Below, piece by piece: positions 1 through 64,000 of a stretch of 64,000 nt of DNA. The first letter of the stretch is position 1. Each line of letters opens with the position of its first letter. The notes under the pieces are model-generated. The model saw only the letters and a program-made list of their open reading frames with translations, had not been told where the DNA came from and did not search any database. The position numbers and the translations under genes were made by a program. Source of the stretch: Deltaproteobacteria bacterium (lineage in GTDB: Bacteria; Myxococcota_A; UBA796; GCA-2862545); NCBI GenBank assembly GCA_006226595.1, contig SBGP01000106.1, forward strand, positions 124,001 through 188,000. The letters run 5' to 3'.

Positions 1-849
1 TGGGCCGACCTGCTTCCCGACGAGCGCCTGCTCGTGTCGATGCCTGCCGACACCACTGGTGCCCGTGGCGGTGCCTTCGCCGAGTACTACCTGCTCACCG
101 CCAACGTCACCCGCGACGTGAACGGCCTGATCGGCGCGGTGGTCACCACCCTCGACTTCGTGACCGACCTGCCGCCCACGTGGAGCGACACGGACGCGAA
201 CACCGCGGTGTGGGGCCCGTTCGGGAGCGGTCTCGACCCCGCCGAGACCGTGCTCTTCGTGACCCATGAGACCGAGGAGGGTCTATACAGCTGGGTGATC
301 GGCGCCCGCCCCCGCAACACGGAGGACGAGTGGACCCCGATCGTCGTTGGCCAGGTCGGTGACGACGGCACCCACGAGGATCACGAGGGGTGGTTCGCCT
401 TCGACTTCGACGCGGCCGCCGAGCTCGACCCGACGATGGACCTCCGCGGACGCTTCGTCAGCGAGTACGCGGTGAGTGTGGACGGCGTCAGCGCCAGCGC
501 CGCTTTCGAGGACTTCAGCGAGGCGGGCAACCCGCCGGGCGATGCCGTCTACGTCTACGAGCAGGACCCCTTCGGGGAGGGCTCGATGGATCTGGGCGTG
601 CGCGCCGACATCGGCCACACGGCGCTCGAAGAGCTGCTGGTGATCCGCTCTCGCTGGACCCCCGAGGGCGCCGGACGCGCCGATGTGATCGTCACCGAGG
701 GCGATCTCGGATCGCTCGTCGGCAGTGCGTCCGAGTGCTGGGACGAGCACTTCGCTCGGGTGTTCTACGCGGACTCTGAGTCGTGGAACAACCCCGTTGG
801 CGATGCGGGATCGTGCGTGTTCGAGGCGAGTTCCTTCGCCGAGGAGTAG
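1..849 (+). CDS. Partial hypothetical protein, 5' end outside the window
   Basis: The reading frame is open from the first base and ends with TAG at 847-849, so at least 282 C-terminal residues are present and the start lies upstream. The protein is acidic and rich in Gly, Asp, Glu and aromatic residues, with many short alternating hydrophobic stretches typical of beta-rich exported proteins of this genome. Two Cys near the C-terminus (in ASECWDEH and GSCVFE) could form a disulfide. No membrane segment or catalytic motif is visible in this part. I do not recognise the family. A hairpin terminator follows at 870-901, so this looks like the last gene of its transcript. Confidence 0.75.
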   Translation, partial: WADLLPDERLLVSMPADTTGARGGAFAEYYLLTANVTRDVNGLIGAVVTTLDFVTDLPPTWSDTDANTAVWGPFGSGLDPAETVLFVTHETEEGLYSWVIGARPRNTEDEWTPIVVGQVGDDGTHEDHEGWFAFDFDAAAELDPTMDLRGRFVSEYAVSVDGVSASAAFEDFSEAGNPPGDAVYVYEQDPFGEGSMDLGVRADIGHTALEELLVIRSRWTPEGAGRADVIVTEGDLGSLVGSASECWDEHFARVFYADSESWNNPVGDAGSCVFEASSFAEE

Positions 850-869
850 GCGATTTGCCGCACAGGACG

Positions 870-901
870 AGCCCGTCGGGACTGGCTTCCGGCGGGCTTT
901 C
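870..901 (+). terminator. Rho-independent-type terminator after the first gene
   Basis: AGCCCGTCGG at 870-879 pairs with CCGGCGGGCT at 889-898 (one G-T mismatch), with a 9-base loop. A short T run (TTT) follows. It sits 20 bases past the stop of the partial gene. Confidence 0.6.
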
Positions 902-936
902 GTGGTCCCGATCGTGCATCGCGCTTCCACTCGGTG

Positions 937-957
937 GATAATCGCGCCCCTGGGAGG
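937..957 (+). promoter_or_regulatory. Possible -10 box and Shine-Dalgarno site of the pseudokinase gene
   Basis: GATAAT at 937-942 matches five of six bases of the sigma-70 -10 consensus, but no clear -35 box is visible. GGAGG at 953-957 lies 5 bases before the ATG at 963. This favours ATG 963 over the in-frame GTG at 957, which overlaps the ribosome site itself. Confidence 0.35.
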
Positions 958-962
958 TGACG

Positions 963-3722
963 ATGGGCGCCGAGCCGCGCCGTTACGACATCCTGCATGC
1001 GCAGGGCAGCACCGACTTCGGCACGGTGTACACCGCGCTCGTCGGATCCTCGGGCGAGAAGGTGCGCATTTCCGTGCCCTCGTCGCGGGTCGTCGAGGGT
1101 GACGCGGTCTACGAGACCATCGTCTCCGAGGCCAAGGCGCTGTCCGCGGTCGACCACGCCGTCGTGCCCCGCACCGAGGCCGTGTGCCTGCACGGCGTGT
1201 GGTGCGTCGTGTCCAACGTCGGCGATCTCGTCGATGGCAAGACACTGCTCGGCAAGACCGAGCTCGCGCCACGTGCGGCCCTCGAGATCGCTGCACGCCT
1301 CGCGGGGGGGCTGCACGCCGCGTACCACTCGAAGGGGCCCGACGATCGCAGCATCCGCCTGCTCCATGGCGATCTGCGTCCCGCGTTCATCGGCATCTCG
1401 CCCGGAGGTGACGTGTCCGTCCTCGGCTTCGGGCGTCCGCGCGAGCAGGCCGTGAAGGGCGCGGCCAAGGCCTACGTCGCGCCCGAGGGCTTGATCGGCA
1501 ACAAGGGCCCGAAGTCGGACGTGTACTCGCTCGGCATCGTGCTCATCGAGCTGCTCACCGGCACCACGCTGGGCAACACGGTCCAGCATGCGGCGCGGCA
1601 CGACGGAAAGGTGGGCTACGGCCTGACCAAGCTCGAAGAGGTGGCTGGCATCGAGAAGATCGCCGGACCGCTCCGCGATCTGATCAACGACATGCTCGCG
1701 TTCGAGTCCTACATGCGCCCGGGTGCGCGCGAGGTCGAGCGCGCGCTCAACCGCCTCGCGCCGGACGTTGCGGGCGCTGGCCTCGAAGAGTGGGCGTCGG
1801 GTGCGGTGCGCGGTGCACTGGCCGAGGTCGCGGCGAATGCGGCCAACGAGCTGGTGGGCAAGTCGCTGCTCGAGGATGGCGATGCCGCCGCCGAAGGGAC
1901 GCCGATCGAGGTGCTCATCGCCGCGGCTCAGGTCCAGAGCGGACAGCTTGTCACCCCCGAGCCGAAGGTGGTGGTCGACGAGATCGCCGACGACGACAGC
2001 GAAGCCGACGTGAAGGTGCTCTTCGACGAGACGCCCGAAGCCGAGGCCACCGAGGGCGTCGAGACGACCGCCGATACCGCGTCGCTGACGATCGACGAGG
2101 CGGTGCGGGCCATGGGTGAGTCCGACGAAGGCGCGATCGCCGAGGATGCCGTGGTCGAGGAGACCTACGACGACGCGGCGGTGGCGGTCGTCGAGGAAGA
2201 GGCTCCCGTCGAGGAAGCGGCCGAGGACGAGGCTCCCGCCGAGGAAGCCGCGGCCGAGGAAGAAGCTCCCGCAGAGGAAGAGGCTCCCGCCGAGGAAGAG
2301 GCTCCCGCCGAAGAGGCTGCGGCCGAGGAAGCCGCCGCCGACGAAGAGGCTCCCGCCGAGGAAGAGGCTGCGGCCGAGGAAGCCGCCGCCGAGGAAGAGG
2401 CTCCCGCGGAGGAGGCTGCGGCCGAGGAAGAGGCTCCCGCGGAGGAAGCTGCGGCCGAGGACGAGGCTCCCGCGGAGGAGGCTGCGGCCGAGGAAGAGGC
2501 TCCCGCCGAGGACGAGGCTCCCGCCGAGGAGGCTGCGGCCGAGGACGAGGCTCCCGCCGAGGAGGCTGCGGCCGAGGAAGAGGCTCCCGCCGAGGAGGCT
2601 GCGGCCGAGGACGAGGCTCCCGCCGAGGACGAGGCTCCCGCCGAGGACGAGGCTCCCGCCGAGGAGGCTGCGGCCGAGGAAGAGGCTCCCGCCGAGGAAG
2701 CCGCCGCCGAGGAGCCGCCGGCCGAGTTCGAGGACGACGAAGAAGACGAGATGGACGACGACTCCCTCTCCAGCGCGTTCTTCTCGTCGGGGGACGGCGA
2801 CTCGCCGATGGAGCAGACCGTCGACCAGGACAACGTCGCCACCGTGCTCGATACGCAGGGCGGCCAGGAGGGCGGTCTCGGCCAGGAAGAGCAGGATCTT
2901 CTCGATGACCTCGCCGATGACGCGGAAGACGACGCCTTCTTCGACGGGGAGCCGGCGGCAGCTGCGGCTGGCTCCGACGAGGACGAGGAGCGCGCGCCGA
3001 TCGCGATTCCGTCGGACAGTGGGATCGAGCCCGAGATCGTCGCCAACCCCAGCGGCCTGCTGCCGGTGGGTCTGCTGGTGATCGCGCTGCTCGCGATCCC
3101 GCTGTGGCCGGCGGGCCCCAAGGGTGCGCACGCCGAGGAACACGGCGGGTCGCACGCCACCGAGACCCATGCGCCGGCGCCGACCCACGTGGCCGCCCCG
3201 GACCCGCAGCCCCACGAGGAGGCCCACGAGGCCACCGCGGAAGGCACGGAAGCGGGTACCGAAGAGGGCACCGAGGAAGGCGCGGAAGCGGGTACCGAGG
3301 AAGGCGCGGAAGCGGGTACCGAAGAGGGCACCGAGGAAGGTGCGGACGCGGGTACCGAAGAGGGCACCGAGGAAGGCGCGGAAGAGGGCACCGATGCGGT
3401 GGCCGAGGTCGTGCCCGAGCCGGTCCCCGAGGTCGTGCCCGAGCCGGTTCCCGAGGTCGTGCCGGATCCCAAGCCGGCACCGAAGCCCACGCCGCGTCCC
3501 CGTTCGTCGCCGAACGTGAACGTGGGTGGCGACGCGAAGCGCGTGGCGCTCATGGTCAACGGCAAGCGCCTGACCCTGCCGAACCGCGTGCGCGCGGGTA
3601 CCTACGAGCTCCAGGCGGACTTCGGTGGTGGCTACAAGCCGGCTGGCACGATCACCGTCCCCAGCTCGGGCTCGGTGACGGTGCAGTGCGACGCGCTATT
3701 CGCCCTGTGCCGCGCGAAGTGA
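963..3722 (+). CDS. Membrane pseudokinase with long acidic Ala/Pro/Glu repeat and PEGA-like periplasmic tail
   Basis: This 919-aa protein begins with a Ser/Thr-kinase fold (about residues 8-265): a glycine-loop remnant (GSTDFGTVY) and the subdomain IX motif SDVYSLG are present. The key residues are lost. The beta-3 lysine position is Ser37 (VRIS), HRD is HGD at 135-137 with K/N of HRDLKPxN replaced by R and F, and DFG is GFG at 155-157. It is therefore predicted to be catalytically dead. Residues about 412-583 are an Ala/Pro/Glu repeat. A membrane segment lies near 699-718, followed by a TEEG/AEAG repeat, a PVPEVVPE stretch and a C-terminal PEGA-like beta domain from about 853. The likely topology is cytoplasmic pseudokinase and periplasmic PEGA. 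Start ATG 963 is chosen for its SD. A scaffold or sensor role is inferred. Confidence 0.85.
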   Translation: MGAEPRRYDILHAQGSTDFGTVYTALVGSSGEKVRISVPSSRVVEGDAVYETIVSEAKALSAVDHAVVPRTEAVCLHGVWCVVSNVGDLVDGKTLLGKTELAPRAALEIAARLAGGLHAAYHSKGPDDRSIRLLHGDLRPAFIGISPGGDVSVLGFGRPREQAVKGAAKAYVAPEGLIGNKGPKSDVYSLGIVLIELLTGTTLGNTVQHAARHDGKVGYGLTKLEEVAGIEKIAGPLRDLINDMLAFESYMRPGAREVERALNRLAPDVAGAGLEEWASGAVRGALAEVAANAANELVGKSLLEDGDAAAEGTPIEVLIAAAQVQSGQLVTPEPKVVVDEIADDDSEADVKVLFDETPEAEATEGVETTADTASLTIDEAVRAMGESDEGAIAEDAVVEETYDDAAVAVVEEEAPVEEAAEDEAPAEEAAAEEEAPAEEEAPAEEEAPAEEAAAEEAAADEEAPAEEEAAAEEAAAEEEAPAEEAAAEEEAPAEEAAAEDEAPAEEAAAEEEAPAEDEAPAEEAAAEDEAPAEEAAAEEEAPAEEAAAEDEAPAEDEAPAEDEAPAEEAAAEEEAPAEEAAAEEPPAEFEDDEEDEMDDDSLSSAFFSSGDGDSPMEQTVDQDNVATVLDTQGGQEGGLGQEEQDLLDDLADDAEDDAFFDGEPAAAAAGSDEDEERAPIAIPSDSGIEPEIVANPSGLLPVGLLVIALLAIPLWPAGPKGAHAEEHGGSHATETHAPAPTHVAAPDPQPHEEAHEATAEGTEAGTEEGTEEGAEAGTEEGAEAGTEEGTEEGADAGTEEGTEEGAEEGTDAVAEVVPEPVPEVVPEPVPEVVPDPKPAPKPTPRPRSSPNVNVGGDAKRVALMVNGKRLTLPNRVRAGTYELQADFGGGYKPAGTITVPSSGSVTVQCDALFALCRAK
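2197..2712 (+). repeat. In-frame degenerate repeat encoding Glu-Glu-Ala-Pro-Ala units
   Basis: About 500 bases of imperfect short units, mostly GAGGCTCCCGCCGAGGAA alternating with GCTGCGGCCGAGGAAGAG, encode roughly 170 residues of EEAPA/EEAAA. The third-position pattern also keeps other frames open on both strands, which explains long spurious antisense frames here. The array is a likely site of copy-number variation between strains. Confidence 0.9.
3235..3396 (+). repeat. In-frame repeat encoding Gly-Thr-Glu-Glu / Gly-Ala-Glu-Ala units
   Basis: Tandem 12-base units of the type GGCACCGAGGAA and GGCGCGGAAGCG are repeated about a dozen times inside the periplasmic part of the pseudokinase. They are followed by repeats encoding PVPEVVPE (to about 3465), a probable extended linker before the PEGA-like domain. 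Confidence 0.85.
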
Positions 3723-3740
3723 TCGCCGCGCGATGCAAAC

Positions 3741-3758
3741 GGCCGCCTTCGGGCGGCC
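3741..3758 (+). terminator. Hairpin terminator after the pseudokinase
   Basis: GGCCGCC (3741-3747) pairs perfectly with GGCGGCC (3752-3758) around a TTCG tetraloop, 18 bases after the stop. There is no clear T tract, so termination strength is uncertain. Confidence 0.5.
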
Positions 3759-3918
3759 TCGTGACGCCATGGGCGTGCAAATGGCCCGTTGTTTCGGCTT
3801 TCTACCCGAGGCAGGGCCGTCGGTTCGCGGTGCGGGCCAGCGCCTCGGGCCGAGGCTCCCGCGGCTGGGCCTCGGATGGTGGGCCGACTCGCTGTATGCT
3901 CGTCTGCGTGGAGGACGC

Positions 3919-4788
3919 ATGATCCGGATCCTGGCGCTTGCCCTGCTCACCCCTGCGGCGAGCTTTGCGGCGTGTCCCGCCAATCCCTCCAGCCTCTCTG
4001 GCCATGCGGACTCGGCCGAGAAGGCCTTCGCCTCGCTCGATGCCGAGTCGTTCAAGACCGCGATGGCCTCGCTCGAGGAAGAGCTCGGCTGCCTCGAGTC
4101 GGTGATTCCGCCCGGCATCGCCGCCCAGGTGCACAAGGCTCACGGCCTGTCGTTCTTCCTGGCGCGTGATCTCGAGAGCGCGACCTCGGCCTTCCGCGCC
4201 GCGGCTGCCATCGACGAGACCATGGCGCTCGATCCCAGCTACGCACCGGATGGCGGGCCGCTGCACTCGGCATGGGTCGCGGCCCAGCAGGCAGGGCCCT
4301 CGATGCGCATTCCGCTGCCGACCGAGCAATGGATCGATGGCCTGCGTGCCGCCGATCGCCCGAAGGAGACGCCGTACGTGCTCCAGCGCGAGAACGGCGA
4401 CACCTTCCAGGGCAGCTGGCTCGCCGCCGATGCCGAGCTCCCCGAGTGGGCGGCGGCGCCCGGTGAGGGTGGTGGCGTGAGCGAGGCCGACCCCAACGAG
4501 GGTGGCGAGGATCCGGTCGGCCATGGCGCCGGCAAGAAGAGCGGTGAGGGGCTGTCCCCGACCACCCTGCAGCTGGCGACCGCTTCGGGCACCGCGCTGC
4601 TGCTCTCGGGTGGACTGTTTGCCGCGGCTCTGGCCCAGGAAGGCAAGTTCAAGAGCGACGACACGCTCACCTGGACCGAGCGCGTCGACATGCAGAAGCG
4701 CACCAACAACCTGGGCTATGCGGCTCAGGGTATCGGTATCGTCGGTCTCGGGCTGGGTGCGACCGCGGTGGTCAGCACCCGCTGGTAG
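3919..4788 (+). CDS. Exported TPR-like protein with two C-terminal membrane segments
   Basis: A 289-aa protein. ATG 3919 has GGAGG at 3910-3914 and opens a signal peptide (MIRILALALL...SFA, cut before ACPAN). Residues about 25-110 are helical and TPR-like (an ageing-and-count pattern ending in FLARDLESATSAFRAAAAID). A short PEGA-like segment follows (IDGLRAADRPKETPYVLQ). The C-terminal 70 residues carry two hydrophobic segments separated by a polar WTERVDMQKRTNN loop. This arrangement is common beside kinases in myxobacteria-like genomes. It follows the pseudokinase on the same strand behind a hairpin, so it may have its own transcript. The specific function is unknown. Confidence 0.8.
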   Translation: MIRILALALLTPAASFAACPANPSSLSGHADSAEKAFASLDAESFKTAMASLEEELGCLESVIPPGIAAQVHKAHGLSFFLARDLESATSAFRAAAAIDETMALDPSYAPDGGPLHSAWVAAQQAGPSMRIPLPTEQWIDGLRAADRPKETPYVLQRENGDTFQGSWLAADAELPEWAAAPGEGGGVSEADPNEGGEDPVGHGAGKKSGEGLSPTTLQLATASGTALLLSGGLFAAALAQEGKFKSDDTLTWTERVDMQKRTNNLGYAAQGIGIVGLGLGATAVVSTRW

Positions 4789-4866
4789 GCGCGCGGCTTC
4801 GCCAGCGGTCGCGCCGCCGGAGGTGACGCCACCGGCCGTGGCACCCCGGGGCGCGAGCGCTCCGAC

Positions 4867-5616
4867 TCAGTTCACGTTGAGCGTGATCGAGTCGGTGGCC
4901 GTGTTGTTGTTCGAGTCGGTCGCGGTCGCGGTCACCGTGTGGGTGCCCGCCGACGGACGGAACTGGCCCGGGTTGCCGATGGGGCCGTCCACGCTGCTCT
5001 CCCAGGTCAGGCCCAGCGCGCCGTCCTCGAGATCGCTGCCGTTGCCCCGCAGCTGGATGCGGTCGTTCGCGTTGAACGTGTCGCCATCGTTGGGGCTGGT
5101 GATCTCGACGTAGGGGGACAGCGAGTTCACCTGGACCGTGGTCATGCCGGTGAGGCCGCCGCTGTCAGTCGCCGTGCACGTGATCGTGTGCGTGCCGTCG
5201 GTGAGGTTCGGGCTCACGGACAGTCCGGTGCCGAGAGGACCGTCGAGGCTGGAGGACCAGCTCACCGACTGCTGCGTGAGGTTGCCGTCCTCGGGGTCCG
5301 TCGCGGTGGCCGAGAACGACCACTGATCGAAGCCTGCCGTGGTGCCGCCGCTCGGCGACGTGATCGTGCACGACGGCGCGAGGTTCACGTCGGTGTCGGT
5401 GTCGGCATCCGTGTCCGCATCCGCGTCGGTGTCCGCGTCGGAGTCCGTGTCCGCATCCGCATCGGTATCCGCGTCGGTGTCGGTGTCCAGATCGGTGTCG
5501 GTGTCGGTGTCGGTCTCGACCACGCCCGTATCCGCCCACTCTTCGAGTTCGGCGTCCGAGATCACCTTGCAGCCGACCAGGGCGATGGTCAGCGCAGCTG
5601 CCGCGTAGATTCGCAT
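4867..5616 (-). CDS. Lipoprotein with Thr-Asp repeat stalk and two cadherin/PKD-like domains
   Basis: A 249-aa protein starting with a lipoprotein signal (lipobox LVGC, Cys16). Residues about 34-77 are an almost pure Asp/Thr/Ala repeat (TDTD, DADTDAD), probably an extended, Ca-binding stalk. Two Ig-like domains of the PKD/cadherin type follow, each opening with C/E-x-I-T-S-P and containing DPEDG or DLEDG, and ending in THTxTxTATDS. It probably sits on the outer membrane. It lies 19 bases downstream of the Lgt homologue on the same strand, so the two may share a message. The partner or ligand is unknown. Confidence 0.85.
   Translation of the reverse strand: MRIYAAAALTIALVGCKVISDAELEEWADTGVVETDTDTDTDLDTDTDADTDADADTDSDADTDADADTDADTDTDVNLAPSCTITSPSGGTTAGFDQWSFSATATDPEDGNLTQQSVSWSSSLDGPLGTGLSVSPNLTDGTHTITCTATDSGGLTGMTTVQVNSLSPYVEITSPNDGDTFNANDRIQLRGNGSDLEDGALGLTWESSVDGPIGNPGQFRPSAGTHTVTATATDSNNNTATDSITLNVN
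5388..5520 (-). repeat. In-frame hexanucleotide repeat encoding Thr-Asp / Ala-Asp
   Basis: Repeats of GTGTCG, GCATCC and GCGTCG on the plus strand encode about 44 residues of TD/AD in the minus-strand lipoprotein. Copy number is likely to vary. Confidence 0.8.
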
Positions 5617-5635
5617 GGATGCTCCTCAGACGGCA

Positions 5636-6553
5636 CTATACCGCGGAGGAACGCTCCGATCGTCGGCTTGCCCACACCCACAAGCCCGTGCCGGCGATCA
5701 TCATCGCGAGCCCAATCGCCTGAGACGTGGTCAAACCGGCCACATCGCTGCCTCGACCGGCGGCCTGACTCAGGCCCGGAAACAGCGATGTCAGCGATTG
5801 AGGAAGCGCCACTGCGACGCCACGGTGGTCCGCACGAAACGCCTCGATCGCGATCCGGAAGATCGGCTCGACGAGCAGCATGGTCGCGGCGACCTGTCCG
5901 TCGAAGCGTCGCCGCTCCCAGAGCGCAGCGAGGGCACCGCCCACGCCGAGCCCCGCGATCGATGACCACAGCTGCGTCGGGTACAGCGGGCGGCCGGTGA
6001 TGCTCGCCACGCCGCCGGTGCCGGCGTCGAACTCGGTCGCGAAGAACGGGAACTGCGAGGACAGCCAGATCTGGCCGTGTAGGAACCCGTCCGCGGGCAA
6101 GAGAGCCGTCGGATCAGGACCCATGTCGACGACCGCGCCGTGGCAGCAGCCGGCCATGAAGCAGCCCAGTCGACCGATGCCGAGGGCAAGGACGAGGGCG
6201 GGTGCGGCCAGGTCGAACAGCGGAAGGAGCGGGATCTTCGTCGCGAGCGCGACGCCGACGATCGCCGCGAGTCCGCCGAGCACGCCGCCGTAGTAGGCCA
6301 TGCCTCCCGAGGCCAGCCACGCGCTCGGGTCGAGCAGCCCACCCGGGTTCACGGCGAGCAGGAACAGGGCTCGTGCGCCGAGCAGGCCCCCCACGCCGGC
6401 GGCCAGGTACACGGGCAGCAGCTTGTCGGGCTCGATGCCGGCACGCTCCGCTCGCGCGTGCACGAGCAGGAAGGCGGCGGTGAACGCGAGCGCCACGATC
6501 ACGCCGTACGCGGGAAGGGCCGCAGTGTCCGTGTGGAGGAGGTAGGGATGCAT
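5636..6553 (-). CDS. lgt: Prolipoprotein diacylglyceryl transferase family protein (divergent Lgt)
   Basis: A 305-aa polytopic membrane protein of the Lgt family, which transfers diacylglycerol from phosphatidylglycerol to the lipobox Cys of prolipoproteins at the inner membrane. Family landmarks seen are SGGMAYYGG at 82-90, the signature region GRLGCFMAGCCHG at 127-139 (Arg128 equals E. coli Arg143) and FRIAIEAFR near the end. Two usually essential positions differ: E. coli His103 is Tyr88, and Asn146 is Cys131. This looks like a specialised subfamily. The start at 6553 is preferred over an upstream in-frame Met because it begins directly before the first membrane segment and has AAGG 4 bases upstream. 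It is followed by a lipoprotein gene and is divergent to the S41 protease. Confidence 0.85.
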   Translation of the reverse strand: MHPYLLHTDTAALPAYGVIVALAFTAAFLLVHARAERAGIEPDKLLPVYLAAGVGGLLGARALFLLAVNPGGLLDPSAWLASGGMAYYGGVLGGLAAIVGVALATKIPLLPLFDLAAPALVLALGIGRLGCFMAGCCHGAVVDMGPDPTALLPADGFLHGQIWLSSQFPFFATEFDAGTGGVASITGRPLYPTQLWSSIAGLGVGGALAALWERRRFDGQVAATMLLVEPIFRIAIEAFRADHRGVAVALPQSLTSLFPGLSQAAGRGSDVAGLTTSQAIGLAMMIAGTGLWVWASRRSERSSAV

Positions 6554-6645
6554 GGGGCCTTCTATCGCACGGGCGCGGCCCCCTGTCCCAAGCGTTGACA
6601 CGCCCTGACCTTCCGACGGCCGCAGCGGGCGGTACATTATTCGTG

Positions 6646-9165
6646 ATGCCTCGCCTGTCGCTGCTGCTGCTCCTCGCTGTCGGGCCCGCTCTCGCGGCGC
6701 CGCCGAATCCCTACCAGCGGGCGACGGGGCTCATCGACCGGCTGTACTTCTACCCGACGCTGATCCACGCTGGAAACCTGCTCCACGGCGCCGCCGACGA
6801 GCTCGCCGACGACGTGGACTGGCTGCTCGTGGACAAGCCCGACGAGTCGACGGTCGTGCTGCGCTACGGCGAAGAACAGGTGCTCGGCACGGTCCGCGTC
6901 GACGAGATGGACCAGCTGCCCGATGCGCTCTCCGCGCTCGAGGCCCTGGTCCGCGACTCCGGGCACCCGCTCGACGAGGACGAGGACCTGCGGCTGTCCA
7001 TCCTCGATGGCGCGACCCAGGCGCTCGATCGCTACTCCCGCGTGCTCTCGGGCGACTCGCTCAGCCGCTTCGACGTGCGGCTCAAGGGCACCATCGTCGG
7101 CATCGGCTGCAACCTGCGCATCGTCGACGACGTGCCGGAGATCACCGGGGTGACGGCAGGCGGCCCCGCGGACCGGGCGGGCCTCGAGGTGGGCGACCTG
7201 CTGCGGGCCATCGACGGCGTGTCGACCACCAACATGCCGCTCGGCGAGGTCACGCGACGCATTCGCGGGGAGCGCGGCACCGAGGTGAAGCTGTCGCTGT
7301 CCCGCGGCGGCGAGACCGTCGCGCTGGCGATGAACCGCGAAGAGGTCGTCGTGCCCAACGTCGAGCATGCGGTGCTCGACGACGGCGTCGGCTACATCCG
7401 CATCGGACACTTCAGCCAGCGGACCGTCCAGAACTTGCAGGAAGCGCTGGAGGCGCTGCGGCTCGACGGCGCTCTCGACAAGGGCCTGGTGCTCGACCTC
7501 CGTGGCAACACGGGGGGATCGCTGCGCCATGCGGCGCGGTCGGCGGATCAGTTCCTGCTCGATGGCCTGCTCGTGCGGACGGCGGGCCCCGACGGCAAGG
7601 CGGTGCACAACCTCCAGGCGCGCATGGACGCGGTGGACGCGGGTGACGAGCCCGACGTGCCCCTGATCCTGCTCACCGATGAGCGCACGGCCTCGGGCTC
7701 GGAGATCCTGGCCGGCGCTCTGGTCGAACACGGACGCGCGGCCCTCGTCGGCACGCGCACCTACGGCAAGGGCACGGTCCAGAAACTCTACCCACTGGGG
7801 GAGGGGGCAAGTCTCAAGCTCACGGTGGCCGAGTACGTGCTCGAGAACGAGCGGCGCATCGCCTACAACGGGCTGGTGGCCGACGTGGTCGTCGGCGACA
7901 TCTGGCTCGGCGAGCGGGGCGCCCTGTGGCGCGACGGCTGGTCCGAGCAGCACGAGAAGGTGCCCTTCGACCAGGTGCTGCCCGCCGTTCGCGAGGACGA
8001 AGCGTGGCGTGGTGTCGACGACGGCATCGATGTGGCGCGCGAGCTCGCGCGTCGTGCGGTCCTGCTCGCGGAGGGCGCCACGCGGCAGTCGGTGGTCGAC
8101 GCGCTCGGTGTCGTCGCCGGAGAGATGCGCACGCACCAGGAGGCGCACCTCGAGGAGGCGCTGGCCGCCCGCGACATCGACTGGACGGTGCCCGCCGACG
8201 TCCCCGAGGACGCGGCGCTCGATGCCGAGGTCGCGGTGCGGGTCGAGCCCGCCGGCCCCGACGAGGTGTGGGTGATCGCCGAGGTCGCGAACCACGGGGC
8301 CGCACTCGGGCAGGTGCTCGTCGAGCTCAACAGCATGGCCTTCTCGGGCTGGGATGGGCTGCGTGTGCCCATCGGCCGCATCGAGTCTGGCGCTACCGGC
8401 ATCGGGCGGGTTCGCGTCGACTTCCGCGCGGGCATCTTCCCTCGCGAAGACGACGTCGACTTCCGGGTTCGCGCCGCCGGCTACGAGGCCGTTGGCGCGG
8501 GCTCCGGCACCCTCGCGCTGTCGACCTCGCCCACGCCCGATCTCGCGGTGCATGCACGCTTCGTGGCCGGCGAGCAGCCCAAGGTCGCGGTGGTGCTCGA
8601 GAATCGCGGAAGAGAGCCGGTCGAGGGCCTCGAGGTGTACTTCCGCTCACCCGGCGACCTCGATGTCGAGCTCGTCGACCGCGCGGTGCGCGTGGACCTG
8701 CCGCCGCGAAGCTCGACGCCCGTGGACCTGCGGCTCTCGCTCGGGGCCGAGGCGCCCACCGACGAGCTGCCGCTGCTGCTCATCGCCGAGAACGAGCGCT
8801 ACGGCGACCTGTTCGAGGAGACGGTGGACCTCACCCTCGACGGTCAGGGCCTGCGCCTGCAGCACCCGGCGGTCCGTCCCCGGAACCCGCCGCTGTCCGC
8901 GCCCGTGGGGCCGCTTCAGCTCGCGTGGGACGCCAGCGACGACAGCGCCGTCGACCATGTGGTGGTCTACGTCAACGGCGAGAAGACCCAGTGGGTGCCC
9001 GGTCAGGGACCCAAGGTCGCGTTTCGCACGCCCGTCGAGATCTTGCCGGGGGCGAACCGCGTGGTCGTGCTCGTCACTGACGACCAGGGCCTGTGGAGCC
9101 GTCGCCAGGTGGTGATCCGCGGCGAGAGTCCGGGCGTCGCGGATGGCTCGGTGACTACCGACTGA
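6646..9165 (+). CDS. Exported S41-family C-terminal processing peptidase with PDZ domain and long C-terminal extension
   Basis: An 839-aa protein with a signal peptide (MPRLSLLLLL...ALA). A PDZ domain (about residues 140-230, with VTAGGPADRAGLEVGD and VKLSLSRGG) is followed by the S41 catalytic domain. The Ser/Lys dyad is Ser350 (ERTASGSEI) and Lys375 (YGKGTVQ), 25 residues apart as in CtpA/D1 proteases. The final 310 or so residues form beta-rich repeats of CARDB-like character (NHGAALGQVLVEL, VVLENRGREPVEGLEVYF, then an Ig-like segment). These are unusual for the family, which normally ends soon after the protease domain. It is probably a periplasmic protease cleaving C-terminal tails. It is divergent to lgt and ends at a bidirectional hairpin. 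Confidence 0.88.
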   Translation: MPRLSLLLLLAVGPALAAPPNPYQRATGLIDRLYFYPTLIHAGNLLHGAADELADDVDWLLVDKPDESTVVLRYGEEQVLGTVRVDEMDQLPDALSALEALVRDSGHPLDEDEDLRLSILDGATQALDRYSRVLSGDSLSRFDVRLKGTIVGIGCNLRIVDDVPEITGVTAGGPADRAGLEVGDLLRAIDGVSTTNMPLGEVTRRIRGERGTEVKLSLSRGGETVALAMNREEVVVPNVEHAVLDDGVGYIRIGHFSQRTVQNLQEALEALRLDGALDKGLVLDLRGNTGGSLRHAARSADQFLLDGLLVRTAGPDGKAVHNLQARMDAVDAGDEPDVPLILLTDERTASGSEILAGALVEHGRAALVGTRTYGKGTVQKLYPLGEGASLKLTVAEYVLENERRIAYNGLVADVVVGDIWLGERGALWRDGWSEQHEKVPFDQVLPAVREDEAWRGVDDGIDVARELARRAVLLAEGATRQSVVDALGVVAGEMRTHQEAHLEEALAARDIDWTVPADVPEDAALDAEVAVRVEPAGPDEVWVIAEVANHGAALGQVLVELNSMAFSGWDGLRVPIGRIESGATGIGRVRVDFRAGIFPREDDVDFRVRAAGYEAVGAGSGTLALSTSPTPDLAVHARFVAGEQPKVAVVLENRGREPVEGLEVYFRSPGDLDVELVDRAVRVDLPPRSSTPVDLRLSLGAEAPTDELPLLLIAENERYGDLFEETVDLTLDGQGLRLQHPAVRPRNPPLSAPVGPLQLAWDASDDSAVDHVVVYVNGEKTQWVPGQGPKVAFRTPVEILPGANRVVVLVTDDQGLWSRRQVVIRGESPGVADGSVTTD

Positions 9166-9178
9166 CCCGAAAGCACGA

Positions 9179-9209
9179 GGGCCCGCCATCGTCGAGCGAC
9201 AGCGGGCCC
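9179..9209. terminator. Bidirectional hairpin between convergent genes
   Basis: GGGCCCGC (9179-9186) pairs perfectly with GCGGGCCC (9202-9209). It lies between the stops of the S41 protease (plus) and the MopE-type lipoprotein (minus) and could serve both. Confidence 0.55.
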
Positions 9210-9229
9210 CGGGTTGGCGTGTGCGGAGC

Positions 9230-11398
9230 TTACGGCGCGAGGCCGAGGAACATCCAGGCCACGTCGTCGGCCGGCGCGTTCGTGTCCGTGTCGTGCATGG
9301 ACATGCCGACGAACACGCGCTCGGAGTCGGCGTAGATCGAGGCACCGTAGGGCTCGAGGGTGGCCGCACCCTCCATCGGGATCTCGACCGACGTGAGGTT
9401 GGTCGGGTCGCCATAGAGCATGAACAGGTCGTCGAGACCGTCGCTGCCCTGGTCCTCGGTAATCGCGACGACGTAGAGGTCGCCGTTCGGGTCGACCGCC
9501 GCCTCGATGTCACGCACGACAATGCCCGTGAAGATCGGGTAGTCCGTACCGTCGACGCGGACGTAGCTGCCGCCCGCCACATCGTCGTAGAACGCGGTCA
9601 CGCCGTTGTTCTCGTTGACCACTGCGAGCTCGAACCCATCCCAGGGCCAGCTGGTCGCCGAGCGATCCGCGGGCTCCCAGAGCTGGTTGCTGCCCGTCTT
9701 CAGGTAGTACGGGTAGGGGCCGGCGGGCTCGGTGGTCGTGGTGTCGAGGTCCGGGTGCTCGACGAAGAGCACCGTGTCGGTACCCGGATCCTGCGGGAGC
9801 AGGGTGCAAGCGGTGCCGCCGAGCGAGGTCGTGTTCGCGCCGCGCACGGTGGTGTACGAGCCGTTGATCCAGGCACCGCCGTTGTACACGAGGTACCCGG
9901 TGGCGCATGCCGCCGCGTAGATCAGGTCGCCGGTGTCGTTGGTCTGGATCTCGAGGTCGAGCGGCTCCTCGAGCCCCGAGCCCGTGGGCGCGTAGATCGA
10001 GCTCTGGAAGTTCGGGCTGACCGCGTTGTACGAGCCCGTGGTCGAGTTCCACTCGAGGTAGCGCAGCGCCAGGTACAGGTTCTCGTAGCCGTTCGACTCG
10101 CGGATCATCGAGTAGCCGACGTACAGGCGATCGTTCGTGGGGTCGGCCGCCACGTCGAGCACCGTGTTCAGCGGGTCGGTGGAGCCGAACGCGTTCCAGT
10201 TCTGCTTGGTGAACTCGGAGGCGTTGGTCGCGCCCGGGTCGAAGTACATCAGCAGGCCCGGGTAGACCTGGTTGAGCGGCTGGGTGGTCGAGTTGTCGGT
10301 CCACTCGTCGGCGGCCGCGACCATCATGTAGTGCTGACCGGACCAGGTCACGATGGGCTTGCGCGGGTTGACCCAGTCGGCCTGGGCGAACGCGAAGTCC
10401 GAGGTGTCGTCGATGCCGTTGCAGTCCTGGTCGACCTGGTCACCCACCAACTCGAGCGCGTTCGGGTGGATGTCCGGGTTGGTGTCGACGCAGTCGTTGG
10501 AGAGGACGTAGCCGTCCTCGTCCTGGTCGTAGTCGTCGGCGCCGTCACAGTTCGAGTCGATGCCGTCGTACCAGGTGTCGGGCGCGTCGGGGTACTTCTG
10601 GTCGTCGTTGTCGTCGCAGTCGTCCCACACCGCGGTGCTCAGGTCGCAGCGGTAGTCGGAGACGAAGTTGTTGAACGCCGTCAGGTTGTTCGCCTCGTCC
10701 CACATGAACCCGTCGCCGTCGCGATCGAAGTCGTTCACGCAGTCGCAGTTCGTGTCGATGCCGTCGTAGGGAATGTCCTCGGCGAGCGGGCGGTCGGGGT
10801 TGACGAGGGCGTCGGTGTCGTCGCAGTCACCCGTCTCGAGCAGTCCGGTGTACGGCGGATCGTGGGGCAGGCCGGTGTTCGGGTTCAGCGTCGGCACGAA
10901 GCCATCGCCGTCGACGTCGTAGTCCGACGCACCGTCACAGTCCGAGTCCACGCCGTCGTAGTCGACCTCGTAGTCGGAGCCGGGGAAGATCTCGCGATCG
11001 TCGTCGTTGCAGTCGAACTCGGTGGGCATGCCCGGGGGCCAGGTGCCGCCCAGCTGCTCGTACTCGGACACCGTGATGCCGGCGTAGCCGTCGCCGTCGA
11101 CGTCGATCAGGTCTTCCTGGTTCGGATCGCAGTCGTTGTCGATGCCGTCGTACGGCACCTCCGGAAGGTGCGGTCCGCGGTCGGCGGAGTTGTCGTCACA
11201 GTCCGGATCCCGTGTGAGCAGGCCAATCGAGCCGAGATCGTCGACGTCACAACTGGCGCCACCGAACTCCTGGGGCGCGCCGTCGCCATCGACGTCAATG
11301 CATGCCTTCTTGGCCTCGAGATCGGACTGGGTCACGTAGGTGCAGCCGGTCGCAAGAGCCAGGGCCACTACAATGCCGGGCCCGACGAGAATGCGCAT
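9230..11398 (-). CDS. MopE-type metal-binding-repeat lipoprotein with C-terminal propeller-like region
   Basis: A 722-aa protein with a lipoprotein signal (lipobox LATGC, Cys19) and a strong GGAGG 7 bases before the ATG. The first 340 or so residues hold several Asp/Cys-rich repeats: DVDGDG, DCDDN, YDGIDNDCD, YDGVDSDCDGA, YDGIDSNCDGADD. These match the putative metal-binding MopE motif (PF11617), named from the copper-regulated surface protein of Methylococcus, and thrombospondin type-3-like Ca sites. The remaining 380 residues are beta-rich with recurring aromatic/Gly strands, suggesting a propeller or adhesin domain. It is likely displayed on the cell surface. Ligand and metal are not determinable from sequence. 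A second, short MopE-type lipoprotein lies at 49171-49632. Confidence 0.85.
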   Translation of the reverse strand: MRILVGPGIVVALALATGCTYVTQSDLEAKKACIDVDGDGAPQEFGGASCDVDDLGSIGLLTRDPDCDDNSADRGPHLPEVPYDGIDNDCDPNQEDLIDVDGDGYAGITVSEYEQLGGTWPPGMPTEFDCNDDDREIFPGSDYEVDYDGVDSDCDGASDYDVDGDGFVPTLNPNTGLPHDPPYTGLLETGDCDDTDALVNPDRPLAEDIPYDGIDTNCDCVNDFDRDGDGFMWDEANNLTAFNNFVSDYRCDLSTAVWDDCDDNDDQKYPDAPDTWYDGIDSNCDGADDYDQDEDGYVLSNDCVDTNPDIHPNALELVGDQVDQDCNGIDDTSDFAFAQADWVNPRKPIVTWSGQHYMMVAAADEWTDNSTTQPLNQVYPGLLMYFDPGATNASEFTKQNWNAFGSTDPLNTVLDVAADPTNDRLYVGYSMIRESNGYENLYLALRYLEWNSTTGSYNAVSPNFQSSIYAPTGSGLEEPLDLEIQTNDTGDLIYAAACATGYLVYNGGAWINGSYTTVRGANTTSLGGTACTLLPQDPGTDTVLFVEHPDLDTTTTEPAGPYPYYLKTGSNQLWEPADRSATSWPWDGFELAVVNENNGVTAFYDDVAGGSYVRVDGTDYPIFTGIVVRDIEAAVDPNGDLYVVAITEDQGSDGLDDLFMLYGDPTNLTSVEIPMEGAATLEPYGASIYADSERVFVGMSMHDTDTNAPADDVAWMFLGLAP

Positions 11399-11456
11399 GG
11401 GTGTCCTCCGACGCGCAGCGTAGCATGGGAATTGGCGCTGTCGCGCCCCCCTGGGA

Positions 11457-12182
11457 TCAGGCTTCGGGACGCCGCAGGTGCAGGAAGTGTTCGACGTTGC
11501 CGGACTTGGCTCCCGCGACGCCGCAGTCCACCCCGGCGATCACCTCGAAGCCCAGGGAAGCCGCCGTTTCTCGCACCTTGGCGATGGCCTCGTCTCGGGC
11601 CTCGCCGCGCACGACGCCCCCCTTGCCGATGGCCTCGCGACCCGCCTCGAATTGCGGCTTCACGAGCAGCACCGCCTCGCCCCCCGGTCGCAGCAGGCGC
11701 TCGACGGTCGGCAGGATCAGCTCGAGGGAAATGAACGACAGGTCGCCGACGATGAGGTCGATGGGCTCGGGCAGCGCATCGAGATGCCGCGCGTTCACGC
11801 CCTCCATGACGACCACGCGCTCGTCGGTCCGCAGGCTCCACGCCAGCTGTCCACGGCCGACATCGATCGCGTAGACGCGCTTGGCGCCGCGTTCGAGCAG
11901 GACCTGGGTGAAGCCGCCCGTGCTCGAGCCGAGGTCCGCGCACACCCAGTCGGTCGGGTCGACCGCAAAGGGATCGATCGCAGAGATCAGCTTGAGGGCG
12001 CCGCGTCCCACCCAGTGGAAGTCGTCCTCGACGAGCTCGATCGGGCGATCCGGGCGCACCTGCGCCGAGGCCTTGGAAGCGACGATGCCGTCGACCTTGA
12101 CCTTGCCGTTCTCGATGAGCTCGCGGGCTCGTGCGCGCGACGCGGCCAGTCCCCGCTTCACGAGGAGCAGGTCCAGGCGCAC
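11457..12182 (-). CDS. tlyA: TlyA-family rRNA 2'-O-methyltransferase (hemolysin A family)
   Basis: A 241-aa protein with an N-terminal S4 RNA-binding domain (about 1-62, LDLLLVKRGLAASRARA) and a C-terminal FtsJ-like methyltransferase. The SAM-binding motif I is DLGSSTGGF, and the motif VGDLSFISL is typical of TlyA. Known family members 2'-O-methylate cytidines in 16S and 23S rRNA. The start is GTG at 12182. It is the last gene of the run tonB-exbB-exbD-exbD'-ispA-tlyA, 13 bases after ispA. An ispA-tlyA order is ancient and widespread (normally with dxs between them). dxs is absent here. Confidence 0.93.
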   Translation of the reverse strand: MRLDLLLVKRGLAASRARARELIENGKVKVDGIVASKASAQVRPDRPIELVEDDFHWVGRGALKLISAIDPFAVDPTDWVCADLGSSTGGFTQVLLERGAKRVYAIDVGRGQLAWSLRTDERVVVMEGVNARHLDALPEPIDLIVGDLSFISLELILPTVERLLRPGGEAVLLVKPQFEAGREAIGKGGVVRGEARDEAIAKVRETAASLGFEVIAGVDCGVAGAKSGNVEHFLHLRRPEA

Positions 12183-12195
12183 CGGCGACGGGCGA

Positions 12196-13053
12196 CTAAT
12201 GGTCTCGCTCGACCGAGAAGCGGGCGAGCGCCACGAGCATGGTCGGGTCGGCGAGGCCGTCGACCAGGGCGATCGCCTCGTCGGCGTAGGCGCGGGCGCG
12301 ACGCGAGGTCTCGGCGACGCCGAGGAGCTTGCAGAAGCTCGGCGGGCCGTCGTCGCCCGCGTCCTCTTCGGCGTCGAGTACGTCGTCCGCGAGCTGGAAG
12401 GCGAGGCCGACGAGCTCTCCGAAGCGACGCAGCTGGCCGAGGACCGGATCGTCGAGATCGCCGCCCTGATGGGCGAGTGCGGCGAGGCCCCCGGACCACG
12501 TCGCGAAGGCGATCAGTGCGCCGGTCTTGCCGGCGTGCAGGCGGACCAGCGTGTCCACGTCTTCGACGCCGCCGGTGATGTCGGCGACCTGGCCGCCGAT
12601 CATGCCGTGATGGCCGGCGGCGCGCGCGAGGGCGGTCACCGTGCGCACCCCCGCCTCGGCGGGCAGATCGCGGCAGGCGACCGCGAAGGCCTCGGTGAGC
12701 AGGGCATCGCCGACGAGGATCGCCGTGGCCTCGTCGAAGGCGATGTGCACGGTCGGCTTGCCGCGACGCTCGTCGTCGTTGTCCATGGCCGGAAGGTCGT
12801 CGTGCACCAGCGAGTAGGTGTGCACGAGCTCGATCGCCAGGGCCGGGCTCTTCGCGATCGCGAAGTCCTCACGCCCGAGCACGGCCTGGGCGGCGGCATG
12901 GCACAGCGCCGGTCGGATGCGCTTGCCACCGGTCTGCAGGGGATAGGCCAGCGGCGTCGCGAACGTCTCGGGCCAGGTCTCTGAGACGACAGCGCCGAGG
13001 CCAGAATCGACCTCGGCACGGCATCGCTCGAGCCACGCGGAAAGCGTGCTCAT
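12196..13053 (-). CDS. ispA: Polyprenyl (farnesyl/geranyl) diphosphate synthase
   Basis: A 285-aa trans-isoprenyl diphosphate synthase that condenses IPP with allylic diphosphates for isoprenoid, quinone and undecaprenol supply. GGKRIRP, the first aspartate-rich motif DDLPAMDND and the second motif FQLADDVLD are all intact. Length fits bacterial IspA (about 290-300 aa). It starts 4 bases after the ExbD-fusion stop, so it is co-translated with the TonB-system genes. Product chain length cannot be read with certainty from the sequence. Confidence 0.93.
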   Translation of the reverse strand: MSTLSAWLERCRAEVDSGLGAVVSETWPETFATPLAYPLQTGGKRIRPALCHAAAQAVLGREDFAIAKSPALAIELVHTYSLVHDDLPAMDNDDERRGKPTVHIAFDEATAILVGDALLTEAFAVACRDLPAEAGVRTVTALARAAGHHGMIGGQVADITGGVEDVDTLVRLHAGKTGALIAFATWSGGLAALAHQGGDLDDPVLGQLRRFGELVGLAFQLADDVLDAEEDAGDDGPPSFCKLLGVAETSRRARAYADEAIALVDGLADPTMLVALARFSVERDH

Positions 13054-13057
13054 GCAC

Positions 13058-13888
13058 TCACCCCGGGTTGTAGAGGATGGGGTACAGGACCGCTGCGGTG
13101 GAGAACTGCTCGGTGACCTTGAGCGGCTCGTAGCGGAGCTTGGAACTCATGACCTCGAGCGAGCAGGACTCGACCTCTTCGCTCTTCAGCGTCGAGTGGC
13201 CGACCGTGACGCTGGTCACGCTGCCGTCGGGGTAGATGTCCACCTTGTAGTTGACCATGCCCCCGAGGTCGGGGTTCGCGGCCAGCGCCTTGGTGTAGCA
13301 GGCGTTGAGCATGCCCATGACCGGCTGCAGAGCGGCGTCGGCCTTCTTGGTCGACATCGCGCCGACCGGACGCGGGGTACCGCGCTGGATGCCGCGCGGG
13401 GCCGCACCCTGGTCGTACTCGGTGACCGTGAGCGGGCCGCCTTCCTTGACCTTGGCCAGGCCGACCTTCTCGGCGCCAGCCTCGCGAGCGAGGTCCATCA
13501 TGTCGACGACGGTCTTGAACGGCACCGCCATGTCGGCGTCGATGAACACGTTCTTCTTCTCGAGCGGCACCAGGCGACGGGTGACCTCGTAGAGCATCTT
13601 CTCGCGCGCCATGCCGCGGCGGTTCAGGCCGAAGCAGATCTCCTGCTCACCGGGGCAGCGTCCGGGGGACACTTCGCGGTCGTACACCGCGATGACGAGC
13701 TGCTCGGGCGCGTCCTCCGGCGGCGGCGGCGGGTTGTCCTGGTTCGGGCCAGGCACCTTGACGCCCATCTGCTCGAGCTCCACCGGGATGGAGACCATCA
13801 TGATGATGAGCACGACGAGCACGATGTCGATGAGCGGCGTCATGTTGATGTCGCTCATCTGCTTGCTGGATCCGAGTGCGGCTCCCAT
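13058..13888 (-). CDS. ExbD/TolR-type protein fused to an AgmX/PglI-like C-terminal domain
   Basis: A 276-aa protein. The N-terminus is a classical ExbD: SDINMTPLIDIVLVVLIIMM with the proton-pathway Asp in the single membrane helix, then a periplasmic ExbD domain (about 45-165). Residues about 185-276 form an extra domain with ACYTKALAANPDLGGMVNYK, IYPDGSVTSV and a late CSLEVM. This is the pattern of the AgmX/PglI C-terminal (TonB-like) domain seen in myxobacterial gliding and transport proteins. The fusion could let one subunit both use proton flow and contact an outer partner. It sits between exbD and ispA with spacings of 8 and 4 bases. Confidence 0.85.
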   Translation of the reverse strand: MGAALGSSKQMSDINMTPLIDIVLVVLIIMMVSIPVELEQMGVKVPGPNQDNPPPPPEDAPEQLVIAVYDREVSPGRCPGEQEICFGLNRRGMAREKMLYEVTRRLVPLEKKNVFIDADMAVPFKTVVDMMDLAREAGAEKVGLAKVKEGGPLTVTEYDQGAAPRGIQRGTPRPVGAMSTKKADAALQPVMGMLNACYTKALAANPDLGGMVNYKVDIYPDGSVTSVTVGHSTLKSEEVESCSLEVMSSKLRYEPLKVTEQFSTAAVLYPILYNPG

Positions 13889-13896
13889 CGTTCGTC

Positions 13897-14352
13897 CTAC
13901 TGCTTCTTGTTGGCGGCGATGAGCAGGGTGGTCATCCGGTTCTCACCGAGGACGTCCATCCACTTGCGCACGTCGCCGTACTCGATGTCCTGATCGGCCT
14001 TGATCAGGACACCTTCGAGGTCCATCTTCTCGGAGAAGCGGGAGTTCACCATGTCCACGAGCGCCTGAGCGTCGTCGTCGGACACGGCCTCACCCGGCGC
14101 GAGCGCATCGGTGATCTGGTCTTCGTCGACCCACACGCCCTTTGCCTTGCTGATGCCGACGACCACGAACTGGCCCTTGTCCTGCATCTTCGTGGTCTGG
14201 GTGGCCTGCGGCAGGTCCACCGCGAGCCCGGACTCGAGCATCGGGGTGATGACCATGAAGACCACCAGCAGCACGAGCACGACGTCGATCAGCGGGGTGA
14301 CGTTGATGTCGGCCATCGGGCCGCCACCGCCTCCTCCTACTGCTGCTCCCAT
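13897..14352 (-). CDS. exbD: ExbD/TolR family biopolymer transport protein
   Basis: A 151-aa protein of normal ExbD length. A Gly-rich cytoplasmic start leads into [20 protein letters not shown], with the essential membrane Asp, and then a periplasmic domain ending in [16 protein letters not shown] strong GGAGG lies 5 bases before the ATG. Together with ExbB and the TonB homologue it should form a proton-driven energising complex. Two different ExbD proteins in one operon is the arrangement known for the Agl/Glt motor (AglR, AglQ, AglS) of myxobacteria, but substrate or motility use is not shown here. Confidence 0.92.
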
Positions 14353-14382
14353 CGGTTCCTCCGAAGCTGGGGGTGGTCGTGA

Positions 14383-15123
14383 CTACTTGGCGGCCGGCGC
14401 GATGCGGGCCTGGACGAGCTTGGCAGCCCAGTCCTCGAAGTCGGCCTCGGCGGACGCGAGATCCTCGGTCACCTTGTCGATCTTCATGTTGAAGTAGTTG
14501 AACAGCCACACGCCGACGACGGCCACGCCGATGCCGATACCGGTGGTGATGAGCGCCTCGGAGATACCAGCCGAGATGCTGGCGAGACCGCCGCCACCAG
14601 TGGCCATGCCCTGGAAGGCGTTGATGACGCCGAAGGTCGTGCCGAAGAGACCGACGAAGGGCGCGGTCGACGCGACGGTCGCGAGCGCGGTCATGCCCCA
14701 GTTGCGGAACTTGGACACTTCCTCGTTGATCGACTTCTCGATCGCGCGGTGCGCGTTCTGGAGGCCGTAGTCATCGACGCGCAGGCTCATCTCGGCGAGG
14801 CCGGGCTTGAGCACGGCCGCGAGGTAGGCGGCCTTGAACTCGTCGGCGCTGGCGACGGCCAGGGCACCGTTGATGTCGTTGGCCTGCAGCTTGCCGACGA
14901 TCGAGCCCGCGAGGTTCACGGAGGTCTTGGTGGACTTCCGGAACGCCAGCCAGCGCTCGATGGCGATGAGGATGGAGGCCACCATCATCAGGAGCAGGGT
15001 GACGATGACGAACCGCGCGATGAAGCCGGCGTGCTCCCACATCGCCATGAGCGTGAAGGAGGACTCGACGTCTCCCTCCCCGTTAGCGAAGGCGACAGCG
15101 GACATGAACAGCGTCAGGAGCAT
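14383..15123 (-). CDS. exbB: MotA/TolQ/ExbB proton-channel family protein
   Basis: A 246-aa inner-membrane protein. It has a short hydrophobic leader, a first membrane helix (about 34-54), a long cytoplasmic loop and two C-terminal helices containing the family hallmark TAPFVGLFGTTFGVINAF and EALITTGIGIGVAVVGV. It couples the proton gradient to ExbD/TonB movement. GGAG lies 7 bases before ATG 15123. The gene follows tonB by 27 bases and precedes exbD by 30. Confidence 0.93.
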   Translation of the reverse strand: MLLTLFMSAVAFANGEGDVESSFTLMAMWEHAGFIARFVIVTLLLMMVASILIAIERWLAFRKSTKTSVNLAGSIVGKLQANDINGALAVASADEFKAAYLAAVLKPGLAEMSLRVDDYGLQNAHRAIEKSINEEVSKFRNWGMTALATVASTAPFVGLFGTTFGVINAFQGMATGGGGLASISAGISEALITTGIGIGVAVVGVWLFNYFNMKIDKVTEDLASAEADFEDWAAKLVQARIAPAAK

Positions 15124-15150
15124 GTTGGGTCTCCGTGGAAGATGCCGCGA

Positions 15151-15918
15151 TCAGCGCAGCTTGTAGCGAATGTTCAGCAGGAACTGTGCCTTGACCTTCT
15201 CGCCCTGGAACTTGGCGGGGTACCAGCGCCACTGAGACAGAGCTTTCTCTGCAGAGGCCTGGAAGATCTTCGGGCACTGTTGGAACTTGAAGTCGTAGGG
15301 AACGCCCTTCTCATCGATGAAGATGCGAACCTTGCAGTCGACCTCGCCGAGGTTCTGCTCGCGAGCAGCGTCCGGGTACTCGGGCGTGACCCGCCGCTTC
15401 ACCTGGACCTCGGAGTGGTGGAAGGTGCGAGCACCGCCGAGCTGGCCACCGAGGACACCGCCCTCGACGCCGCCGATCACGCCGCCGACAACGCCGCCTT
15501 CGACGCCGCCCTCGACGCCGCCTTCGACGCCAGCGGTCTTCGCGGCCTTGACCTCTTCCTTGACCTCTTCCTTGAGCTCCTTGATCTCCTCGACCATCTC
15601 GTCGGGAGTCTCGGGCTCCGGCTCGTCGTCCTCTTCCTCTTCCTCTTCCTCCTCCTCTTCCGCGGCGGAGGCCGGCGGCGGGGGCGGCGGAGGCGGAGGC
15701 GGCGGAGCCGCGGCTTCCTCGGCGTTGTCCTCCATGACGAACTCGATCATGTCTTCGTCATCGAGGATTTCTTCGGCGATGTAGCGAGCCGCCCGGTACG
15801 TCAGCCACGCGAACGTGGCGCCGGTGATGACGGCAGCGAGCAGCGCAGTCGCAACGATCGACTGCGCGCTACGCTTGAGCGCTTCTTCGTCTCGGCTGCG
15901 ACCGACGCCTTCGAACAA
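15151..15918 (-). CDS. tonB: TonB-family energy transducer
   Basis: A 255-aa protein: membrane anchor near residues 19-40, then polyproline (11 Pro), a polyglutamate run, a lysine/glutamate helix (EEIKELKEEVKEEVK) and GGVEGGV repeats that together form a periplasm-spanning linker. The last 85 residues are a TonB C-terminal domain (VKRRVTPEYPDAAR and ALSQWRWYPAKFQG). It starts with TTG at 15918, supported by GAGAGG 6 bases upstream. It is the first gene of the tonB-exbB-exbD-exbD'-ispA-tlyA run. No TonB-dependent receptor is in the window. Confidence 0.9.
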   Translation of the reverse strand: MFEGVGRSRDEEALKRSAQSIVATALLAAVITGATFAWLTYRAARYIAEEILDDEDMIEFVMEDNAEEAAAPPPPPPPPPPPASAAEEEEEEEEEEDDEPEPETPDEMVEEIKELKEEVKEEVKAAKTAGVEGGVEGGVEGGVVGGVIGGVEGGVLGGQLGGARTFHHSEVQVKRRVTPEYPDAAREQNLGEVDCKVRIFIDEKGVPYDFKFQQCPKIFQASAEKALSQWRWYPAKFQGEKVKAQFLLNIRYKLR

Positions 15919-16167
15919 GGAAACCTCTCGGGAGGGTTTGGGCGACCCGTATTAGCCGGTCCGACCCAGGGGCGCTGAAAAGATCCCGCGAACGGAATGG
16001 CGAAGAAGCCGTCGCTCTGGGGATCAGCGGGTCCTGGTGGGCCCGCGCCACGCGGTGTTAACGCGAGATCCTGCAATGTGCTTACGACACAGTACGTAGG
16101 GAACGGTTTCACGTCGGTCACCGCGCTTCCCTGGCGACTTCACGTGAACGCTACGATAGTGCAAATT
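15919..16167. other. Intergenic region upstream of tonB
   Basis: No credible gene. The region must hold the promoter of the tonB operon, but I could not pick a convincing -35/-10 pair on the minus strand. Base composition becomes markedly more A+T rich towards 16150-16180, at the tail of the xseB terminator. Confidence 0.5.
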
Positions 16168-16206
16168 CTATAAACACAAACGGGATCGTGATGCTTCACG
16201 ATCCCG
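16168..16206 (-). terminator. Strong rho-independent terminator of the XPB-xseB operon
   Basis: CGGGATCGTGA (16181-16191) and TCACGATCCCG (16196-16206) form a perfect 11-bp stem with a 4-base loop. Read on the minus strand it is followed by TTTGTGTTTATAG, a good U-rich tail. It ends transcription 30 bases after the xseB stop. Confidence 0.88.
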
Positions 16207-16235
16207 CCGGATGAGGTGGAGACTAGCGTTTGGAG

Positions 16236-16457
16236 CTACTCGGGCTCCGGCAGCGCCTGCTCCTCGATCCCGCTGCTCCCGCGGGTGAGCGCGGCGACGC
16301 GCTGCTCGGCCGCCTCGAGCTGCTCGTGGCAGCTACGCGCGAGCTCGACGCCTTCCTCGAACAGGCTCAGGGCCTCCTCGAGGGGGATCTCAGCGCTCTC
16401 GAGCTTGCGAACGCGCTCCTCGAGCGCGGACAGCGATGCCTCGAATCCTTCTGCCAT
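16236..16457 (-). CDS. xseB: Exodeoxyribonuclease VII small subunit
   Basis: A 73-aa protein of typical XseB length with the family pattern FEASLSALEERVRKLE, ESAEIPLEEALSLFEEG and a coiled-coil second half (ARSCHEQLEAAEQRV). It is the accessory subunit of the ssDNA exonuclease XseA/XseB. The ATG overlaps the partner-gene stop by one base (TAATG), and GGAGG lies just upstream. xseA is not in the window. Coupling to an XPB helicase operon is unusual. Confidence 0.92.
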   Translation of the reverse strand: MAEGFEASLSALEERVRKLESAEIPLEEALSLFEEGVELARSCHEQLEAAEQRVAALTRGSSGIEEQALPEPE

Positions 16458-18721
16458 TACGCCTCCACGATCCGCAGTCGCTCGATCCGCTCGAGGTGGT
16501 AGGTCCGGCGCTCGCCGCTCTCGCGATCGAGTCCGACGAGCACCACCTGATCGCCCTTGAACGCCACGCGCTGCGGCTCGACCAGACAGGTGAGCTTCTG
16601 CGCGTTCTGGGTCTTGTACACCATCTCCACGTCCGTCTCCTCGGACATGGCGCGCTCGAGGATCTGCCGGGCCTCGGCCGCATCGACGAGCGGCGGCTTG
16701 TCTTCCTTGGCCTTCTTGCGCTTCGCGACCCGGGTGCCGGGCACGGCGTGCAGGGCCTCGGGCTCGACAGCCTCGAGTCCGCGCTTGAGCGGATCGACGC
16801 TGGCCTCGCGGGCCTCGCGAACCAGGCGGTGCAGGTTCTGGCGCGCCTCGACCGCCTCGGGATCGCCGGGGTAGCGGCGGGTGTCCGGGGTGGGGTCGAA
16901 GTTCAGGTCGCGGAGCACGCCCTCGATCTCCGCGCGACGGCTGGCGTCCACGGCGTACATGCCGGGGGCGAAGCGGTGCAGGAGGTAGGGCTTGATCTTC
17001 TTGTTGCCCTCGAGCCGTCGGATCTGGCTGCGGTGCACGGTCATCAGCGTGACCTCGTGGAACTCCACGTCACCGCGGTGGCCGATCCAGCCCTTGAGCG
17101 TGGACTCTACGTTCTCGGGCAGGCCGATCTGGCTGTTCTCGCGCAGGAACTGGAGCACGTCGTCCCGGCGCCACCCGCGATCCAGGCCGCGCTCGATGCT
17201 CGGCTCGGTGATCTTGTAGGTGTTCGCGCGGTCACAGCCGACGAGCTCGCCGAGCTCTCCGATCCGGAAGAGCAGGATCGGCGCGAGACCGGCCGGGGCC
17301 ATGATCTCGAAGCTCGGGGTCAGGTAGAACTGGCGGAAGCCGTCGTCCTCGGCCGGCGAGAGCAGCGCGCGACCGCGGGGGGAGAGGCGGTAGAACTTCT
17401 CCTGGCCCCACTGGCCCATCTCGAGCATGCCGGCGCGCACCAGCGGCGCGAAGCTGTACGACTCGCGCTCGTGGCTACGGGTCGCGGCGTAGGTTCCGCG
17501 CTGGTAGCGCTCGCGCCAGTCCGCACCCTTGCGCCACCGGCGGTACTGCGCGACGAGCGGGTTCTCGGCGACCCAGCCCTCCTCGTCGCTGCTCGCGGCG
17601 GCGTTGTGCACGGCCCACATGACCCACTCGGCCATGTCGAAGCGCTTCTCGAGAGCCCGGAACACCAGGTCGCGCTGGTCCTCGGGCTCGAGGTTGAGCC
17701 ACTCCTCGGTCGCGTCGCGGTTGAGCGACAGGTACTCACCGCGGAGCTCGACCAGCCCGTGCATCATCAGGAAGTCGATGTGGAAGGCGAACAGCTCGGA
17801 GTCGGACTCCCAGATCTGGGAGAAGAACTCGTCCATCGCCTCCTTGTCGTGGCGGTAGATCTCGTGGCGCTGCGTGAGCCGCGGGCTGTTCTGATCGATG
17901 TACGTCGCCAGGGACGCGATCGAGTAGTCGAGCGGCGGGCAGAACGGCTTGACGTCGATCACCCGCACGTCGTCGTGCACGAACAGGGGCAGGGACAGCT
18001 CGGGCTCGAGTGCCTCGATCAGCCCGTCCACGATCGGCATCGGCAGGATGTAGAAGAAGTCGCCGTCGCGCTCGTCGCTCGCGAACACGAGACCCTTGTC
18101 GGCGAGGGCCGAGAGCACGCGCTTCCACTCGCGCTCGTGGCCGCCGAAGGACAGGGACAGCTCGCGCACGAACTCGTCGCCATGGGCGACGCCGCCGGCC
18201 TGGACCAGCGCGGAGAGCGCCTTCTTGTCGCGCTCCTGCAGCTGGCGCAGCAGGTTGTCGATGCGCGAGGGCTGACCCAGTGCGCGCACGGCGAGCTGGA
18301 TCATGCGGTCCTTGGTGCCGACGCGACCGGGCTGACCACCGAGACCCTTGTACAGGTTCGAGATCAGCGAGTCGGGCATGCGCTGCAGCCAGGCCGCAGC
18401 GGCGTCGAGCTCCTCGCGGGAGATGCGACGACGACGGGCGCCGGCGCTGCCGGGGGCTCCACGACGGGCGCGGCTGTTGCGCTTGCGGGCCGGGTTGCGG
18501 CCGGTGGCCGGCACGGCGACCACGGGACCGGTGAGATCCACGGCGCGGCGTCCGCCGCGGCGCTGGGTCGTGGTCTCGGTGATCACCTCGTCGCCGTACA
18601 CCACGGTACCGCGATCGTGACCTCCGCCACCTCCGCCGTTGCCAGCTGCGCCGCGCTTCCGGCGACGGCGACGACGCCGACGACGGCTGTTCCCGGAGTC
18701 GACTTCAAGCTCTTCGGACAT
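16457..18721 (-). CDS. XPB helicase-associated protein with WYL-like C-terminus
   Basis: A 754-aa protein. The first 90 residues are a basic low-complexity tail (nine Arg in a row, Gly-rich). An alpha-helical middle part resembles the helicase-associated proteins encoded next to bacterial XPB. Residues about 460-570 (YLTPSFEIMAPAGLAP, IGELGELVGCDRANTYKIT, VESTLKGWIG) match the Helicase_C_3/XPB-Ssl2 N-terminal-type domain. The last 75 residues (VEMVYKTQNAQKLTCLVEPQRVAFKGDQVVLVGLD) look like a WYL ligand/nucleic-acid-binding domain. It lies 53 bases after the XPB gene and overlaps xseB. It probably acts as the DNA-binding partner of the helicase in repair. That role is inferred. Confidence 0.82.
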   Translation of the reverse strand: MSEELEVDSGNSRRRRRRRRRKRGAAGNGGGGGGHDRGTVVYGDEVITETTTQRRGGRRAVDLTGPVVAVPATGRNPARKRNSRARRGAPGSAGARRRRISREELDAAAAWLQRMPDSLISNLYKGLGGQPGRVGTKDRMIQLAVRALGQPSRIDNLLRQLQERDKKALSALVQAGGVAHGDEFVRELSLSFGGHEREWKRVLSALADKGLVFASDERDGDFFYILPMPIVDGLIEALEPELSLPLFVHDDVRVIDVKPFCPPLDYSIASLATYIDQNSPRLTQRHEIYRHDKEAMDEFFSQIWESDSELFAFHIDFLMMHGLVELRGEYLSLNRDATEEWLNLEPEDQRDLVFRALEKRFDMAEWVMWAVHNAAASSDEEGWVAENPLVAQYRRWRKGADWRERYQRGTYAATRSHERESYSFAPLVRAGMLEMGQWGQEKFYRLSPRGRALLSPAEDDGFRQFYLTPSFEIMAPAGLAPILLFRIGELGELVGCDRANTYKITEPSIERGLDRGWRRDDVLQFLRENSQIGLPENVESTLKGWIGHRGDVEFHEVTLMTVHRSQIRRLEGNKKIKPYLLHRFAPGMYAVDASRRAEIEGVLRDLNFDPTPDTRRYPGDPEAVEARQNLHRLVREAREASVDPLKRGLEAVEPEALHAVPGTRVAKRKKAKEDKPPLVDAAEARQILERAMSEETDVEMVYKTQNAQKLTCLVEPQRVAFKGDQVVLVGLDRESGERRTYHLERIERLRIVEA

Positions 18722-18774
18722 TCGTTCTCCGGCGCCGCGGCACCCCTCCCACTCCTACGTCGGGGAGGCGGTGC

Positions 18775-20451
18775 TCACTTCGCGGCGCGATCTTCGATGT
18801 AGTAGCGGTAGCCCTGCTCGGTGAGGAACAGCTGTCGCTTGATCGCGAACTCCTGCTCCTTCGTGTCCGAGGTGACCACGGTGTAGAAGAAGGCATCGGC
18901 CTCTTTCGGCCGAAGGATGCGACCCAGGCGCTGGGCTTCTTCCTGGCGGGAGCCGAAGGAGCCGGAAACCTGGATGGCCACGTTGGCGTCGGGCAGATCG
19001 ATGGCGAAGTTCGCCACCTTGCTCACCACGAGGCGCTTGATGATGCCCTTGCGGAACTTCGCGAACAGGCGGTCGCGCTCGGAGTGCGGCGTCTTGCCGG
19101 TGATCAGCGGCGCGCCCAGCTCCTCGGAGAGCTCGACGAGCTGCCCGAGGTACGTGCCGATGATCAGGACGTTGTCGTCCTCGTGGCGGTCGACGAGGTC
19201 CTTGACCACGTCGATCTTGCGCGGGTTCTCGGACGCGAGCCGGAACTTCTTCATCTCGTCCGCGTCTTCGTAGCGCTCGCGCTGGCGGCGCGTGAACGGC
19301 ACGCGGATCTCGAAGCACTTGGCCTCGGCGACGAAGCCCTGCTTCTCGAGGATCTGCCACGGCAGGTCGTAGCGCTTGGGGCCGACGAGCGAGAACACGT
19401 CGCCCTCGCGGCCATCCTCGCGGATGAGCGTCGCGGTCAGGCCCAGGCGGCGGCGTCCCTGGAGCTCGGCGGTGGCGCCGAACACGGGAGCGGGCAGCAG
19501 GTGGACCTCATCGTAGACGAGCAGGCCCCAGTTCTCGTCGCGGAACAGGTGCAGGTGCTCGAAGTCCGAGTTCTTCGAGCGGCGCCAGGTCAGGACCTGG
19601 TAGGTCGCGACGGTGACCGGCTTGATCTCCTTGGACTGACCCGTGTACGCGCCGACCTCGGCGTCGGTGAGCGTGGTCTTGTCCTTGATCTCGCGGATCC
19701 ACTGGTTCACGGCGCTCTGGTTGTTGCAGAGGATCAGGGTCTTCTGCTGCACCGTGGCCATGGCGGTCATCGCGACGATGGTCTTGCCGGCGCCGCACGG
19801 GAGCACGACCACACCGTGGCCACCCGCGGGCGCGCCCTTGGCGTACCAACGGTCGACGGCCTCGTGCTGGTAGTGGCGAGGGGAGAACGGCCGCCCACCG
19901 AGCGTCTCCTCGCGGAGCTTCATCGGCATCGGATCGCCGGGCAGGAAGCCCGCGATGTCCTCGACCGGCCAGTTGTCGAGCAACAGGCGCTGCTTGAAGA
20001 TGCCGCGCATGCCGGCGTCGATCTTGTAGTGACGACGCCCGTCCTGCAGCAGCAGGTCCTTGCCTGCCGCCGTCTTCTTCACGAGCTTCTCGACGTACCC
20101 GGTGGCGAAGCTCACACGGATGTACTTGTCGGGCTGATCGTGCGGCAGCAGCTGCACCAGGCCGTAGCGGCCGATGGTGTCCTCGATCTGGCGAAGCACG
20201 TCCTCGGGGATGTCGAACTTCGACAGGCCTCGGAGGGTCTCGACGATCTGGTCGCGGGTCATGCCAGCCGAGGCGGCATTCCACAGCGACAGCGGCGTGA
20301 TGCGGTAGGTGTGCAAGAGCTCCGGGGAGCTCTCGAGCTCGGCGAAGCGCGCCAGGAAGTCGCGCGCCTTGTCGAAGTCGGGATGACGGGTCTCGACGAG
20401 GACCTTGCCATCTCCCTGCACGATGACAGGGTTCGCTGGATTTATCTGCAT
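18775..20451 (-). CDS. XPB/Ssl2-type DNA helicase (superfamily 2)
   Basis: A 558-aa DNA helicase. It has an N-terminal XPB domain (about 1-170), Walker A PCGAGKTIV, Walker B/DExH as VYDEVHLLPA, motif III GLTATLIREDGREGD containing the XPB RED motif, and motif VI RQEEAQRLGRILRP. Bacterial XPB proteins are 3'-5' helicases linked to repair. The start ATG 20451 gives the usual XPB N-terminus. Upstream sequence stays open, but no homology supports a longer start. First gene of the xpb-partner-xseB operon; a TTGACA-type promoter lies about 210 bases upstream. Confidence 0.9.
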   Translation of the reverse strand: MQINPANPVIVQGDGKVLVETRHPDFDKARDFLARFAELESSPELLHTYRITPLSLWNAASAGMTRDQIVETLRGLSKFDIPEDVLRQIEDTIGRYGLVQLLPHDQPDKYIRVSFATGYVEKLVKKTAAGKDLLLQDGRRHYKIDAGMRGIFKQRLLLDNWPVEDIAGFLPGDPMPMKLREETLGGRPFSPRHYQHEAVDRWYAKGAPAGGHGVVVLPCGAGKTIVAMTAMATVQQKTLILCNNQSAVNQWIREIKDKTTLTDAEVGAYTGQSKEIKPVTVATYQVLTWRRSKNSDFEHLHLFRDENWGLLVYDEVHLLPAPVFGATAELQGRRRLGLTATLIREDGREGDVFSLVGPKRYDLPWQILEKQGFVAEAKCFEIRVPFTRRQRERYEDADEMKKFRLASENPRKIDVVKDLVDRHEDDNVLIIGTYLGQLVELSEELGAPLITGKTPHSERDRLFAKFRKGIIKRLVVSKVANFAIDLPDANVAIQVSGSFGSRQEEAQRLGRILRPKEADAFFYTVVTSDTKEQEFAIKRQLFLTEQGYRYYIEDRAAK

Positions 20452-20822
20452 CCGTGGACCATGCGTGTGGGTCCTCCCAAGCGAGACACCACGCCGAGCG
20501 AACGAGCTTCGGCACCCGAGGGTCTCGCAACCTGCCTCGCAGCGAGGCTTGCGGTGCGCGGTTGAGCGCGGAGGTACAGGTCGACTCACGCGGCGGGCGC
20601 CGCTGCGACTGAGGGACATCGAGGGAGCGCGGAGGGAAACCGCCTGCCTCGCGATCACAGTTACTCCCGACGCACACATTGTCAAGAACAACCGCGAAAA
20701 CGCCGGTGTCACGGTGTGTTTCGATTGGCTTGGCGCTCGGGACAGTCGGGGCGAGCTGGTGAGGGGGTTTCGCCGGGCATGCGCCTTGTACGCGGGTTTG
20801 GCGCGAGGCGGGGCCTCTGCGT
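20452..20822. other. Intergenic region upstream of the XPB operon
   Basis: No gene is supported in these 371 bases. The region holds a candidate minus-strand promoter (20658-20685), which leaves a leader of about 200 bases before the XPB start. No clear riboswitch or protein-binding palindrome was recognised in the leader. Confidence 0.5.
20658..20685 (-). promoter_or_regulatory. Candidate sigma-70 promoter of the XPB operon
   Basis: On the minus strand a perfect TTGACA (20685-20680) is followed after 16 bases by TAACTG (20663-20658), a weak -10. It lies in the most A+T-rich part of the intergenic region. The weak -10 keeps confidence moderate. Confidence 0.4.
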
Positions 20823-21779
20823 TCACCGCTCGAGCGACGACAGGCGTCGATCGCCGACGCCGAGCTCGACGACGACCGGTCGGTGGTCGCTGCCGGTGCC
20901 ACGGCCTTCGTGGACGTGGTGCACGCGGATCTCGTCGCTGACGAGCACGTGATCGAGGCGCAGGGTGGGGAGGGGAAACACGCCGTTGGGCCAGGTGGCG
21001 GCGGCGGCACGACCCCGCTGACCATGGGCGTCGGCGAGGCCGGCGTCGAGCAGACGCTGGTAGCTCGGATGGTGGCGCGTGGCGTTGAGGTCGCCCGCGA
21101 AGAGCACGGCGCCCTCGGTAGACGCGGCTTGCGCGGCCAGCATCGCCATCTGGGCGTGCCAGATCGCGGTGTACTCCGGGCTGCGAGGCGGCAGCGTGTG
21201 CACGGCGTACACCGTGAGTGGCCGGGCGCCGATGTGTGTGTGCGCGCGGATCAGCGGCACGCCACCGAGATCGAGGACCTCGGCCTCGAGGGGTACTCGG
21301 GAGAGCACGGCGATGCCGAACGAGCCCTCCTGAGGGAGCACCAGCCGGTAGGGGTAGCCCTCGACCTCGTCGAGCAGCGCGCCCCAGCCGGGGCTCACCT
21401 CCTGCAGCGCGAGGATGTCCGCGTCCTCGGCGAGCAGCTCGGCGAGCAGGTCGTGGGGCTCGGGGTTCACCATGAGCAGGTTCGCGGAGACGAGCCGCAG
21501 GTCGGCCTCTCCGTCGGGGGCGGTGCGGGGCAGGGTCCCGGGAACGACCAGGCCAAGGGCGATCAGGGCGGAGGGCACGGCGACGAGCTGGCGTGGTGTG
21601 GAGCCCGACCGCCAGGCCCACAGCCCGAGTGGCGTCGCGCCGAGCCACAGGTAGCCGGCGCCGGCGTGGAGCAGCGCCGAGGCGAAGCCGGCGTCGTCGA
21701 GCGCGAGGTGGGCAGCGACGAGCGCGGTGGTGGGAATGGCGGCGAGCCAGAATAGAGCGGCGACGAGCGTGCGAACCAT
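20823..21779 (-). CDS. Membrane-anchored endonuclease/exonuclease/phosphatase-family protein
   Basis: A 318-aa protein. Three hydrophobic segments cover residues 1-85. From about 92 it is an EEP-fold hydrolase: SANLLMVN, the metal-binding Glu in LALQEVSPGWG, AGDLNATRHHPSY, and the C-terminal SDHRPVVVEL with the catalytic His-Asp. This layout (membrane N-terminus plus extracytoplasmic EEP domain) is common. Substrates could be nucleic acid or phosphoesters of lipids and cannot be told from sequence. An AGGAGG ribosome site lies 4 bases before the start, partly inside the hairpin at 21787-21838. Confidence 0.87.
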   Translation of the reverse strand: MVRTLVAALFWLAAIPTTALVAAHLALDDAGFASALLHAGAGYLWLGATPLGLWAWRSGSTPRQLVAVPSALIALGLVVPGTLPRTAPDGEADLRLVSANLLMVNPEPHDLLAELLAEDADILALQEVSPGWGALLDEVEGYPYRLVLPQEGSFGIAVLSRVPLEAEVLDLGGVPLIRAHTHIGARPLTVYAVHTLPPRSPEYTAIWHAQMAMLAAQAASTEGAVLFAGDLNATRHHPSYQRLLDAGLADAHGQRGRAAAATWPNGVFPLPTLRLDHVLVSDEIRVHHVHEGRGTGSDHRPVVVELGVGDRRLSSLER

Positions 21780-21786
21780 GGATCCT

Positions 21787-21838
21787 CCTGACCCCAGGGA
21801 CGATGGGCAGGCCCCTCGGTTCGTCCCTGGACGTCAGG
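21787..21838 (-). terminator. Long hairpin between pepF and the EEP gene
   Basis: CCAGGGACGA (21794-21803) pairs perfectly with TCGTCCCTGG (21821-21830). Outer arms CCTGAC (21787-21792) and GTCAGG (21833-21838) extend the stem. It lies 44 bases after the pepF stop. There is no T tract. The outer arm overlaps the AGGAGG (21784-21789) of the next gene, so it may also affect translation. Confidence 0.55.
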
Positions 21839-21881
21839 CTAGGTCGCGCTCGTGCACCGCTCGTGCAGAGCCTTCGGAGCT

Positions 21882-23654
21882 TCAGGCGGTGAGGGCCAGG
21901 AAGTCGTCGAGCGGCGCGAGGGCCTCGTCCACTGCGGCATCCCAGAACGCCTGGGTGCGCACGTCTCCGCCGAGGAACTCCATGGCGATGGACTCGGTGT
22001 CGCGCCAGCCGGTCGCGGCGAGCAGTGCGTCGTAGGTGTCGATGAAGCCCTCTCCCGCGGCCTTTCCGTGGGCGTACACCGCGCCGCTGAACAGGTAGCC
22101 GAACAGGTAGGGCCAGTTGTAGAAGCCGAAGTGGCTGATGTAGTAGTGGAGCTTGCTCGCCCAGTACCAGCGATCTGGCGTGCCGAGGATGTCGCCGAAG
22201 TGCTCGCGCTGGATGCGCTCCATCTCGTCGCACAGCACGTCGGCGTCGAAGGCACCCTCGCGGCGAAGCTCGTACAGGCGGCACTCGAAGGCGTAGCGCA
22301 TCGGGATGTTCATCATGAACACCGCGGCGTCCTGCAGCTGCTGGTCGAGCATCGCGATGCGTTGGGTCTCGTCCTCGGCGACCTGGATCGCGTGGTCGCG
22401 GAGGATGGCCTCGCAGAAGGTGGAGGCGGTCTCGGCCAGCGCCGAGGTGATGCGGTGCTTCTGCGGGCTGTCGGCGCGGAAGAGCACGCTGTTGTGGTAG
22501 GCGTGGCCGAGCTCGTGCGCGAGGGTGAGCGCGTTGTCGAGGGTGTCGCCGTAGGTCATGAAGATCCGGCTCTCGCCCGACAGCGGCAGCCGCGTGCAGT
22601 AGCCGCCCTGTGCCTTGCCGTCGCGGCGCTCGGCCTCGACCCAGCGCTTGTCGAGCGCGCGCTTGGCGAAGTCGCCGATGGGGCTCGCGAAGCGGTCGAA
22701 GGCGGTGGTAATCATCGCGGTGGCCTGGTCCCACGGCACACTCGCGCCCTCGCCGGCGACCAGCGGCGCGTGCAGGTCCCAGAAGTCGAGCTTGTCCTTG
22801 CCGATGAGCTTGGCCTTGCGGGCCAGGTACTGCTCGAGACGGGGACGGGCGGCCTCGGCGGCAGCGAGCAGGGCCTCGAGGCTCTCGCGCTCGATGCGGT
22901 TTCGGAACAGGGTCGGAGCGAGGTGGTCGGCGCCCACCCGGTCGAGCATGGCCTGGCGCTCGCCGGTAATGTGGGTGAGCGCCATCGCGCACGGGGTCGA
23001 CAGCGTGGCCCACGCGGCACCCTCGGCCTCGAACGCCGCCTTGCGGATCGCCTCGTCCGGGTGGTTGCGGTAGGGCGCGATCGCGGCGATGCCGACCTGC
23101 TTCGGCTCCTCGCCGGGCAGGGTCAGGGTCGCGGTGAGCTCGCCGGACATCGCGGTGTACAGGCTTCCCCAGCCGTGCAGGGCCTCGCGCTCGAGCTGGG
23201 AGCGCAGCTCCTGCAGCGGGCGGTCGAGCTCGAGCTTCTTGCCCTCGACCATGTGCTCGATGCCCGAGCGGTGCGGTGCGATGTCCTCGCGGGACAGCCA
23301 GGCCTCGCGGGCGTCGGCGTCGGCGTCGGCGACGGTCCATGACAGGGCGAGCCAGGCGCGGTCCATGGCGAGGAACACCTCCATCACCGCGTTGGTCGCG
23401 AGGCGCGCGGCGGTGTCCTTCGTGTTCGCCGAGGCGTGGCAGCCGGCGAAGGCGTTGAGCTGACGGCCGCGGTTGCCGAGGTCCTGCAGGTCGAGGAGCA
23501 GGGCGGCCGCGTCGTCGCCGAGACCGTCGAGGGACTCGGAGCGGGCGATGGCCGCGTCGCCGTCGCGCTTGAAGGCGGCCAGGGCGGCGGTGAACGCCTC
23601 ACCCCGCACGCCGCCAGTCATCACGCTGTCCAGGTCCCAGGTCGGTGCACGCAT
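21882..23654 (-). CDS. pepF: Oligoendopeptidase F-type M3 metallopeptidase
   Basis: A 590-aa zinc endopeptidase that degrades oligopeptides in the cytoplasm. The zinc motif HELGHAYHN lies near residue 380, with the downstream family segment AETASTFCE supplying the third ligand. An N-terminal oligoendopeptidase F domain contains AGCHASANTKDTAARL. Start 23654 (MRAPTW) is preferred to the Met four codons upstream, because GGGAG sits between the two. Monocistronic by context, with a hairpin after it. It is divergent to the small lipoprotein pair. Confidence 0.9.
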   Translation of the reverse strand: MRAPTWDLDSVMTGGVRGEAFTAALAAFKRDGDAAIARSESLDGLGDDAAALLLDLQDLGNRGRQLNAFAGCHASANTKDTAARLATNAVMEVFLAMDRAWLALSWTVADADADAREAWLSREDIAPHRSGIEHMVEGKKLELDRPLQELRSQLEREALHGWGSLYTAMSGELTATLTLPGEEPKQVGIAAIAPYRNHPDEAIRKAAFEAEGAAWATLSTPCAMALTHITGERQAMLDRVGADHLAPTLFRNRIERESLEALLAAAEAARPRLEQYLARKAKLIGKDKLDFWDLHAPLVAGEGASVPWDQATAMITTAFDRFASPIGDFAKRALDKRWVEAERRDGKAQGGYCTRLPLSGESRIFMTYGDTLDNALTLAHELGHAYHNSVLFRADSPQKHRITSALAETASTFCEAILRDHAIQVAEDETQRIAMLDQQLQDAAVFMMNIPMRYAFECRLYELRREGAFDADVLCDEMERIQREHFGDILGTPDRWYWASKLHYYISHFGFYNWPYLFGYLFSGAVYAHGKAAGEGFIDTYDALLAATGWRDTESIAMEFLGGDVRTQAFWDAAVDEALAPLDDFLALTA

Positions 23655-23744
23655 GTCGTCTCCCATCGAGAACGGTCCATCTACAGGAAGCAAGGGTCGG
23701 TGCCAAGCGATGGCGACAGCCTGCGACACTGCTATCATCGAGGC

Positions 23745-24149
23745 ATGGGACGGCTCCTCGCCATCGCGGCCTCGCTGGGGCTGCTCGTCGCGTGCACACC
23801 GGAGCTCGAAGGCCGGTGGACGGGCGAGTGCGACCTCGACGATCCGCTCCGGCTCGTGGTCGAGGTCGATCGGACCGGCGACGATGCCCGCGAGCTGTTC
23901 GCGACCGTCACCCTGCACCAGCTGTCGCGGCTGCCCGACTTCCTGTTCCTCGACTGCCGCGGGGTCACCGACGACGGGGGCCTCGGGAGTGTCGGCGCGT
24001 GCACCGGCGCATGGCCTGGCGAAACCGAGGGCGCGATCGCGCTGTCCTTCGAGGGCGAGCTCGACCGCGGGGATCCCACTGCCACGTGGACCGGGGAGTG
24101 CGCCTACGAGACCGGACGTGGCGCCCTCGAGCTGTGGAGCACGCCATGA
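23745..24149 (+). CDS. Small lipoprotein, unknown function
   Basis: A 134-aa protein with a lipoprotein signal (lipobox LVAC, Cys17). The body is beta-rich and contains WTGECDLDDPLRL at the start and WTGECAYETGRG at the end, suggesting an internal pseudo-symmetry with paired Cys. I do not recognise the family. The stop overlaps the ATG of the next lipoprotein (ATGA), so the two are translationally coupled. Confidence 0.78.
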   Translation: MGRLLAIAASLGLLVACTPELEGRWTGECDLDDPLRLVVEVDRTGDDARELFATVTLHQLSRLPDFLFLDCRGVTDDGGLGSVGACTGAWPGETEGAIALSFEGELDRGDPTATWTGECAYETGRGALELWSTP

Positions 24150-24715
24150 GGATCGCGCTCGTCGCCGTCACCCTTACGGTGCTCCTCGGCTGTGAGCACG
24201 ACGAGCACCCGTTCGAGATCCCGTGGACGGGCAGCTGCACCGCGCTCGACAACCCGAGCGTGATCGCTCGCTTCTCCAAGGACTTCTGGGAGGACGACGC
24301 CGGCAACCGCCGCCGCTACCTCGGCGAGGTGCAGGTCCCGCTGGAGGCCGATCTCTTCGACAGCTGGATGTGGGAGGTCCGGGTCAACCTGCGCGACGAG
24401 ACCGCCGAGACGCTCGATCTGGTTCACGTGCCGATCCACGAGGACTTCGCCGCGGCCTACGGCCTCCAGGACCTGGGCATGGACCCCGCGACCTATGCCG
24501 AGGACCCCAATGGCGCCTTCGCCGAGATGACGGGCACCTGCTCGTGGGGCGGGCGCTCCGGCGAGCTGTTCCTGCGCCAGAACGACGACTGCGACGCGTG
24601 CATCGAGTGCAGCACCGTCGGCGGACTGCCGTCGTGGTGGCCGCTGTGGCCGGTGTTGTGGCTGGTTCAGCGGCGGACGCGCCAGTCCACGACCTCGAGG
24701 GGCTCGGCCAGGTAG
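24146..24715 (+). CDS. Lipoprotein, unknown function, coupled to the preceding lipoprotein
   Basis: A 189-aa protein with a lipoprotein signal (lipobox LLGC, Cys16). It shares the phrase PWTGSCTALDNP near the start with the WTGEC motif of its upstream neighbour, so the pair may be distant paralogues. A Cys cluster (DDCDACIECS) lies before a Trp-rich hydrophobic stretch (WWPLWPVLWLV) and a basic tail. The latter resembles a C-terminal sorting or membrane segment. Its 3' end overlaps the convergent thioesterase gene by 49 bases. Confidence 0.72.
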   Translation: MRIALVAVTLTVLLGCEHDEHPFEIPWTGSCTALDNPSVIARFSKDFWEDDAGNRRRYLGEVQVPLEADLFDSWMWEVRVNLRDETAETLDLVHVPIHEDFAAAYGLQDLGMDPATYAEDPNGAFAEMTGTCSWGGRSGELFLRQNDDCDACIECSTVGGLPSWWPLWPVLWLVQRRTRQSTTSRGSAR

Positions 24716-25158
24716 GGCTCGACCAGTGGGGACAGCGCGTCCGCATCGAGCACGCCGTCGGGACCGATGAAGATCAGCGACACCTCGCCCATCGCGTGGA
24801 CGCGATCGCCGACGAGCACGTGGGTCTCGAAGCGGAGCAGGCGGCCGTCGAGGCCCAGGCATCGCGACTCGAGGGTGTAGCGCTGACCGAGCTTCAGCTC
24901 GCGGCGGTAGGTGATCTTCTGGGAGGCGACCACGGGCTTCACCCCGTCGGCCCGCCACGCGTCCCACGCGCCCGAGCGCAACACCCAGTCCGTGCGCGAC
25001 AGCTCCATGACCTGGGCGTAGCGCGCCTGGTTCATGTGCAGGTTCAGGTCGAGCTCGTGCGGCAGCACGCGCCGCTCGATCCGCGAGATCAAGCTCCCGT
25101 CCTGACGGAACTGGGCGTGGACGACGATCGGCAGCGTACGGGCGAGGTAGGCGAGCAT
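24667..25158 (-). CDS. Hot-dog-fold acyl-CoA thioesterase (4HBT-like, THEM6-type)
   Basis: A 163-aa protein with the 4HBT_2 pattern: RIERRVLPHELDLNLHMNQARY (split motif with the conserved DLNxHMNxxxY core), then VASQKITYRRELKLGQRY and ESRCLGLDGRLLRFETHV. Members hydrolyse acyl-CoA or act as thioesterase-like proteins. The N-terminal hydrophobic stretch is short. The start at 25158 follows the family N-terminus, with no strong SD. It is convergent with the lipoprotein pair and divergent to the kinase operon. Confidence 0.82.
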   Translation of the reverse strand: MLAYLARTLPIVVHAQFRQDGSLISRIERRVLPHELDLNLHMNQARYAQVMELSRTDWVLRSGAWDAWRADGVKPVVASQKITYRRELKLGQRYTLESRCLGLDGRLLRFETHVLVGDRVHAMGEVSLIFIGPDGVLDADALSPLVEPYLAEPLEVVDWRVRR

Positions 25159-25240
25159 GGGCCCGGCTATCACGAACACCCGGGCTGCGGGGGCGCGACA
25201 GCTGCGCCGCACCTTTGCCGCTTGGCGTACACTCCGCCGC

Positions 25241-25254
25241 GGGGAGAGGACCTG
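25241..25254 (+). promoter_or_regulatory. Shine-Dalgarno site with probable CTG start codon of the first giant kinase
   Basis: GGGGAGAGGA (25241-25250) is followed by CTG at 25252-25254. No in-frame ATG or GTG lies between the SD and the kinase domain. The encoded LSTAPKHIGPYRV aligns with VSGEVPETIDRYRV at the GTG start of the tandem paralogue. An SD-less TTG at 25222 is the alternative. Confidence 0.55.
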
Positions 25255-28200
25255 AGCACCGCACCGAAGCACATCGGCCCGTACCGGGTGATGCGCCCCG
25301 TCGCGCGCGGTGGCATGGCCGAGGTGTACGAGGTCGAGGACCCGACGAGCGGGGAGCGCCTGGCGCTGAAGTTGCTGGTCCAGGCCGGCTCCGCGTTGCC
25401 TCGGTTCAACCGCGAGTACGAAGCCCTCACGCGGCTCAACCACCCGTCGATCGTCCGGGTCTACCACTACGGCATCCACGAGGGACAGCCGTGGCTGACC
25501 ATGGAGTTCCTCGATGGGCGCTCACCCCAGGCCTGCGTGAAGGACATCGGTCCGCCGGGTGTGCCCGCGCGTATGCAGGAGGTCCTGCGCATCGGCTACC
25601 ACGTGGCCGAGGCCCTGGACTACATCCACGATCGCGGCCTCGTGCACCGCGATCTGAAGAGCAGCAACATCGTCGTGCTGCCCGACGGGCGCGTGAAGGT
25701 CGTCGACTTCGGCACCGCGCACCTGCGCAACCCGATTCAGGTGATCACGCGCCAGGGCGAGTTCGTGGGCACCTTCGCCTACGCGTCGCCCGAGCAGATC
25801 CAGGGCCACCCGCTGGACTGGCGCTCGGACCTGTACAGCCTCGGCATCCTGCTCTACCGGCTCGCCACGGGCCGCCGCCCCTTCGACGCCGAGACCAGTC
25901 ACGCGCTGGCGGTGCAGCACATCACCGAGGACCCGCCGCGTCCCTCGGTGTGGGTGCCGGACATCCATCCCCGGCTCGAAGAGCTCATCCTGTGGCTGAT
26001 GGCGAAGGATCCAGGGGCGCGCCCGCCACGCGCCAAGGCGGTGGCGCGCATCCTCGAGGACCTCTCGGACCGGCCGTTCACGCTGGGTGCGGGGCTCGAG
26101 GTGCAGGTCAGCCGGCCTCTGCAGCGCAACAACGAGCGCATCGACCTCGTGTCCCGTCTCGAGGACGCCCGTCCCGGCGAGCTCACGCTGGTCGTGGGCA
26201 ACGCGGGCAGTGGGCGCGAGCGCTTCACGCAGACCACCGCCGCCGAGTTCCGCGACGTCGGCTGGCGGGTGTTCCACTTCCTGCTGCGCCGCGAGCGACC
26301 CATAGGCTGCCTGGTCGATGCCCTGCTCCATGCGGCGGCGGGTACGGACCGCGGCAAGTCGCCCAAGGCGGCGGCGATCACCGACCAGCTCGACCGCATC
26401 CTCAAGCAGGGCAACCTGCTGCGTCCGGATGTGCGGGAGCTCCTGCGCAAGCTCGGTCCCGAGGCGCTCGCGGAGCGCGCGCGTACCGAGGACGTGCCGG
26501 TGATGCTGGTCGTGCAGCAGCTGCACCGCGCCGGGCCCGCGACCCTCGAGCTGCTCCAGACCCTGAGGCGCTCGGTGGCCCGCTCGGCGGTGCCCGTCGT
26601 GTTCCTCGCGAGCACCGACCCGAGCCTCCTCCTCGACGACGACCGCGTGAACCTGCTCGACCAGTTCGGGACCCTCGAGCTGGGGCCGCTGGACCCGCAC
26701 CGCACCGGACTCGCGGTCGGTCAGCTGCTGCATCGCCGACCGCCCCCCGCCGAGATCGCGCGCGCCGTGCACGCGGCGAGCGGTGGACACCCGCTGTACA
26801 TCGAGCACGTCGTCCGACGGATGCTCAAGGAGAACACCCTGCGGCCCTCCGGTGCCGACGGCAACCGGGTGGACTGGGGCAAGCGCCCGGAGTTCGTGCG
26901 GCCGCCGGGCGTGGCTCGTCGTCGTGTGCGCAGTATGCTCCGCGGGCTCTCCGCACCCCATCGGCGGGTGCTCGAGGCGCTTGCCGTGTGGGGTGGCTCG
27001 CTGCCGCTGTCGACGCTGGCCCACGTGCTCGACTACCTGCCCGCCGAGCTCGCCCCCATCGTGCGCGACCTGCGTCGGCGTGGCTGGGTGTGCGTCGAGT
27101 CGGACAAGGTGGGCCTCGAGGACGAGCTCGCCCGCCCCCTGGTGCTCGCCGACCTCGCGCCTTCCCGCCATCACGTGCTCGTGCGCGCGCTCGCCGCCAA
27201 CCTCGTCGACGCCGAGCCCTCACCGGACAAGGTGCGCTTGCTCGCCGAGGTCGACCAGCTCCAGCTCGCGGCGCGGGATGCGCTCGAGGCCGCGGGACGG
27301 CTGCTGCACGAGGGACGTCCTCGAAAGGCGCTCGAGGTGCTCGAGCCGCTGGTCCAGGTGAGTCAGGGCCGGCTGGAGCGCGATGCCGAGGCGCTGCTGC
27401 ACCTGCTGTACGCCACGGCGCTGATGGCGGTGAGCCCGACCGATCCGCGGCTTCCGCGGTCGCTGCAGCGCGCCGAGGACACCGCCGAGCACCCGGACCT
27501 GAAGATCCGCGTCGGCCTGGCCCGCGCGCGGCTGCAGTGGGTCATCGGCCACTACCCGAGCTTCCGCCGGCACCTGCTGCACGCCTGGGAGCAGGTCGAG
27601 CCGACCACGCACCCCGAGCTGATCAGCCGGCTGTCGAGCCACCTGGGCATGTCCTACCTGTGGAGCGGCCAGCCACGCACGGCAGGGGAGTGGTTCCAGC
27701 GCTCGCGGGCGACGGCGGAGGACCACCCGCACGCGGCGGCACACGCGGACATCGGCATGGCGACCTTCCTGTACGCGCAGGGCGAGGTGGACCGCGCCGA
27801 AGCCGTGATCGCCGATGCGATGAACCACTTCCAGCGCACGGGCAGCGCGACGGGCTTCTGGCAGGCGCTGGTGGTGTGGACGGACACGCTTCGCCAGCAG
27901 GGGCGCTTCTCAGAGGCCCTGTCGCTGTTGTATCAGCGGCTTCCGGATGCGCGGGAGAGCCAGGTCCCGTCGCACTACGTGCGCCTTCTCCTCGCCACGG
28001 CGCGTTGCGAGCTCGACCTGCTCCGTCTGGGGCGCGCACAGGAGTGCGTGGACGAGCTCGAGGCGACGATTCGTCGGGGCGAGCACCTGCATTTGCGCCT
28101 TCAGGCGAGCCTGGTCCGCGGGCGAATCGAGCTCGAGTCGGGCCTGCACATCGAGGCTGCAAACACGCTTTCGGCGGCGCATCGCCGGGCTCGCAGTGCG

Positions 28201-28632
28201 GAGCTCGCTGTCACCGCCGAGGTGGCTCGTGCGATGATGGGCGAAGCCCTGTGGGCCATGGGCGAAGTCGACGAAGCCCGAGAGCTGTTCCAGGCCTCTG
28301 TTCTGGGGCTGCTTGGCAGCGGCGATCTGGCTACGTTGGCAGAGGCGTGCGTCTCGCGCGCTCGTGCGCTCGCAGAAGAGCTCTCGCCCGCAGAGCTGTT
28401 CAAGCCGGTGGAAAAGATCCTCGCCCGTCAGCCCATGATCCTCGTTCGACTCGAGCAACTTCTCGCGCAGGCCCGCTGGTTTGGTGCGCGCGGGGATCGT
28501 GAGCGCTCGTCGGACGCGTATCGGCAGGCGGCGACGGCACTCAACCGCATCGCTGAGAACCTCAACGATACCGACCGCGCCGCGCTTCGCGTGCACTCGT
28601 GGTCGATGCGCATCCGGCAGGGTCTCAAGTGA
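25252..28632 (+). CDS. Giant Ser/Thr kinase with degenerate AAA-type module and TPR-like helical array (first of tandem pair)
   Basis: A 1126-aa protein. The kinase domain (about 8-275) looks active: glycine loop ARGGMAEVY, Lys40 in ALKLL, HRD 132-134, DFG 152-154 and GTFAYASPEQIQ as activation-loop end. An ATPase-like region from about 310 follows, as in PknK- and AAA_16-type kinases. Here the P-loop reads VGNAGSGRERF, with Arg in place of the Walker Lys. The Walker B region reads VMLVVQQLHRAGPATLEL, with Gln for Asp. ATP hydrolysis there is unlikely. The last 550 residues are TPR-like helices. No membrane segment is seen. Probable CTG start. The stop overlaps the GTG of the paralogue, and it heads a six-gene coupled operon. 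Targets are unknown. Confidence 0.9.
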   Translation: MSTAPKHIGPYRVMRPVARGGMAEVYEVEDPTSGERLALKLLVQAGSALPRFNREYEALTRLNHPSIVRVYHYGIHEGQPWLTMEFLDGRSPQACVKDIGPPGVPARMQEVLRIGYHVAEALDYIHDRGLVHRDLKSSNIVVLPDGRVKVVDFGTAHLRNPIQVITRQGEFVGTFAYASPEQIQGHPLDWRSDLYSLGILLYRLATGRRPFDAETSHALAVQHITEDPPRPSVWVPDIHPRLEELILWLMAKDPGARPPRAKAVARILEDLSDRPFTLGAGLEVQVSRPLQRNNERIDLVSRLEDARPGELTLVVGNAGSGRERFTQTTAAEFRDVGWRVFHFLLRRERPIGCLVDALLHAAAGTDRGKSPKAAAITDQLDRILKQGNLLRPDVRELLRKLGPEALAERARTEDVPVMLVVQQLHRAGPATLELLQTLRRSVARSAVPVVFLASTDPSLLLDDDRVNLLDQFGTLELGPLDPHRTGLAVGQLLHRRPPPAEIARAVHAASGGHPLYIEHVVRRMLKENTLRPSGADGNRVDWGKRPEFVRPPGVARRRVRSMLRGLSAPHRRVLEALAVWGGSLPLSTLAHVLDYLPAELAPIVRDLRRRGWVCVESDKVGLEDELARPLVLADLAPSRHHVLVRALAANLVDAEPSPDKVRLLAEVDQLQLAARDALEAAGRLLHEGRPRKALEVLEPLVQVSQGRLERDAEALLHLLYATALMAVSPTDPRLPRSLQRAEDTAEHPDLKIRVGLARARLQWVIGHYPSFRRHLLHAWEQVEPTTHPELISRLSSHLGMSYLWSGQPRTAGEWFQRSRATAEDHPHAAAHADIGMATFLYAQGEVDRAEAVIADAMNHFQRTGSATGFWQALVVWTDTLRQQGRFSEALSLLYQRLPDARESQVPSHYVRLLLATARCELDLLRLGRAQECVDELEATIRRGEHLHLRLQASLVRGRIELESGLHIEAANTLSAAHRRARSAELAVTAEVARAMMGEALWAMGEVDEARELFQASVLGLLGSGDLATLAEACVSRARALAEELSPAELFKPVEKILARQPMILVRLEQLLAQARWFGARGDRERSSDAYRQAATALNRIAENLNDTDRAALRVHSWSMRIRQGLK

Positions 28633-31600
28633 GCGGCGAGGTCCCGGAGACCATCGACCGCTACCGCGTGCTCCGCGCGATTGCGCGTGGCGGCATGGCC
28701 GAGGTCTACGAGGTCGAAGAGCCGGCGACGGGCGATCACATCGCGCTGAAGCTGCTGCTCAACACCGATAGCGAGCTCGAGCGGTTCAACCGCGAGTACG
28801 AGATGATGAACTGCCTGAACCACCCCAACGTGGTTCGGGTCTACCACTACGGCTTGGTCGGAGACCTGCCGTGGATCACGATGGAGCTCATCGAGGGCAC
28901 GCCCGTCCAGAGCTACGTCAAGGGGCTCGGCAAGGCGGGTACCCAGCGGCGCATGGAAGAGTGTGTTCGCATCGGCCACGACCTGGCGCGCGCCCTCGAC
29001 CACATCCACAGCCGCGGCCTGATCCACCGCGACCTGAAGAGCGCCAATGTGCTCGTGTTGCCCGACGGGCGCGTGAAGCTCCTCGACTTCGGTGCCGCCC
29101 GCTTCGTGAAGGGCGCCAAGCCAATCACCCGCGAGGGCGAGTTCCTCGGGACCTTCGCCTACGCCTCCCCCGAGCAGATCCAGGCCAAGACCCTCGACAA
29201 CCGCTCGGACCTGTACGCGTTTGGTGTGCTGCTGTACCGCATGGTCACCGCGCGCCTGCCGTTCAAGAGCAACGACTACCACGAGCTCGCGCGCATGCAG
29301 GTGTACAGCGCACCGCCGCGTCCCAGCGAGCGCATGCCGCAGCTGGATCCGCGCCTCGAAGAGCTGATCCTGCAGCTGCTCGAGAAGAACCCCGACGACC
29401 GGCCCGCCACCGGCGCCGAGGTCGCGGATCGGCTCGAGGCCATCGCCGGCAAGCCGCTGTACGGCGGTGGACCGCTCACCGTCGCCAACCACACCGAGGG
29501 CTCGCTCGCCGGTCGCGAAGACCAGATTGCCGAGATGCGGCACTTCGTGGCGGCCGCCGAGCCCGGCGCCGTGGCGCTGGTCGTCGGCTCGGAGGGCTCG
29601 GGTCGCGCACGGGTGCTCAAGCGCGCCCTCGACGACGTGGCCGAGCGCAAGTGGGACCAGATCACCGCGACCATCACCAGCCGCAAGCCCACCGAGGGCC
29701 TGCTCGCCGAGCTCGCGGTGATTGCCGAGGGCATCGGTCAGTCGACAAACCCCCAGCTCAAGGCGGCGGCGGCAGCGATCACCGCGGCGCGCGCCAACGG
29801 CGTGCCGATCAGCGGTCCCAAGCGCGCCGTGTTCAGCACCGCGCTCAGCACGCTGCTTGCCGAGCGGGCCAAGGCCATGGGCACGCCGATGGTCGTGGTC
29901 CTGCGCAACGTCGACCTCGGCGGCGAGGAGACCGCGGCGCTGGTCGCCATGCTCTCTGCCGGCGTGCGCCGACTCGGGGCGCCGGTGATGTTCATCGCCG
30001 ACGCCGAGGATGCGGGTGCGGCCAAGGGCAGCCCCCTCGACACCGAGCTTCCCGAGGCGAAGCGCGTTCGGCTGCCGCCCCTCGACGAGCGCGAAGTGGC
30101 GCGGCTCGTGGGCGCGCTGCTCCTTCGTCGGCCGCCGCCGATGTCCCTGGCGCGTCGCATCCATCGCGCGAGTGGGGGACTGCCGACCTACGTCGAGGAA
30201 GTGGTGCGCGAGATGGTCGCCTCCGGTCAGGTGCGCTCGCGCGGACAGGACGACAACAGCCTCGAGTGGACCGTGTCCGAGACCGAGGCGATCCCCGTGC
30301 CGCCGGCCGCCGAGATCGCCGTGCGCGACCAGATCGAGGAAGCTCCCGCCGAGCACCGGCGCATCCTCGAGGCGCTCGCTCTGCTCGCCGGAGACACGGT
30401 CGCCGAGCTCATCGCCGCGGCCCTGGGCCGCACGCCCCAGGAGCTCGTGCCCACCCTGCGCGACATGGCCGCTCGCGGATGGGTGCGCCTGGGCCGTCCG
30501 TCCCGGGTCACGTGGCGGCAGCCCCTGCTCGGCCGCGTGGTCCTCGAGGACCTCAGCGAAGCGCGCCGCGCGGTGCTCCGCCGCGCGATCCTGCCGCACC
30601 TCGCACCACTGCCGCCCAGCGAGGCGCAGATCCGCATGATGCTGGCCGCCGGCTACGTCGAGCAGGCCCTCGAGCGCACCGTCGTGTGGGTCGAGGAAGA
30701 GCTCGCCGCCGGTCGCCCGGTCACCGCCCTCGAGCTGCTCGAAGAGGTCGTGCCGAGGAGCACCGAGGCCAAGAACGCCAGCAAGGCCACGCTGGCCGGG
30801 CTGCACCTGCTGTACGCCCGCGCCCTGCTCGAGGTTCGGCCCACCGACGTCGGCACCGGCCGCGCGCTGATGAAGGCCAAGGTCCTCGCGAGCAGCCGCA
30901 CCGAGAAGCTCGCCGTGGCCCGCGTCTCCGCCGACGTGCAGCGGGCCATCGGCCACTACCCCAACTACCGCAAGCACCTCGAAGACGCCTGGGCCATCCT
31001 CGAGGAGGAGCCGGACCCGCTGATTGCGGCGAAGGTGGCGGACGACCTGGGACGCAGCCTGATCCTCGCGGGTCAGATCGGCGAGGCCAAGCGCTGGCAC
31101 GGCGTGGCCCGCAAGGCGGCGCAGGCGACGCGGGATCCGAAGATGATCGCTCGGGCCGAGGCCGGCGTCGCCGCATGGCAGTACGCCTCGGGCCAGCTCT
31201 CGCAGGCCCAGCAGCGATCCGCCGAGGCCACTCGCATCCTCCAGGAGCAGGGCGACCTCGAGGGCCTGTCGCTCGCGTTGCCGGTGTGGCTGCACTGTGT
31301 GCGTCAGCGCGGCCGCTTCTCCGAGGGCATCGACGTCATCCACCACGAGCTGCCGCGTCTGCACGCGTCCGAGTCGGCGACCGCCTACGTGCGCGTGCTG
31401 CTCGCGTACGGCTGGCTCGAGGCGGACATCGGCCGTCTGGGACGGGCGCAGGACCTGCTCGACGAGCTCGGCGCGACCCTCGGGTCCAACCTGCACCTCG
31501 ACCTGCGGCTTCAGGCCGACCTGCTCCGCGGACGCATCCACCTCGAGTCCGGCAACAGCGCCGAGGCCAACGAGCTGCTCGTGAGCGTGTACAACGCCGC

Positions 31601-32042
31601 CGATGGTGCCGAGCTGCGCGTGATGATGGAGCAGGCCAAGGCCTACCTCGGGGCCACGCTGTGGGACGACCAGCAGTACTCCGAGGCCGAGCGCCTGTTC
31701 CGCGAGTCCAAGGAGGCCCTGCGTCAGCTCGGCCACGTGCCCGCCCTGCTCGAGGCGTGCATGACCCTGTCCAAGTGGACGCGCGGTGTGCTCAAGCCCG
31801 ACGACATCTTCGGGCCGGTCGCCGACTACGTGCGCGGCGAGCCCGCCGAGACCGCCAAGCTCGAGTGGCTGTTCGCGATCGGCCGCAACCAGCGCAAGTT
31901 CGGGCAGGACAGCACCGCCGCCTACACCACCGCTCGCCAGAACCTCAACGCCCTCGCACAGCACCTCAATGCCACCGACCGCGCGGCGCTCGGCGTGCAC
32001 ACGTGGTCGCGCGAGATCGGCATCGGACTCGACTCGCTGTGA
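28629..32042 (+). CDS. Giant Ser/Thr kinase with degenerate AAA-type module and TPR-like helical array (second of tandem pair)
   Basis: A 1137-aa tandem paralogue of the preceding kinase, with the same order and length. The kinase domain is intact: ARGGMAEVY, Lys41 in ALKLL, HRDLKSANV, LLDFGAARF, GTFAYASPEQIQ. The ATPase-like region again has Arg for the P-loop Lys (VGSEGSGRARV), and its Walker B region is VVVLRNVDLGGEE, without the Asp pair. Helical repeats fill the C-terminal half. The C-termini match (LNATDRAALGVHTWS versus LNDTDRAALRVHSWS). GTG 28629 overlaps the previous stop by four bases. The next gene starts with GTG inside its own stop. Gene duplication is evident. Distinct targets or a heteromeric kinase are inference. 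Confidence 0.92.
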   Translation: MSGEVPETIDRYRVLRAIARGGMAEVYEVEEPATGDHIALKLLLNTDSELERFNREYEMMNCLNHPNVVRVYHYGLVGDLPWITMELIEGTPVQSYVKGLGKAGTQRRMEECVRIGHDLARALDHIHSRGLIHRDLKSANVLVLPDGRVKLLDFGAARFVKGAKPITREGEFLGTFAYASPEQIQAKTLDNRSDLYAFGVLLYRMVTARLPFKSNDYHELARMQVYSAPPRPSERMPQLDPRLEELILQLLEKNPDDRPATGAEVADRLEAIAGKPLYGGGPLTVANHTEGSLAGREDQIAEMRHFVAAAEPGAVALVVGSEGSGRARVLKRALDDVAERKWDQITATITSRKPTEGLLAELAVIAEGIGQSTNPQLKAAAAAITAARANGVPISGPKRAVFSTALSTLLAERAKAMGTPMVVVLRNVDLGGEETAALVAMLSAGVRRLGAPVMFIADAEDAGAAKGSPLDTELPEAKRVRLPPLDEREVARLVGALLLRRPPPMSLARRIHRASGGLPTYVEEVVREMVASGQVRSRGQDDNSLEWTVSETEAIPVPPAAEIAVRDQIEEAPAEHRRILEALALLAGDTVAELIAAALGRTPQELVPTLRDMAARGWVRLGRPSRVTWRQPLLGRVVLEDLSEARRAVLRRAILPHLAPLPPSEAQIRMMLAAGYVEQALERTVVWVEEELAAGRPVTALELLEEVVPRSTEAKNASKATLAGLHLLYARALLEVRPTDVGTGRALMKAKVLASSRTEKLAVARVSADVQRAIGHYPNYRKHLEDAWAILEEEPDPLIAAKVADDLGRSLILAGQIGEAKRWHGVARKAAQATRDPKMIARAEAGVAAWQYASGQLSQAQQRSAEATRILQEQGDLEGLSLALPVWLHCVRQRGRFSEGIDVIHHELPRLHASESATAYVRVLLAYGWLEADIGRLGRAQDLLDELGATLGSNLHLDLRLQADLLRGRIHLESGNSAEANELLVSVYNAADGAELRVMMEQAKAYLGATLWDDQQYSEAERLFRESKEALRQLGHVPALLEACMTLSKWTRGVLKPDDIFGPVADYVRGEPAETAKLEWLFAIGRNQRKFGQDSTAAYTTARQNLNALAQHLNATDRAALGVHTWSREIGIGLDSL

Positions 32043-32572
32043 TCGACGAGCCCGACGAGCTCGCGGCGGAAGAGCCCACCGAGGAGGAGCGACCCGCGGG
32101 CATGCAGGGCCTCGAGCCCTCGGCGCGGTTCATGTTCCACGTGCAGGCGCTGATCCGCCTGTTCACCGTGCAGCTGCCGATGTCGGTGGGCATGGGCGTG
32201 GGCGTCACCGTGTTCGGCGGCAGCCTGTGGCTCGGCTTCGGAGTCGGCGCCCTCGCCGCGTTCTGCTTCTTCATGCTCGCGCTGTGGTACCCGTCACTGT
32301 CCTTCGACCGCTGGGGCTACGAGCTGCGCGAGGAAGAGCTGCTCATCCAGCGCGGCGTGCTGTTCAAGAGCCTCACCGCCATCCCGACCGCGCGGGTTCA
32401 GCACGTGGACACCCGCCAGGGACCGATCGAGCAGTGGTTCGGCCTCGCGCGCGTGCAGATCTACACCGCTGCGGGCATGGGGGCGGACGGCGTGATTCCG
32501 GGCCTCGACCTCGACGACGCCGAGGCGTTGCGCGACGAGCTCGTGCGGAGGCACGGCGATGACGGCGTGTAG
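32039..32572 (+). CDS. Bacterial PH-domain membrane protein (YdbS-like)
   Basis: A 177-aa protein with two adjacent membrane helices (about 42-85) followed by one bPH2 domain (PF03703): FDRWGYELREEELLIQRGVLF, IPTARVQHVDTRQGPIEQWFGLARVQIYTA. Such YdbS proteins pair with YdbT-type proteins at the inner membrane. The function is poorly defined (membrane stress or export has been suggested for relatives). The GTG start overlaps the kinase stop (GTGA). The YdbT-like gene follows after 12 bases. Confidence 0.88.
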   Translation: MIDEPDELAAEEPTEEERPAGMQGLEPSARFMFHVQALIRLFTVQLPMSVGMGVGVTVFGGSLWLGFGVGALAAFCFFMLALWYPSLSFDRWGYELREEELLIQRGVLFKSLTAIPTARVQHVDTRQGPIEQWFGLARVQIYTAAGMGADGVIPGLDLDDAEALRDELVRRHGDDGV

Positions 32573-32584
32573 GCGAGCCCGCCG

Positions 32585-34027
32585 ATGACGGCGTCGACCT
32601 CCGAGTGGAAGCGTCTGCACCCCGCCTCGCTGCTGGTGAACTTCTTCCCGCGCATCCTCGCCTTCGCGCGGGCCGCGTGGCCGCTGATCGTCGTGTGGGC
32701 CTTCGGAGGCGGCAACTCCGCGGCGTTCATCGACGGCTGGCTGCTCATCCTGTTCTTCGTCGTGCCCATGGTGCAGACCATCGTGCACTTCCTGACCCTG
32801 CGCTACCGCGTGCACGAAGGGCGCCTCGAGATCGAGCACGGGCTGCTCAACCGCCAGGCCCGCGTGATCGACCCGGACCGGGTGCAGAACGTCGAGCTCA
32901 CGCGCAACCTGTACCAGCGGCTCGCGGGGCTGGTCGAGGTGAAGATCGAGACCGCCTCGGGTACCGAGGTCGAGGGCATGCTCTCGGCCCTCCGCCACGA
33001 GGAGGCCGACGCGCTCGTTGCCGCGCTCAAGGAACACGCCCGCGAGCCGACCCACGAGGAAGACCCGCTCGAGCTGGCACCGGTGGTCATCCACAACGGG
33101 CCCCTCGACCTGGTGCGCTACGGCGTGACGGTGACGCGCATCGGTGCGGCCGTGCTCATCGTGTGGGGCCTGCTGCTCGAAGGGCTGCAGCTGCTCGATC
33201 CCGGCGAGGTCGGTGCGGCGGCCAGCGTGTTCGAGGGCGCGGGCGCCGTGGCCCTCGGGCTGGCGGTCATCACGGGTGGACTGCTCGCCGGCGTCGGCGG
33301 GGCGCTGCTCCGTCACTGGAACTTCCAGCTGCGCGAGGTCGGCGACCGGCTCGTCGCCACCGAGGGTCTGTTCACGGTGCGCCAGGTGCAGCTTCGCCAG
33401 CGTCGCGTGCAGCTCGTGACCGTCGAAGAACCGCTTCTGCGGCGCATCCTCGGCTTTGGTTCCGTGCACATCGAGACCGCCGCTGCGCGCACCGGAGAGG
33501 GGGGCGTGGAGGCCTCCGAGGCCGTGATTCCCGTCGTCGACCGCGAGGTGATGGGGGACGTGCTCCGGGCGGCGCTGCCCGATCTCGACGTGGACCTCGA
33601 GCAGGCGAGCTTTCAGCCGCCGCATCCGCGGGCGCTGATCCGCAACCTGATCCGCGCGGGGTTCCAGTCCACGCTGGTTGCCGCGGTGCTCAGCTGGGCC
33701 TTCTTCCCGGTCGGGCTCGCCGCCTGGCTGCTGCCCATCGCCACGGTCGTCGTCACCGTGCTCGACCATCGCTACCAGGGCTGGCTCGTCACCGAGCGCT
33801 ACGTGATCGCGCGCCGAGGCTGGCTGCGTCGGACCACGCTCGTCGTCGCTCGCAAGAAGCTGCAGGTGCTCCAGGTCGTGCAGGGGCCGCTGCTGCGGCG
33901 CTATGGCCTCGGTCAGCTCGTGCTCCGCGTGCCCGGCGGGACGGTGAGCCTGCCCATGCTCGACTTCGACGAGGTTCGTCGCCTGCTCGATACGCTCACA
34001 CCGCGGGGACTGCGGAGGGCGGCGTGA
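32585..34027 (+). CDS. Multi-PH-domain membrane protein (YdbT-like)
   Basis: A 480-aa protein with repeated units of paired membrane helices plus a bPH2 domain. Unit one has LRYRVHEGRLEIEHGLL and DPDRVQNVELTRNLYQRLAG. Unit two has WNFQLREVGDRLVATEGLF and LRQRRVQLVTVEEPLLRRILG. Unit three has YQGWLVTERYVIARRGW and ARKKLQVLQVVQGPLLRRYG. The arginine/asparagine phrase after each strand pair is the family signature. YdbS/YdbT pairs are known, but coupling to two kinases is unusual and suggests that the PH proteins anchor or are regulated by them. The stop overlaps the next GTG. Confidence 0.88.
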   Translation: MTASTSEWKRLHPASLLVNFFPRILAFARAAWPLIVVWAFGGGNSAAFIDGWLLILFFVVPMVQTIVHFLTLRYRVHEGRLEIEHGLLNRQARVIDPDRVQNVELTRNLYQRLAGLVEVKIETASGTEVEGMLSALRHEEADALVAALKEHAREPTHEEDPLELAPVVIHNGPLDLVRYGVTVTRIGAAVLIVWGLLLEGLQLLDPGEVGAAASVFEGAGAVALGLAVITGGLLAGVGGALLRHWNFQLREVGDRLVATEGLFTVRQVQLRQRRVQLVTVEEPLLRRILGFGSVHIETAAARTGEGGVEASEAVIPVVDREVMGDVLRAALPDLDVDLEQASFQPPHPRALIRNLIRAGFQSTLVAAVLSWAFFPVGLAAWLLPIATVVVTVLDHRYQGWLVTERYVIARRGWLRRTTLVVARKKLQVLQVVQGPLLRRYGLGQLVLRVPGGTVSLPMLDFDEVRRLLDTLTPRGLRRAA

Positions 34028-34482
34028 TCTGGCTACTCGCAGTGGCCTTCGCGGAGCCGACGCTACCGTCGCGGGCACTCACGTCCCTTGCGGACACGCC
34101 GGTCGCGGTGCCTGGCGAGGACACGCGGGCGGTGGTCGTCACCTTCGCCCGCAAGCACTCGGAGGCCGCGGACGCCTGGCGCACGGCGCTCGACGGCTGC
34201 GAGGTCCTGCAGGTCGCGGTGGTCGGCGAGCTCGGGCGAACCTCGCGGTGGATCGTGACCACGGCGATGAAGGGGGCCTACGACGCGCCCACCGAGGCCC
34301 GCACCGCGCTCGCGTTCGAGGAGCCGGCGGTGTGGGCGAGCGCCCTGGAGCTGCCCAATGCCGAGGAACCCGCCGTGGTCGTGCTCGTCGACGGACGGGT
34401 GCGCTGGGTGCACCGCGGAGCCGTCGCCGATCCGGCGGTCGCGGAGGCCCGCGCACTGATCAGCCCGATGGAGACGCCATGA
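34024..34482 (+). CDS. Exported thioredoxin-fold-like protein without CxxC
   Basis: A 152-aa protein. It opens with a short signal-like segment ([10 protein letters not shown]) and then [17 protein letters not shown], [14 protein letters not shown] and [19 protein letters not shown]. This order is typical of redoxin/thioredoxin-like folds. The active-site Cys pair is missing (the segment reads KHSEAADAW, and the only Cys is further on), so a redox role is unlikely. The GTG start overlaps the YdbT-like stop, and the stop overlaps the next ATG. Family assignment is tentative. Confidence 0.7.
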
Positions 34483-34715
34483 TCGACCCGGACCTCGCCG
34501 AAGACCTCGAGATCGCGTGCCTCGACGAGATGCGAGGCGACAGCTACGGGCCCGGCCTGGCCCGGCGCCTGGAGCGCGCGGTGATGACCGTGCTCCGGTC
34601 GAGAGGCATCTCGGCACGCGTGGAAGCGGTGAGCAACCGGCAGGGCACCAAGGTCGCCATCGGCTTCCTCAAGCCGGGCGCGCGGGTCGAGAAGATCGTG
34701 CTCACCCTGCGCTGA
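34479..34715 (+). CDS. Small conserved-looking protein at the end of the kinase operon, unknown
   Basis: A 78-aa soluble protein with a helical first half ([18 protein letters not shown]) and a beta-rich basic second half ([26 protein letters not shown]). ATG 34479 overlaps the previous stop (ATGA). A large hairpin terminator follows directly, so it is the last operon gene. No family recognised. The coupling suggests a stoichiometric partner of the other products. Confidence 0.72.
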
Positions 34716-34723
34716 CGCCGGCG

Positions 34724-34764
34724 GGAACGGGCTCTCCGGCACGAGCGTCGGAGAGCCGCGTTCC
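34724..34764. terminator. Hairpin terminator at the end of the kinase operon
   Basis: GGAACG-GGCTCTCCG (34724-34738) pairs with CGGAGAGCCGCGTTCC (34749-34764) apart from one bulged base, around a 10-base loop. It lies between convergent genes and may act both ways. Confidence 0.68.
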
Positions 34765-34774
34765 ACGTGGAACC

Positions 34775-35695
34775 TCAGCTGAACGCGAGCGGGTCGCCCA
34801 CGCTCCACGCGATGCCACCGCCCCGGTCCATGTCGGCGATGGCCGCCATGTCGGCATCGTCGAGGGTGAAGCCAAACAGGTCGAGGTTGGCGCGGATGCG
34901 CTCGGGGTTCGTGCTCTTCGGGAGCACCGGGTAGCCCTTCTGCACGGCCCAGCGGAGCAGGACCTGGGCCTCGCTCACGCCGTACTTCTCGGCCATCACG
35001 CGGAAGGGCGCGTCGTCCTTGGCGGCCTCTTCGCGCATGGCCTCGGTCTTCGCCGAGTCCTGGCCTGGAGCGGTGCGCCACGTCGACAGCGGCACCAGGC
35101 TGCTGTACGCGATGGGCGCGATGCCCTTGTCGGCGAGGTAGCCGACGAGGGCGGGCTTCTGGGACCACGGGTGGAGCTCGATCTGGTTCGCGTGCGGCAC
35201 CGGCAGGCCGGCGGCGAGCAGCTCGTCGATGTGGCTCTCGCTGAAGTTGCTCACGCCGATCGCGCGGGCGAGACCGCGCTCCCAGAGCGCGACCATGCCT
35301 CGCCACTGGGCGATGCGCTGGTCCTGATCGAAGGTCGCGTGGATCAGGTACAGGTCGACGTAGTCCAGGCCCAGGCGCTCGAGGCTCGCCTCGCAGGAGG
35401 CGATGGTGGTCTCGGTGTTCTTCGGCTCCTGGCCCCAGCCCGCGTAGCCTGGCCACAGCTTGGTGGTCACGAACAGCTCGTCGCGGGCGAGACCACCGTC
35501 CATGGCGGTGCGGATGGCGCGGCCGACGCCGGACTCGTTCTGGTAGCCCTCGGCGGTGTCGATGTGACGGTAGCCGGCGCTCAGCGCGGCGCCGACGGCC
35601 GATTCGGCCTGCTCGTCCTTGATCAGGTAGGTGCCGAAGCCCACGAAGGGAAGGTGGGCGCCGGTGGACAGGGTGATGCTCGGTGGCTTGGACAT
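34775..35695 (-). CDS. Aldo/keto reductase
   Basis: A 306-aa NADPH-dependent (beta/alpha)8 oxidoreductase. The catalytic tetrad is visible as Asp and Tyr in [11 protein letters not shown], Lys in VTTKLW and His in LYLIHATF. The cofactor site shows in [16 protein letters not shown] and [11 protein letters not shown]. Length and motifs fit the AKR family of aldehyde/ketone reductases. GGAG lies 8 bases before the ATG. It is divergently transcribed from an AraC-type regulator, a classic arrangement for a regulated detoxification enzyme. Confidence 0.93.
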
Positions 35696-35830
35696 GCTCG
35701 CTCCTCGGATGTCGTCAGCCTAGGTCGTGCGCGTCGCCCGCGCCTGCATCATCGTCCGGCAGGGTTGCCCAATCGTCCAGGGCTCCGGAATTTGGGTGAC
35801 CGCGAGCCCCTGGCCGCGTACAACCAGGAC

Positions 35831-36706
35831 ATGACCTACCCCGCTCTCCTTGCCGAGACCCAGCGCCGACTCGGTCACACCGGCCATGCGGTCGATGCGA
35901 TCCGTATCGGTCCGGGGATGCTCGCACTCCGCCACCAGCAGCCCTCGCCGATCGAGGCCACGGTCTACGATCCGGTGATCTGCCTGATCCTCCAGGGGGC
36001 GAAACAGGTGACCGTGGGCGAGCGCAGCGTGCGCTTCGGCGCGGGTGAGTTCCTGCTCGTCACCCACGACCTGCCAGTGGTGTCGCAGGTGTGCGAGGCG
36101 AGTCCCGAGGCCCCGTACGTCGCGCTCATCCTGTCGATCCAGCTGCCGGTGCTGCGCGGGCTCTACGAAGAGCTCGCGGGGGTCGACCTCGACGTGCCCG
36201 AGGCGCCCTCCTTGTGCGTGAGCGAGGCGGACGAGGCGCTACTCGACGTGATCGGGCGGACCCTGGTCCTCGGCGACGACCCGCTCACCGCCCGCGTGCT
36301 CGAGCCCCTCGTGGTCAAGGAGCTGCACTTCCGGCTGCTGGTCGGGCCGAGCGGGGGCATGCTCCGCAACCTGCTCCGCCACGACAGCCACGCGAGTCAC
36401 ATCGCCGAGGCCATCCGCATTCTGCGTGCCGACTACCGCTCGCGCCTCGCGGTGGCCGAGCTCGCGCGTCGCGTGGGCATGAGCCGCTCGTCCTTCCACG
36501 AGCACTTCAAGGCGATCACCGCGCGCTCCCCCCTGCAGTATCAGAAGGAGCTGCGCCTGCTCGAGGCCCGGCGCCTGCTCACCGCCGAGCAGCAGTCCGT
36601 GTCGGAGGCTGCCTACGCGGTCGGCTACGAGAGCCCGAGCCAGTTCAGCCGAGAGTACGCGCGAGCCTTCGGGGTGGCACCCAGCCGCGATCAGCCGGGC
36701 GCCTAG
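35831..36706 (+). CDS. AraC-family regulator with AraC_N-type cupin
   Basis: A 291-aa regulator. The N-terminal cupin (about 20-175) has the family phrase [18 protein letters not shown] and [15 protein letters not shown]. Two C-terminal helix-turn-helix motifs follow: [23 protein letters not shown] (core [16 protein letters not shown]) and [20 protein letters not shown]. It is 135 bases from the divergent aldo/keto reductase and is its probable regulator. The ATG at 35831 begins the usual N-terminus of this subgroup. The inducer is unknown. Confidence 0.9.
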
Positions 36707-36707
36707 C

Positions 36708-37709
36708 TCAGTCCCGCTCGGCCCGGCGCTCGCGACCGAGCAGGTCGAGGAGCGCGTTCATCACCGGCTTGTCTTCGTAGAGCAGCTTGTACACCTGCTC
36801 GGTGATCGGCAGCTCCACGCCGACCCGCTTCGCCAGGTTGTAGGCGGACTTCGCGGTGGTCACGCCCTCGGCGACCTCCCCGAGCTCGTCGAGGATGTCC
36901 TGCAGCGTGCGCCCTTCGCCGAGCGCGAGGCCAACGCGGCGGTTTCGCGACAGGTTGCCGGTGCAGGTGAGCACGAGGTCGCCCATGCCCGCGAGGCCCA
37001 TCATCGTCAGCGGGTTCGCGCCCATCGCGACCGCGAGGCGGCTGATCTCGGCGAGGCCGCGGGTGATGATGGCCGCCCGCGCGTTGCTGCCGAACCCGGC
37101 GCCGTCGGACACGCCGCACGCGATGGCCATGACGTTCTTCAGCGAGCCGCCGATGCACACGCCGACCACGTCCTCGGTGTGGTACGCGCGGAAGGTCTGC
37201 CCGTGGAAGGCCTCGGCGGCTTCGTGGGCCGGACCGTCGGGACCCGCGATGACGACGGCGGTGGGCAGGCCCTTGGCGAGCTCGAGCGCGAAGCTCGGTC
37301 CCGAGAGGATGGTGATGCGGTCCTCGTGTCCGGGCAACGTCTCGCGGAGGACCTCGGCCATCGTGTCGAGGGTGCCGTTCTCCACTCCCTTGGTGGCGCA
37401 GCAGATCGTCGTGTTCGCGCCGACGAAGGGCGCCGCGTCGACCATCACGTCACGCAGCGCATGGGAGGGGACGCCGGTGACGAGAAGCTCGGCGTGGCGC
37501 GTCGCCGTCTCGAGATCGGGCACCGCGACCAGCGACTCGGGCAGGCTGACCGAGGTCAGGTAGCGGGGATTGACGTGTGTCGTATTGATCACGTCGCAAC
37601 GATCGGGGTTTCGGTCCCAGATCAGCGTCTCGTGGCCTTGCCTGGCGAGCTGTACTGCCAGGGCCGTGCCCCAGGAACCTGCTCCCAAGACCGTGCACCG
37701 CGTTCCCAT
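36708..37709 (-). CDS. gpsA: NAD(P)-dependent glycerol-3-phosphate dehydrogenase
   Basis: A 333-aa enzyme making sn-glycerol-3-phosphate from dihydroxyacetone phosphate for phospholipid synthesis. Rossmann motif VLGAGSWGTALA, substrate-site phrases ILSGPSFALELAKG and GGSLKNVMAIACGV, and the catalytic region GFGSNARAAIITRGL are intact. The start at 37709 has GGGAGG 4 bases upstream and is preferred over an in-frame Met 18 codons earlier. It is convergent with the AraC gene, with one base between stops. Confidence 0.95.
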   Translation of the reverse strand: MGTRCTVLGAGSWGTALAVQLARQGHETLIWDRNPDRCDVINTTHVNPRYLTSVSLPESLVAVPDLETATRHAELLVTGVPSHALRDVMVDAAPFVGANTTICCATKGVENGTLDTMAEVLRETLPGHEDRITILSGPSFALELAKGLPTAVVIAGPDGPAHEAAEAFHGQTFRAYHTEDVVGVCIGGSLKNVMAIACGVSDGAGFGSNARAAIITRGLAEISRLAVAMGANPLTMMGLAGMGDLVLTCTGNLSRNRRVGLALGEGRTLQDILDELGEVAEGVTTAKSAYNLAKRVGVELPITEQVYKLLYEDKPVMNALLDLLGRERRAERD

Positions 37710-37833
37710 GCCACCTCCCGCTGGTTGGCGACGAGGGTAGGCCACGGCCTCGACGGGGGTCAACGTGGACGGCGCGAGTGGAGGGGGCTAAGCGTCCGGA
37801 CGGATGCGCGACGGCGCAATGAGGTAAGCCATC

Positions 37834-38238
37834 ATGGGTTCTCCGCGGACGCTCACGAAGAAGCAGGTTGTCGACATGGTCACCCGGGGTCAGTCCCTGG
37901 CCGAGATGGACATGCGCGGCATCGATCTCTCGGGCGTGGCCTTCGACGGCGCGGACCTTCGCTTCGCCAAGCTGGCCGAGTCCAACCTGGCTCGTGCGAC
38001 CTTCCGCGGCGCGGACCTGACCGGTGCCTCGCTGTGGCACTCGGACTGCAAGGATGCGGTGTTCGACGGCGCGAACCTCGAAGAGGCCGACCTCGACCTC
38101 GCCAACGTCGACGGCGCGACCTTCCGGGCCGCGAACGTCCGCAAGGCCATCTTCAGCTTCACCCGCGTGTCGCTCGACCAGATCATGCAGTCGGTGAAGA
38201 CCGGCCGCCGGGTCCGCATGGCGCGCGGCGAGGACTGA
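37834..38238 (+). CDS. Pentapeptide-repeat protein
   Basis: A 134-aa protein with about twelve tandem A(D/N)LxX pentapeptides from residue 28 (IDLSG VAFDG ADLRF AKLAE SNLAR and onward), which fold as a right-handed quadrilateral beta-helix. A basic helical N-terminus (TLTKKQVVDMV) and C-terminus flank the helix. Such small proteins vary in role (DNA-gyrase mimicry is known for some) and no specific function is supported. GAGG lies 9 bases before the ATG. Confidence 0.85.
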   Translation: MGSPRTLTKKQVVDMVTRGQSLAEMDMRGIDLSGVAFDGADLRFAKLAESNLARATFRGADLTGASLWHSDCKDAVFDGANLEEADLDLANVDGATFRAANVRKAIFSFTRVSLDQIMQSVKTGRRVRMARGED

Positions 38239-38333
38239 TCGCCGCCGGGGGCGCGCCTTCGGGTAGCATGCGCTGACCCACACTCCTTCGAGCTCCCTGC
38301 GTGACCGGCTCTCTGTCCCTGCTCCTGCTGTTC

Positions 38334-38948
38334 ATGGTCGCGATGGCGTCTGCGCCATCGGATGCCGAGCTCGTGCGCCGCTTCCAGGAAGGCGACCGCA
38401 CGGCCTTCGACGCGATCGTGCACCGCTATCAGCACCGGGTGTTCACCCTGTGCATGCGGTGGATCGGCGACGAGCAGGTGGCCTCCGAGGTCGCTCAGGA
38501 CGTGTTCATCGCGATGTACCGCAAGCTCGGCAGCTTCCGCGGCGACGCGAAGCTGTCGACCTGGGTGTACCGGGTGGTGATCAACCACTGCAAGAATCGG
38601 CGCCTGTACCGACGTCGCCGGCACATGGACCAGCACGAGCCCCTCGAGGGCACGCGGGCTGCTGAAGACGACGACGCGCCGTCGCGGCAGATCGCGAGTG
38701 AGGAACCGCTGGCCGATGCTGGTGTCCATCGCAGCGAAGCCGCCGCGCTTCTTCACGAAGGCCTTGCGGCGCTCGACGAGAGTCAGCGCCAGATCATCGT
38801 TCTCAGAGACATCGAAGACCTCTCCTACGAGGAGATCGGCGAGCTACTCGGCGTTCCCAGGGGTACAGTGAAGTCCAGGCTTCACCGTGCTCGCGCCCAG
38901 CTCGCGACCCTTCTCGGACGCCAGATCGACCAGGACGACCTGCACTAG
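38334..38948 (+). CDS. ECF-type RNA polymerase sigma factor
   Basis: About 204 aa. Region 2 reads AFDAIVHRYQHRVFTL, EVAQDVFIAMYRKLG and STWVYRVVINHCKNRR. Region 4 reads LDESQRQIIVLRDIEDLSYEEIGELLGV with GTVKSRLHRARAQL. The start is uncertain: GTG 38301, ATG 38334 and ATG 38343 are all in frame and none has a clear SD. GTG 38301 would add a hydrophobic leader unlike sigma factors. It is followed after three bases by its probable membrane anti-sigma factor. Confidence 0.92.
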   Translation: MVAMASAPSDAELVRRFQEGDRTAFDAIVHRYQHRVFTLCMRWIGDEQVASEVAQDVFIAMYRKLGSFRGDAKLSTWVYRVVINHCKNRRLYRRRRHMDQHEPLEGTRAAEDDDAPSRQIASEEPLADAGVHRSEAAALLHEGLAALDESQRQIIVLRDIEDLSYEEIGELLGVPRGTVKSRLHRARAQLATLLGRQIDQDDLH

Positions 38949-38951
38949 ACC

Positions 38952-39950
38952 ATGAGCACCCAGCCGGAAAACCTCTCCGCCTACCTCGACGGAGAGCTCA
39001 GCCCCGAGGAAGTCGCCGAGCTCGAAGCCGCGCTCGACGCCGACCCCGAGCTGCGCGCCGAGCTCGAGATGCTCGAGGGTGCGGTGGACTTCGTGCGCTC
39101 GCACGGTCCCCTCGAGGCGCCGGTCGGCTTCGCGGACGCGGTGCTGGCGAAGGTGGCCGAGGAGCCCGCTCCCAGTGGGGGTACGCTCGTGTGGCTGCGC
39201 CGGCCGATGGGGGTGCCCCTCGAGGCGCTCGCGGTGGCTGCGGCGGCCCTGTTCGTGCTCGTGTTCGCGCTGAACAGTGGCGACGAGTCGCCGTCGGCGG
39301 CGGCCAAGCGCGAGGTCTCCGAGCCCGAGAAGACGGCCGCGGCGTGGGCACCGGCCGAGCCGGCGCCCGAGCCGAAGGAAGCCGAGGAAGCGGACGAGGA
39401 CGCGGTCGCCCAGGCCCAGGTCCCGCTGAAGAAGGACGGCTCGCGTCTCAAGGAAGCGCTGACCACTCGCGGCTCCGCGCCCAAGCCGAGGCCCGCTCCC
39501 AAGGCCGCGCCGGTGCTGAGCACCGAAGAGGTGGCCGCGCTCAGCGAGAAGGGCAGCGCCGAGGGCGAGGCCGAGCCCGTCGTGACCGAGCCCGGCTACG
39601 GCGGCACCAGTGGCATGACCCGCGTTCCGTTCAGCTACACGCTGTCCACCCAGGACGCGAACGTGCTCAAGCAGCTCGACGTGCTCGCGCGCCGCTTCGG
39701 TGGACGGCTCGAGAACGCGCGTGGCGAGGCCTACCCGGTCGCGTCGATGTCCGCGGGCACGCAGCAGATCTTCGTGCGGCTGCCGAACACGCAGATGTCG
39801 AACTTCGGCGCCGAGCTCGCGAAGCTCGGTGAGGTCCACCTCGCGGATGCCAACGACATGGTCGCGAGCTCCGAGGTCACCCTCGAGATCCGCGTCGACT
39901 ACGAGCCCGGCACGACGACCTACGAGCCGTCCAGCTACGAGAAGAAGTAG
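38952..39950 (+). CDS. Membrane anti-sigma factor without zinc motif, with DUF4349-like sensor domain
   Basis: A 332-aa single-pass protein. The N-terminal 60 residues (LSAYLDGELSPEEVAELEAAL) match the anti-sigma domain fold. The usual HxxxCxxC zinc ligands are absent (ADPELRAEL in place of CPxCRAEL). A membrane helix lies at about 79-98, then an Ala/Pro/Glu linker, then a periplasmic domain (TLSTQDANVLKQLDVLARRFGG, RLPNTQMSNFGAELAKLG) resembling DUF4349. The gene order predicts that it binds the upstream ECF factor and releases it on an envelope signal. The stop abuts the radC stop. Confidence 0.87.
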   Translation: MSTQPENLSAYLDGELSPEEVAELEAALDADPELRAELEMLEGAVDFVRSHGPLEAPVGFADAVLAKVAEEPAPSGGTLVWLRRPMGVPLEALAVAAAALFVLVFALNSGDESPSAAAKREVSEPEKTAAAWAPAEPAPEPKEAEEADEDAVAQAQVPLKKDGSRLKEALTTRGSAPKPRPAPKAAPVLSTEEVAALSEKGSAEGEAEPVVTEPGYGGTSGMTRVPFSYTLSTQDANVLKQLDVLARRFGGRLENARGEAYPVASMSAGTQQIFVRLPNTQMSNFGAELAKLGEVHLADANDMVASSEVTLEIRVDYEPGTTTYEPSSYEKK

Positions 39951-40625
39951 CTAGCGCAGCGCCATCGCCACGGGCTCGGACCACGCGGTGAGCTCGCCGC
40001 GCTCGGCCAGGCTCACATAGCCGTGGTCACCGAAGACCAGGTGGTCGAGTAGCTTCACGCCGACCTCGCGAGCGGCGCGGGCGACGCGTCGGGTGGCTTC
40101 CCGGTCCTGGTGCGAGGGCTCCGGGTCGCCGGAGGGGTGGTTGTGCGCGAGCACGATGCCCACGGCGCCCAGGCGTACGGCGGTGCGCAAGATCTGCCGT
40201 GGGTCGACCAGCGTGTGGTCGGGACCGCCGCGGGTGAGCACCCGGTGGGCGAGCACGGTGTGGCGTCGGTCGAGGAACAGGCCGTGGAGCTCTTCGTCCT
40301 CGAGGCCGCGAAGCGGTGCACCGAGCCAGTGTGCGGCGTGCTCGGGCGAGGTGATGGCCACCGTCGCCTCGTGACGCACCCGACGCCCGAGCTGGAGCGC
40401 GGCCTGCAGGCGGACGGCACGCGCCGGTCCCACGCCACACACCGACGCGAGCTCGGTGATCTCGGCGCGAGCGAGGGCCTCGACGCTCCCGAAGCGGTCC
40501 CACAGGGCCCGGGCGATGGCCAGGCGACTTCGACCGCGCACCCCGGTCCCCAGGCTCAGCGCGACGAGCTCGACCTCCGAGCAGCGCTCGGGTCCAAAGG
40601 CGCGGTAGCGTTCGCGTAGCTGCAC
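39951..40625 (-). CDS. radC: RadC-family JAB/MPN-domain protein
   Basis: A 224-aa protein with an N-terminal helix-hairpin-helix region (ASVCGVGPARAVRLQAA) and the RadC metalloprotease-like domain with the JAMM motif HNHPSGDPEPSHQD and an upstream Glu (EELHGLFLD). Length is normal for the family. The biochemical role is unsettled despite the old DNA-repair name. GTG start at 40625 with GGAGGTGA upstream. The 147 bases before it contain TGACGAA and two TTCGTCA copies, a possible but unproven operator. Confidence 0.92.
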   Translation of the reverse strand: MQLRERYRAFGPERCSEVELVALSLGTGVRGRSRLAIARALWDRFGSVEALARAEITELASVCGVGPARAVRLQAALQLGRRVRHEATVAITSPEHAAHWLGAPLRGLEDEELHGLFLDRRHTVLAHRVLTRGGPDHTLVDPRQILRTAVRLGAVGIVLAHNHPSGDPEPSHQDREATRRVARAAREVGVKLLDHLVFGDHGYVSLAERGELTAWSEPVAMALR

Positions 40626-40772
40626 GGCTCACCTCCGCGAGCAGCGGATGCGAGGCCCGTGCCAGCAGTGGTGCGCGGCTGAGTGGCGGGATTCAGCAGA
40701 TCGAGGGGCGGGCGTGCGCGGAGGTGACGAAAAGCGTCGACCGCCAGTTCGTCATTCGTCCGACGATCTTCG

Positions 40773-41801
40773 TCACTTGCGGGCGTCGAGTGCCGCCTGC
40801 TGTGCCTCGCCGAGGGGACGGTACAAGCGACCCCGGTCGTCGAAGAGGTGCTTGGGGTCCGCACCGAGGTCGAGCAGGGTCGCGAACAGCTCCGGGTCGC
40901 GCTGGTGGCGGGCCAGGGGCGTGCGGCGCGGGTTGTCCTCGGGACGGGCGGTCGCGTCCACCGGGACGCCGATGGCGACCCACCGACGCATGCGCTCGGC
41001 ATCGCGCTCGCGATGCAGCACGTCGCGCTCGACGGTGAGGACCGAGCCGCGCACCAGCGCCTCGAGCTTGACCAGGTCGCGATCGAGCCAGTCCTCGGGC
41101 ATCGGGATCGGCTGGGTGGCGGCCCACAGTCGGACCTCGCTGAGCTCGGCGAGGGCAGCCTCGGTGTCGGGCTCCGCGAAGTAGCGCTCGAGGAACGCCG
41201 TGCGGGCGGTGGGCACGTCGTCGGGGAACTCGACGGTGATCTTCTTCGAGCGGCGGTCCTCGCGACGGGCGGCTGCGTCCCGGTCGCGGTCGGTCGCCTT
41301 GGGCCCGAGGCGCTCGGGGCCCTTGGGCACGCCGTCGTGCTTGATCGGCTTGAAGCGCTGCTCGCGGGTCTCGACGACCTCGAGGCCCACCATCGTCACC
41401 TCGAGCCCGCCCTCGTCCCAGCGGGTCTCGAAGGGGGCGCGCACGTAGCCGCGCAGGGTCACGTAGGCGTGCCCGCTGTTCTCGGTCCACGAGACGACGA
41501 TGCTGGTCCAGATCTGGTAGTTGCGGACCTTCTCGGGGTACACGGCGGCAGCGGCGGCGGTGACCTCGTTCCACTGGTTCTCGAGCAGGGCGAGGGTGCG
41601 GAGCTGAGCTTCGGTGAGCGCGCCGCGGTCGTCGGGCAGGGCCTCTCCGGCCTCGCGCGCGGCCTCGCACGCGTCGTAGTGCACGAGCATCTGAGCGCGG
41701 TGGGTGCGGATCTTCAGGCGCTCGACGGGGATCTTCGCGCCCTCGACTTCGATGTTGCCCCAGATGGTGCGTCCGAGATCCCAGGTCACGCTGACGTGCA
41801 T
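40773..41801 (-). CDS. Hypothetical protein with ankyrin-like C-terminus
   Basis: A 342-aa soluble protein. The N-terminal part (about 1-160) is beta-rich (MHVSVTWDLGRTIWGNIEVEG, HAYVTLRGYVRAPFETRWDEGG) and of no family I recognise. A charged segment follows (RDRDAAARREDRRSKKI). The last 60 residues read RRTPLARHQRDPELFATLLDLGADP, which resembles an ankyrin repeat. ATG 41801 has GGAGG 5 bases upstream. It is divergent to the FGE-kinase gene. Function unknown. Confidence 0.78.
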   Translation of the reverse strand: MHVSVTWDLGRTIWGNIEVEGAKIPVERLKIRTHRAQMLVHYDACEAAREAGEALPDDRGALTEAQLRTLALLENQWNEVTAAAAAVYPEKVRNYQIWTSIVVSWTENSGHAYVTLRGYVRAPFETRWDEGGLEVTMVGLEVVETREQRFKPIKHDGVPKGPERLGPKATDRDRDAAARREDRRSKKITVEFPDDVPTARTAFLERYFAEPDTEAALAELSEVRLWAATQPIPMPEDWLDRDLVKLEALVRGSVLTVERDVLHRERDAERMRRWVAIGVPVDATARPEDNPRRTPLARHQRDPELFATLLDLGADPKHLFDDRGRLYRPLGEAQQAALDARK

Positions 41802-41956
41802 CGTTCCTCCGCGGCATGCCGCGCCCGGCGTATATGCGATTTGCGACGGATGGCGAGTGCCTTGGTCGACCCCGCGGACGGTCTGGCGCAGGGGTGCGAC
41901 AGGACGCGGCACCCCATGGCTCTCGCGCTCGGCCGCCGCTGGCAGTACAACGAGGT

Positions 41957-44563
41957 GTGGCTCGACGTAGGTTCCAGGAGATCGCGCGCAAGTACGCCCT
42001 CGACCCCGAGGTCGTCGACGCGCTGAAGGAGGCGTTCCAGGACGACCTGGAACTGCCGGAGCCCGTTACGGCCAGCCACACGGTCGCGCCGCTCACCGGC
42101 ATGACGTGGATCCCGGACCTCGATCTCGAAGAGGTCGACACCACCGAGATCGTGCTCGGCGACGCGTTCGAACAGGCGAATCGCTTCGAAGACCTCGGTC
42201 CCATCGGCATTGGCGGCATGGGCGAGGTGCGCCGCGTGCGGGACCCGATCCTCGACCGCGTCGTCGCGATGAAGGTGCTGCGCGCCAAGCACCTGGCCTC
42301 CCAGGCCCACGCCTCGCGCTTCGTCGCCGAGGCCCGGACGACGGCACAGCTGGAGCATCCGGGCATCGTGCCGGTGCACGAGCTCGGGCGCCTTCCCGAT
42401 GGGCGCGTGTTCTTCACGATGAAGGAGGTCCGCGGGCGCACGCTGTCGGCGGTGCTTCGCGACGTACACGTGTCCAGCGGCGCGGATGCCTGGCGCAACA
42501 CCGCGGATGGCTGGAACCTGCGGCGGCTGATCGACGCGCTGTACCGGGTGGCCGAGGCGGTGGCCTATGCCCACTCCCGCGGCGTCATCCACCGCGACAT
42601 CAAGCCCGCGAACGTGATGGTCGGCACCTTTGGCGAGGTGATGGTCATGGACTGGGGCCTGGCCAAGCTGGTGGGCGCCGACAGCCTGGACGAGCCGACC
42701 TTCGGCGGGCTGTCGGGCTCGGCGGCGAGCACGGTCGACGGCGCGGTGAGCGGTACGCCCGCCTACATGGCGCCGGAGCAGGCCCGTGGCGAGTCCGAGA
42801 GTCTGGGGCCCGAGGCGGATGTGTACGCGCTCGGTGCCACCCTGTACGAGGTGCTCACCGGCCGCCCGCCGTATCGCGGTCGCAGCGGTCAGAGCGTGCT
42901 CAACAAGGTGCTCGCGGGCCCGCCTCCGCCGCCGGCGCCGCTCGGCTCCCACCCGGGACCACCGATTCCCGAGGAACTCGCGCGCATCTGTGAGAAGGCG
43001 ATGTGCCGGGACCAGGTGCAGCGCTACCGCCACGCGGGCGAGTTCGCGGCGGCCCTGTCCGAGTGGCTGGTCGGCGCTCGCCGCGAGGAACAGGCGGCCG
43101 GGCTGCTCGCGCGTGCCGAAGCCATGGACCTCGAGGTCGCCGAGCTTCGCACCCGGGCCGCGGCGCTGACTCGCCAGGCCGAAGACCTGCGCGCGAAGGT
43201 GCCCGCCCACGGCTCGGTGGAGGTGAAGCGCGGGTTGTGGTCGCTCGAGGACGAAGCCGAGGCCGCGCTCCAGCAGGCGCGCCTCACCGAGCTCGAGGCG
43301 AACGAGGTCGCGCGCTCGGTGCTGTCCCTGGTGCCGCGCCACCCCAGCGCCCAGGCTCGCCTCGCGGACTACTACCACCGCCGACACCAGGAGGCCGAGG
43401 CCGCGCGAGACCCCCACTCCGCCGCCGCCTACGAGGTGTTGCTCCGCGCCCACGGCGCTCGTCGCTACGCCGGCTACCTCAAGGGCACCGGGCTGCTCAA
43501 CATCATCACCGACCCGCCCGGCGCCACCGTCGAGGTCTACGCGATGGTCGAGCGCGACCGCCGGCTGTTCCCGGAGAATGCCCGCCGGCTCGGCAAGACG
43601 CCGCTCATGGCCGTCGAGCTGCCGGTGGGCCGCTACCTGCTCCTGCTCAAGTCGCAGGGCACCGCGCCGGTCCGGCTGCCTGTGCGCATCGACCGCAACG
43701 GCTACGAGAGCTTCATCCCGCCGGGAGGCAGCGAGCCCTACTCGATCCCGCTGTACCCACGCCGCGCGTTCGGGCCGGACGAGTGCTACGTGCCCGCTGG
43801 CTGGGCGGAGATCGGCGGCGACCCCGCGCTCGACACGCAGCTGCCCGCGGGCCGGGTATGGGTCGACGGCTTCGCGATCCAGCGCCATCCGGTGACCTTC
43901 GGCGACCTGCTCACGTGGTTCGACGACCTGCGTGCCCGAGGCCGCCTCGACGAGATTGCGCGCCACCTGCCTCGCGAACGCGGCGAGACGGCGACCCCGG
44001 AGGGCAGCACCATCGTGCGCCTCGATCAGCACGGGCGATACGCGATGTTCCCCGACCACGAGGGCGACCTGTACCACGAGGAGTGGCCGGCGATGCTCGT
44101 GGACTGGGACACGGCCTCGGCCTATGCGGGCTGGCTCGCCGAGCGCACGGGCAAGCCGTGGCGCCTGCCCTCCGAGGTCGAGTGGGAGAAGGCGGCTCGC
44201 GGCACCGACGGTCGCTTCTTTCCCTGGGGAGACCGCTTCGATCCGTCGTTCTGTGCGATGTACGAGAGCGCGCCGCGGGCGACGCCGGTGGTGATCGGCG
44301 ACTACCCGTTCGACGAGAGTCCCTACGGCGTGCGCGGTCTCGCGGGCTCGTGCCGCGACTGGTGCGGGGATGCCTGGTCCGCAGAGCCTGAGATCGCCGA
44401 CGGACGCCTGGTCCAGGTCGAGGCGACCTCGGGGCATCCGGTGCGCGGCGGTGCGTGGAACTACGGCGCGAACCGCGTGCGTGTGGCCTATCGGAACTAC
44501 CACCTCGGCCATCACCGCTACAACAACCTCGGCTTCCGGCTGGCGCGGAGCCTGCGGCGCTAG
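41957..44563 (+). CDS. Ser/Thr kinase with PEGA-like segment and C-terminal FGE-sulfatase domain
   Basis: About 868 aa. The kinase domain runs from about 77 to 365: glycine loop GIGGMGEV, VAMKVL, IHRDIKPANVMV at about 211-222, and DWG in place of DFG near 232, as in many planctomycete and myxobacterial kinases. A coiled-coil stretch (about 375-500) leads to a PEGA-like beta domain (IITDPPGATVEVYAM). Then comes a formylglycine-generating-enzyme-like C-terminus (FAIQRHPVTFGDLLTWFD, WRLPSEVEWEKAARGTDGRFFPWGD, HPVRGGAWNYGANRVRVAYRN). No membrane helix is seen. The start is uncertain: GTG 41957 is chosen by length, without a clear SD, and ATG 41834 is the alternative. Confidence 0.88.
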   Translation: MARRRFQEIARKYALDPEVVDALKEAFQDDLELPEPVTASHTVAPLTGMTWIPDLDLEEVDTTEIVLGDAFEQANRFEDLGPIGIGGMGEVRRVRDPILDRVVAMKVLRAKHLASQAHASRFVAEARTTAQLEHPGIVPVHELGRLPDGRVFFTMKEVRGRTLSAVLRDVHVSSGADAWRNTADGWNLRRLIDALYRVAEAVAYAHSRGVIHRDIKPANVMVGTFGEVMVMDWGLAKLVGADSLDEPTFGGLSGSAASTVDGAVSGTPAYMAPEQARGESESLGPEADVYALGATLYEVLTGRPPYRGRSGQSVLNKVLAGPPPPPAPLGSHPGPPIPEELARICEKAMCRDQVQRYRHAGEFAAALSEWLVGARREEQAAGLLARAEAMDLEVAELRTRAAALTRQAEDLRAKVPAHGSVEVKRGLWSLEDEAEAALQQARLTELEANEVARSVLSLVPRHPSAQARLADYYHRRHQEAEAARDPHSAAAYEVLLRAHGARRYAGYLKGTGLLNIITDPPGATVEVYAMVERDRRLFPENARRLGKTPLMAVELPVGRYLLLLKSQGTAPVRLPVRIDRNGYESFIPPGGSEPYSIPLYPRRAFGPDECYVPAGWAEIGGDPALDTQLPAGRVWVDGFAIQRHPVTFGDLLTWFDDLRARGRLDEIARHLPRERGETATPEGSTIVRLDQHGRYAMFPDHEGDLYHEEWPAMLVDWDTASAYAGWLAERTGKPWRLPSEVEWEKAARGTDGRFFPWGDRFDPSFCAMYESAPRATPVVIGDYPFDESPYGVRGLAGSCRDWCGDAWSAEPEIADGRLVQVEATSGHPVRGGAWNYGANRVRVAYRNYHLGHHRYNNLGFRLARSLRR

Positions 44564-44574
44564 CAGGCTGCTTG

Positions 44575-45477
44575 CTAGGCGGGCGTCGGCGTCGTGAACA
44601 GCAGGACGGCCATCACCGAGAGCACGTAGAGCACGGTGGTGGCCAGGATGGGTGCGTCGCCGAGCAGCGTGTCCTCGGGGGCCCCGCCCTCGCCCTTGAC
44701 CTCGACCAGGTAGATGTACCGGAAGATCACGTAGAGCACGAAGGGGATGGTGACGACCATCCACGGGCGGTCTCCGAGCACCGCGTACAGCGCGTAGGAC
44801 ACCACCACGTTGCTGGTGACGATCGCCTGGAACTCGCGGAGCAGGCTCGGAGTGTACTCCTGCAGGTTCTTGCGGGTGCCCTGGCCGTCACCGAGCTGCA
44901 CGAGCTCGGCCCGGCGCTTGTTGAACCCGATGAACAGCGCGAGGAACGCGGTGCACAGGAAGAACCACGGCGAGACGGCGACGTCGATGGCGATGGCGCC
45001 AGCGATCGCGCGGAGCACGAAGCCACTGGCGATCATCATCACGTCGATGATCACCATGTGCTTGAAGAAGAAGCTGTAGGACAGGGTCTCGACGAGGTAC
45101 GCGACGGTGATGCCGAGGAACCACGGGCTGATCATCCACGCGAGCGCTACGCCGAGGCCGCCGACGACGACGAGCTCGCCGATCGCGGCGGGCACCGGAA
45201 GCGCGCCGGAAGCGATGGGGCGGTGCCGCTTCTTCGGGTGGTTGCGGTCCGCCTCGCGGTCGAGGGTGTCGTTGAAGATGTAGCCGGCACTCGCGACGAA
45301 CGAGAACGCGAAGAAGCCGACCAGTGCGTCGAGGATGGCCGGGACCTCGAGGAACTTGCCCGAGAACAAGAGGGCAGCGAAGAGCAGGCCGTTCTTCGCC
45401 CACTGCTTCACACGCAGCGCCTTGAACGCCGCCACGGGAAGGGAGGGCAGCGCGATGTCGTCCGGGGTAGCGCTCAC
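44575..45477 (-). CDS. UbiA-family prenyltransferase (decaprenyl-phosphate phosphoribosyltransferase-like)
   Basis: A 300-aa protein with about eight membrane helices and the aspartate-rich motif NDTLDREADRNHPKKRHRP. This NDxxDxxxDRxHPxKxxRP pattern is typical of the DPPR-synthase branch of UbiA, which moves phosphoribose onto polyprenyl phosphate in cell-wall arabinan precursors. Whether it uses PRPP or another acceptor here is not certain. The GTG start at 45477 overlaps the stop of the kinase gene, so the two are coupled. It is convergent with the FGE kinase, 11 bases apart. Confidence 0.87.
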   Translation of the reverse strand: MSATPDDIALPSLPVAAFKALRVKQWAKNGLLFAALLFSGKFLEVPAILDALVGFFAFSFVASAGYIFNDTLDREADRNHPKKRHRPIASGALPVPAAIGELVVVGGLGVALAWMISPWFLGITVAYLVETLSYSFFFKHMVIIDVMMIASGFVLRAIAGAIAIDVAVSPWFFLCTAFLALFIGFNKRRAELVQLGDGQGTRKNLQEYTPSLLREFQAIVTSNVVVSYALYAVLGDRPWMVVTIPFVLYVIFRYIYLVEVKGEGGAPEDTLLGDAPILATTVLYVLSVMAVLLFTTPTPA

Positions 45478-47156
45478 TTGGTCGGCTTCAGCTCGCTGGC
45501 CATGACGATGATCACGCGATGCTCGCCCTTGGCCAGCGTCACGGTCTGCTCCCACGGCTCGTGTCCATCGAGGTTGACCCGCAGCTGGTAACCCTGATCG
45601 GGCTGGAGCGGGACCGAGCCCTCGATCGGGTTGCCGTCGAGCTCGGTCGTCGCGCCCTTCGGCGCCTGCACGCGCAGGGCCGGGATGCTGTCGTGGGGCA
45701 CGGTGTCGTCGTCGAGCACGACGTAGGCCGCCGCTCCGCCGAGAACCGCCCCGATGCCCATGCCGACCAGCATCATCGCGCCACCGACGAGCAGGTACAT
45801 CGCCGTCGACGGCTGCGGAGCGACGACGCTGCGCATGACGCGGGTCTGCTGGTCTGCCGTCGACACCTGGTCGAGGATGCGACCGAGGTCGTTGTCGCCA
45901 TCCTGCGTGGTCTGCGCCTCGAGCTCGAGGTCGCGGAGCGCCGCGCGGCCGCCCTTGCGGATCACCGTCTCCTGCTGGGCATCCTCGGTGATCGGGTCCG
46001 GCGGAAGCAGGGGATTGCGCCGGATCTGCGTCTCTTCCTCGCCGTGGGCCACGCCGAACGGGTTGTCCCCGAGGGTGCTCGCCATCTCCTGCTCGACCGT
46101 GACGCGCCGCATGACGCGGGTCGGGCCCTCGAGCCCGGAGTCGGCATCGGTGGCGTCGACCACGGTCGGCGGCTCGTTGATGCGGTCGATGGGCGGTGGG
46201 GTCTGGCCCTTGGAGGTCTCGGGGAACAGGCCCTTGAGGTAGGTCGACAGCGTGGCGTGCGTGAACAGGAAGCCCGAGTCGTGGAAGAACTTGTCGAGGG
46301 CCTCCTTGAACGCGGTCGCGGTCGGGAAACGCTCGCGGCGGTCCACGCGAAGCGCCTTGTCGACGATGACCTCGAGGGCGCGCGGCACCTCGGGGTTGAT
46401 CTGCGACACGGGCTTGTACTGGCCGTCGCGCACGCGCTCGAGCGTGGTGAGCTCGCTGTCGGTGCGGAAGGGATGCACGCCGCACAGCGCCTCGTAGAGC
46501 ACGACACCCGCCGAGAACAGGTCGGAGCGCTGGTCGAGGTCCTTTGCGCCGGAGGCCTGCTCGGGGCTCATGTAGTCGAAGCGGCCCTTGATCACGCCGG
46601 CCTGCGTCTCCATCGCCTTGAGCGAGGCGCGGGCGATGCCGAAGTCGGTGAGCTTCACCTCGCCCTGCTTCGAGAGCAGGATGTTCGGCGGCGACACGTC
46701 GCGGTGGATGATGTTCAGCGGCACCGGGCGGCCACCGCGCATCACCTGGCGCTGGTGGGCGTACTCGAGTCCCTTGAGCAGCTCGATGGCGAGGAAGCAG
46801 CAGTGCGGCACGGGCAGGCGAATGCCCCGTTCCTTCGCGCGCTTGAGCACCGCCCCCAGGTCGTACCCGTTGACGTACTCCATCGCGATGTACCACATCC
46901 CGTCGACCTGCCCGAGGTCGAGGATCTGCACGATGTTCGCGTGGGAGAGAAGTCCGGCGACCTTCGCTTCGTCGACGAGCATCGCCACGTACTCGTTGTT
47001 CGCCGAGAGGTGCGGGAGAATCCGCTTGATGGCGAAGGTACGCTGAAACCCACCGATGCCTTCGAGGCGGGCCTTGTAGATCTCGGCCATGCCCCCCGTG
47101 GCAATACGCTCGAGGATCTGGTACTTCCCGAATGTCCGAACGGCGGGCTTCGCCAC
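45474..47156 (-). CDS. Membrane Ser/Thr kinase with PEGA-like periplasmic domain
   Basis: A 560-aa kinase. Its domain (about 8-280) is intact: ATGGMAEIY, FAIKRIL, HRDVSPPNILL, LTDFGIARA. The HRDVSPxN phrase is usual in myxobacterial kinases. A low-complexity Thr-rich linker (with PTRVMRRVT and ETVIRKGG, possible autophosphorylation sites) leads to a membrane helix near 465-490 and a C-terminal PEGA-like domain (APKGATTELDGNPIEGSVPLQPDQGYQLRV). GTG 47156 has GAGG 7 bases upstream. It is coupled to the UbiA gene, suggesting control of cell-envelope prenyl metabolism. That link is inference from position only. Confidence 0.92.
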   Translation of the reverse strand: MAKPAVRTFGKYQILERIATGGMAEIYKARLEGIGGFQRTFAIKRILPHLSANNEYVAMLVDEAKVAGLLSHANIVQILDLGQVDGMWYIAMEYVNGYDLGAVLKRAKERGIRLPVPHCCFLAIELLKGLEYAHQRQVMRGGRPVPLNIIHRDVSPPNILLSKQGEVKLTDFGIARASLKAMETQAGVIKGRFDYMSPEQASGAKDLDQRSDLFSAGVVLYEALCGVHPFRTDSELTTLERVRDGQYKPVSQINPEVPRALEVIVDKALRVDRRERFPTATAFKEALDKFFHDSGFLFTHATLSTYLKGLFPETSKGQTPPPIDRINEPPTVVDATDADSGLEGPTRVMRRVTVEQEMASTLGDNPFGVAHGEEETQIRRNPLLPPDPITEDAQQETVIRKGGRAALRDLELEAQTTQDGDNDLGRILDQVSTADQQTRVMRSVVAPQPSTAMYLLVGGAMMLVGMGIGAVLGGAAAYVVLDDDTVPHDSIPALRVQAPKGATTELDGNPIEGSVPLQPDQGYQLRVNLDGHEPWEQTVTLAKGEHRVIIVMASELKPTK

Positions 47157-47270
47157 GGAAAAACCTCGCGAACTGGGGCACGGGTGGGGCAGGGTACCGC
47201 AGGGCGACAACGAACCATATCCGAGTCGGCTCCCAAACTCCCCGATCTGCGCGTGCAAGGTTCGGCAATT

Positions 47271-47408
47271 GTGACGGCCATCGTGCTGTTCCTTTGGTTC
47301 GGCCTGACTTTGTCGGCAGGCCGTCTCGCGGGACCGATTGCCGAGATCGTCGAGGACGCTCAGGTCGCATTTGGGCTCGACGTCAGTCGTGGGGAGCGCG
47401 AGCGATGA
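47271..47408 (+). CDS. Small hydrophobic protein upstream of the prepilin peptidase
   Basis: A 45-aa frame with GTG at 47271, AAGG 10 bases upstream, one membrane helix (AIVLFLWFGLTLSAG) and an acidic/basic tail. Its stop overlaps the ATG of the prepilin peptidase (ATGA), which supports a real coupled gene. No family is recognised. Confidence 0.5.
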   Translation: MTAIVLFLWFGLTLSAGRLAGPIAEIVEDAQVAFGLDVSRGERER

Positions 47409-47923
47409 CGCTTGGAGTCGTAGAAGGGGTGCTGATCGCGGGCCTGGTCGGAGCTGCCGTCCAGGACTGGCAGACGGGCAAGATCCCGAACGTGCTCACC
47501 GGTCCGATGCTGCTCATCGGGCTGCTGCTCAGCGGTCTGGCCGGTCAGGGCTGGCTGTTCGGCCTCGCGGGTGCCGCGGTGGGCTTCGCCATTCACTTCC
47601 CGCTGTGGGTGCTGCAGGTCGAGAAGGGTGGCGACGCCAAGCTGCTCATCGCTGCGGGCGCCTTCGTCGGTTGGGCCGGCATCATCGAGTTCACCCTCGC
47701 GACGATGATCCTGTACCTGCCCATGGGCCTGGCGATCCTCATCGCCAAGGGTCGGCTCAAGAACTTCTTCGGGCACCTGCGGCACGTCGCCAACCAGGCG
47801 ATGAACGTGCCGAGCGCCGAGCCCGAAGAGGTCACGGTGGCCGTCATGGGGCCGCTCATCCTCGTCTCGGGTCTGGTGGCCCTGACCACGGACACCTTCG
47901 ACGTGGTGGCCCAGCTGTGGTGA
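47405..47923 (+). CDS. CpaA/TadV-type prepilin peptidase (A24 family)
   Basis: A 172-aa polytopic membrane aspartyl peptidase. The two catalytic Asp motifs are DWQTGKIPN and GGDAKLL. The N-methylase domain of full PilD enzymes is absent, as in Tad-pilus CpaA. Members cleave type IV or Flp prepilin leaders. No pilin or Tad gene is in the window, so the substrate is unknown. The start overlaps the upstream small gene, and the stop TGA overlaps the ATG of the barrel protein. Confidence 0.87.
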   Translation: MTLGVVEGVLIAGLVGAAVQDWQTGKIPNVLTGPMLLIGLLLSGLAGQGWLFGLAGAAVGFAIHFPLWVLQVEKGGDAKLLIAAGAFVGWAGIIEFTLATMILYLPMGLAILIAKGRLKNFFGHLRHVANQAMNVPSAEPEEVTVAVMGPLILVSGLVALTTDTFDVVAQLW

Positions 47924-49101
47924 TGTGGCTCCTCGCCGCGGCCCTCGCTCAGCCCGTGCCGCCCGATATCGACGACGAAGGCATGATCGACTCCCTGGAG
48001 CCGACGCGTCCGAAGTACGGCGGGATCGCGATTCCGCTGGTCGCAGCGAACTCGACGGACGGCCTGGGTCTGGGCTTCGGCGGCGAGTTCTTTCGGCGTC
48101 CGGCGGACGGCTCGGACGGCTTCGTGTGGAAGCTGCAGGTCTCGAACTACCTCACCACCTCGCTGAACTACCAGAGCTACTTCATCGGTCTCGAGACGCG
48201 CGCGGGCAAGTGGCAGTGGCTGATCGCCGCGAACCACCGCGTGTGGAAGAACATGCTCTACGCGGGGGCTGGCGGTCCCGACGTGATCCAGCTCCACGAC
48301 TCGGGGCCGGTCGAGGACGGCAATCGCCTCGTCGGACCGTACTTCCTGGTCAGTGTGCGGCGTCCGTTCGCGTTCGACGACCACCTCGCGGTGTTCGCAC
48401 AGTCATGGACGCGCATCCACACGGTCGACCCGGGCGAGGGCTCGCTACTCGCCGAGCGTGCGCCCGTGGGCTCGCAGGGCGGTGTGTACAGCGACTTCAC
48501 CATGGGTCTGGAGTACGAGAAGACCGACCGCTGGCCGCTGCCCTACGAGGGCGTCCGCGGCGAGGTGGATCTGCGCGCCGGTCTCGGCAGCTTCCGCGGC
48601 GAGGAGGGGCTGGTCCCGCTGGTGGGCGCCCACCTCGACGTCGCGGGCTACGCGCCGGCGGTGCCGGGACGACTGGTGATCGGAGGACGGCTGCTGCTCG
48701 CGAGGTCGAGCCCCAAGCCCTTCTTCGAGCAGGACTTCACCGCGGGCCGGCGTCGCGACGAGCTCGGCTACGAGCAGCCCTTCACGGGCTACGGCCGCAC
48801 GCGGACACGCGGAGATGGCGCCATCGCGGCCCTCGTCGAGGTGCGTCCGAAGATCGCCGAGACGAACCACGACTTCTTCGACATCGAGCTGCACCTCTCT
48901 GCCTTCGTCGAAGAGGGCTTCTTGCTCGGTCCCGAGGGCCTGGGGCCGCACATGCCGAGCATGGGCGGTGGTCCGGTGCTGCTGTGGCAGGGCGGCACCG
49001 TGCTGCGCCCCTTCGCCTCGTGGGGCTGGCGTGCCGATGCACCGGATGCAGCGCGCTACCCGGTGATGCAGTTCGGCGTGAGCCTGACCGACCCGCTGTG
49101 A
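47923..49101 (+). CDS. Outer-membrane beta-barrel protein, D15/Omp85-barrel-like
   Basis: A 392-aa protein with a short signal peptide (MWLLAAALAQ). The body is strand-rich with alternating aromatic and small residues. PLVAANSTDGLGLGFGGEFF opens it. A late GGRLLLARSSPKPFF, then YEQPFTGYGRTRTRGDG and LVEVRPKI, resembles the Omp85/D15 surface-antigen barrel with its loop motif. No POTRA domains are present. It does not end in the usual aromatic residue (ends in DPL). The start overlaps the peptidase stop. Membrane insertion is likely, export substrate unknown. Confidence 0.75.
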   Translation: MWLLAAALAQPVPPDIDDEGMIDSLEPTRPKYGGIAIPLVAANSTDGLGLGFGGEFFRRPADGSDGFVWKLQVSNYLTTSLNYQSYFIGLETRAGKWQWLIAANHRVWKNMLYAGAGGPDVIQLHDSGPVEDGNRLVGPYFLVSVRRPFAFDDHLAVFAQSWTRIHTVDPGEGSLLAERAPVGSQGGVYSDFTMGLEYEKTDRWPLPYEGVRGEVDLRAGLGSFRGEEGLVPLVGAHLDVAGYAPAVPGRLVIGGRLLLARSSPKPFFEQDFTAGRRRDELGYEQPFTGYGRTRTRGDGAIAALVEVRPKIAETNHDFFDIELHLSAFVEEGFLLGPEGLGPHMPSMGGGPVLLWQGGTVLRPFASWGWRADAPDAARYPVMQFGVSLTDPL

Positions 49102-49148
49102 TCGCGGCCGTCGACGTCGCGGCCGCGAAGCGCGGGAGGCAAGGGAAC

Positions 49149-49165
49149 AGCCCGCGGCGCGGGCT
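49149..49165. terminator. Hairpin between the barrel protein and the convergent lipoprotein
   Basis: AGCCCGC (49149-49155) pairs with GCGGGCT (49159-49165) around a 3-base loop, just before the stop of the minus-strand lipoprotein at 49171. No T tract. Confidence 0.4.
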
Positions 49166-49170
49166 GCGGA

Positions 49171-49632
49171 TCACTGGCCGCTGTCGTTCTCGATGCTGCC
49201 ACCCTCGAGGCTGGTGAACACGCAGTCGCGGGTCATCAGCGGGGTCGGCTCACCGGCGTCGAGCGCGTCGGGATCGTAGAAGCTGCAGCCGTCGGTGCGC
49301 GTGGTGTCGAGTCCGTCGCAGTCGCTGTCGACGCCGTCGTCCTCGGCCGCCTCGGGCGCGCAGGGGTAGATCTCGGCGCTGGTGCTGTCGCAGTCGATCG
49401 AGTCCGGCCAGTCGTCGTTGTCGGCGTCGGGCTCGGCGCCGCAGTCGGCGTCGCAGCCGTCGCCACGGAAGTCGTGGGCGTAGGGATAGACGTAGGGATT
49501 GTTGTTGTCGCAATCCTCGTCGGGTCCGTACTGATCGCCATCACCGTCCCAGTACTCGTCAAACTGGGACTTGGACATGTAGGGGCAGCCGGTGAGGCCG
49601 AGAATCATGAGTAGGGCGAGCGCGCGGCGCAT
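49171..49632 (-). CDS. Short MopE-type Asp-rich lipoprotein
   Basis: A 153-aa lipoprotein (lipobox LTGC, Cys16; GGAGG directly before the ATG). The mature part is mostly Asp/Cys-rich metal-binding-type repeats (DGDGDQYGPDEDCDNNN, RGDGCDADCGAEPDADND, DDGVDSDCDGLD). It has the same N-terminal plan (xxMSKSQFDEY after the Cys) as the larger lipoproteins at 4867-5616 and 9230-11398. It is probably a surface Ca/Cu-binding protein. No other domain is present. Confidence 0.85.
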   Translation of the reverse strand: MRRALALLMILGLTGCPYMSKSQFDEYWDGDGDQYGPDEDCDNNNPYVYPYAHDFRGDGCDADCGAEPDADNDDWPDSIDCDSTSAEIYPCAPEAAEDDGVDSDCDGLDTTRTDGCSFYDPDALDAGEPTPLMTRDCVFTSLEGGSIENDSGQ

Positions 49633-49653
49633 CGAACCTCCGGAGGGGGGAGC

Positions 49654-51183
49654 TTACCGGATGGGGGCGGCTTCGGGGAGTCCCTTCGCGAGCATCTGTC
49701 GCGCGAGGGCAGTGGCAATGGCCATGGTCGTCAGCTGGGGGTTCACGCCGAGAGACGTGGGGAAAACCGAGGCATCGGCGATGTACAACCCGTCGATGGC
49801 GTGCGCCTTTCCATAGGGATCGATCACCGAGGTCGCGGGATCCGTCCCCATTCGGCAGGTGGCCATCGGATGAGCGGAGTACAGACCGAAGTCGCGGATG
49901 GGGCGCGTGGCGAGATCCGCGGCGTAGCGATCGAGGTCGGTGTAGGTGCCCATGCCGCCGACCGGGGAGGCGATCTCGACCGCGCCACCGGCCATCAGGA
50001 CCTCGGCGCTGCGCACCATACCGGCCTTGAGGCGCTCGACGTCGCCCTCGTCCCAGTGGTAGGTGACCTTCGAGCGGCCGTCGCTGCGCGCGCCGACCGT
50101 GCCCTGGCTCTTGTCCGAGATCATCACGCCGATGCCGCACATGTACGGCAGCTTGGGCATCAGGGCCTTGGCCTCGTGGCCGACCTTGTTGAAGATCATC
50201 AGGATGTGGCCCGGCTCGGACGCGATCGTGTGCGGAAGCACGCCGGGTAGCGCCTTGTCCTTGAAGTAGGCGGCCTGGGTCGCGCCGCGCCACATGTTCA
50301 CCTCGTGCTCGCAGATGCCGACGACGGCGGAGCCCGGGTGCAGGTGCAGTCCGGTGCCGACCGCCGGGCCGAGGCGCGAGGCGAGGCCATCGAGGGCGAG
50401 CAGGCGCGGGGTGCCGATGGCACCCGCGGAGAGGATCACCGCGTGGGCTCGGGCCTCGAGGTGGCCGACCACTTCGCGGGTATCGGGGTGGTAGACGGTG
50501 CCGCGCACGCCCACGACCCGGTCGTCCTCGACGAGGATGCCCTCGACCTTGACGTCGCCCTGCACCACGGTCCCGTGCTCGCGGGCCATGGGCACGAGGT
50601 TTCGGTCGACGCTGGCCTTTCCGCCGCTCGGGCAGCCCATCATGCACATGCAGCAGCCGACGCAGGTCGGCGTGTTGCGGCGGATGAAGCCGGTCTCGAG
50701 CCCGAGCTTGGTCGCGCCGCGCACGATCAGCTTGTTGTTCTCGCCGGCGATGGCCTCGGGCGTGTCGACGACCTGGATGATCTCCTCGATCTCGTCGAAG
50801 ATGGGACCCATGGCCGTCGGGCTGAAGTGGTCGACGCCGAGCAGCTTGGTCCACTTCTCGAGCACGTAGTCCGGGGTCCGCCAGCACATGGCCGAGTTCA
50901 CCAGGGTGCCGCCGCCCACGCCGCGTCCGGCCGCCACCGGCACGAAGCTGCCGAGGCCCTGGGCGACGATGGCCCCGTTCTCCTGCATGTGGTAGCGCTG
51001 CGCATTCGCGAAGTTGGGCCGGAACTTCGGCCGAGCCGGACCCTCCTCGAGCATGAGGACCTTCACGCCACCCTCGGCGAGCACGCGCGCGACCGAGGCA
51101 CCGCCAGGGCCGCTACCGACGATGATCACGTCCGCGGTGAGCGAGGTGTCGCCGAGAGCATCGGTGTGATCGCGCAGGGTCAT
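49654..51183 (-). CDS. GMC-family FAD oxidoreductase
   Basis: A 509-aa flavoprotein. The FAD-binding Rossmann motif is VIIVGSGPGGASVARVL, the GMC region is GRGVGGGTLVNSAM and the C-terminal signature reads YIADASVFPTSLGVNPQLT with HPMATCRMG. A Cys-rich loop (CVGCCMCMMGCPSGGK) occurs in bacterial alcohol/sterol oxidase-like GMC members. The ATG overlaps the stop of the small upstream gene (ATGA), so the pair probably forms a membrane-associated dehydrogenase. The substrate (an alcohol, sugar or sterol) is not determinable. Confidence 0.9.
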   Translation of the reverse strand: MTLRDHTDALGDTSLTADVIIVGSGPGGASVARVLAEGGVKVLMLEEGPARPKFRPNFANAQRYHMQENGAIVAQGLGSFVPVAAGRGVGGGTLVNSAMCWRTPDYVLEKWTKLLGVDHFSPTAMGPIFDEIEEIIQVVDTPEAIAGENNKLIVRGATKLGLETGFIRRNTPTCVGCCMCMMGCPSGGKASVDRNLVPMAREHGTVVQGDVKVEGILVEDDRVVGVRGTVYHPDTREVVGHLEARAHAVILSAGAIGTPRLLALDGLASRLGPAVGTGLHLHPGSAVVGICEHEVNMWRGATQAAYFKDKALPGVLPHTIASEPGHILMIFNKVGHEAKALMPKLPYMCGIGVMISDKSQGTVGARSDGRSKVTYHWDEGDVERLKAGMVRSAEVLMAGGAVEIASPVGGMGTYTDLDRYAADLATRPIRDFGLYSAHPMATCRMGTDPATSVIDPYGKAHAIDGLYIADASVFPTSLGVNPQLTTMAIATALARQMLAKGLPEAAPIR

Positions 51184-51689
51184 CGGCCGTATCCGCAGGG
51201 GTACCAGCGTCGCACGCGCTCGGCGACGGAGGGGTGGAGGGTGTAACCGGAGGCGAGCAGCGCGATGAGCGCCTGGACCCCGCTCCGCAGCAGGTGGTTG
51301 TCGCTCTCGAACCACCCGCGGAGGACCTCGATGCGCGTGTCGAGGTCGAGGTGCTGAAAGCGCGACAGCCGCCGCGGGACCGTGAAGTCGTCGAGCAGGT
51401 TGAGGAGCAGCTTCAGCTCCTTGGCCTGTCCGGGGACCATGGGGCCGAGCAGGTCGTCCATGAAGTGGCCGAGACCAGCCTCGGCACCGCTGATCACCGG
51501 GTCGCCACCGGGAGGCATCCACGCCTCCGCCAGCGCCTGCACGAAGGCGTGCTCGTCGACGGAGAGGGCCTTGAGTCCCTCACCGGGCGGGCGATCCCAC
51601 CAGCTCCACCCGACGGCGCCTCCCCCGAGGACGGCGAGGGCTCCGGTGCCAGCGAGGGCGGCGAGGACGTGGCGACGAGTGACGGGCAT
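51180..51689 (-). CDS. Gluconate 2-dehydrogenase subunit 3-like protein with Tat-type signal
   Basis: A 169-aa protein. It begins VTRRHVLAALAGTGALAVLGG, a twin-arginine-type signal with RR followed by a hydrophobic core. The mature part is helical (AFVQALAEAWMPPGGDPVISGAEAG, then FMDDLLGPM) like the small gamma subunit (PF13618) paired with GMC dehydrogenases. The stop overlaps the GMC start. No strong SD. It lies 10 bases from the sarcosine-oxidase-like gene. Tat export of this subunit could carry the GMC enzyme along (inference). Confidence 0.8.
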   Translation of the reverse strand: MPVTRRHVLAALAGTGALAVLGGGAVGWSWWDRPPGEGLKALSVDEHAFVQALAEAWMPPGGDPVISGAEAGLGHFMDDLLGPMVPGQAKELKLLLNLLDDFTVPRRLSRFQHLDLDTRIEVLRGWFESDNHLLRSGVQALIALLASGYTLHPSVAERVRRWYPCGYGR

Positions 51690-51699
51690 CGGGGAGAGC

Positions 51700-52851
51700 C
51701 TAGCTGTTCGCGTCGGCGATGCGCAGGTGCGTGCCGATGGACAGTCGGTTGCGGAGCGTCTGATACGCCGGAACCTCGGAGGTGCCGCGGGACGCGAGCT
51801 CCGCGAGGATGCGGCCGACGAGCGGCGCGAACTTGAACCCGTGCCCGGAGAACCCGGCGCCAATGGCGATGCGGCGGTCGGCGGGGTGCAGGTCGAGGAT
51901 GAAGTCCTCGTTGTGGGTGACCGTGTACAGGCAGGTCTCGGTGCACGCCACGCGACTGACCTGGTCGGCGAAGCGCTCCTGGGCGATGCCGAGGAGCTCG
52001 CGCTCGTCGGTGGCGCTCGCGGTCGACACGAAGCGGCGCGCGTCGGCCTTGGGGCCGTCGATCGTGTGGCGTGAGACCTTCACGCCCTGGCGCTGGACCG
52101 CCGGCACGCCGTAGTCGAGCTGGTCCGCCACCCGAGCCCACACCGGGAAGTCCTCGGCGGCGGTCGGGCTGATCACCTCGGCGTGGGCGAGGTTCTGACG
52201 CACCACGCGCAGCGCGGGCGCGAGGAAGGGGAGCAGGTGCTCGGTCCATGGACCGGCGGCGATCACCGCCCGGTTGCAGGCGATCACGCCGCGCTCGGTC
52301 TCGAGCGTGACCTCGGAGCCGCCGGTGTTCACGCGGAGCACCGTGGAGGCCTCGAACAGGCGTCCGCCCTCTTCGACGATCTGGCGGCTCAGCGCGGAGA
52401 GGGCGTCGGCGGCGCGGATCACGCCACCGGTGCGGTCCTCGAGGACCAGGCTCTCGTCGGGAATGTCGAGCTGCGGGTAGCGCACGCGCGCCTCGGCCAG
52501 GGGCACGCGCTGGACGCAGGAGTAGTCCTCGGTCGCGGCGGCCCACGCGGCGAGCGGGCCCTCCTTGGGGCCGTGCAGGACCACCGGTTGGCGCTGGACG
52601 AGCTCCATGCCACTGGCGCGCTCGAGCAGTGGCCAGCCCTCCTCGAGGGCGGTGCGCGCGAAGGCGGCCCACTCGGGATCGGCATAGGCGGCGCGGGCGA
52701 CGCGCGAGGTGCCGTGGCTCGAGCCCCGCACGTGACCGATGCGGAAGCGCTCGATGACCGCGACCCGGTGACCCATGCGTCCGAGGTGCCAGGCGGCGGC
52801 GAGACCGACCACCCCACCGCCGACGACCACGGTGTCGAAGCTGCGCCTCAC
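51700..52851 (-). CDS. Monomeric sarcosine oxidase/N-methyltryptophan oxidase-like FAD enzyme
   Basis: A 383-aa DAO-family flavoprotein. The Rossmann motif is VVVGGGVVGLAAAWHLG, then SSHGTSRVARAAYADPEW (the region lining the flavin in MSOX/MTOX). A Cys in TETCLYTVTHNEDFILD near residue 305 matches the site of covalent FAD attachment. The end has GAGFSGHGFKFAP. It oxidises N-methylated or secondary amines to aldehyde or amino acid with H2O2. It is upstream of and close to the Tat-type/GMC pair on the same strand. Confidence 0.9.
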   Translation of the reverse strand: MRRSFDTVVVGGGVVGLAAAWHLGRMGHRVAVIERFRIGHVRGSSHGTSRVARAAYADPEWAAFARTALEEGWPLLERASGMELVQRQPVVLHGPKEGPLAAWAAATEDYSCVQRVPLAEARVRYPQLDIPDESLVLEDRTGGVIRAADALSALSRQIVEEGGRLFEASTVLRVNTGGSEVTLETERGVIACNRAVIAAGPWTEHLLPFLAPALRVVRQNLAHAEVISPTAAEDFPVWARVADQLDYGVPAVQRQGVKVSRHTIDGPKADARRFVSTASATDERELLGIAQERFADQVSRVACTETCLYTVTHNEDFILDLHPADRRIAIGAGFSGHGFKFAPLVGRILAELASRGTSEVPAYQTLRNRLSIGTHLRIADANS

Positions 52852-52882
52852 GTCGCGGCGCTCGGCTGCGGGGCGCGGGGGC

Positions 52883-53398
52883 TCATGCCTTGAAGATGCC
52901 CACGTACGGCAGGTTGCGGTAGCGCTCGTCGAGGTCGAGGCCGTAGCCGACCACGAAGCGGTCCTCGATCTCGAAGCCGATGTAGTCGGTAGGCACCTCG
53001 ACCTGGCGACGGGAGGGCTTGTCGAGGAGCGCCGCGACCTTGAGGGTCTTCGGCTTGCGGACGCTCAGCGTCTGCATCAGGAACTGCAGGGTGAGCCCGG
53101 TATCGACGATGTCCTCGACGACGAGCACGTGCTTGCCTTCGATCGACGAGCGCAGGTCGTGGGTGATGCGCACGTGGCCGGTGCTCTCGGTGCCCTCGTA
53201 GCTGGACACCCCGAGGAAGCCGCACTCGACGTCTCCGGGAATCGCCCGCATGAGGTCCGCGAGGAACAGGATGGAGCCCTTGAGCACGCCGATGCACAGG
53301 ATGGGCTCGTCGCCGTAGTCCGCGCGGATCTGGGCACCGAGATCCGCGACGCGGGCCGCGATGCGCTCGGGTTCGATGAAGACGTCGACCTGGGACAC
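52883..53398 (-). CDS. hpt: Hypoxanthine phosphoribosyltransferase
   Basis: A 171-aa purine-salvage enzyme transferring phosphoribose from PRPP to hypoxanthine/guanine. Seen are IGVLKGSILFLADLMRAI, the PRPP motif VLVVEDIVDTGLTL and KVAALLDKPSRR with EDRFVVGYGLDLDERYRNL. Length is normal. The GTG start at 53398 has GGAGG 6 bases upstream. The upstream open frame is not supported. Confidence 0.94.
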   Translation of the reverse strand: MSQVDVFIEPERIAARVADLGAQIRADYGDEPILCIGVLKGSILFLADLMRAIPGDVECGFLGVSSYEGTESTGHVRITHDLRSSIEGKHVLVVEDIVDTGLTLQFLMQTLSVRKPKTLKVAALLDKPSRRQVEVPTDYIGFEIEDRFVVGYGLDLDERYRNLPYVGIFKA

Positions 53399-53483
53399 GG
53401 AGCCTCCGAAATGGGTGGCGAAGGTGCCACGCGCAAGCGTGTGCGGCAAGGGAGGGCCGCGCTGTGCTGCGGGCCCCGGACCG

Positions 53484-56333
53484 CTAGGAGCGCCGGCGGC
53501 GGAGCAGGACCAGCGGTAGCAGCGCGAGCTCGACCCCGCCGAGGGGGACGATGGCGCAGCCTCCGGGCTCGCCGCTCGCGCCCGGGTCGCGGTTGCGGTT
53601 GCAGCCGCCCCCGTTCTCGTCCGGCGGCACGTAGGGCTCCTGGTAGTTGGTGGCACCGGGCGTCGGGCTGCCGTCGACGAACCAGTCGTCCACCGCGTCG
53701 CTGTCCACGCCGTCGGTGACGCGGGCCACGCTCGCGTCGTCGCCGGGCGCCGCGGTGACCGGATCGGGCACGGCGCCGTTGTCGTCGGTGATGCCGTCGG
53801 TGTTCTCGCCGCCGTAGAGCACGGTGTCGACCAGCGTTCCCTGGCAGTCATAGAGGCGCACGAAGTCGCCGCTGCTGCCGTTGGGCACGCTGAACACGTC
53901 GATGAGATCGGCCTCGGCGACGTTGAAGTTGCCGATCACGAAGAAGCCGTTGGCGCCGATGGTCGTCGCCGGAGGCAGCACCACGTCCGGGGTCACGTCG
54001 TCGTCCTGGCCGCCAGCCACGAACCACCAGCCGTCGAGGGCGACCGGGGAGCTGCTGTTGTTGTAGAGCTCGACGAACTCGGTGGCTGCGTCGCTGTCCG
54101 TGCCCGAGGGGTCGGTGAGGACTTCGTTGAGCACCACGCTGCCGTCGCTGGGCACGCAGATGATCTCGGGGTTGGCGCTGCCCGGCGTGGGGGTCGCCGC
54201 GATGGCGAAGTCGTCGCCGCTCTGGTCGGTGTCGACGCCGTCGGTCTTGCGCGCGACCGCCTGGTCGCTGCCCGGCTTGGGCGCGAGGCTGGTGGCGACG
54301 GTGCCGTTGTCGTCGATGAGGCCGTCGTCGTTCGGCGGCGCGTACACGACCGTGTCGATGGGCGTGCCCTCGCAGTCGACGAGTCGCAGGCCGTCGCCGC
54401 CGGTGCCGCCGTACAGGCCCATGGTGCCGCTGACGACGACATCCGCGGCGGTCACGTTGGCTTCGCCGATCACGAGGTAGCCGCCGGCTGGGATGCTCGT
54501 CTGCGCGGGCACGGTGGCCGCCAGGGAGTGGTTGTCGACCTGGGAGAAGCGCTCGATGCCCCAGCCCTCGAGGTCGATGGCGGTGGAGCCGGGGTTGTAC
54601 AGCTCGACCCACTCGCCGAGTGCATCACCGTCCGCGCCGGCGGGGTCGGAGAGGAACTCGTTGATCACCAGGTTCGTGGTGCCGTCCCACGCGGTGCAGA
54701 CCGGCGGCGGCGGAGGGGTCGGGTTCGCGCTGCCGACGGTCGCCTGGTTCGTGACCCAGAAGTCCGCGCCGCTGTCGTTGGTGTCGATGCCGTCCTCGCG
54801 GCGGGCGAGCACGTCGTTGGATCCGGGCTGTGCGGCGATCGAGGTCGTGGCGACGCCGTCGTCGTCGAGCAGGCCATCGTCGTTGGCCGGCCCGTAGATC
54901 ACGGTGTCGACGACGGTGCCTTCGCAGTCGACGAGGCGGACGCCGTCGCCGCCACTGCCGCTGTACATGCCCATCGCACCCCCGGTGACGTGGTCCGCGC
55001 CGGTGACGTTGGCCTCGCCGACGACGAAGAAGTCGTTGGCGAGGATCGCGTCGCCCGAGAGCAGCGTGGCCATGGTCGCGAAGTTGTCCACCTGGGAGAA
55101 GCGCTCGAGGCGCCAGCCCTCGAGGTCGACGGCCTGCGTGCTGTGAAGCTCCACGAACTCGAGCAGTACGTCGCTGTCGGTGCCGTCGGGGTTGACCATG
55201 AACTCGTTGATCGTCACCGCGCCGCCCGGGGCGGCGGTGCAGCTCGGCGGCTGGATCACCGGGTTGGCGGTGCCCGGGGTCGGGGTGGTGGCCATTACGA
55301 AGTCCACCCCGCTCTGGTCGGTGTCCTGCCCGTCGCTGGTGCGGGCGAGGGCCACGTCGTCGCCGGGGGTGGGGGCGAGGCTGGTCGCCACCGAGCCCGT
55401 GTCGTCGAGCAGGAGGTCCGTGTTGGCGGTGCCGTAGACCACGGTGTCGACCACGGTGCCCTGGCAGTCCACGAGGCGCACACCATCGCCACCGGTGCCG
55501 GAGTAGAGCCCGAGGGTGCCCGAGGTGGCGTCGGTGTTCGGGACGTTGGCCTCTCCGAGCAGGAAGTGCCCGGCAGCCCCGATGCTGTCGCTGGCGGTGA
55601 AGGTGTGCACCGCCGCGTGGTTGTCGGGCTGGGAGAAGCGCTCGATCTGCCAGCCCTCGAGGCTCACGGCCGAGGAGCTGTAGAGCTCCACCCACTCGAG
55701 GAGCACGGTGCCGTCGGTGCCGGCGGGGTTGGCGACGAACTCGTTGATGACCACGGTCCCGGTCGAGGCTTCACAGCTGGGGGCTGCGCCGTTGGTCGCA
55801 CCGGGGGTCGGCGTGGAGGCCGCGGTGAAGTCGGCGGCGAGGTCGCCGGTGTCCCGGCCGTCGGGCACTCGCGCGATCGAGCTTCCCGAGGCGCCGGTGC
55901 CCGCGGTGTTCACCACCGCCTGGCCGTTCTCGTCGAGCCAGCCGTCGCTGTTGTCCGGGCCATAGACGACGACATCGATCACGGCGGAGGTGTTGTCCAC
56001 GAGGCGGATCGCGTCGCCGGAGGTCGACGCATTGCCCAGGCTCATCGTCGCGCTCACGTCGGTGTTCGCGACCATGCTGTCGCCGACGAGCAGGTAGCCG
56101 CCCGGCGCGATCGACACGCCGCTGAACGTGACCACGTTCGAGAAGGTGGAGGTGCCGGCTTCGACGCTCCAGCCGGTCAGGTCGACGCTGGCGCCGCCGT
56201 CGTTGTACAGCTCGAACCACTCGTAGCCGGCGTCGCCGCCCGCGGATGCGGGGTCGAAGAGCACCTCGTTGATAGTCACGCCGGCCTGCGCGGTGGGCGC
56301 GAGCAGGGCCAGGGCGAGCAGGGTGGATCGCAT
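53484..56333 (-). CDS. Surface protein with five lamin-tail domains and MYXO-CTERM-like tail
   Basis: A 949-aa exported protein: signal peptide ending LAPTAQA, then five tandem lamin-tail-type (LTD) domains, each opening with (I/L)NE(V/F) and containing EW/FVELYN or similar, then DLEGW and later GDGVRLVDCQGTVVDTVVYG. Each domain closes with a DG-D-TD-SGxDF-TPTPGxxNP phrase. The end is Gly-rich with Cys (GGGCNRNRD, GGCAIVP), a hydrophobic stretch (LALLPLVLL) and RRRRS, the plan of MYXO-CTERM sorting tails. It is probably processed and surface-anchored. GGAGG lies 7 bases before the ATG at 56333. Confidence 0.9.
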   Translation of the reverse strand: MRSTLLALALLAPTAQAGVTINEVLFDPASAGGDAGYEWFELYNDGGASVDLTGWSVEAGTSTFSNVVTFSGVSIAPGGYLLVGDSMVANTDVSATMSLGNASTSGDAIRLVDNTSAVIDVVVYGPDNSDGWLDENGQAVVNTAGTGASGSSIARVPDGRDTGDLAADFTAASTPTPGATNGAAPSCEASTGTVVINEFVANPAGTDGTVLLEWVELYSSSAVSLEGWQIERFSQPDNHAAVHTFTASDSIGAAGHFLLGEANVPNTDATSGTLGLYSGTGGDGVRLVDCQGTVVDTVVYGTANTDLLLDDTGSVATSLAPTPGDDVALARTSDGQDTDQSGVDFVMATTPTPGTANPVIQPPSCTAAPGGAVTINEFMVNPDGTDSDVLLEFVELHSTQAVDLEGWRLERFSQVDNFATMATLLSGDAILANDFFVVGEANVTGADHVTGGAMGMYSGSGGDGVRLVDCEGTVVDTVIYGPANDDGLLDDDGVATTSIAAQPGSNDVLARREDGIDTNDSGADFWVTNQATVGSANPTPPPPPVCTAWDGTTNLVINEFLSDPAGADGDALGEWVELYNPGSTAIDLEGWGIERFSQVDNHSLAATVPAQTSIPAGGYLVIGEANVTAADVVVSGTMGLYGGTGGDGLRLVDCEGTPIDTVVYAPPNDDGLIDDNGTVATSLAPKPGSDQAVARKTDGVDTDQSGDDFAIAATPTPGSANPEIICVPSDGSVVLNEVLTDPSGTDSDAATEFVELYNNSSSPVALDGWWFVAGGQDDDVTPDVVLPPATTIGANGFFVIGNFNVAEADLIDVFSVPNGSSGDFVRLYDCQGTLVDTVLYGGENTDGITDDNGAVPDPVTAAPGDDASVARVTDGVDSDAVDDWFVDGSPTPGATNYQEPYVPPDENGGGCNRNRDPGASGEPGGCAIVPLGGVELALLPLVLLRRRRS

Positions 56334-56437
56334 GTGCGTGCCTCCGTCAGACCGCCACCATACCCGCACTCGGGGGCCGGCTTCAGCACCGATCCGGAGG
56401 AGAGCGCACGGAGCGGGGCCCAGGCCCGGGTGGAGCG

Positions 56438-57517
56438 CTAGAGCTCGGCGACGCGCACGCGGAAGAACGAGTAGGTGCGAGCGCCACACTTGAGGTGGCC
56501 GCCGAGCCACGCGCTGCCGGTCTCGACCAGGTCCTCCTCGGCGACCGTGCACTCCTTGCCGACCAGCCGTTCGCGCTCATGGGCGTGGCCGTCGTAGTAG
56601 TGGATGTCGACGAGCTGCACCGCCGTGCCCTTGGGCAGCGTGTTCTTGCGCGACGCCGCGCGCAGCGTGGGGATCGGCTTCTCGGCGGGTTCGCCGACGG
56701 CGACCTTGTGGAAGAAGCGGTAGGTCCCATCGTCCGTGCGCACGGCGCCCTCGAGCCAGCAGCCGCTGCCCTCGAGACTGGTCTCGATCATGCCGGACTG
56801 GCCGACGATCTCGTCGTGCTCGGGCAGCCAGGCATCGTCCTTGTGCACGTCGAGGATCTTCACCCGCTGACCGGACCACAGGGTGCCGGTCCACGAGCTC
56901 TCGGGGCAGCCGGCGCCGGTGGCCATCTTCGGCTTGGTGTCGGTGCTTCCGCCGCGCGTGAACGAGGCCTTGTAGAAGTACATCGAGGTGCCGTCGTCGA
57001 GCGTGAACGAGCCGCCGAAGAAGCACGGCGTGTTCGAGATGCTCATGCCGTCGGGACGGCCCCACTTACGCTCGTACTGGCTACGGCTCGAGTGGTAGGC
57101 GTCTTCGTTGTGGATCTGCAGGATCTGGAGCCGCTCACCGTTGCGCACCTGGCTCACGGCGCCGGGAGGGCAGCCCCAAGGGGTGGGTTCGGGGTCGAGG
57201 GTCAGGCCGCCGATCGCGCCTCCGGCACCGGTGGGCGCGAGCTCCACCCGGTAGAAGTACTTGGAGCTGCCGTCGGTGAACACGACCTCGCCCCCGACCC
57301 AGCAGCCGTCGGAACTGCCGCGCTCGGTGACCTCGCCGACCTGGCCGATGATCTCGGCACGGTCGCTGTAGAAGGCGTCCTCGGGCGAAACGGCGACGAC
57401 CTTGTACGTCGCGCCCTCTCGCACGTCCGTGCCGGGGACCCCGCCCGAGGGGCACTCGGCGTGGGCTGCCGAGGCCATGGCCAGCACCCCGAGGGACGGG
57501 AGCCAGGTCTTGTGCAT
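56438..57517 (-). CDS. Secreted protein with four copies of an unrecognised SH3-like domain
   Basis: A 359-aa protein: signal peptide (MHKTWLPSLGVLAMASAAHA), then four copies of an 80-90 residue unit. The shared pattern is CP-(x)n-G-x-x-V/Y-x-I/V-(L/V)-(D/S)-(V/I)-H-x-(E/D)-DA, then an R-x-x-I/Y-x-G segment, C-(W/F)-x-G-G, DG(T/S), YFY. The fourth copy (TAVQLVDIHYYDGHAHER) lacks the leading CP. Pairs of Cys in copies one to three could form disulfides. I do not know the family. The unit size suggests small beta-barrels. GGAG lies 7 bases before the ATG. It is divergent to the VWA lipoprotein. Confidence 0.82.
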   Translation of the reverse strand: MHKTWLPSLGVLAMASAAHAECPSGGVPGTDVREGATYKVVAVSPEDAFYSDRAEIIGQVGEVTERGSSDGCWVGGEVVFTDGSSKYFYRVELAPTGAGGAIGGLTLDPEPTPWGCPPGAVSQVRNGERLQILQIHNEDAYHSSRSQYERKWGRPDGMSISNTPCFFGGSFTLDDGTSMYFYKASFTRGGSTDTKPKMATGAGCPESSWTGTLWSGQRVKILDVHKDDAWLPEHDEIVGQSGMIETSLEGSGCWLEGAVRTDDGTYRFFHKVAVGEPAEKPIPTLRAASRKNTLPKGTAVQLVDIHYYDGHAHERERLVGKECTVAEEDLVETGSAWLGGHLKCGARTYSFFRVRVAEL

Positions 57518-57629
57518 GTGAAAACTCCACAGGTTGCCGGTTGCGGATCCTGCGCCGCAGCGTCAGTATGGCTTGAACTCGTTTCTGCGTGAGGGGCGAA
57601 TGTCCCTCGTCCACTGCTGGAGATGCTCC

Positions 57630-58649
57630 ATGCGGAAGTTTGCTGCTACTTCCACCCTACTGCTCATCGGCCTGATCGGCGGATGCAGTGAGTACGAGGT
57701 CCAGGACTTCGGCTACGTCGATGTGTTCAACCAGAACCCGGCGGAAGACGTCGACATCCTGCTCGTCGTCGACAACTCGTGCTCGATGCAGACGTACCAG
57801 ACGCGTCTCGGGCAGAACTTCTCGCAGTTCATCAGCTGGTTCGTCGGCGCGAACATCAACTACCAGATCGCGGTGACGACCACCTCGCTGACCCAGCCGA
57901 ACCCGAACTGCACCTCGGCCGAGCATGCGCGCATCCCGGCGCCGGGCCAGTTCGTGGACAACACGGTCATCACCCCGAGCACGCCTGATGCGGCCTCCGT
58001 GTTCAACACCCTCGTCAATGTCGGCACCTGCGGCTCGGCGAACGAGATGGGCCTCGAAGCGGCGCGCCTCGCGCTCTCCGAGCCGAACCTCTCCGGCGCG
58101 AACGCGGGCTTCCTGCGTCCCGAGGCCTCCCTGTCCCTGATCTTCGTCAGCGACGAAGAGGACTACTCGCCGCTGCCGGTCAACGAGTACATCAACGGCT
58201 TCTTCGACGTGAAGGGCCAGCGCGATCGCCACATCTTCAACGCCTCGGCGCTCGCCATCGACTCGGACGCCTGCGTCTCGTTCATCGAGCGCGGCAGCCG
58301 CTACATCGACGTCGCGCAGCAGACCTCGGGTGTGCTCGGCGATCTGTGCTCCGATGACTTCGAGTCCATCGTGACCGAGCTTTCGCTGAACGCGAGCCGC
58401 CTGCGCGACGCGTTCTTCCTGTCCTCGGACCCGGACCCGAACAACCTGCATGTGTTCGTCGAGGACACCGAGATCGACTGCGGCACGGGCATCTGGTGGC
58501 TGGAGTATCGCCTGGACGCCGCGGGCGAGGAGCGTACCGCCGTGGTGTTCGACTGGCAGAACCTCCCGCAGCCCAATGAGCGCGTGAGCGTTCGCTACGA
58601 AGAGGGAACCTGGGATCCGGCGACCTTCTGCACCGGAGGAGCCCAGTAA
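57630..58649 (+). CDS. VWA-domain lipoprotein
   Basis: A 339-aa lipoprotein (lipobox IGGC, Cys19). A von Willebrand A-type domain fills most of the protein: DILLVVDNSCSM carries the MIDAS DxSxS motif, and SLIFVSDEEDYS is the second metal-ligand loop. Several Cys pairs suggest an extracytoplasmic location. Such VWA lipoproteins with a DEEDYS phrase are common in myxobacteria-like genomes and probably bind protein ligands through a metal ion. GGAG lies 9 bases before ATG 57630. It overlaps the next gene by one base (TAATG). Confidence 0.88.
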   Translation: MRKFAATSTLLLIGLIGGCSEYEVQDFGYVDVFNQNPAEDVDILLVVDNSCSMQTYQTRLGQNFSQFISWFVGANINYQIAVTTTSLTQPNPNCTSAEHARIPAPGQFVDNTVITPSTPDAASVFNTLVNVGTCGSANEMGLEAARLALSEPNLSGANAGFLRPEASLSLIFVSDEEDYSPLPVNEYINGFFDVKGQRDRHIFNASALAIDSDACVSFIERGSRYIDVAQQTSGVLGDLCSDDFESIVTELSLNASRLRDAFFLSSDPDPNNLHVFVEDTEIDCGTGIWWLEYRLDAAGEERTAVVFDWQNLPQPNERVSVRYEEGTWDPATFCTGGAQ

Positions 58650-59302
58650 TGCGCGCGATCTTCGCCATCTTCTCCGTCCTCGTCGTACTCCTCTCGGGGT
58701 GTGGCACCAGCGCCGGTGGCTGCGTCGACAACGCCGACTGTGCGGACCTGCAGGTCTGTGCCCGCCAGAGCGCGAACCAGCCCGGCACGTGCACGAACGT
58801 CGAGTGCGTGACCAACGAGGATTGTGCCCTCGGCAACTTCTGCAACGAAGCGGGCTTCTTCTGCGCCCCGGGCTGCACGTCGAACCTCGACTGCCGCGCG
58901 GGCGAGAACTGCGACGTGAACTCGAACACCTGCGTGCAGTACGGCTGTCGCGACACCAACCTTGACTGCGCGTACGGTGAGTTCTGCCAGAACGGCTCGT
59001 GTGTCGACGCGACCGGCCACTGCGAGGTCGGCTGCGACACGGACTTCGACTGCGGCAGCGGCTACTGCCTGGGCTTCGACTCGACCGGCACCTTCAACTG
59101 CGCGTTCACCGGCTGCCCCTCGGGTCAGGCCTGCTACTACACGGACGCGTCGATGACGACGACCGAGTGCCTCGTGAACCGCTGCCTCGCGGGCTGCTCC
59201 CAGCCCACGGACTGCCCGCGCGGGTTCCAGTGCCAGCCCATCGACGGTATCGGCAGCCTGTGTATCGCGGACTGCGAGTACATCGACCAGTGGCGGAACT
59301 AG
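58649..59302 (+). CDS. Cys-rich EGF-like lipoprotein
   Basis: A 217-aa lipoprotein (lipobox LSGC, Cys18) with over 30 Cys arranged as repeated CxxxxDCxxxxxC units (CVDNADCADLQVC, CVTNEDCALGNFC, CTSNLDCRAGENC), typical of small disulfide-knot, EGF/Dickkopf-like modules. It is encoded in tandem with the VWA lipoprotein (TAATG overlap), so the two probably act together at the cell surface. A terminator hairpin follows at 59333. Confidence 0.85.
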   Translation: MRAIFAIFSVLVVLLSGCGTSAGGCVDNADCADLQVCARQSANQPGTCTNVECVTNEDCALGNFCNEAGFFCAPGCTSNLDCRAGENCDVNSNTCVQYGCRDTNLDCAYGEFCQNGSCVDATGHCEVGCDTDFDCGSGYCLGFDSTGTFNCAFTGCPSGQACYYTDASMTTTECLVNRCLAGCSQPTDCPRGFQCQPIDGIGSLCIADCEYIDQWRN

Positions 59303-59332
59303 GCTCGCTTCGAGCACCGCTCTCCACCATGT

Positions 59333-59368
59333 GAGGCCGTCGGCGATGCCGGCGGCCTCTCGTCGTTT
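59333..59368 (+). terminator. Terminator after the VWA/Cys-rich lipoprotein pair
   Basis: GAGGCCGTCGG (59333-59343) pairs with CCGGCGGCCTC (59349-59359), an 11-bp stem with one wobble and a 5-base loop. TCGTCGTTT follows. Confidence 0.65.
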
Positions 59369-59507
59369 GGGGACGGTCGCTGGCGGAGGCGTGCGTCGAG
59401 GCGGATGGTTCGCCTGAAGATCGCGGGGTCCGACGTGCCCTCTGCCTATTGATGTGCGCTTATCAAAAGCGCCGAAAAGCATGTTTTTATGCTGGGACTA
59501 CGAGTAT
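59369..59507. other. Gene-free stretch before the GGGTCAGACCC array
   Basis: No gene is seen. An unusually A+T-rich patch occurs at about 59458-59493, with a small hairpin (AGCAT at 59478-59482, ATGCT at 59489-59493 around a T-rich loop). It lies immediately left of the repeat array and may mark an old insertion. Confidence 0.4.
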
Positions 59508-59740
59508 GGGGGTCTGACCCCCGGGTGGGGTCAGACCCTCGGGTGGGGTCAGACCCTCGGGTGGGGTCAGACCCTCGGGTGGGGTCAGACCCTCGGGTGG
59601 GGTCCGACCCTCGGGTGGGGTCCGACCCCCGGGTGGGGTCAGACCCTCGGGTGGGGTCAGACTCTCGGGTGGGGTCAGACCCCTGTGGTGGGGTCCGACC
59701 CCTGTGGTGGGGTCAGACCCTTGTGCGGGGTCAGACCCTT
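59508..59740. repeat. Tandem array of 18-bp units built on the palindrome GGGTCAGACCC
   Basis: Twelve direct copies of GGGGTC(A/C)GACCC begin at 59527, 59545, 59563, 59581, 59599, 59617, 59635, 59653, 59671, 59690, 59709 and 59727. The period is 18 bp, with two 19-bp steps. The consensus unit is GGGGTCAGACCCTCGGGT. A first copy at 59508-59522 reads GGGTCTGACCC, the opposite orientation. Each unit is a palindrome around one central base. Copies 5, 6 and 10 have C at the centre. Similar GGGTCAGACCC palindromes are known to me from proteobacterial REP-like repeats. No transposase is adjacent. The period keeps frames open, but no gene is supported. The array ends about 50 bases before the stop of the minus-strand peptidase. 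Confidence 0.9.
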
Positions 59741-59788
59741 GCGCGGGCCCGAGTCACCGCTCTGGGTGGGCTCCCCCACCGCGCAGCG

Positions 59789-60883
59789 CTACGCCAGCGC
59801 GTCGATTGCCTGCTCGACGATGCGCAGGCCCTGCTCCACGCATCCGTGGCGCCAGTTCGGGTCTCGCGGCGCGAAGGTCTCCTTCAGTGCCGTGGTCGCC
59901 TTGATCGAGCGGGCGTCATCGCGCCGGCCGTGGTGCCAGGCGCGGTTCTCGTCGCGCAGCGCGCGGATGACCTTGAGCACGTGCTTGGTGCCGAACTCGG
60001 CGCAGAGCACGTCGTAGTCGACCTCCGGGAAGCGGGCCTTGCACCAGGTGCCGAGTCCGCCACGGATCTCGTAGCTCTCGCCCTGCTCGGGCTCCCAGGG
60101 CTGGACGTATTCCTCGCCGAAGGTGCGTGCGAGACCCTGGGCCCCTTCGCTTCCCCATCCGTGGTCGACGAACACCTTGTAGGTGCCGGACTTGCCGAGG
60201 CCGGTGTGGAAGTCGACGTGCAGCACGCGCTCGCAGGCGCCGATCAGCGGCGGCAGCTTCGCGTCGAGGATCTGCGCGGTGCGGGAGGGACCGTGCCCTC
60301 CGAAGAACAGGCCCTTGGGGAACTCGTACTGTCCGCCGGCGACCGCGTTCTTGAGCGCGGGCATGCCGTGGCGGAGGATCTGTACGCCGGCTCGCGGCAG
60401 GAAGGCCTCGAAGGCCGGCGGCGGCGTGGTCGGGTTGAGCAGTGCGTCGAGCTCGGCGTAGCCATCGGGCGCTCCCACGTACTGCTCGTCGGGGCGAAGC
60501 ATGTTCCGGTTCAGGTCCGCGTTGTCCTCGTTCACCCGCCGCACCCATGCGAACCCGAAGGGGTTCAGCGCGTGCAGGAACACGATGGCGAGGCCGGGCG
60601 GGGGCGAGAAGCCGCCGAGGGTCTCCTCGAGCAGCGCGACCTGCACCGCGGAGCCGAAGAAGCCCTCCACCCCGTGTAGTCCGGAGGACACGACCACCGC
60701 CCGCTTTGGCTGCGGGTCGCCGAGCATCGCCATGTCGATGGTCAGTTCCTCGCCGTCCGGCCCCTTCTGGTCGATGGACCAGGCTTCCGTCGTGCAGCCC
60801 AGTGCCAGCGCGCTGGCGCGAAAGCGGGCGCGGGCCGAGGTGTAGTCGGGAGAGAAGCAGGCAGCGAGCGGCGTAGCGGACAT
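59789..60883 (-). CDS. DUF2817 protein, M14-like zinc carboxypeptidase fold
   Basis: A 364-aa protein of the DUF2817 family. A zinc-binding HxxE pair (SSGLHGVEGFFGS) and a downstream His (HVDFHTGLGKSG) correspond to the M14 carboxypeptidase ligands. The family phrases NPFGFAWVRRVNEDNADLNRN (core RRVNEDNADLNRN) and GLFFGG are present. A cytoplasmic peptidase or amidase is likely. No signal peptide. The start at 60883 has GGAG 6 bases upstream. It is divergent to the next lipoprotein. Confidence 0.87.
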   Translation of the reverse strand: MSATPLAACFSPDYTSARARFRASALALGCTTEAWSIDQKGPDGEELTIDMAMLGDPQPKRAVVVSSGLHGVEGFFGSAVQVALLEETLGGFSPPPGLAIVFLHALNPFGFAWVRRVNEDNADLNRNMLRPDEQYVGAPDGYAELDALLNPTTPPPAFEAFLPRAGVQILRHGMPALKNAVAGGQYEFPKGLFFGGHGPSRTAQILDAKLPPLIGACERVLHVDFHTGLGKSGTYKVFVDHGWGSEGAQGLARTFGEEYVQPWEPEQGESYEIRGGLGTWCKARFPEVDYDVLCAEFGTKHVLKVIRALRDENRAWHHGRRDDARSIKATTALKETFAPRDPNWRHGCVEQGLRIVEQAIDALA

Positions 60884-60979
60884 GGGGGGCTCCGGGTGCG
60901 CCAGCCTATCGCGCCGCAGCCGCCGATGTGGCACGTGCGGCGCTCGTTGTGCGCGTTACGCAGCCCCGCTGGAGACTGC

Positions 60980-61822
60980 ATGCCGATTCTGTCCCTGCTC
61001 CTGCTCGCCGCTTGTGCGCCCAAGACCACTCCGGAGGACCAGGCCTTCGAGGAGGCCAAGGTCGTGGTCAGTGCCTTTCTGGCGGGCGAGGCCCATCCCC
61101 AGCAGCTCTCGGCCGAGCGCGAGACCCAGGCCCGCGCGGCCGCCTATTTCGGCGAGTACGTGTGGGAGATGTACGCCGCGACCTCCGCGGCGCGCGCTGC
61201 CGTCGAGCCGCTGATCGCGGAAGATCCGCGGTGGTCGGGACACATCGTCGCGCTGCCGTCGCCGAGCACCGAGGAGTGCTGCTTCACGGTGCACTTCCTC
61301 GCCAAGGACGGGGACGAACTGCGTCCGTGGGTCGTGGCCAACGCTGGCTGGACCGCGCTCGCACCGCTGACCCACAACGCCGCCGAGGGCCTGCCTGAGC
61401 CGGGAGAGGCCGATGCCGGGCTCTCGGCCCGCGCCGCCCGCCTCGCCGAGGCCAAGGACCTCTCCGGTCAGCGCCTCGTCGTCGCGATGAGCGACCTCAC
61501 CCAGAACGCCGCCGACGACGAGCTGTTCGTGTACGCGGTGCCCCCATCGGACGAGGGACAGCTCTCGGTGGGTCTGCACGCGCGCGTGTGGGACGACCCG
61601 CAGGCTGCTCCCCGCGACATGGCCTACACCGTGGCCTCGCAGACGTGGACGCTCGCGGACATCGACCCGAACGTAGGCCTGTTCCTCACCGCGAAGGGCG
61701 AGGTTCCGTCCCAGGCGCACATCTTCGCGTCCCGCCGCTACGATCTGCCGCTGTGGGTCGAGCTCGACTCCGGCCTGTGGCGGGTCGAGGGCAACGGCGT
61801 GGGCCTGTTCGGCACGCGCTAG
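60980..61822 (+). CDS. Lipoprotein of unknown function
   Basis: A 280-aa lipoprotein (short signal MPILSLLLLAAC, Cys12; GGAG 5 bases upstream). The mature part is helical at first (EDQAFEEAKVVVSAFLAG, RAAAYFGEYVWEMYAATSAAR), then beta-rich (ECCFTVHFLAKDGDELRPWVV). A vicinal Cys pair is notable. No family recognised. Its last three bases overlap the stop of the convergent PNGase F-like gene. Confidence 0.78.
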   Translation: MPILSLLLLAACAPKTTPEDQAFEEAKVVVSAFLAGEAHPQQLSAERETQARAAAYFGEYVWEMYAATSAARAAVEPLIAEDPRWSGHIVALPSPSTEECCFTVHFLAKDGDELRPWVVANAGWTALAPLTHNAAEGLPEPGEADAGLSARAARLAEAKDLSGQRLVVAMSDLTQNAADDELFVYAVPPSDEGQLSVGLHARVWDDPQAAPRDMAYTVASQTWTLADIDPNVGLFLTAKGEVPSQAHIFASRRYDLPLWVELDSGLWRVEGNGVGLFGTR

Positions 61823-62802
61823 TTGTAGCCCACCGCGACGGCGCTCATGTAGTAGTAGGGCTGGCCGCCGGACCCGGTCCAGTTCCAGTCCTCGACGTCG
61901 TAGGCCACGCTGACCTGGCCGCCCTCGGTGGCCAGCGGCATGACCCACGGGAACACCGCTGCGCCCGGGCACCAGCCCGCGCGGTCATAGGTCCACGTGC
62001 CCAGCTGCGGGCCGTCGGTGACGGTGTACTCGCAGTTGTCGCGCCACACCTCGCGGGAGTGGGGCTCGCCGTCGACGGTGTAGGTGTGGTTGAGGGCGCA
62101 GAATTCGGCGCAGTTGTCGTTCCCGCCGAAGCCGTGGCCGGTGATGAACGAGCGCAGCTCCCAGTGGTTCGCGCCGGACAGGGTCACGGGCTCACCGCCG
62201 AAGCGCTCGTCGATCGCGGCCGGATCGCCGGAGTTGAACGAGGTGTGGCCCCACACCGGGACCACCGCGACCGGCTCGGGCGTCGGCGCCGGACCACCGA
62301 TGAACTCGAAGTCGGCGGTGTACAGCCAGCCGGCACCGTCCGTGTGGCCCTCGGTCACCCAGGTGTCGATGAACACGCGCAGGGTGCGGTCGCCCCGGAG
62401 CAGGGGCCCGTAGGCCGTGAGGTCCGCGGTCCACCCGAACGAGGTCTTGTAGGCGGTGACGAAGCGGTCGATCTCGATCTCGACCTCGTTCTCGGTGCCC
62501 GCGTTCTCGACCACGCGCAGGCTGCCGTAGCGATCCCAGTCGTCACAGCCGCCGGCGACCTCGGGGCAGTCGAGGCGGAAGTGCCCGAGGATCTGCAGGT
62601 AGGTCTCACTGCCGTCCGGGAAGGCGACATCGACGTCGACGCTGCGTCGGTTCTCTTCGCCGAAGTGCACCCACTCCCGGGCGAAACCCGAGATCGTGTG
62701 GGTCGTGCCCGCGGGACGCGTCGGACCGGTGTCCTCTACGGTGCCGCACGCGGCGAGCAGGGTGAGCGCGAGGGTCAGCGGACGAAGGATCGAGTGCGTC
62801 AT
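61819..62802 (-). CDS. PNGase F-like peptide-N-glycosidase lipoprotein
   Basis: A 327-aa lipoprotein (lipobox LAAC, Cys19) homologous over its whole length to PNGase F of Elizabethkingia, which cleaves N-glycans from asparagine. CDDWDRYG carries the catalytic Asp (Asp90, equal to PNGase F Asp60). CAEFC carries Glu233 (equal to Glu206), and DRAGWCPG matches a PNGase F segment exactly. The Glu118 position is Asp146 (FIDTW), a conservative change. The two eight-stranded jelly-roll domains (PF09112/PF09113) are both present. Anchoring by a lipid is a difference from the secreted enzyme. Substrates could be host or prey glycoproteins, or the cell's own. Assignment is firm, activity is untested. 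Confidence 0.9.
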   Translation of the reverse strand: MTHSILRPLTLALTLLAACGTVEDTGPTRPAGTTHTISGFAREWVHFGEENRRSVDVDVAFPDGSETYLQILGHFRLDCPEVAGGCDDWDRYGSLRVVENAGTENEVEIEIDRFVTAYKTSFGWTADLTAYGPLLRGDRTLRVFIDTWVTEGHTDGAGWLYTADFEFIGGPAPTPEPVAVVPVWGHTSFNSGDPAAIDERFGGEPVTLSGANHWELRSFITGHGFGGNDNCAEFCALNHTYTVDGEPHSREVWRDNCEYTVTDGPQLGTWTYDRAGWCPGAAVFPWVMPLATEGGQVSVAYDVEDWNWTGSGGQPYYYMSAVAVGYN

Positions 62803-62835
62803 GCGGCGCGATGTACAGGATCGAAGGGGCCGGGG

Positions 62836-63444
62836 TCAACCGTCTTCGCGAAGGGTGGCGCACGCGAAGGCTGCGAACACTTCCGAGGCGCCGGCTCCGA
62901 GCAGCTCCCGAGCGCACGCGGAGGCGGTCGCGCCGGTGGTGCGCACGTCGTCGACGAGCAGCACACGACCGGAGATGGGCTTGTGGGCGCGCAGCTTGCC
63001 TGCGAGGGCGCTGCGCCGATCACGCGTGGACAGCGTCGCCTGGCGTCGACCGCGCCGCGCCGAGAGCACGTGGTGGAACACGGGCACGCCGAGCTCGGCC
63101 CCCAGCGCGTTCGCGAGCAAGCTGGAGGTCGCGAAGCCGCGGATCAGCCGCCTCGTCCACGGGGAGGGCACCGGGACGATCGCATCGACCTGGGGCACCG
63201 CGGCGGCGAGCACCGGAGCGACCGCCTGGGCGACGGCCTTCACGAGGGCTCGGTCGCGCGCCCCCTTGGCGGCGAGCACTGCGCGTCCCACGCCGCTGTC
63301 GTAGCGGGCGCTGGCCACGCTGCCGGCGAGCATCTCGGCGGGCTCGAGCACGAGCGCTTCGCGGGGCGTACACGCCGAGCACAGGCGGCGGTCCCCCTCG
63401 GCACCGCAGCCCGCGCACGGAATCGGCCACACCCCGCTGAGCAT
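62836..63444 (-). CDS. ComF-family phosphoribosyltransferase-like protein
   Basis: A 202-aa protein. An N-terminal zinc-type Cys cluster (PCAGCGAEGDRRLCSAC) precedes a phosphoribosyltransferase fold with IVPVPSPWTRRLIRGF, and a PRPP-type loop VLLVDDVRTTGATASACA. This is the ComF/GntX layout; some members act in competence-linked DNA uptake. ATG 63444 overlaps the stop of the preceding gene (ATGA). The usual length is about 200-240 aa. Confidence 0.92.
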   Translation of the reverse strand: MLSGVWPIPCAGCGAEGDRRLCSACTPREALVLEPAEMLAGSVASARYDSGVGRAVLAAKGARDRALVKAVAQAVAPVLAAAVPQVDAIVPVPSPWTRRLIRGFATSSLLANALGAELGVPVFHHVLSARRGRRQATLSTRDRRSALAGKLRAHKPISGRVLLVDDVRTTGATASACARELLGAGASEVFAAFACATLREDG

Positions 63445-64000
63445 CAGAGCGGCAGGGCGTCGTACTCGGCGGTGACCACCTTCGTGGTCGCATCCACCGA
63501 GCCGCGGAGGGTCTCGGCGGTGGAGCGAATCCACGCGTCGCGGCTCACGGCGTCGGCGAACGGCTCGTCGGGGAAGCCGTAGCGCACCTCGCCCGTGCCC
63601 TTGCAGGTCTTGCTCGGATCGAGCTCCCAGTTGAGCTGCAGGGTGGTGGACAGCAGGCCCTCGAGCTGGTCGGGCCAGGCCACGCCGGTCACGGGCGCGG
63701 TGTGGATGTGCACCCGCTTCTTGCCGTTCTTGCAGGTGATGTCCTCGACGGCGACCGCCGCGTAGCTGTAGCCGTTGGACTCGAGGCGCTCGGGCCAGCG
63801 CCAGCGCACCGCCTCGTCGGCGGCGGGCTCGTCGCCCAGCGCGACCAGCGTGTCGCGCGCCTTCTCGACCGCCAGCGGCGGCAGCTTCGGGCCGACGTCC
63901 TTGATCGCGGCCACGGCGGCGGCGGCATCCTTCGGGTCGGCCTCCGGGTCGCCGACGCGCGCAGCATCCGCGAAGAAGCCGATGACGTCGACCAGATCGG
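63444..64000 (-). CDS. Partial hypothetical protein, 5' end outside the window
   Basis: The frame is open to the right edge, so only the last 184 or so residues are seen. The visible part has a helical segment (AVAAIKDVGPKLPPLAVEKA) and a beta-rich domain (SYAAVAVEDITCKNGKKRVHIHTAPV, LQLNWELDPSKTCKGTGEVRYGFP) with two Cys. It ends with Thr-rich strands. The stop overlaps the comF-family start, so the two are coupled. I do not recognise the family. Confidence 0.75.
   Translation of the reverse strand, partial: DLVDVIGFFADAARVGDPEADPKDAAAAVAAIKDVGPKLPPLAVEKARDTLVALGDEPAADEAVRWRWPERLESNGYSYAAVAVEDITCKNGKKRVHIHTAPVTGVAWPDQLEGLLSTTLQLNWELDPSKTCKGTGEVRYGFPDEPFADAVSRDAWIRSTAETLRGSVDATTKVVTAEYDALPL

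Follow-up and report, generated by a model that had tools for sequence, protein, structure and literature searches.

A p52/Tfb2-like protein as the proposed partner of XPB in a bacterial xpb-partner-xseB gene unit

In TFIIH, XPB is recruited by p52, whose clutch forms a pseudo-symmetric dimer with the XPB N-terminal domain and whose C-terminal module pairs with p8 (PMC6422496); p52 also stimulates the XPB ATPase (PMC3353954, PMC13024598). Archaeal XPB is contacted in its ThM and HD2 regions by Bax1 (PMC13024598). For bacteria, a study from 2012 notes that homologues of other TFIIH subunits had not been identified (PMC3353954), and a 2026 review calls bacterial XPB function elusive (PMC13024598). 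Purified mycobacterial XPB is active only in molar excess (PMC3353954). MAP_0800c of M. avium is annotated with Helicase_C_3 (PMC7601679), and Rv0862c, listed as a "conserved protein, function unknown", attenuates growth when inactivated (PMC3656116). A bacterial p52 was not found in the open-access literature, subscription papers being outside the scope. Here we describe a locus in which xpb is followed by a gene for a p52-like protein and by xseB. We propose, with a probability of about 0.78, that the core unit consists of xpb and a partner working like p52/Tfb2, and that xseB is a housekeeping gene joined downstream in this taxonomic order only.

Organization of the locus and predicted fold of the partner protein

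The window is the whole stretch of 64,000 nucleotides that was analysed. Its xpb gene (18775..20451, minus strand), the copy here named XPB1, encodes an SF2 helicase of 558 aa that scores 801 bits against the NCBIfam model NF045503 "DNA repair helicase XPB" (cut-off 610), matches Rad25/Ssl2 with an E-value of 1.1e-84 in phmmer and, on inspection of the sequence, carries Walker A (GAGKT), DEVH and RED motifs. The N-terminal domain of XPB (aa 9-115; 20107..20427, minus strand) gives 102.6 bits to PF13625 and aligns to residues 134-227 of yeast Ssl2. A minus-strand frame of 1521 aa (18775-23340) results from reading xpb on into the open sequence upstream of it and was rejected as a high-GC artefact. 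After a gap of 53 nt follows the partner gene (16457..18721, minus strand), whose 754-aa product is assigned from Pfam and its predicted structure as p52/Tfb2-like with a C-terminal WYL domain, and then xseB (16236..16457, minus strand), encoding the 73-aa small subunit of exonuclease VII (ExoVII; 71.6 bits to TIGR01280, cut-off 35; PF02609 also above cut-off). The unit is closed by an intrinsic terminator (16179..16208, minus strand) with a 13-bp stem, a 4-nt loop, a T-rich tail and a fold z-score of -4.25; a sigma-70 promoter scan of the region gave no match. Downstream of the unit lie tonB, exbB, two exbD-like genes, ispA and tlyA. The preliminary description had read the three genes as a contiguous run in which xseB overlaps the partner gene and a strong terminator ends the unit. 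Coordinates and HMM matches bear out the row, with all three genes on the minus strand; the overlap is the TAATG at 16457, in which the partner TAA and the xseB ATG have one base in common, and the terminator stands as described.

The only domains that Pfam recognizes in the partner are Helicase_C_3 (aa 469-584) and WYL (aa 686-751). An AlphaFold model was built from an alignment of 19 relatives, here called family A1 (pLDDT 75). In a Foldseek search of the PDB, TFIIH p52/Tfb2 chains took each of the top 18 places among the matches to this model, the best with E 1.8e-8 and prob 1.00, and WYL regulators ranked below them. VIA-align fits the model to p52 chains with Z about 12 over 340-372 residues; for 9pcp_D, aa 118-610 of the predicted structure align to p52 27-462 with Z 12.3 over 372 residues and a high global rmsd. 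The model has the same domain order as p52, from winged-helix region through clutch to C-terminal module. Its helical/winged-helix region (aa 101-459; 17345..18421, minus strand) matches the N-terminal part of p52, the p52 alignments starting at model aa 89-155. The predicted clutch (aa 460-548; 17078..17344, minus strand), assigned from its structure match and from PF13625, has the fold of the XPB N-terminal domain, where Helicase_C_3 is also found, and fits the human XPB N-terminal domain with Z 15.0 and rmsd 1.8 over 89 residues (VIA-align). The following segment (aa 549-611; 16889..17077, minus strand) stands at the place of the p8-binding C-terminal module of p52, the alignments reaching model aa 606-610 and p52 458-462. 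With a global rmsd to p52 of mostly 12-24 A and TM-scores of 0.2-0.3, the match extends to the domains and their order but not to their arrangement. Sequence similarity to p52 is weak and limited to the clutch; the post-clutch domain scored 15.2 against the p52 C-terminal domain (CTD) in a sequence profile comparison with a shuffled-null maximum of 21.6, and the window partner gave no match to any Tfb2 HMM. Because it does not reach the Tfb2 HMM cut-off, the partner is not placed in the Tfb2 family; judged by its predicted fold, it is best described as p52-like.

The WYL domain (aa 680-754; 16460..16684, minus strand) gives 37.2 bits to PF13280 (cut-off 21.8) and superposes on PafBC with Z 12.6 and rmsd 1.2 (VIA-align); by eye, its W-Y-L triad is apparently replaced (DQVVLVGLD, near aa 725-733). 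The "basic tail" earlier ascribed to the partner exists as an Arg run, which lies at the N-terminus (aa 13-22; 18656..18685, minus strand), is disordered in the model and recurs in most, not all, members of A1. Pfam matches to E 5 for 19 partner family members comprised no nuclease family.

Linkage within the order and history of xseB

The positions of XPB, xseB and xseA were determined in 58 genomes from the window's order, which spans 33 genera. The succession of an XPB1 copy (65-88% identical), the partner and xseB recurs across the order more than expected by chance, and a second XPB copy in the same order (about 50-55% identical) has no partner-xseB downstream. Partner and xseB were together in 52 of the 53 judgeable genomes, a count that excludes genomes with contig breaks or with no xseB found; the exception, G043, has XPB-partner (L256) and xseB (L191) on separate contigs. 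Within the order the gap between partner and xseB ranges from overlap up to 2.8 kb, being 0.8-2.8 kb in some genomes. The window's genome has a single xseB and, on another contig, a single xseA (G000:C40:42870); the two genes are on different contigs in its relatives as well, except for a second, divergent xseA-xseB pair in G037 (G037:C43:32339-33794, L194), a genome with 8% contamination, where the pair is probably due to contamination or transfer. At L190 (G048:C68), XPB1 matches only at both ends before an intact partner, and the gene is interrupted or poorly assembled. The partner gene of this order also occurs in public MAG records (L101, L110, L113, L120, L142 and L145) that bear the names Klebsiella pneumoniae or Bifidobacterium breve; these names are probably wrong.

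Sister orders from the same class (G064-G070) likewise have XPB and partner side by side, and for these two genes the reading as one unit in the preliminary description holds. There, xseB lies directly upstream of ispA-tlyA, without XPB, and at the two loci read the genes immediately upstream of xseB were not xseA. In the window's order, tonB-exbBD stands between xseB and ispA-tlyA. Since the sister orders keep XPB and partner together and have xseB in a separate xseB-ispA-tlyA cluster, the link of xseB to XPB is an order-specific joining, and the simplest history is that the two neighbourhoods were joined once, in the window's order only. Being the sole copy in its genome, the window's xseB must serve the ordinary ExoVII, which is encoded at another site. 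Though old and stable, the link gives no reason to infer an action of XPB on ExoVII.

Relatives of the partner and of the second XPB locus

XPB loci of other phyla were taken from the plasmid collection with XPB as bait. A tblastn search of this collection with the window partner gave no match. All ten non-archaeal loci (three from Deinococcus, one from Paenibacillus, five from Actinomycetota and one from a cyanobacterium) have a Helicase_C_3 partner within 6 kb of XPB, that of the cyanobacterium being weak; the phyla represented are thus Deinococcota, Bacillota, Actinomycetota and, weakly, Cyanobacteriota. In the three Deinococcus species the gene order is XPB, small protein, partner. The XPB and partner genes overlap in Paenibacillus and lie in overlapping frames in Arthrobacter, and Actinomyces, Tsukamurella, Nocardia and Nonomuraea encode a Helicase_C_3 protein within 6 kb of XPB. 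The gene directly upstream of XPB in Gloeocapsopsis matches PF13625 with E 2e-7, below cut-off. No helicase-associated gene is annotated beside XPB in the one haloarchaeal record (L274). Relatives of the partner in these other phyla keep the clutch and gave no WYL match.

XPB-bearing genomes from other classes of the window's phylum contain a protein of 730-820 aa, here called A2, which is unlinked to XPB, keeps the clutch and likewise gave no WYL match. A2 is homologous to A1: hhalign gives 98% with E 2e-13 and a score of 115, versus a shuffle maximum of 26. The top 18 Foldseek matches of the A2 model in the PDB are again p52/Tfb2 (E 3.6e-8), and aa 34-604 of the model fit p52 24-459 with Z about 14.8. 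The A2 profile finds Tfb2/p52 as its best match among PDB sequences (E 0.0034), with Rad25 and human p52 next in rank, and an A2 relative matches the Tfb2 HMMs at the expected place, weakly and below the curated cut-off (PF03849, E 0.015; TIGR00625 tfb2, E 0.0028). Outside the window's class, an A2-type protein over the Pfam cut-off is present in 10 of 11 genomes with XPB and in 0 of 43 without it, a co-occurrence that is clumped in two families and represents few independent events; G078 has XPB alone, without an A2-type protein. Weak Helicase_C_3 frames of 691-839 aa were also seen in genomes without XPB (G072:C46:3261, G100:C8:26096, G112:C12:52240 and G116:C85:160216).

In the XPB tree the two XPB copies fall into separate, fully supported groups. 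The second XPB of families f1, f3, f4 and f6 overlaps by 1-4 nt a gene for a protein of 484-506 aa with a clutch at its C-terminus, which hhalign matches to the clutch of the window partner at 93% with a score of 42, versus a shuffle maximum of 20. The window's own genome has such a gene (L033:4632-6083, G000:C41) downstream of the second XPB, with which it shares 4 nt. It encodes 484 aa with a clutch-like end missed by Pfam, and with that XPB it makes up a second XPB-p52-like pair in this genome. Families f2 and f5 have instead, overlapping the stop of the second XPB, a gene of 67-74 aa whose substitutions follow a coding pattern (L079:5827-6048, L064:5855-6067, L069:4730-4936, L077:3676-3882, L086:4707-4907 and L090:4763-4978). 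Homology links this short protein to the N-terminal part of the 484-506-aa protein, to the small protein of 99-115 aa encoded between XPB and partner in Deinococcus (L268:7755-8102, L271:7759-8088 and L272:7762-8061) and to the C-terminal domain of A2; the one Deinococcus protein scanned with Pfam gave no match above cut-off. Beside the second XPB of the window's order, the small domain is either encoded on its own or fused to the clutch protein. p8 is structurally related to the CTD of p52, and by analogy the short f2/f5 proteins are possibly p8-like. An assignment of the small proteins to p8 by sequence was rejected, as their profile scores against p8 (10-15) fall within the shuffled null (maximum 14-16) and the similarity is not above chance, so that p8 serves as an analogy only.

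Proposed role of the XPB-partner unit and comparison with known systems

The preliminary description had suggested a repair module in which XPB, partner and XseB act jointly, exonuclease VII being recruited or tuned at damage by the partner or by XPB. In its favour stands the near-constant partner-xseB association within the order, often with overlapping genes, and xseA is indeed absent from the unit. We nevertheless consider joint action very improbable, since the sister orders have xseB with ispA-tlyA and apart from XPB-partner, xseA never occurs within the unit (the only one beside an xseB belongs to the second pair of G037), partner and xseB lie 0.8-2.8 kb apart in some genomes of the order itself and are detached in one, and no xseB is annotated beside XPB in the four further phyla, three of the records being without gene annotation. 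The arrangement that had been named as telling against the proposal, xseB beside xseA with the XPB linkage absent, is found in its latter half: in the sister orders the xseB cluster lacks the XPB linkage, and xseA is absent from that cluster too.

The remaining alternatives concern the partner itself. It could be a transcription factor of the WYL type with the operon or a damage regulon under its control, instead of being a structural subunit for XPB, as its PafBC- and DriD-like WYL domain, its winged helices and the response of WYL regulators to single-stranded DNA (ssDNA) in the DNA-damage response (PMC11804915) would suggest; this is unlikely, given that relatives in other classes and phyla keep the clutch without a WYL match, that Foldseek places p52 above every WYL regulator and that the clutch has the XPB N-terminal domain fold. 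The Helicase_C_3 domain common to partner and XPB would also fit a degenerate XPB paralogue that kept its N-terminal domain by duplication and has no TFIIH-like role. We give this only the faintest chance, for the partner is without helicase domains, several hundred further residues of it match p52 in order, and its linkage to and co-occurrence with XPB are conserved.

We favour a core unit of xpb and a p52/Tfb2-like partner, for which the direct evidence consists of the genes, their synteny, homology and predicted folds. The partner clutch and the XPB N-terminal domain would form a pseudo-symmetric dimer that anchors XPB, and the partner would load XPB on DNA and stimulate its ATPase. The winged-helix region and the Arg-rich tail might provide binding sites for DNA or a further protein. 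The WYL domain may sense ssDNA, because WYL regulators bind it (DriD-ssDNA structures; PafBC, PMC11804915). The unit would have its role in repair or transcription, and xseB appears to be a linked neighbour outside its mechanism. Bacteria may even carry a stripped-down TFIIH "XPB module" in which XPB and a p52-like clutch protein are joined, in some lineages, by a small p8-like protein, a suggestion to which we give somewhat less than even odds; if it is true, XPB-p52 coupling predates, or was exchanged with, the eukaryotic complex.

The role of bacterial XPB has been described as poorly understood. A p52-like partner offers a testable reason for the poor activity of lone purified mycobacterial XPB, and the pair could provide a minimal system for the activation of XPB by p52 and hint at how TFIIH arose. 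Like p52/Tfb2 (GTF2H4; PF03849, TIGR00625), the partner has winged helices, clutch and C-terminal module in order, its clutch has the XPB N-terminal domain fold, and it is a putative partner of XPB. Unlike p52/Tfb2, it is bacterial and about 750 aa long, begins with an Arg-rich stretch, carries a WYL domain in addition and lacks a Tfb2 HMM match, and a counterpart of p8 is only suggested, in relatives of the window's partner. Mycobacterial XPB (Rv0861c) presumably offers a comparable case, in that its numbered neighbour Rv0862c carries Helicase_C_3. In archaeal XPB-Bax1, as in the window's unit, XPB has one dedicated partner instead of TFIIH, and the earlier suggestion that the partner occupies the place of Bax1 agrees with the conserved XPB-partner unit. 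Unlike Bax1, the window's partner has no Pfam nuclease match, and Bax1 binds ThM and HD2 of XPB (PMC13024598), in contrast to the N-terminal clutch predicted here. PafBC, DriD and BrxR have the same C-terminal WYL fold (rmsd 1.2-2.5); they are DNA-binding regulators, whereas in the partner the WYL domain ends a p52-like protein.
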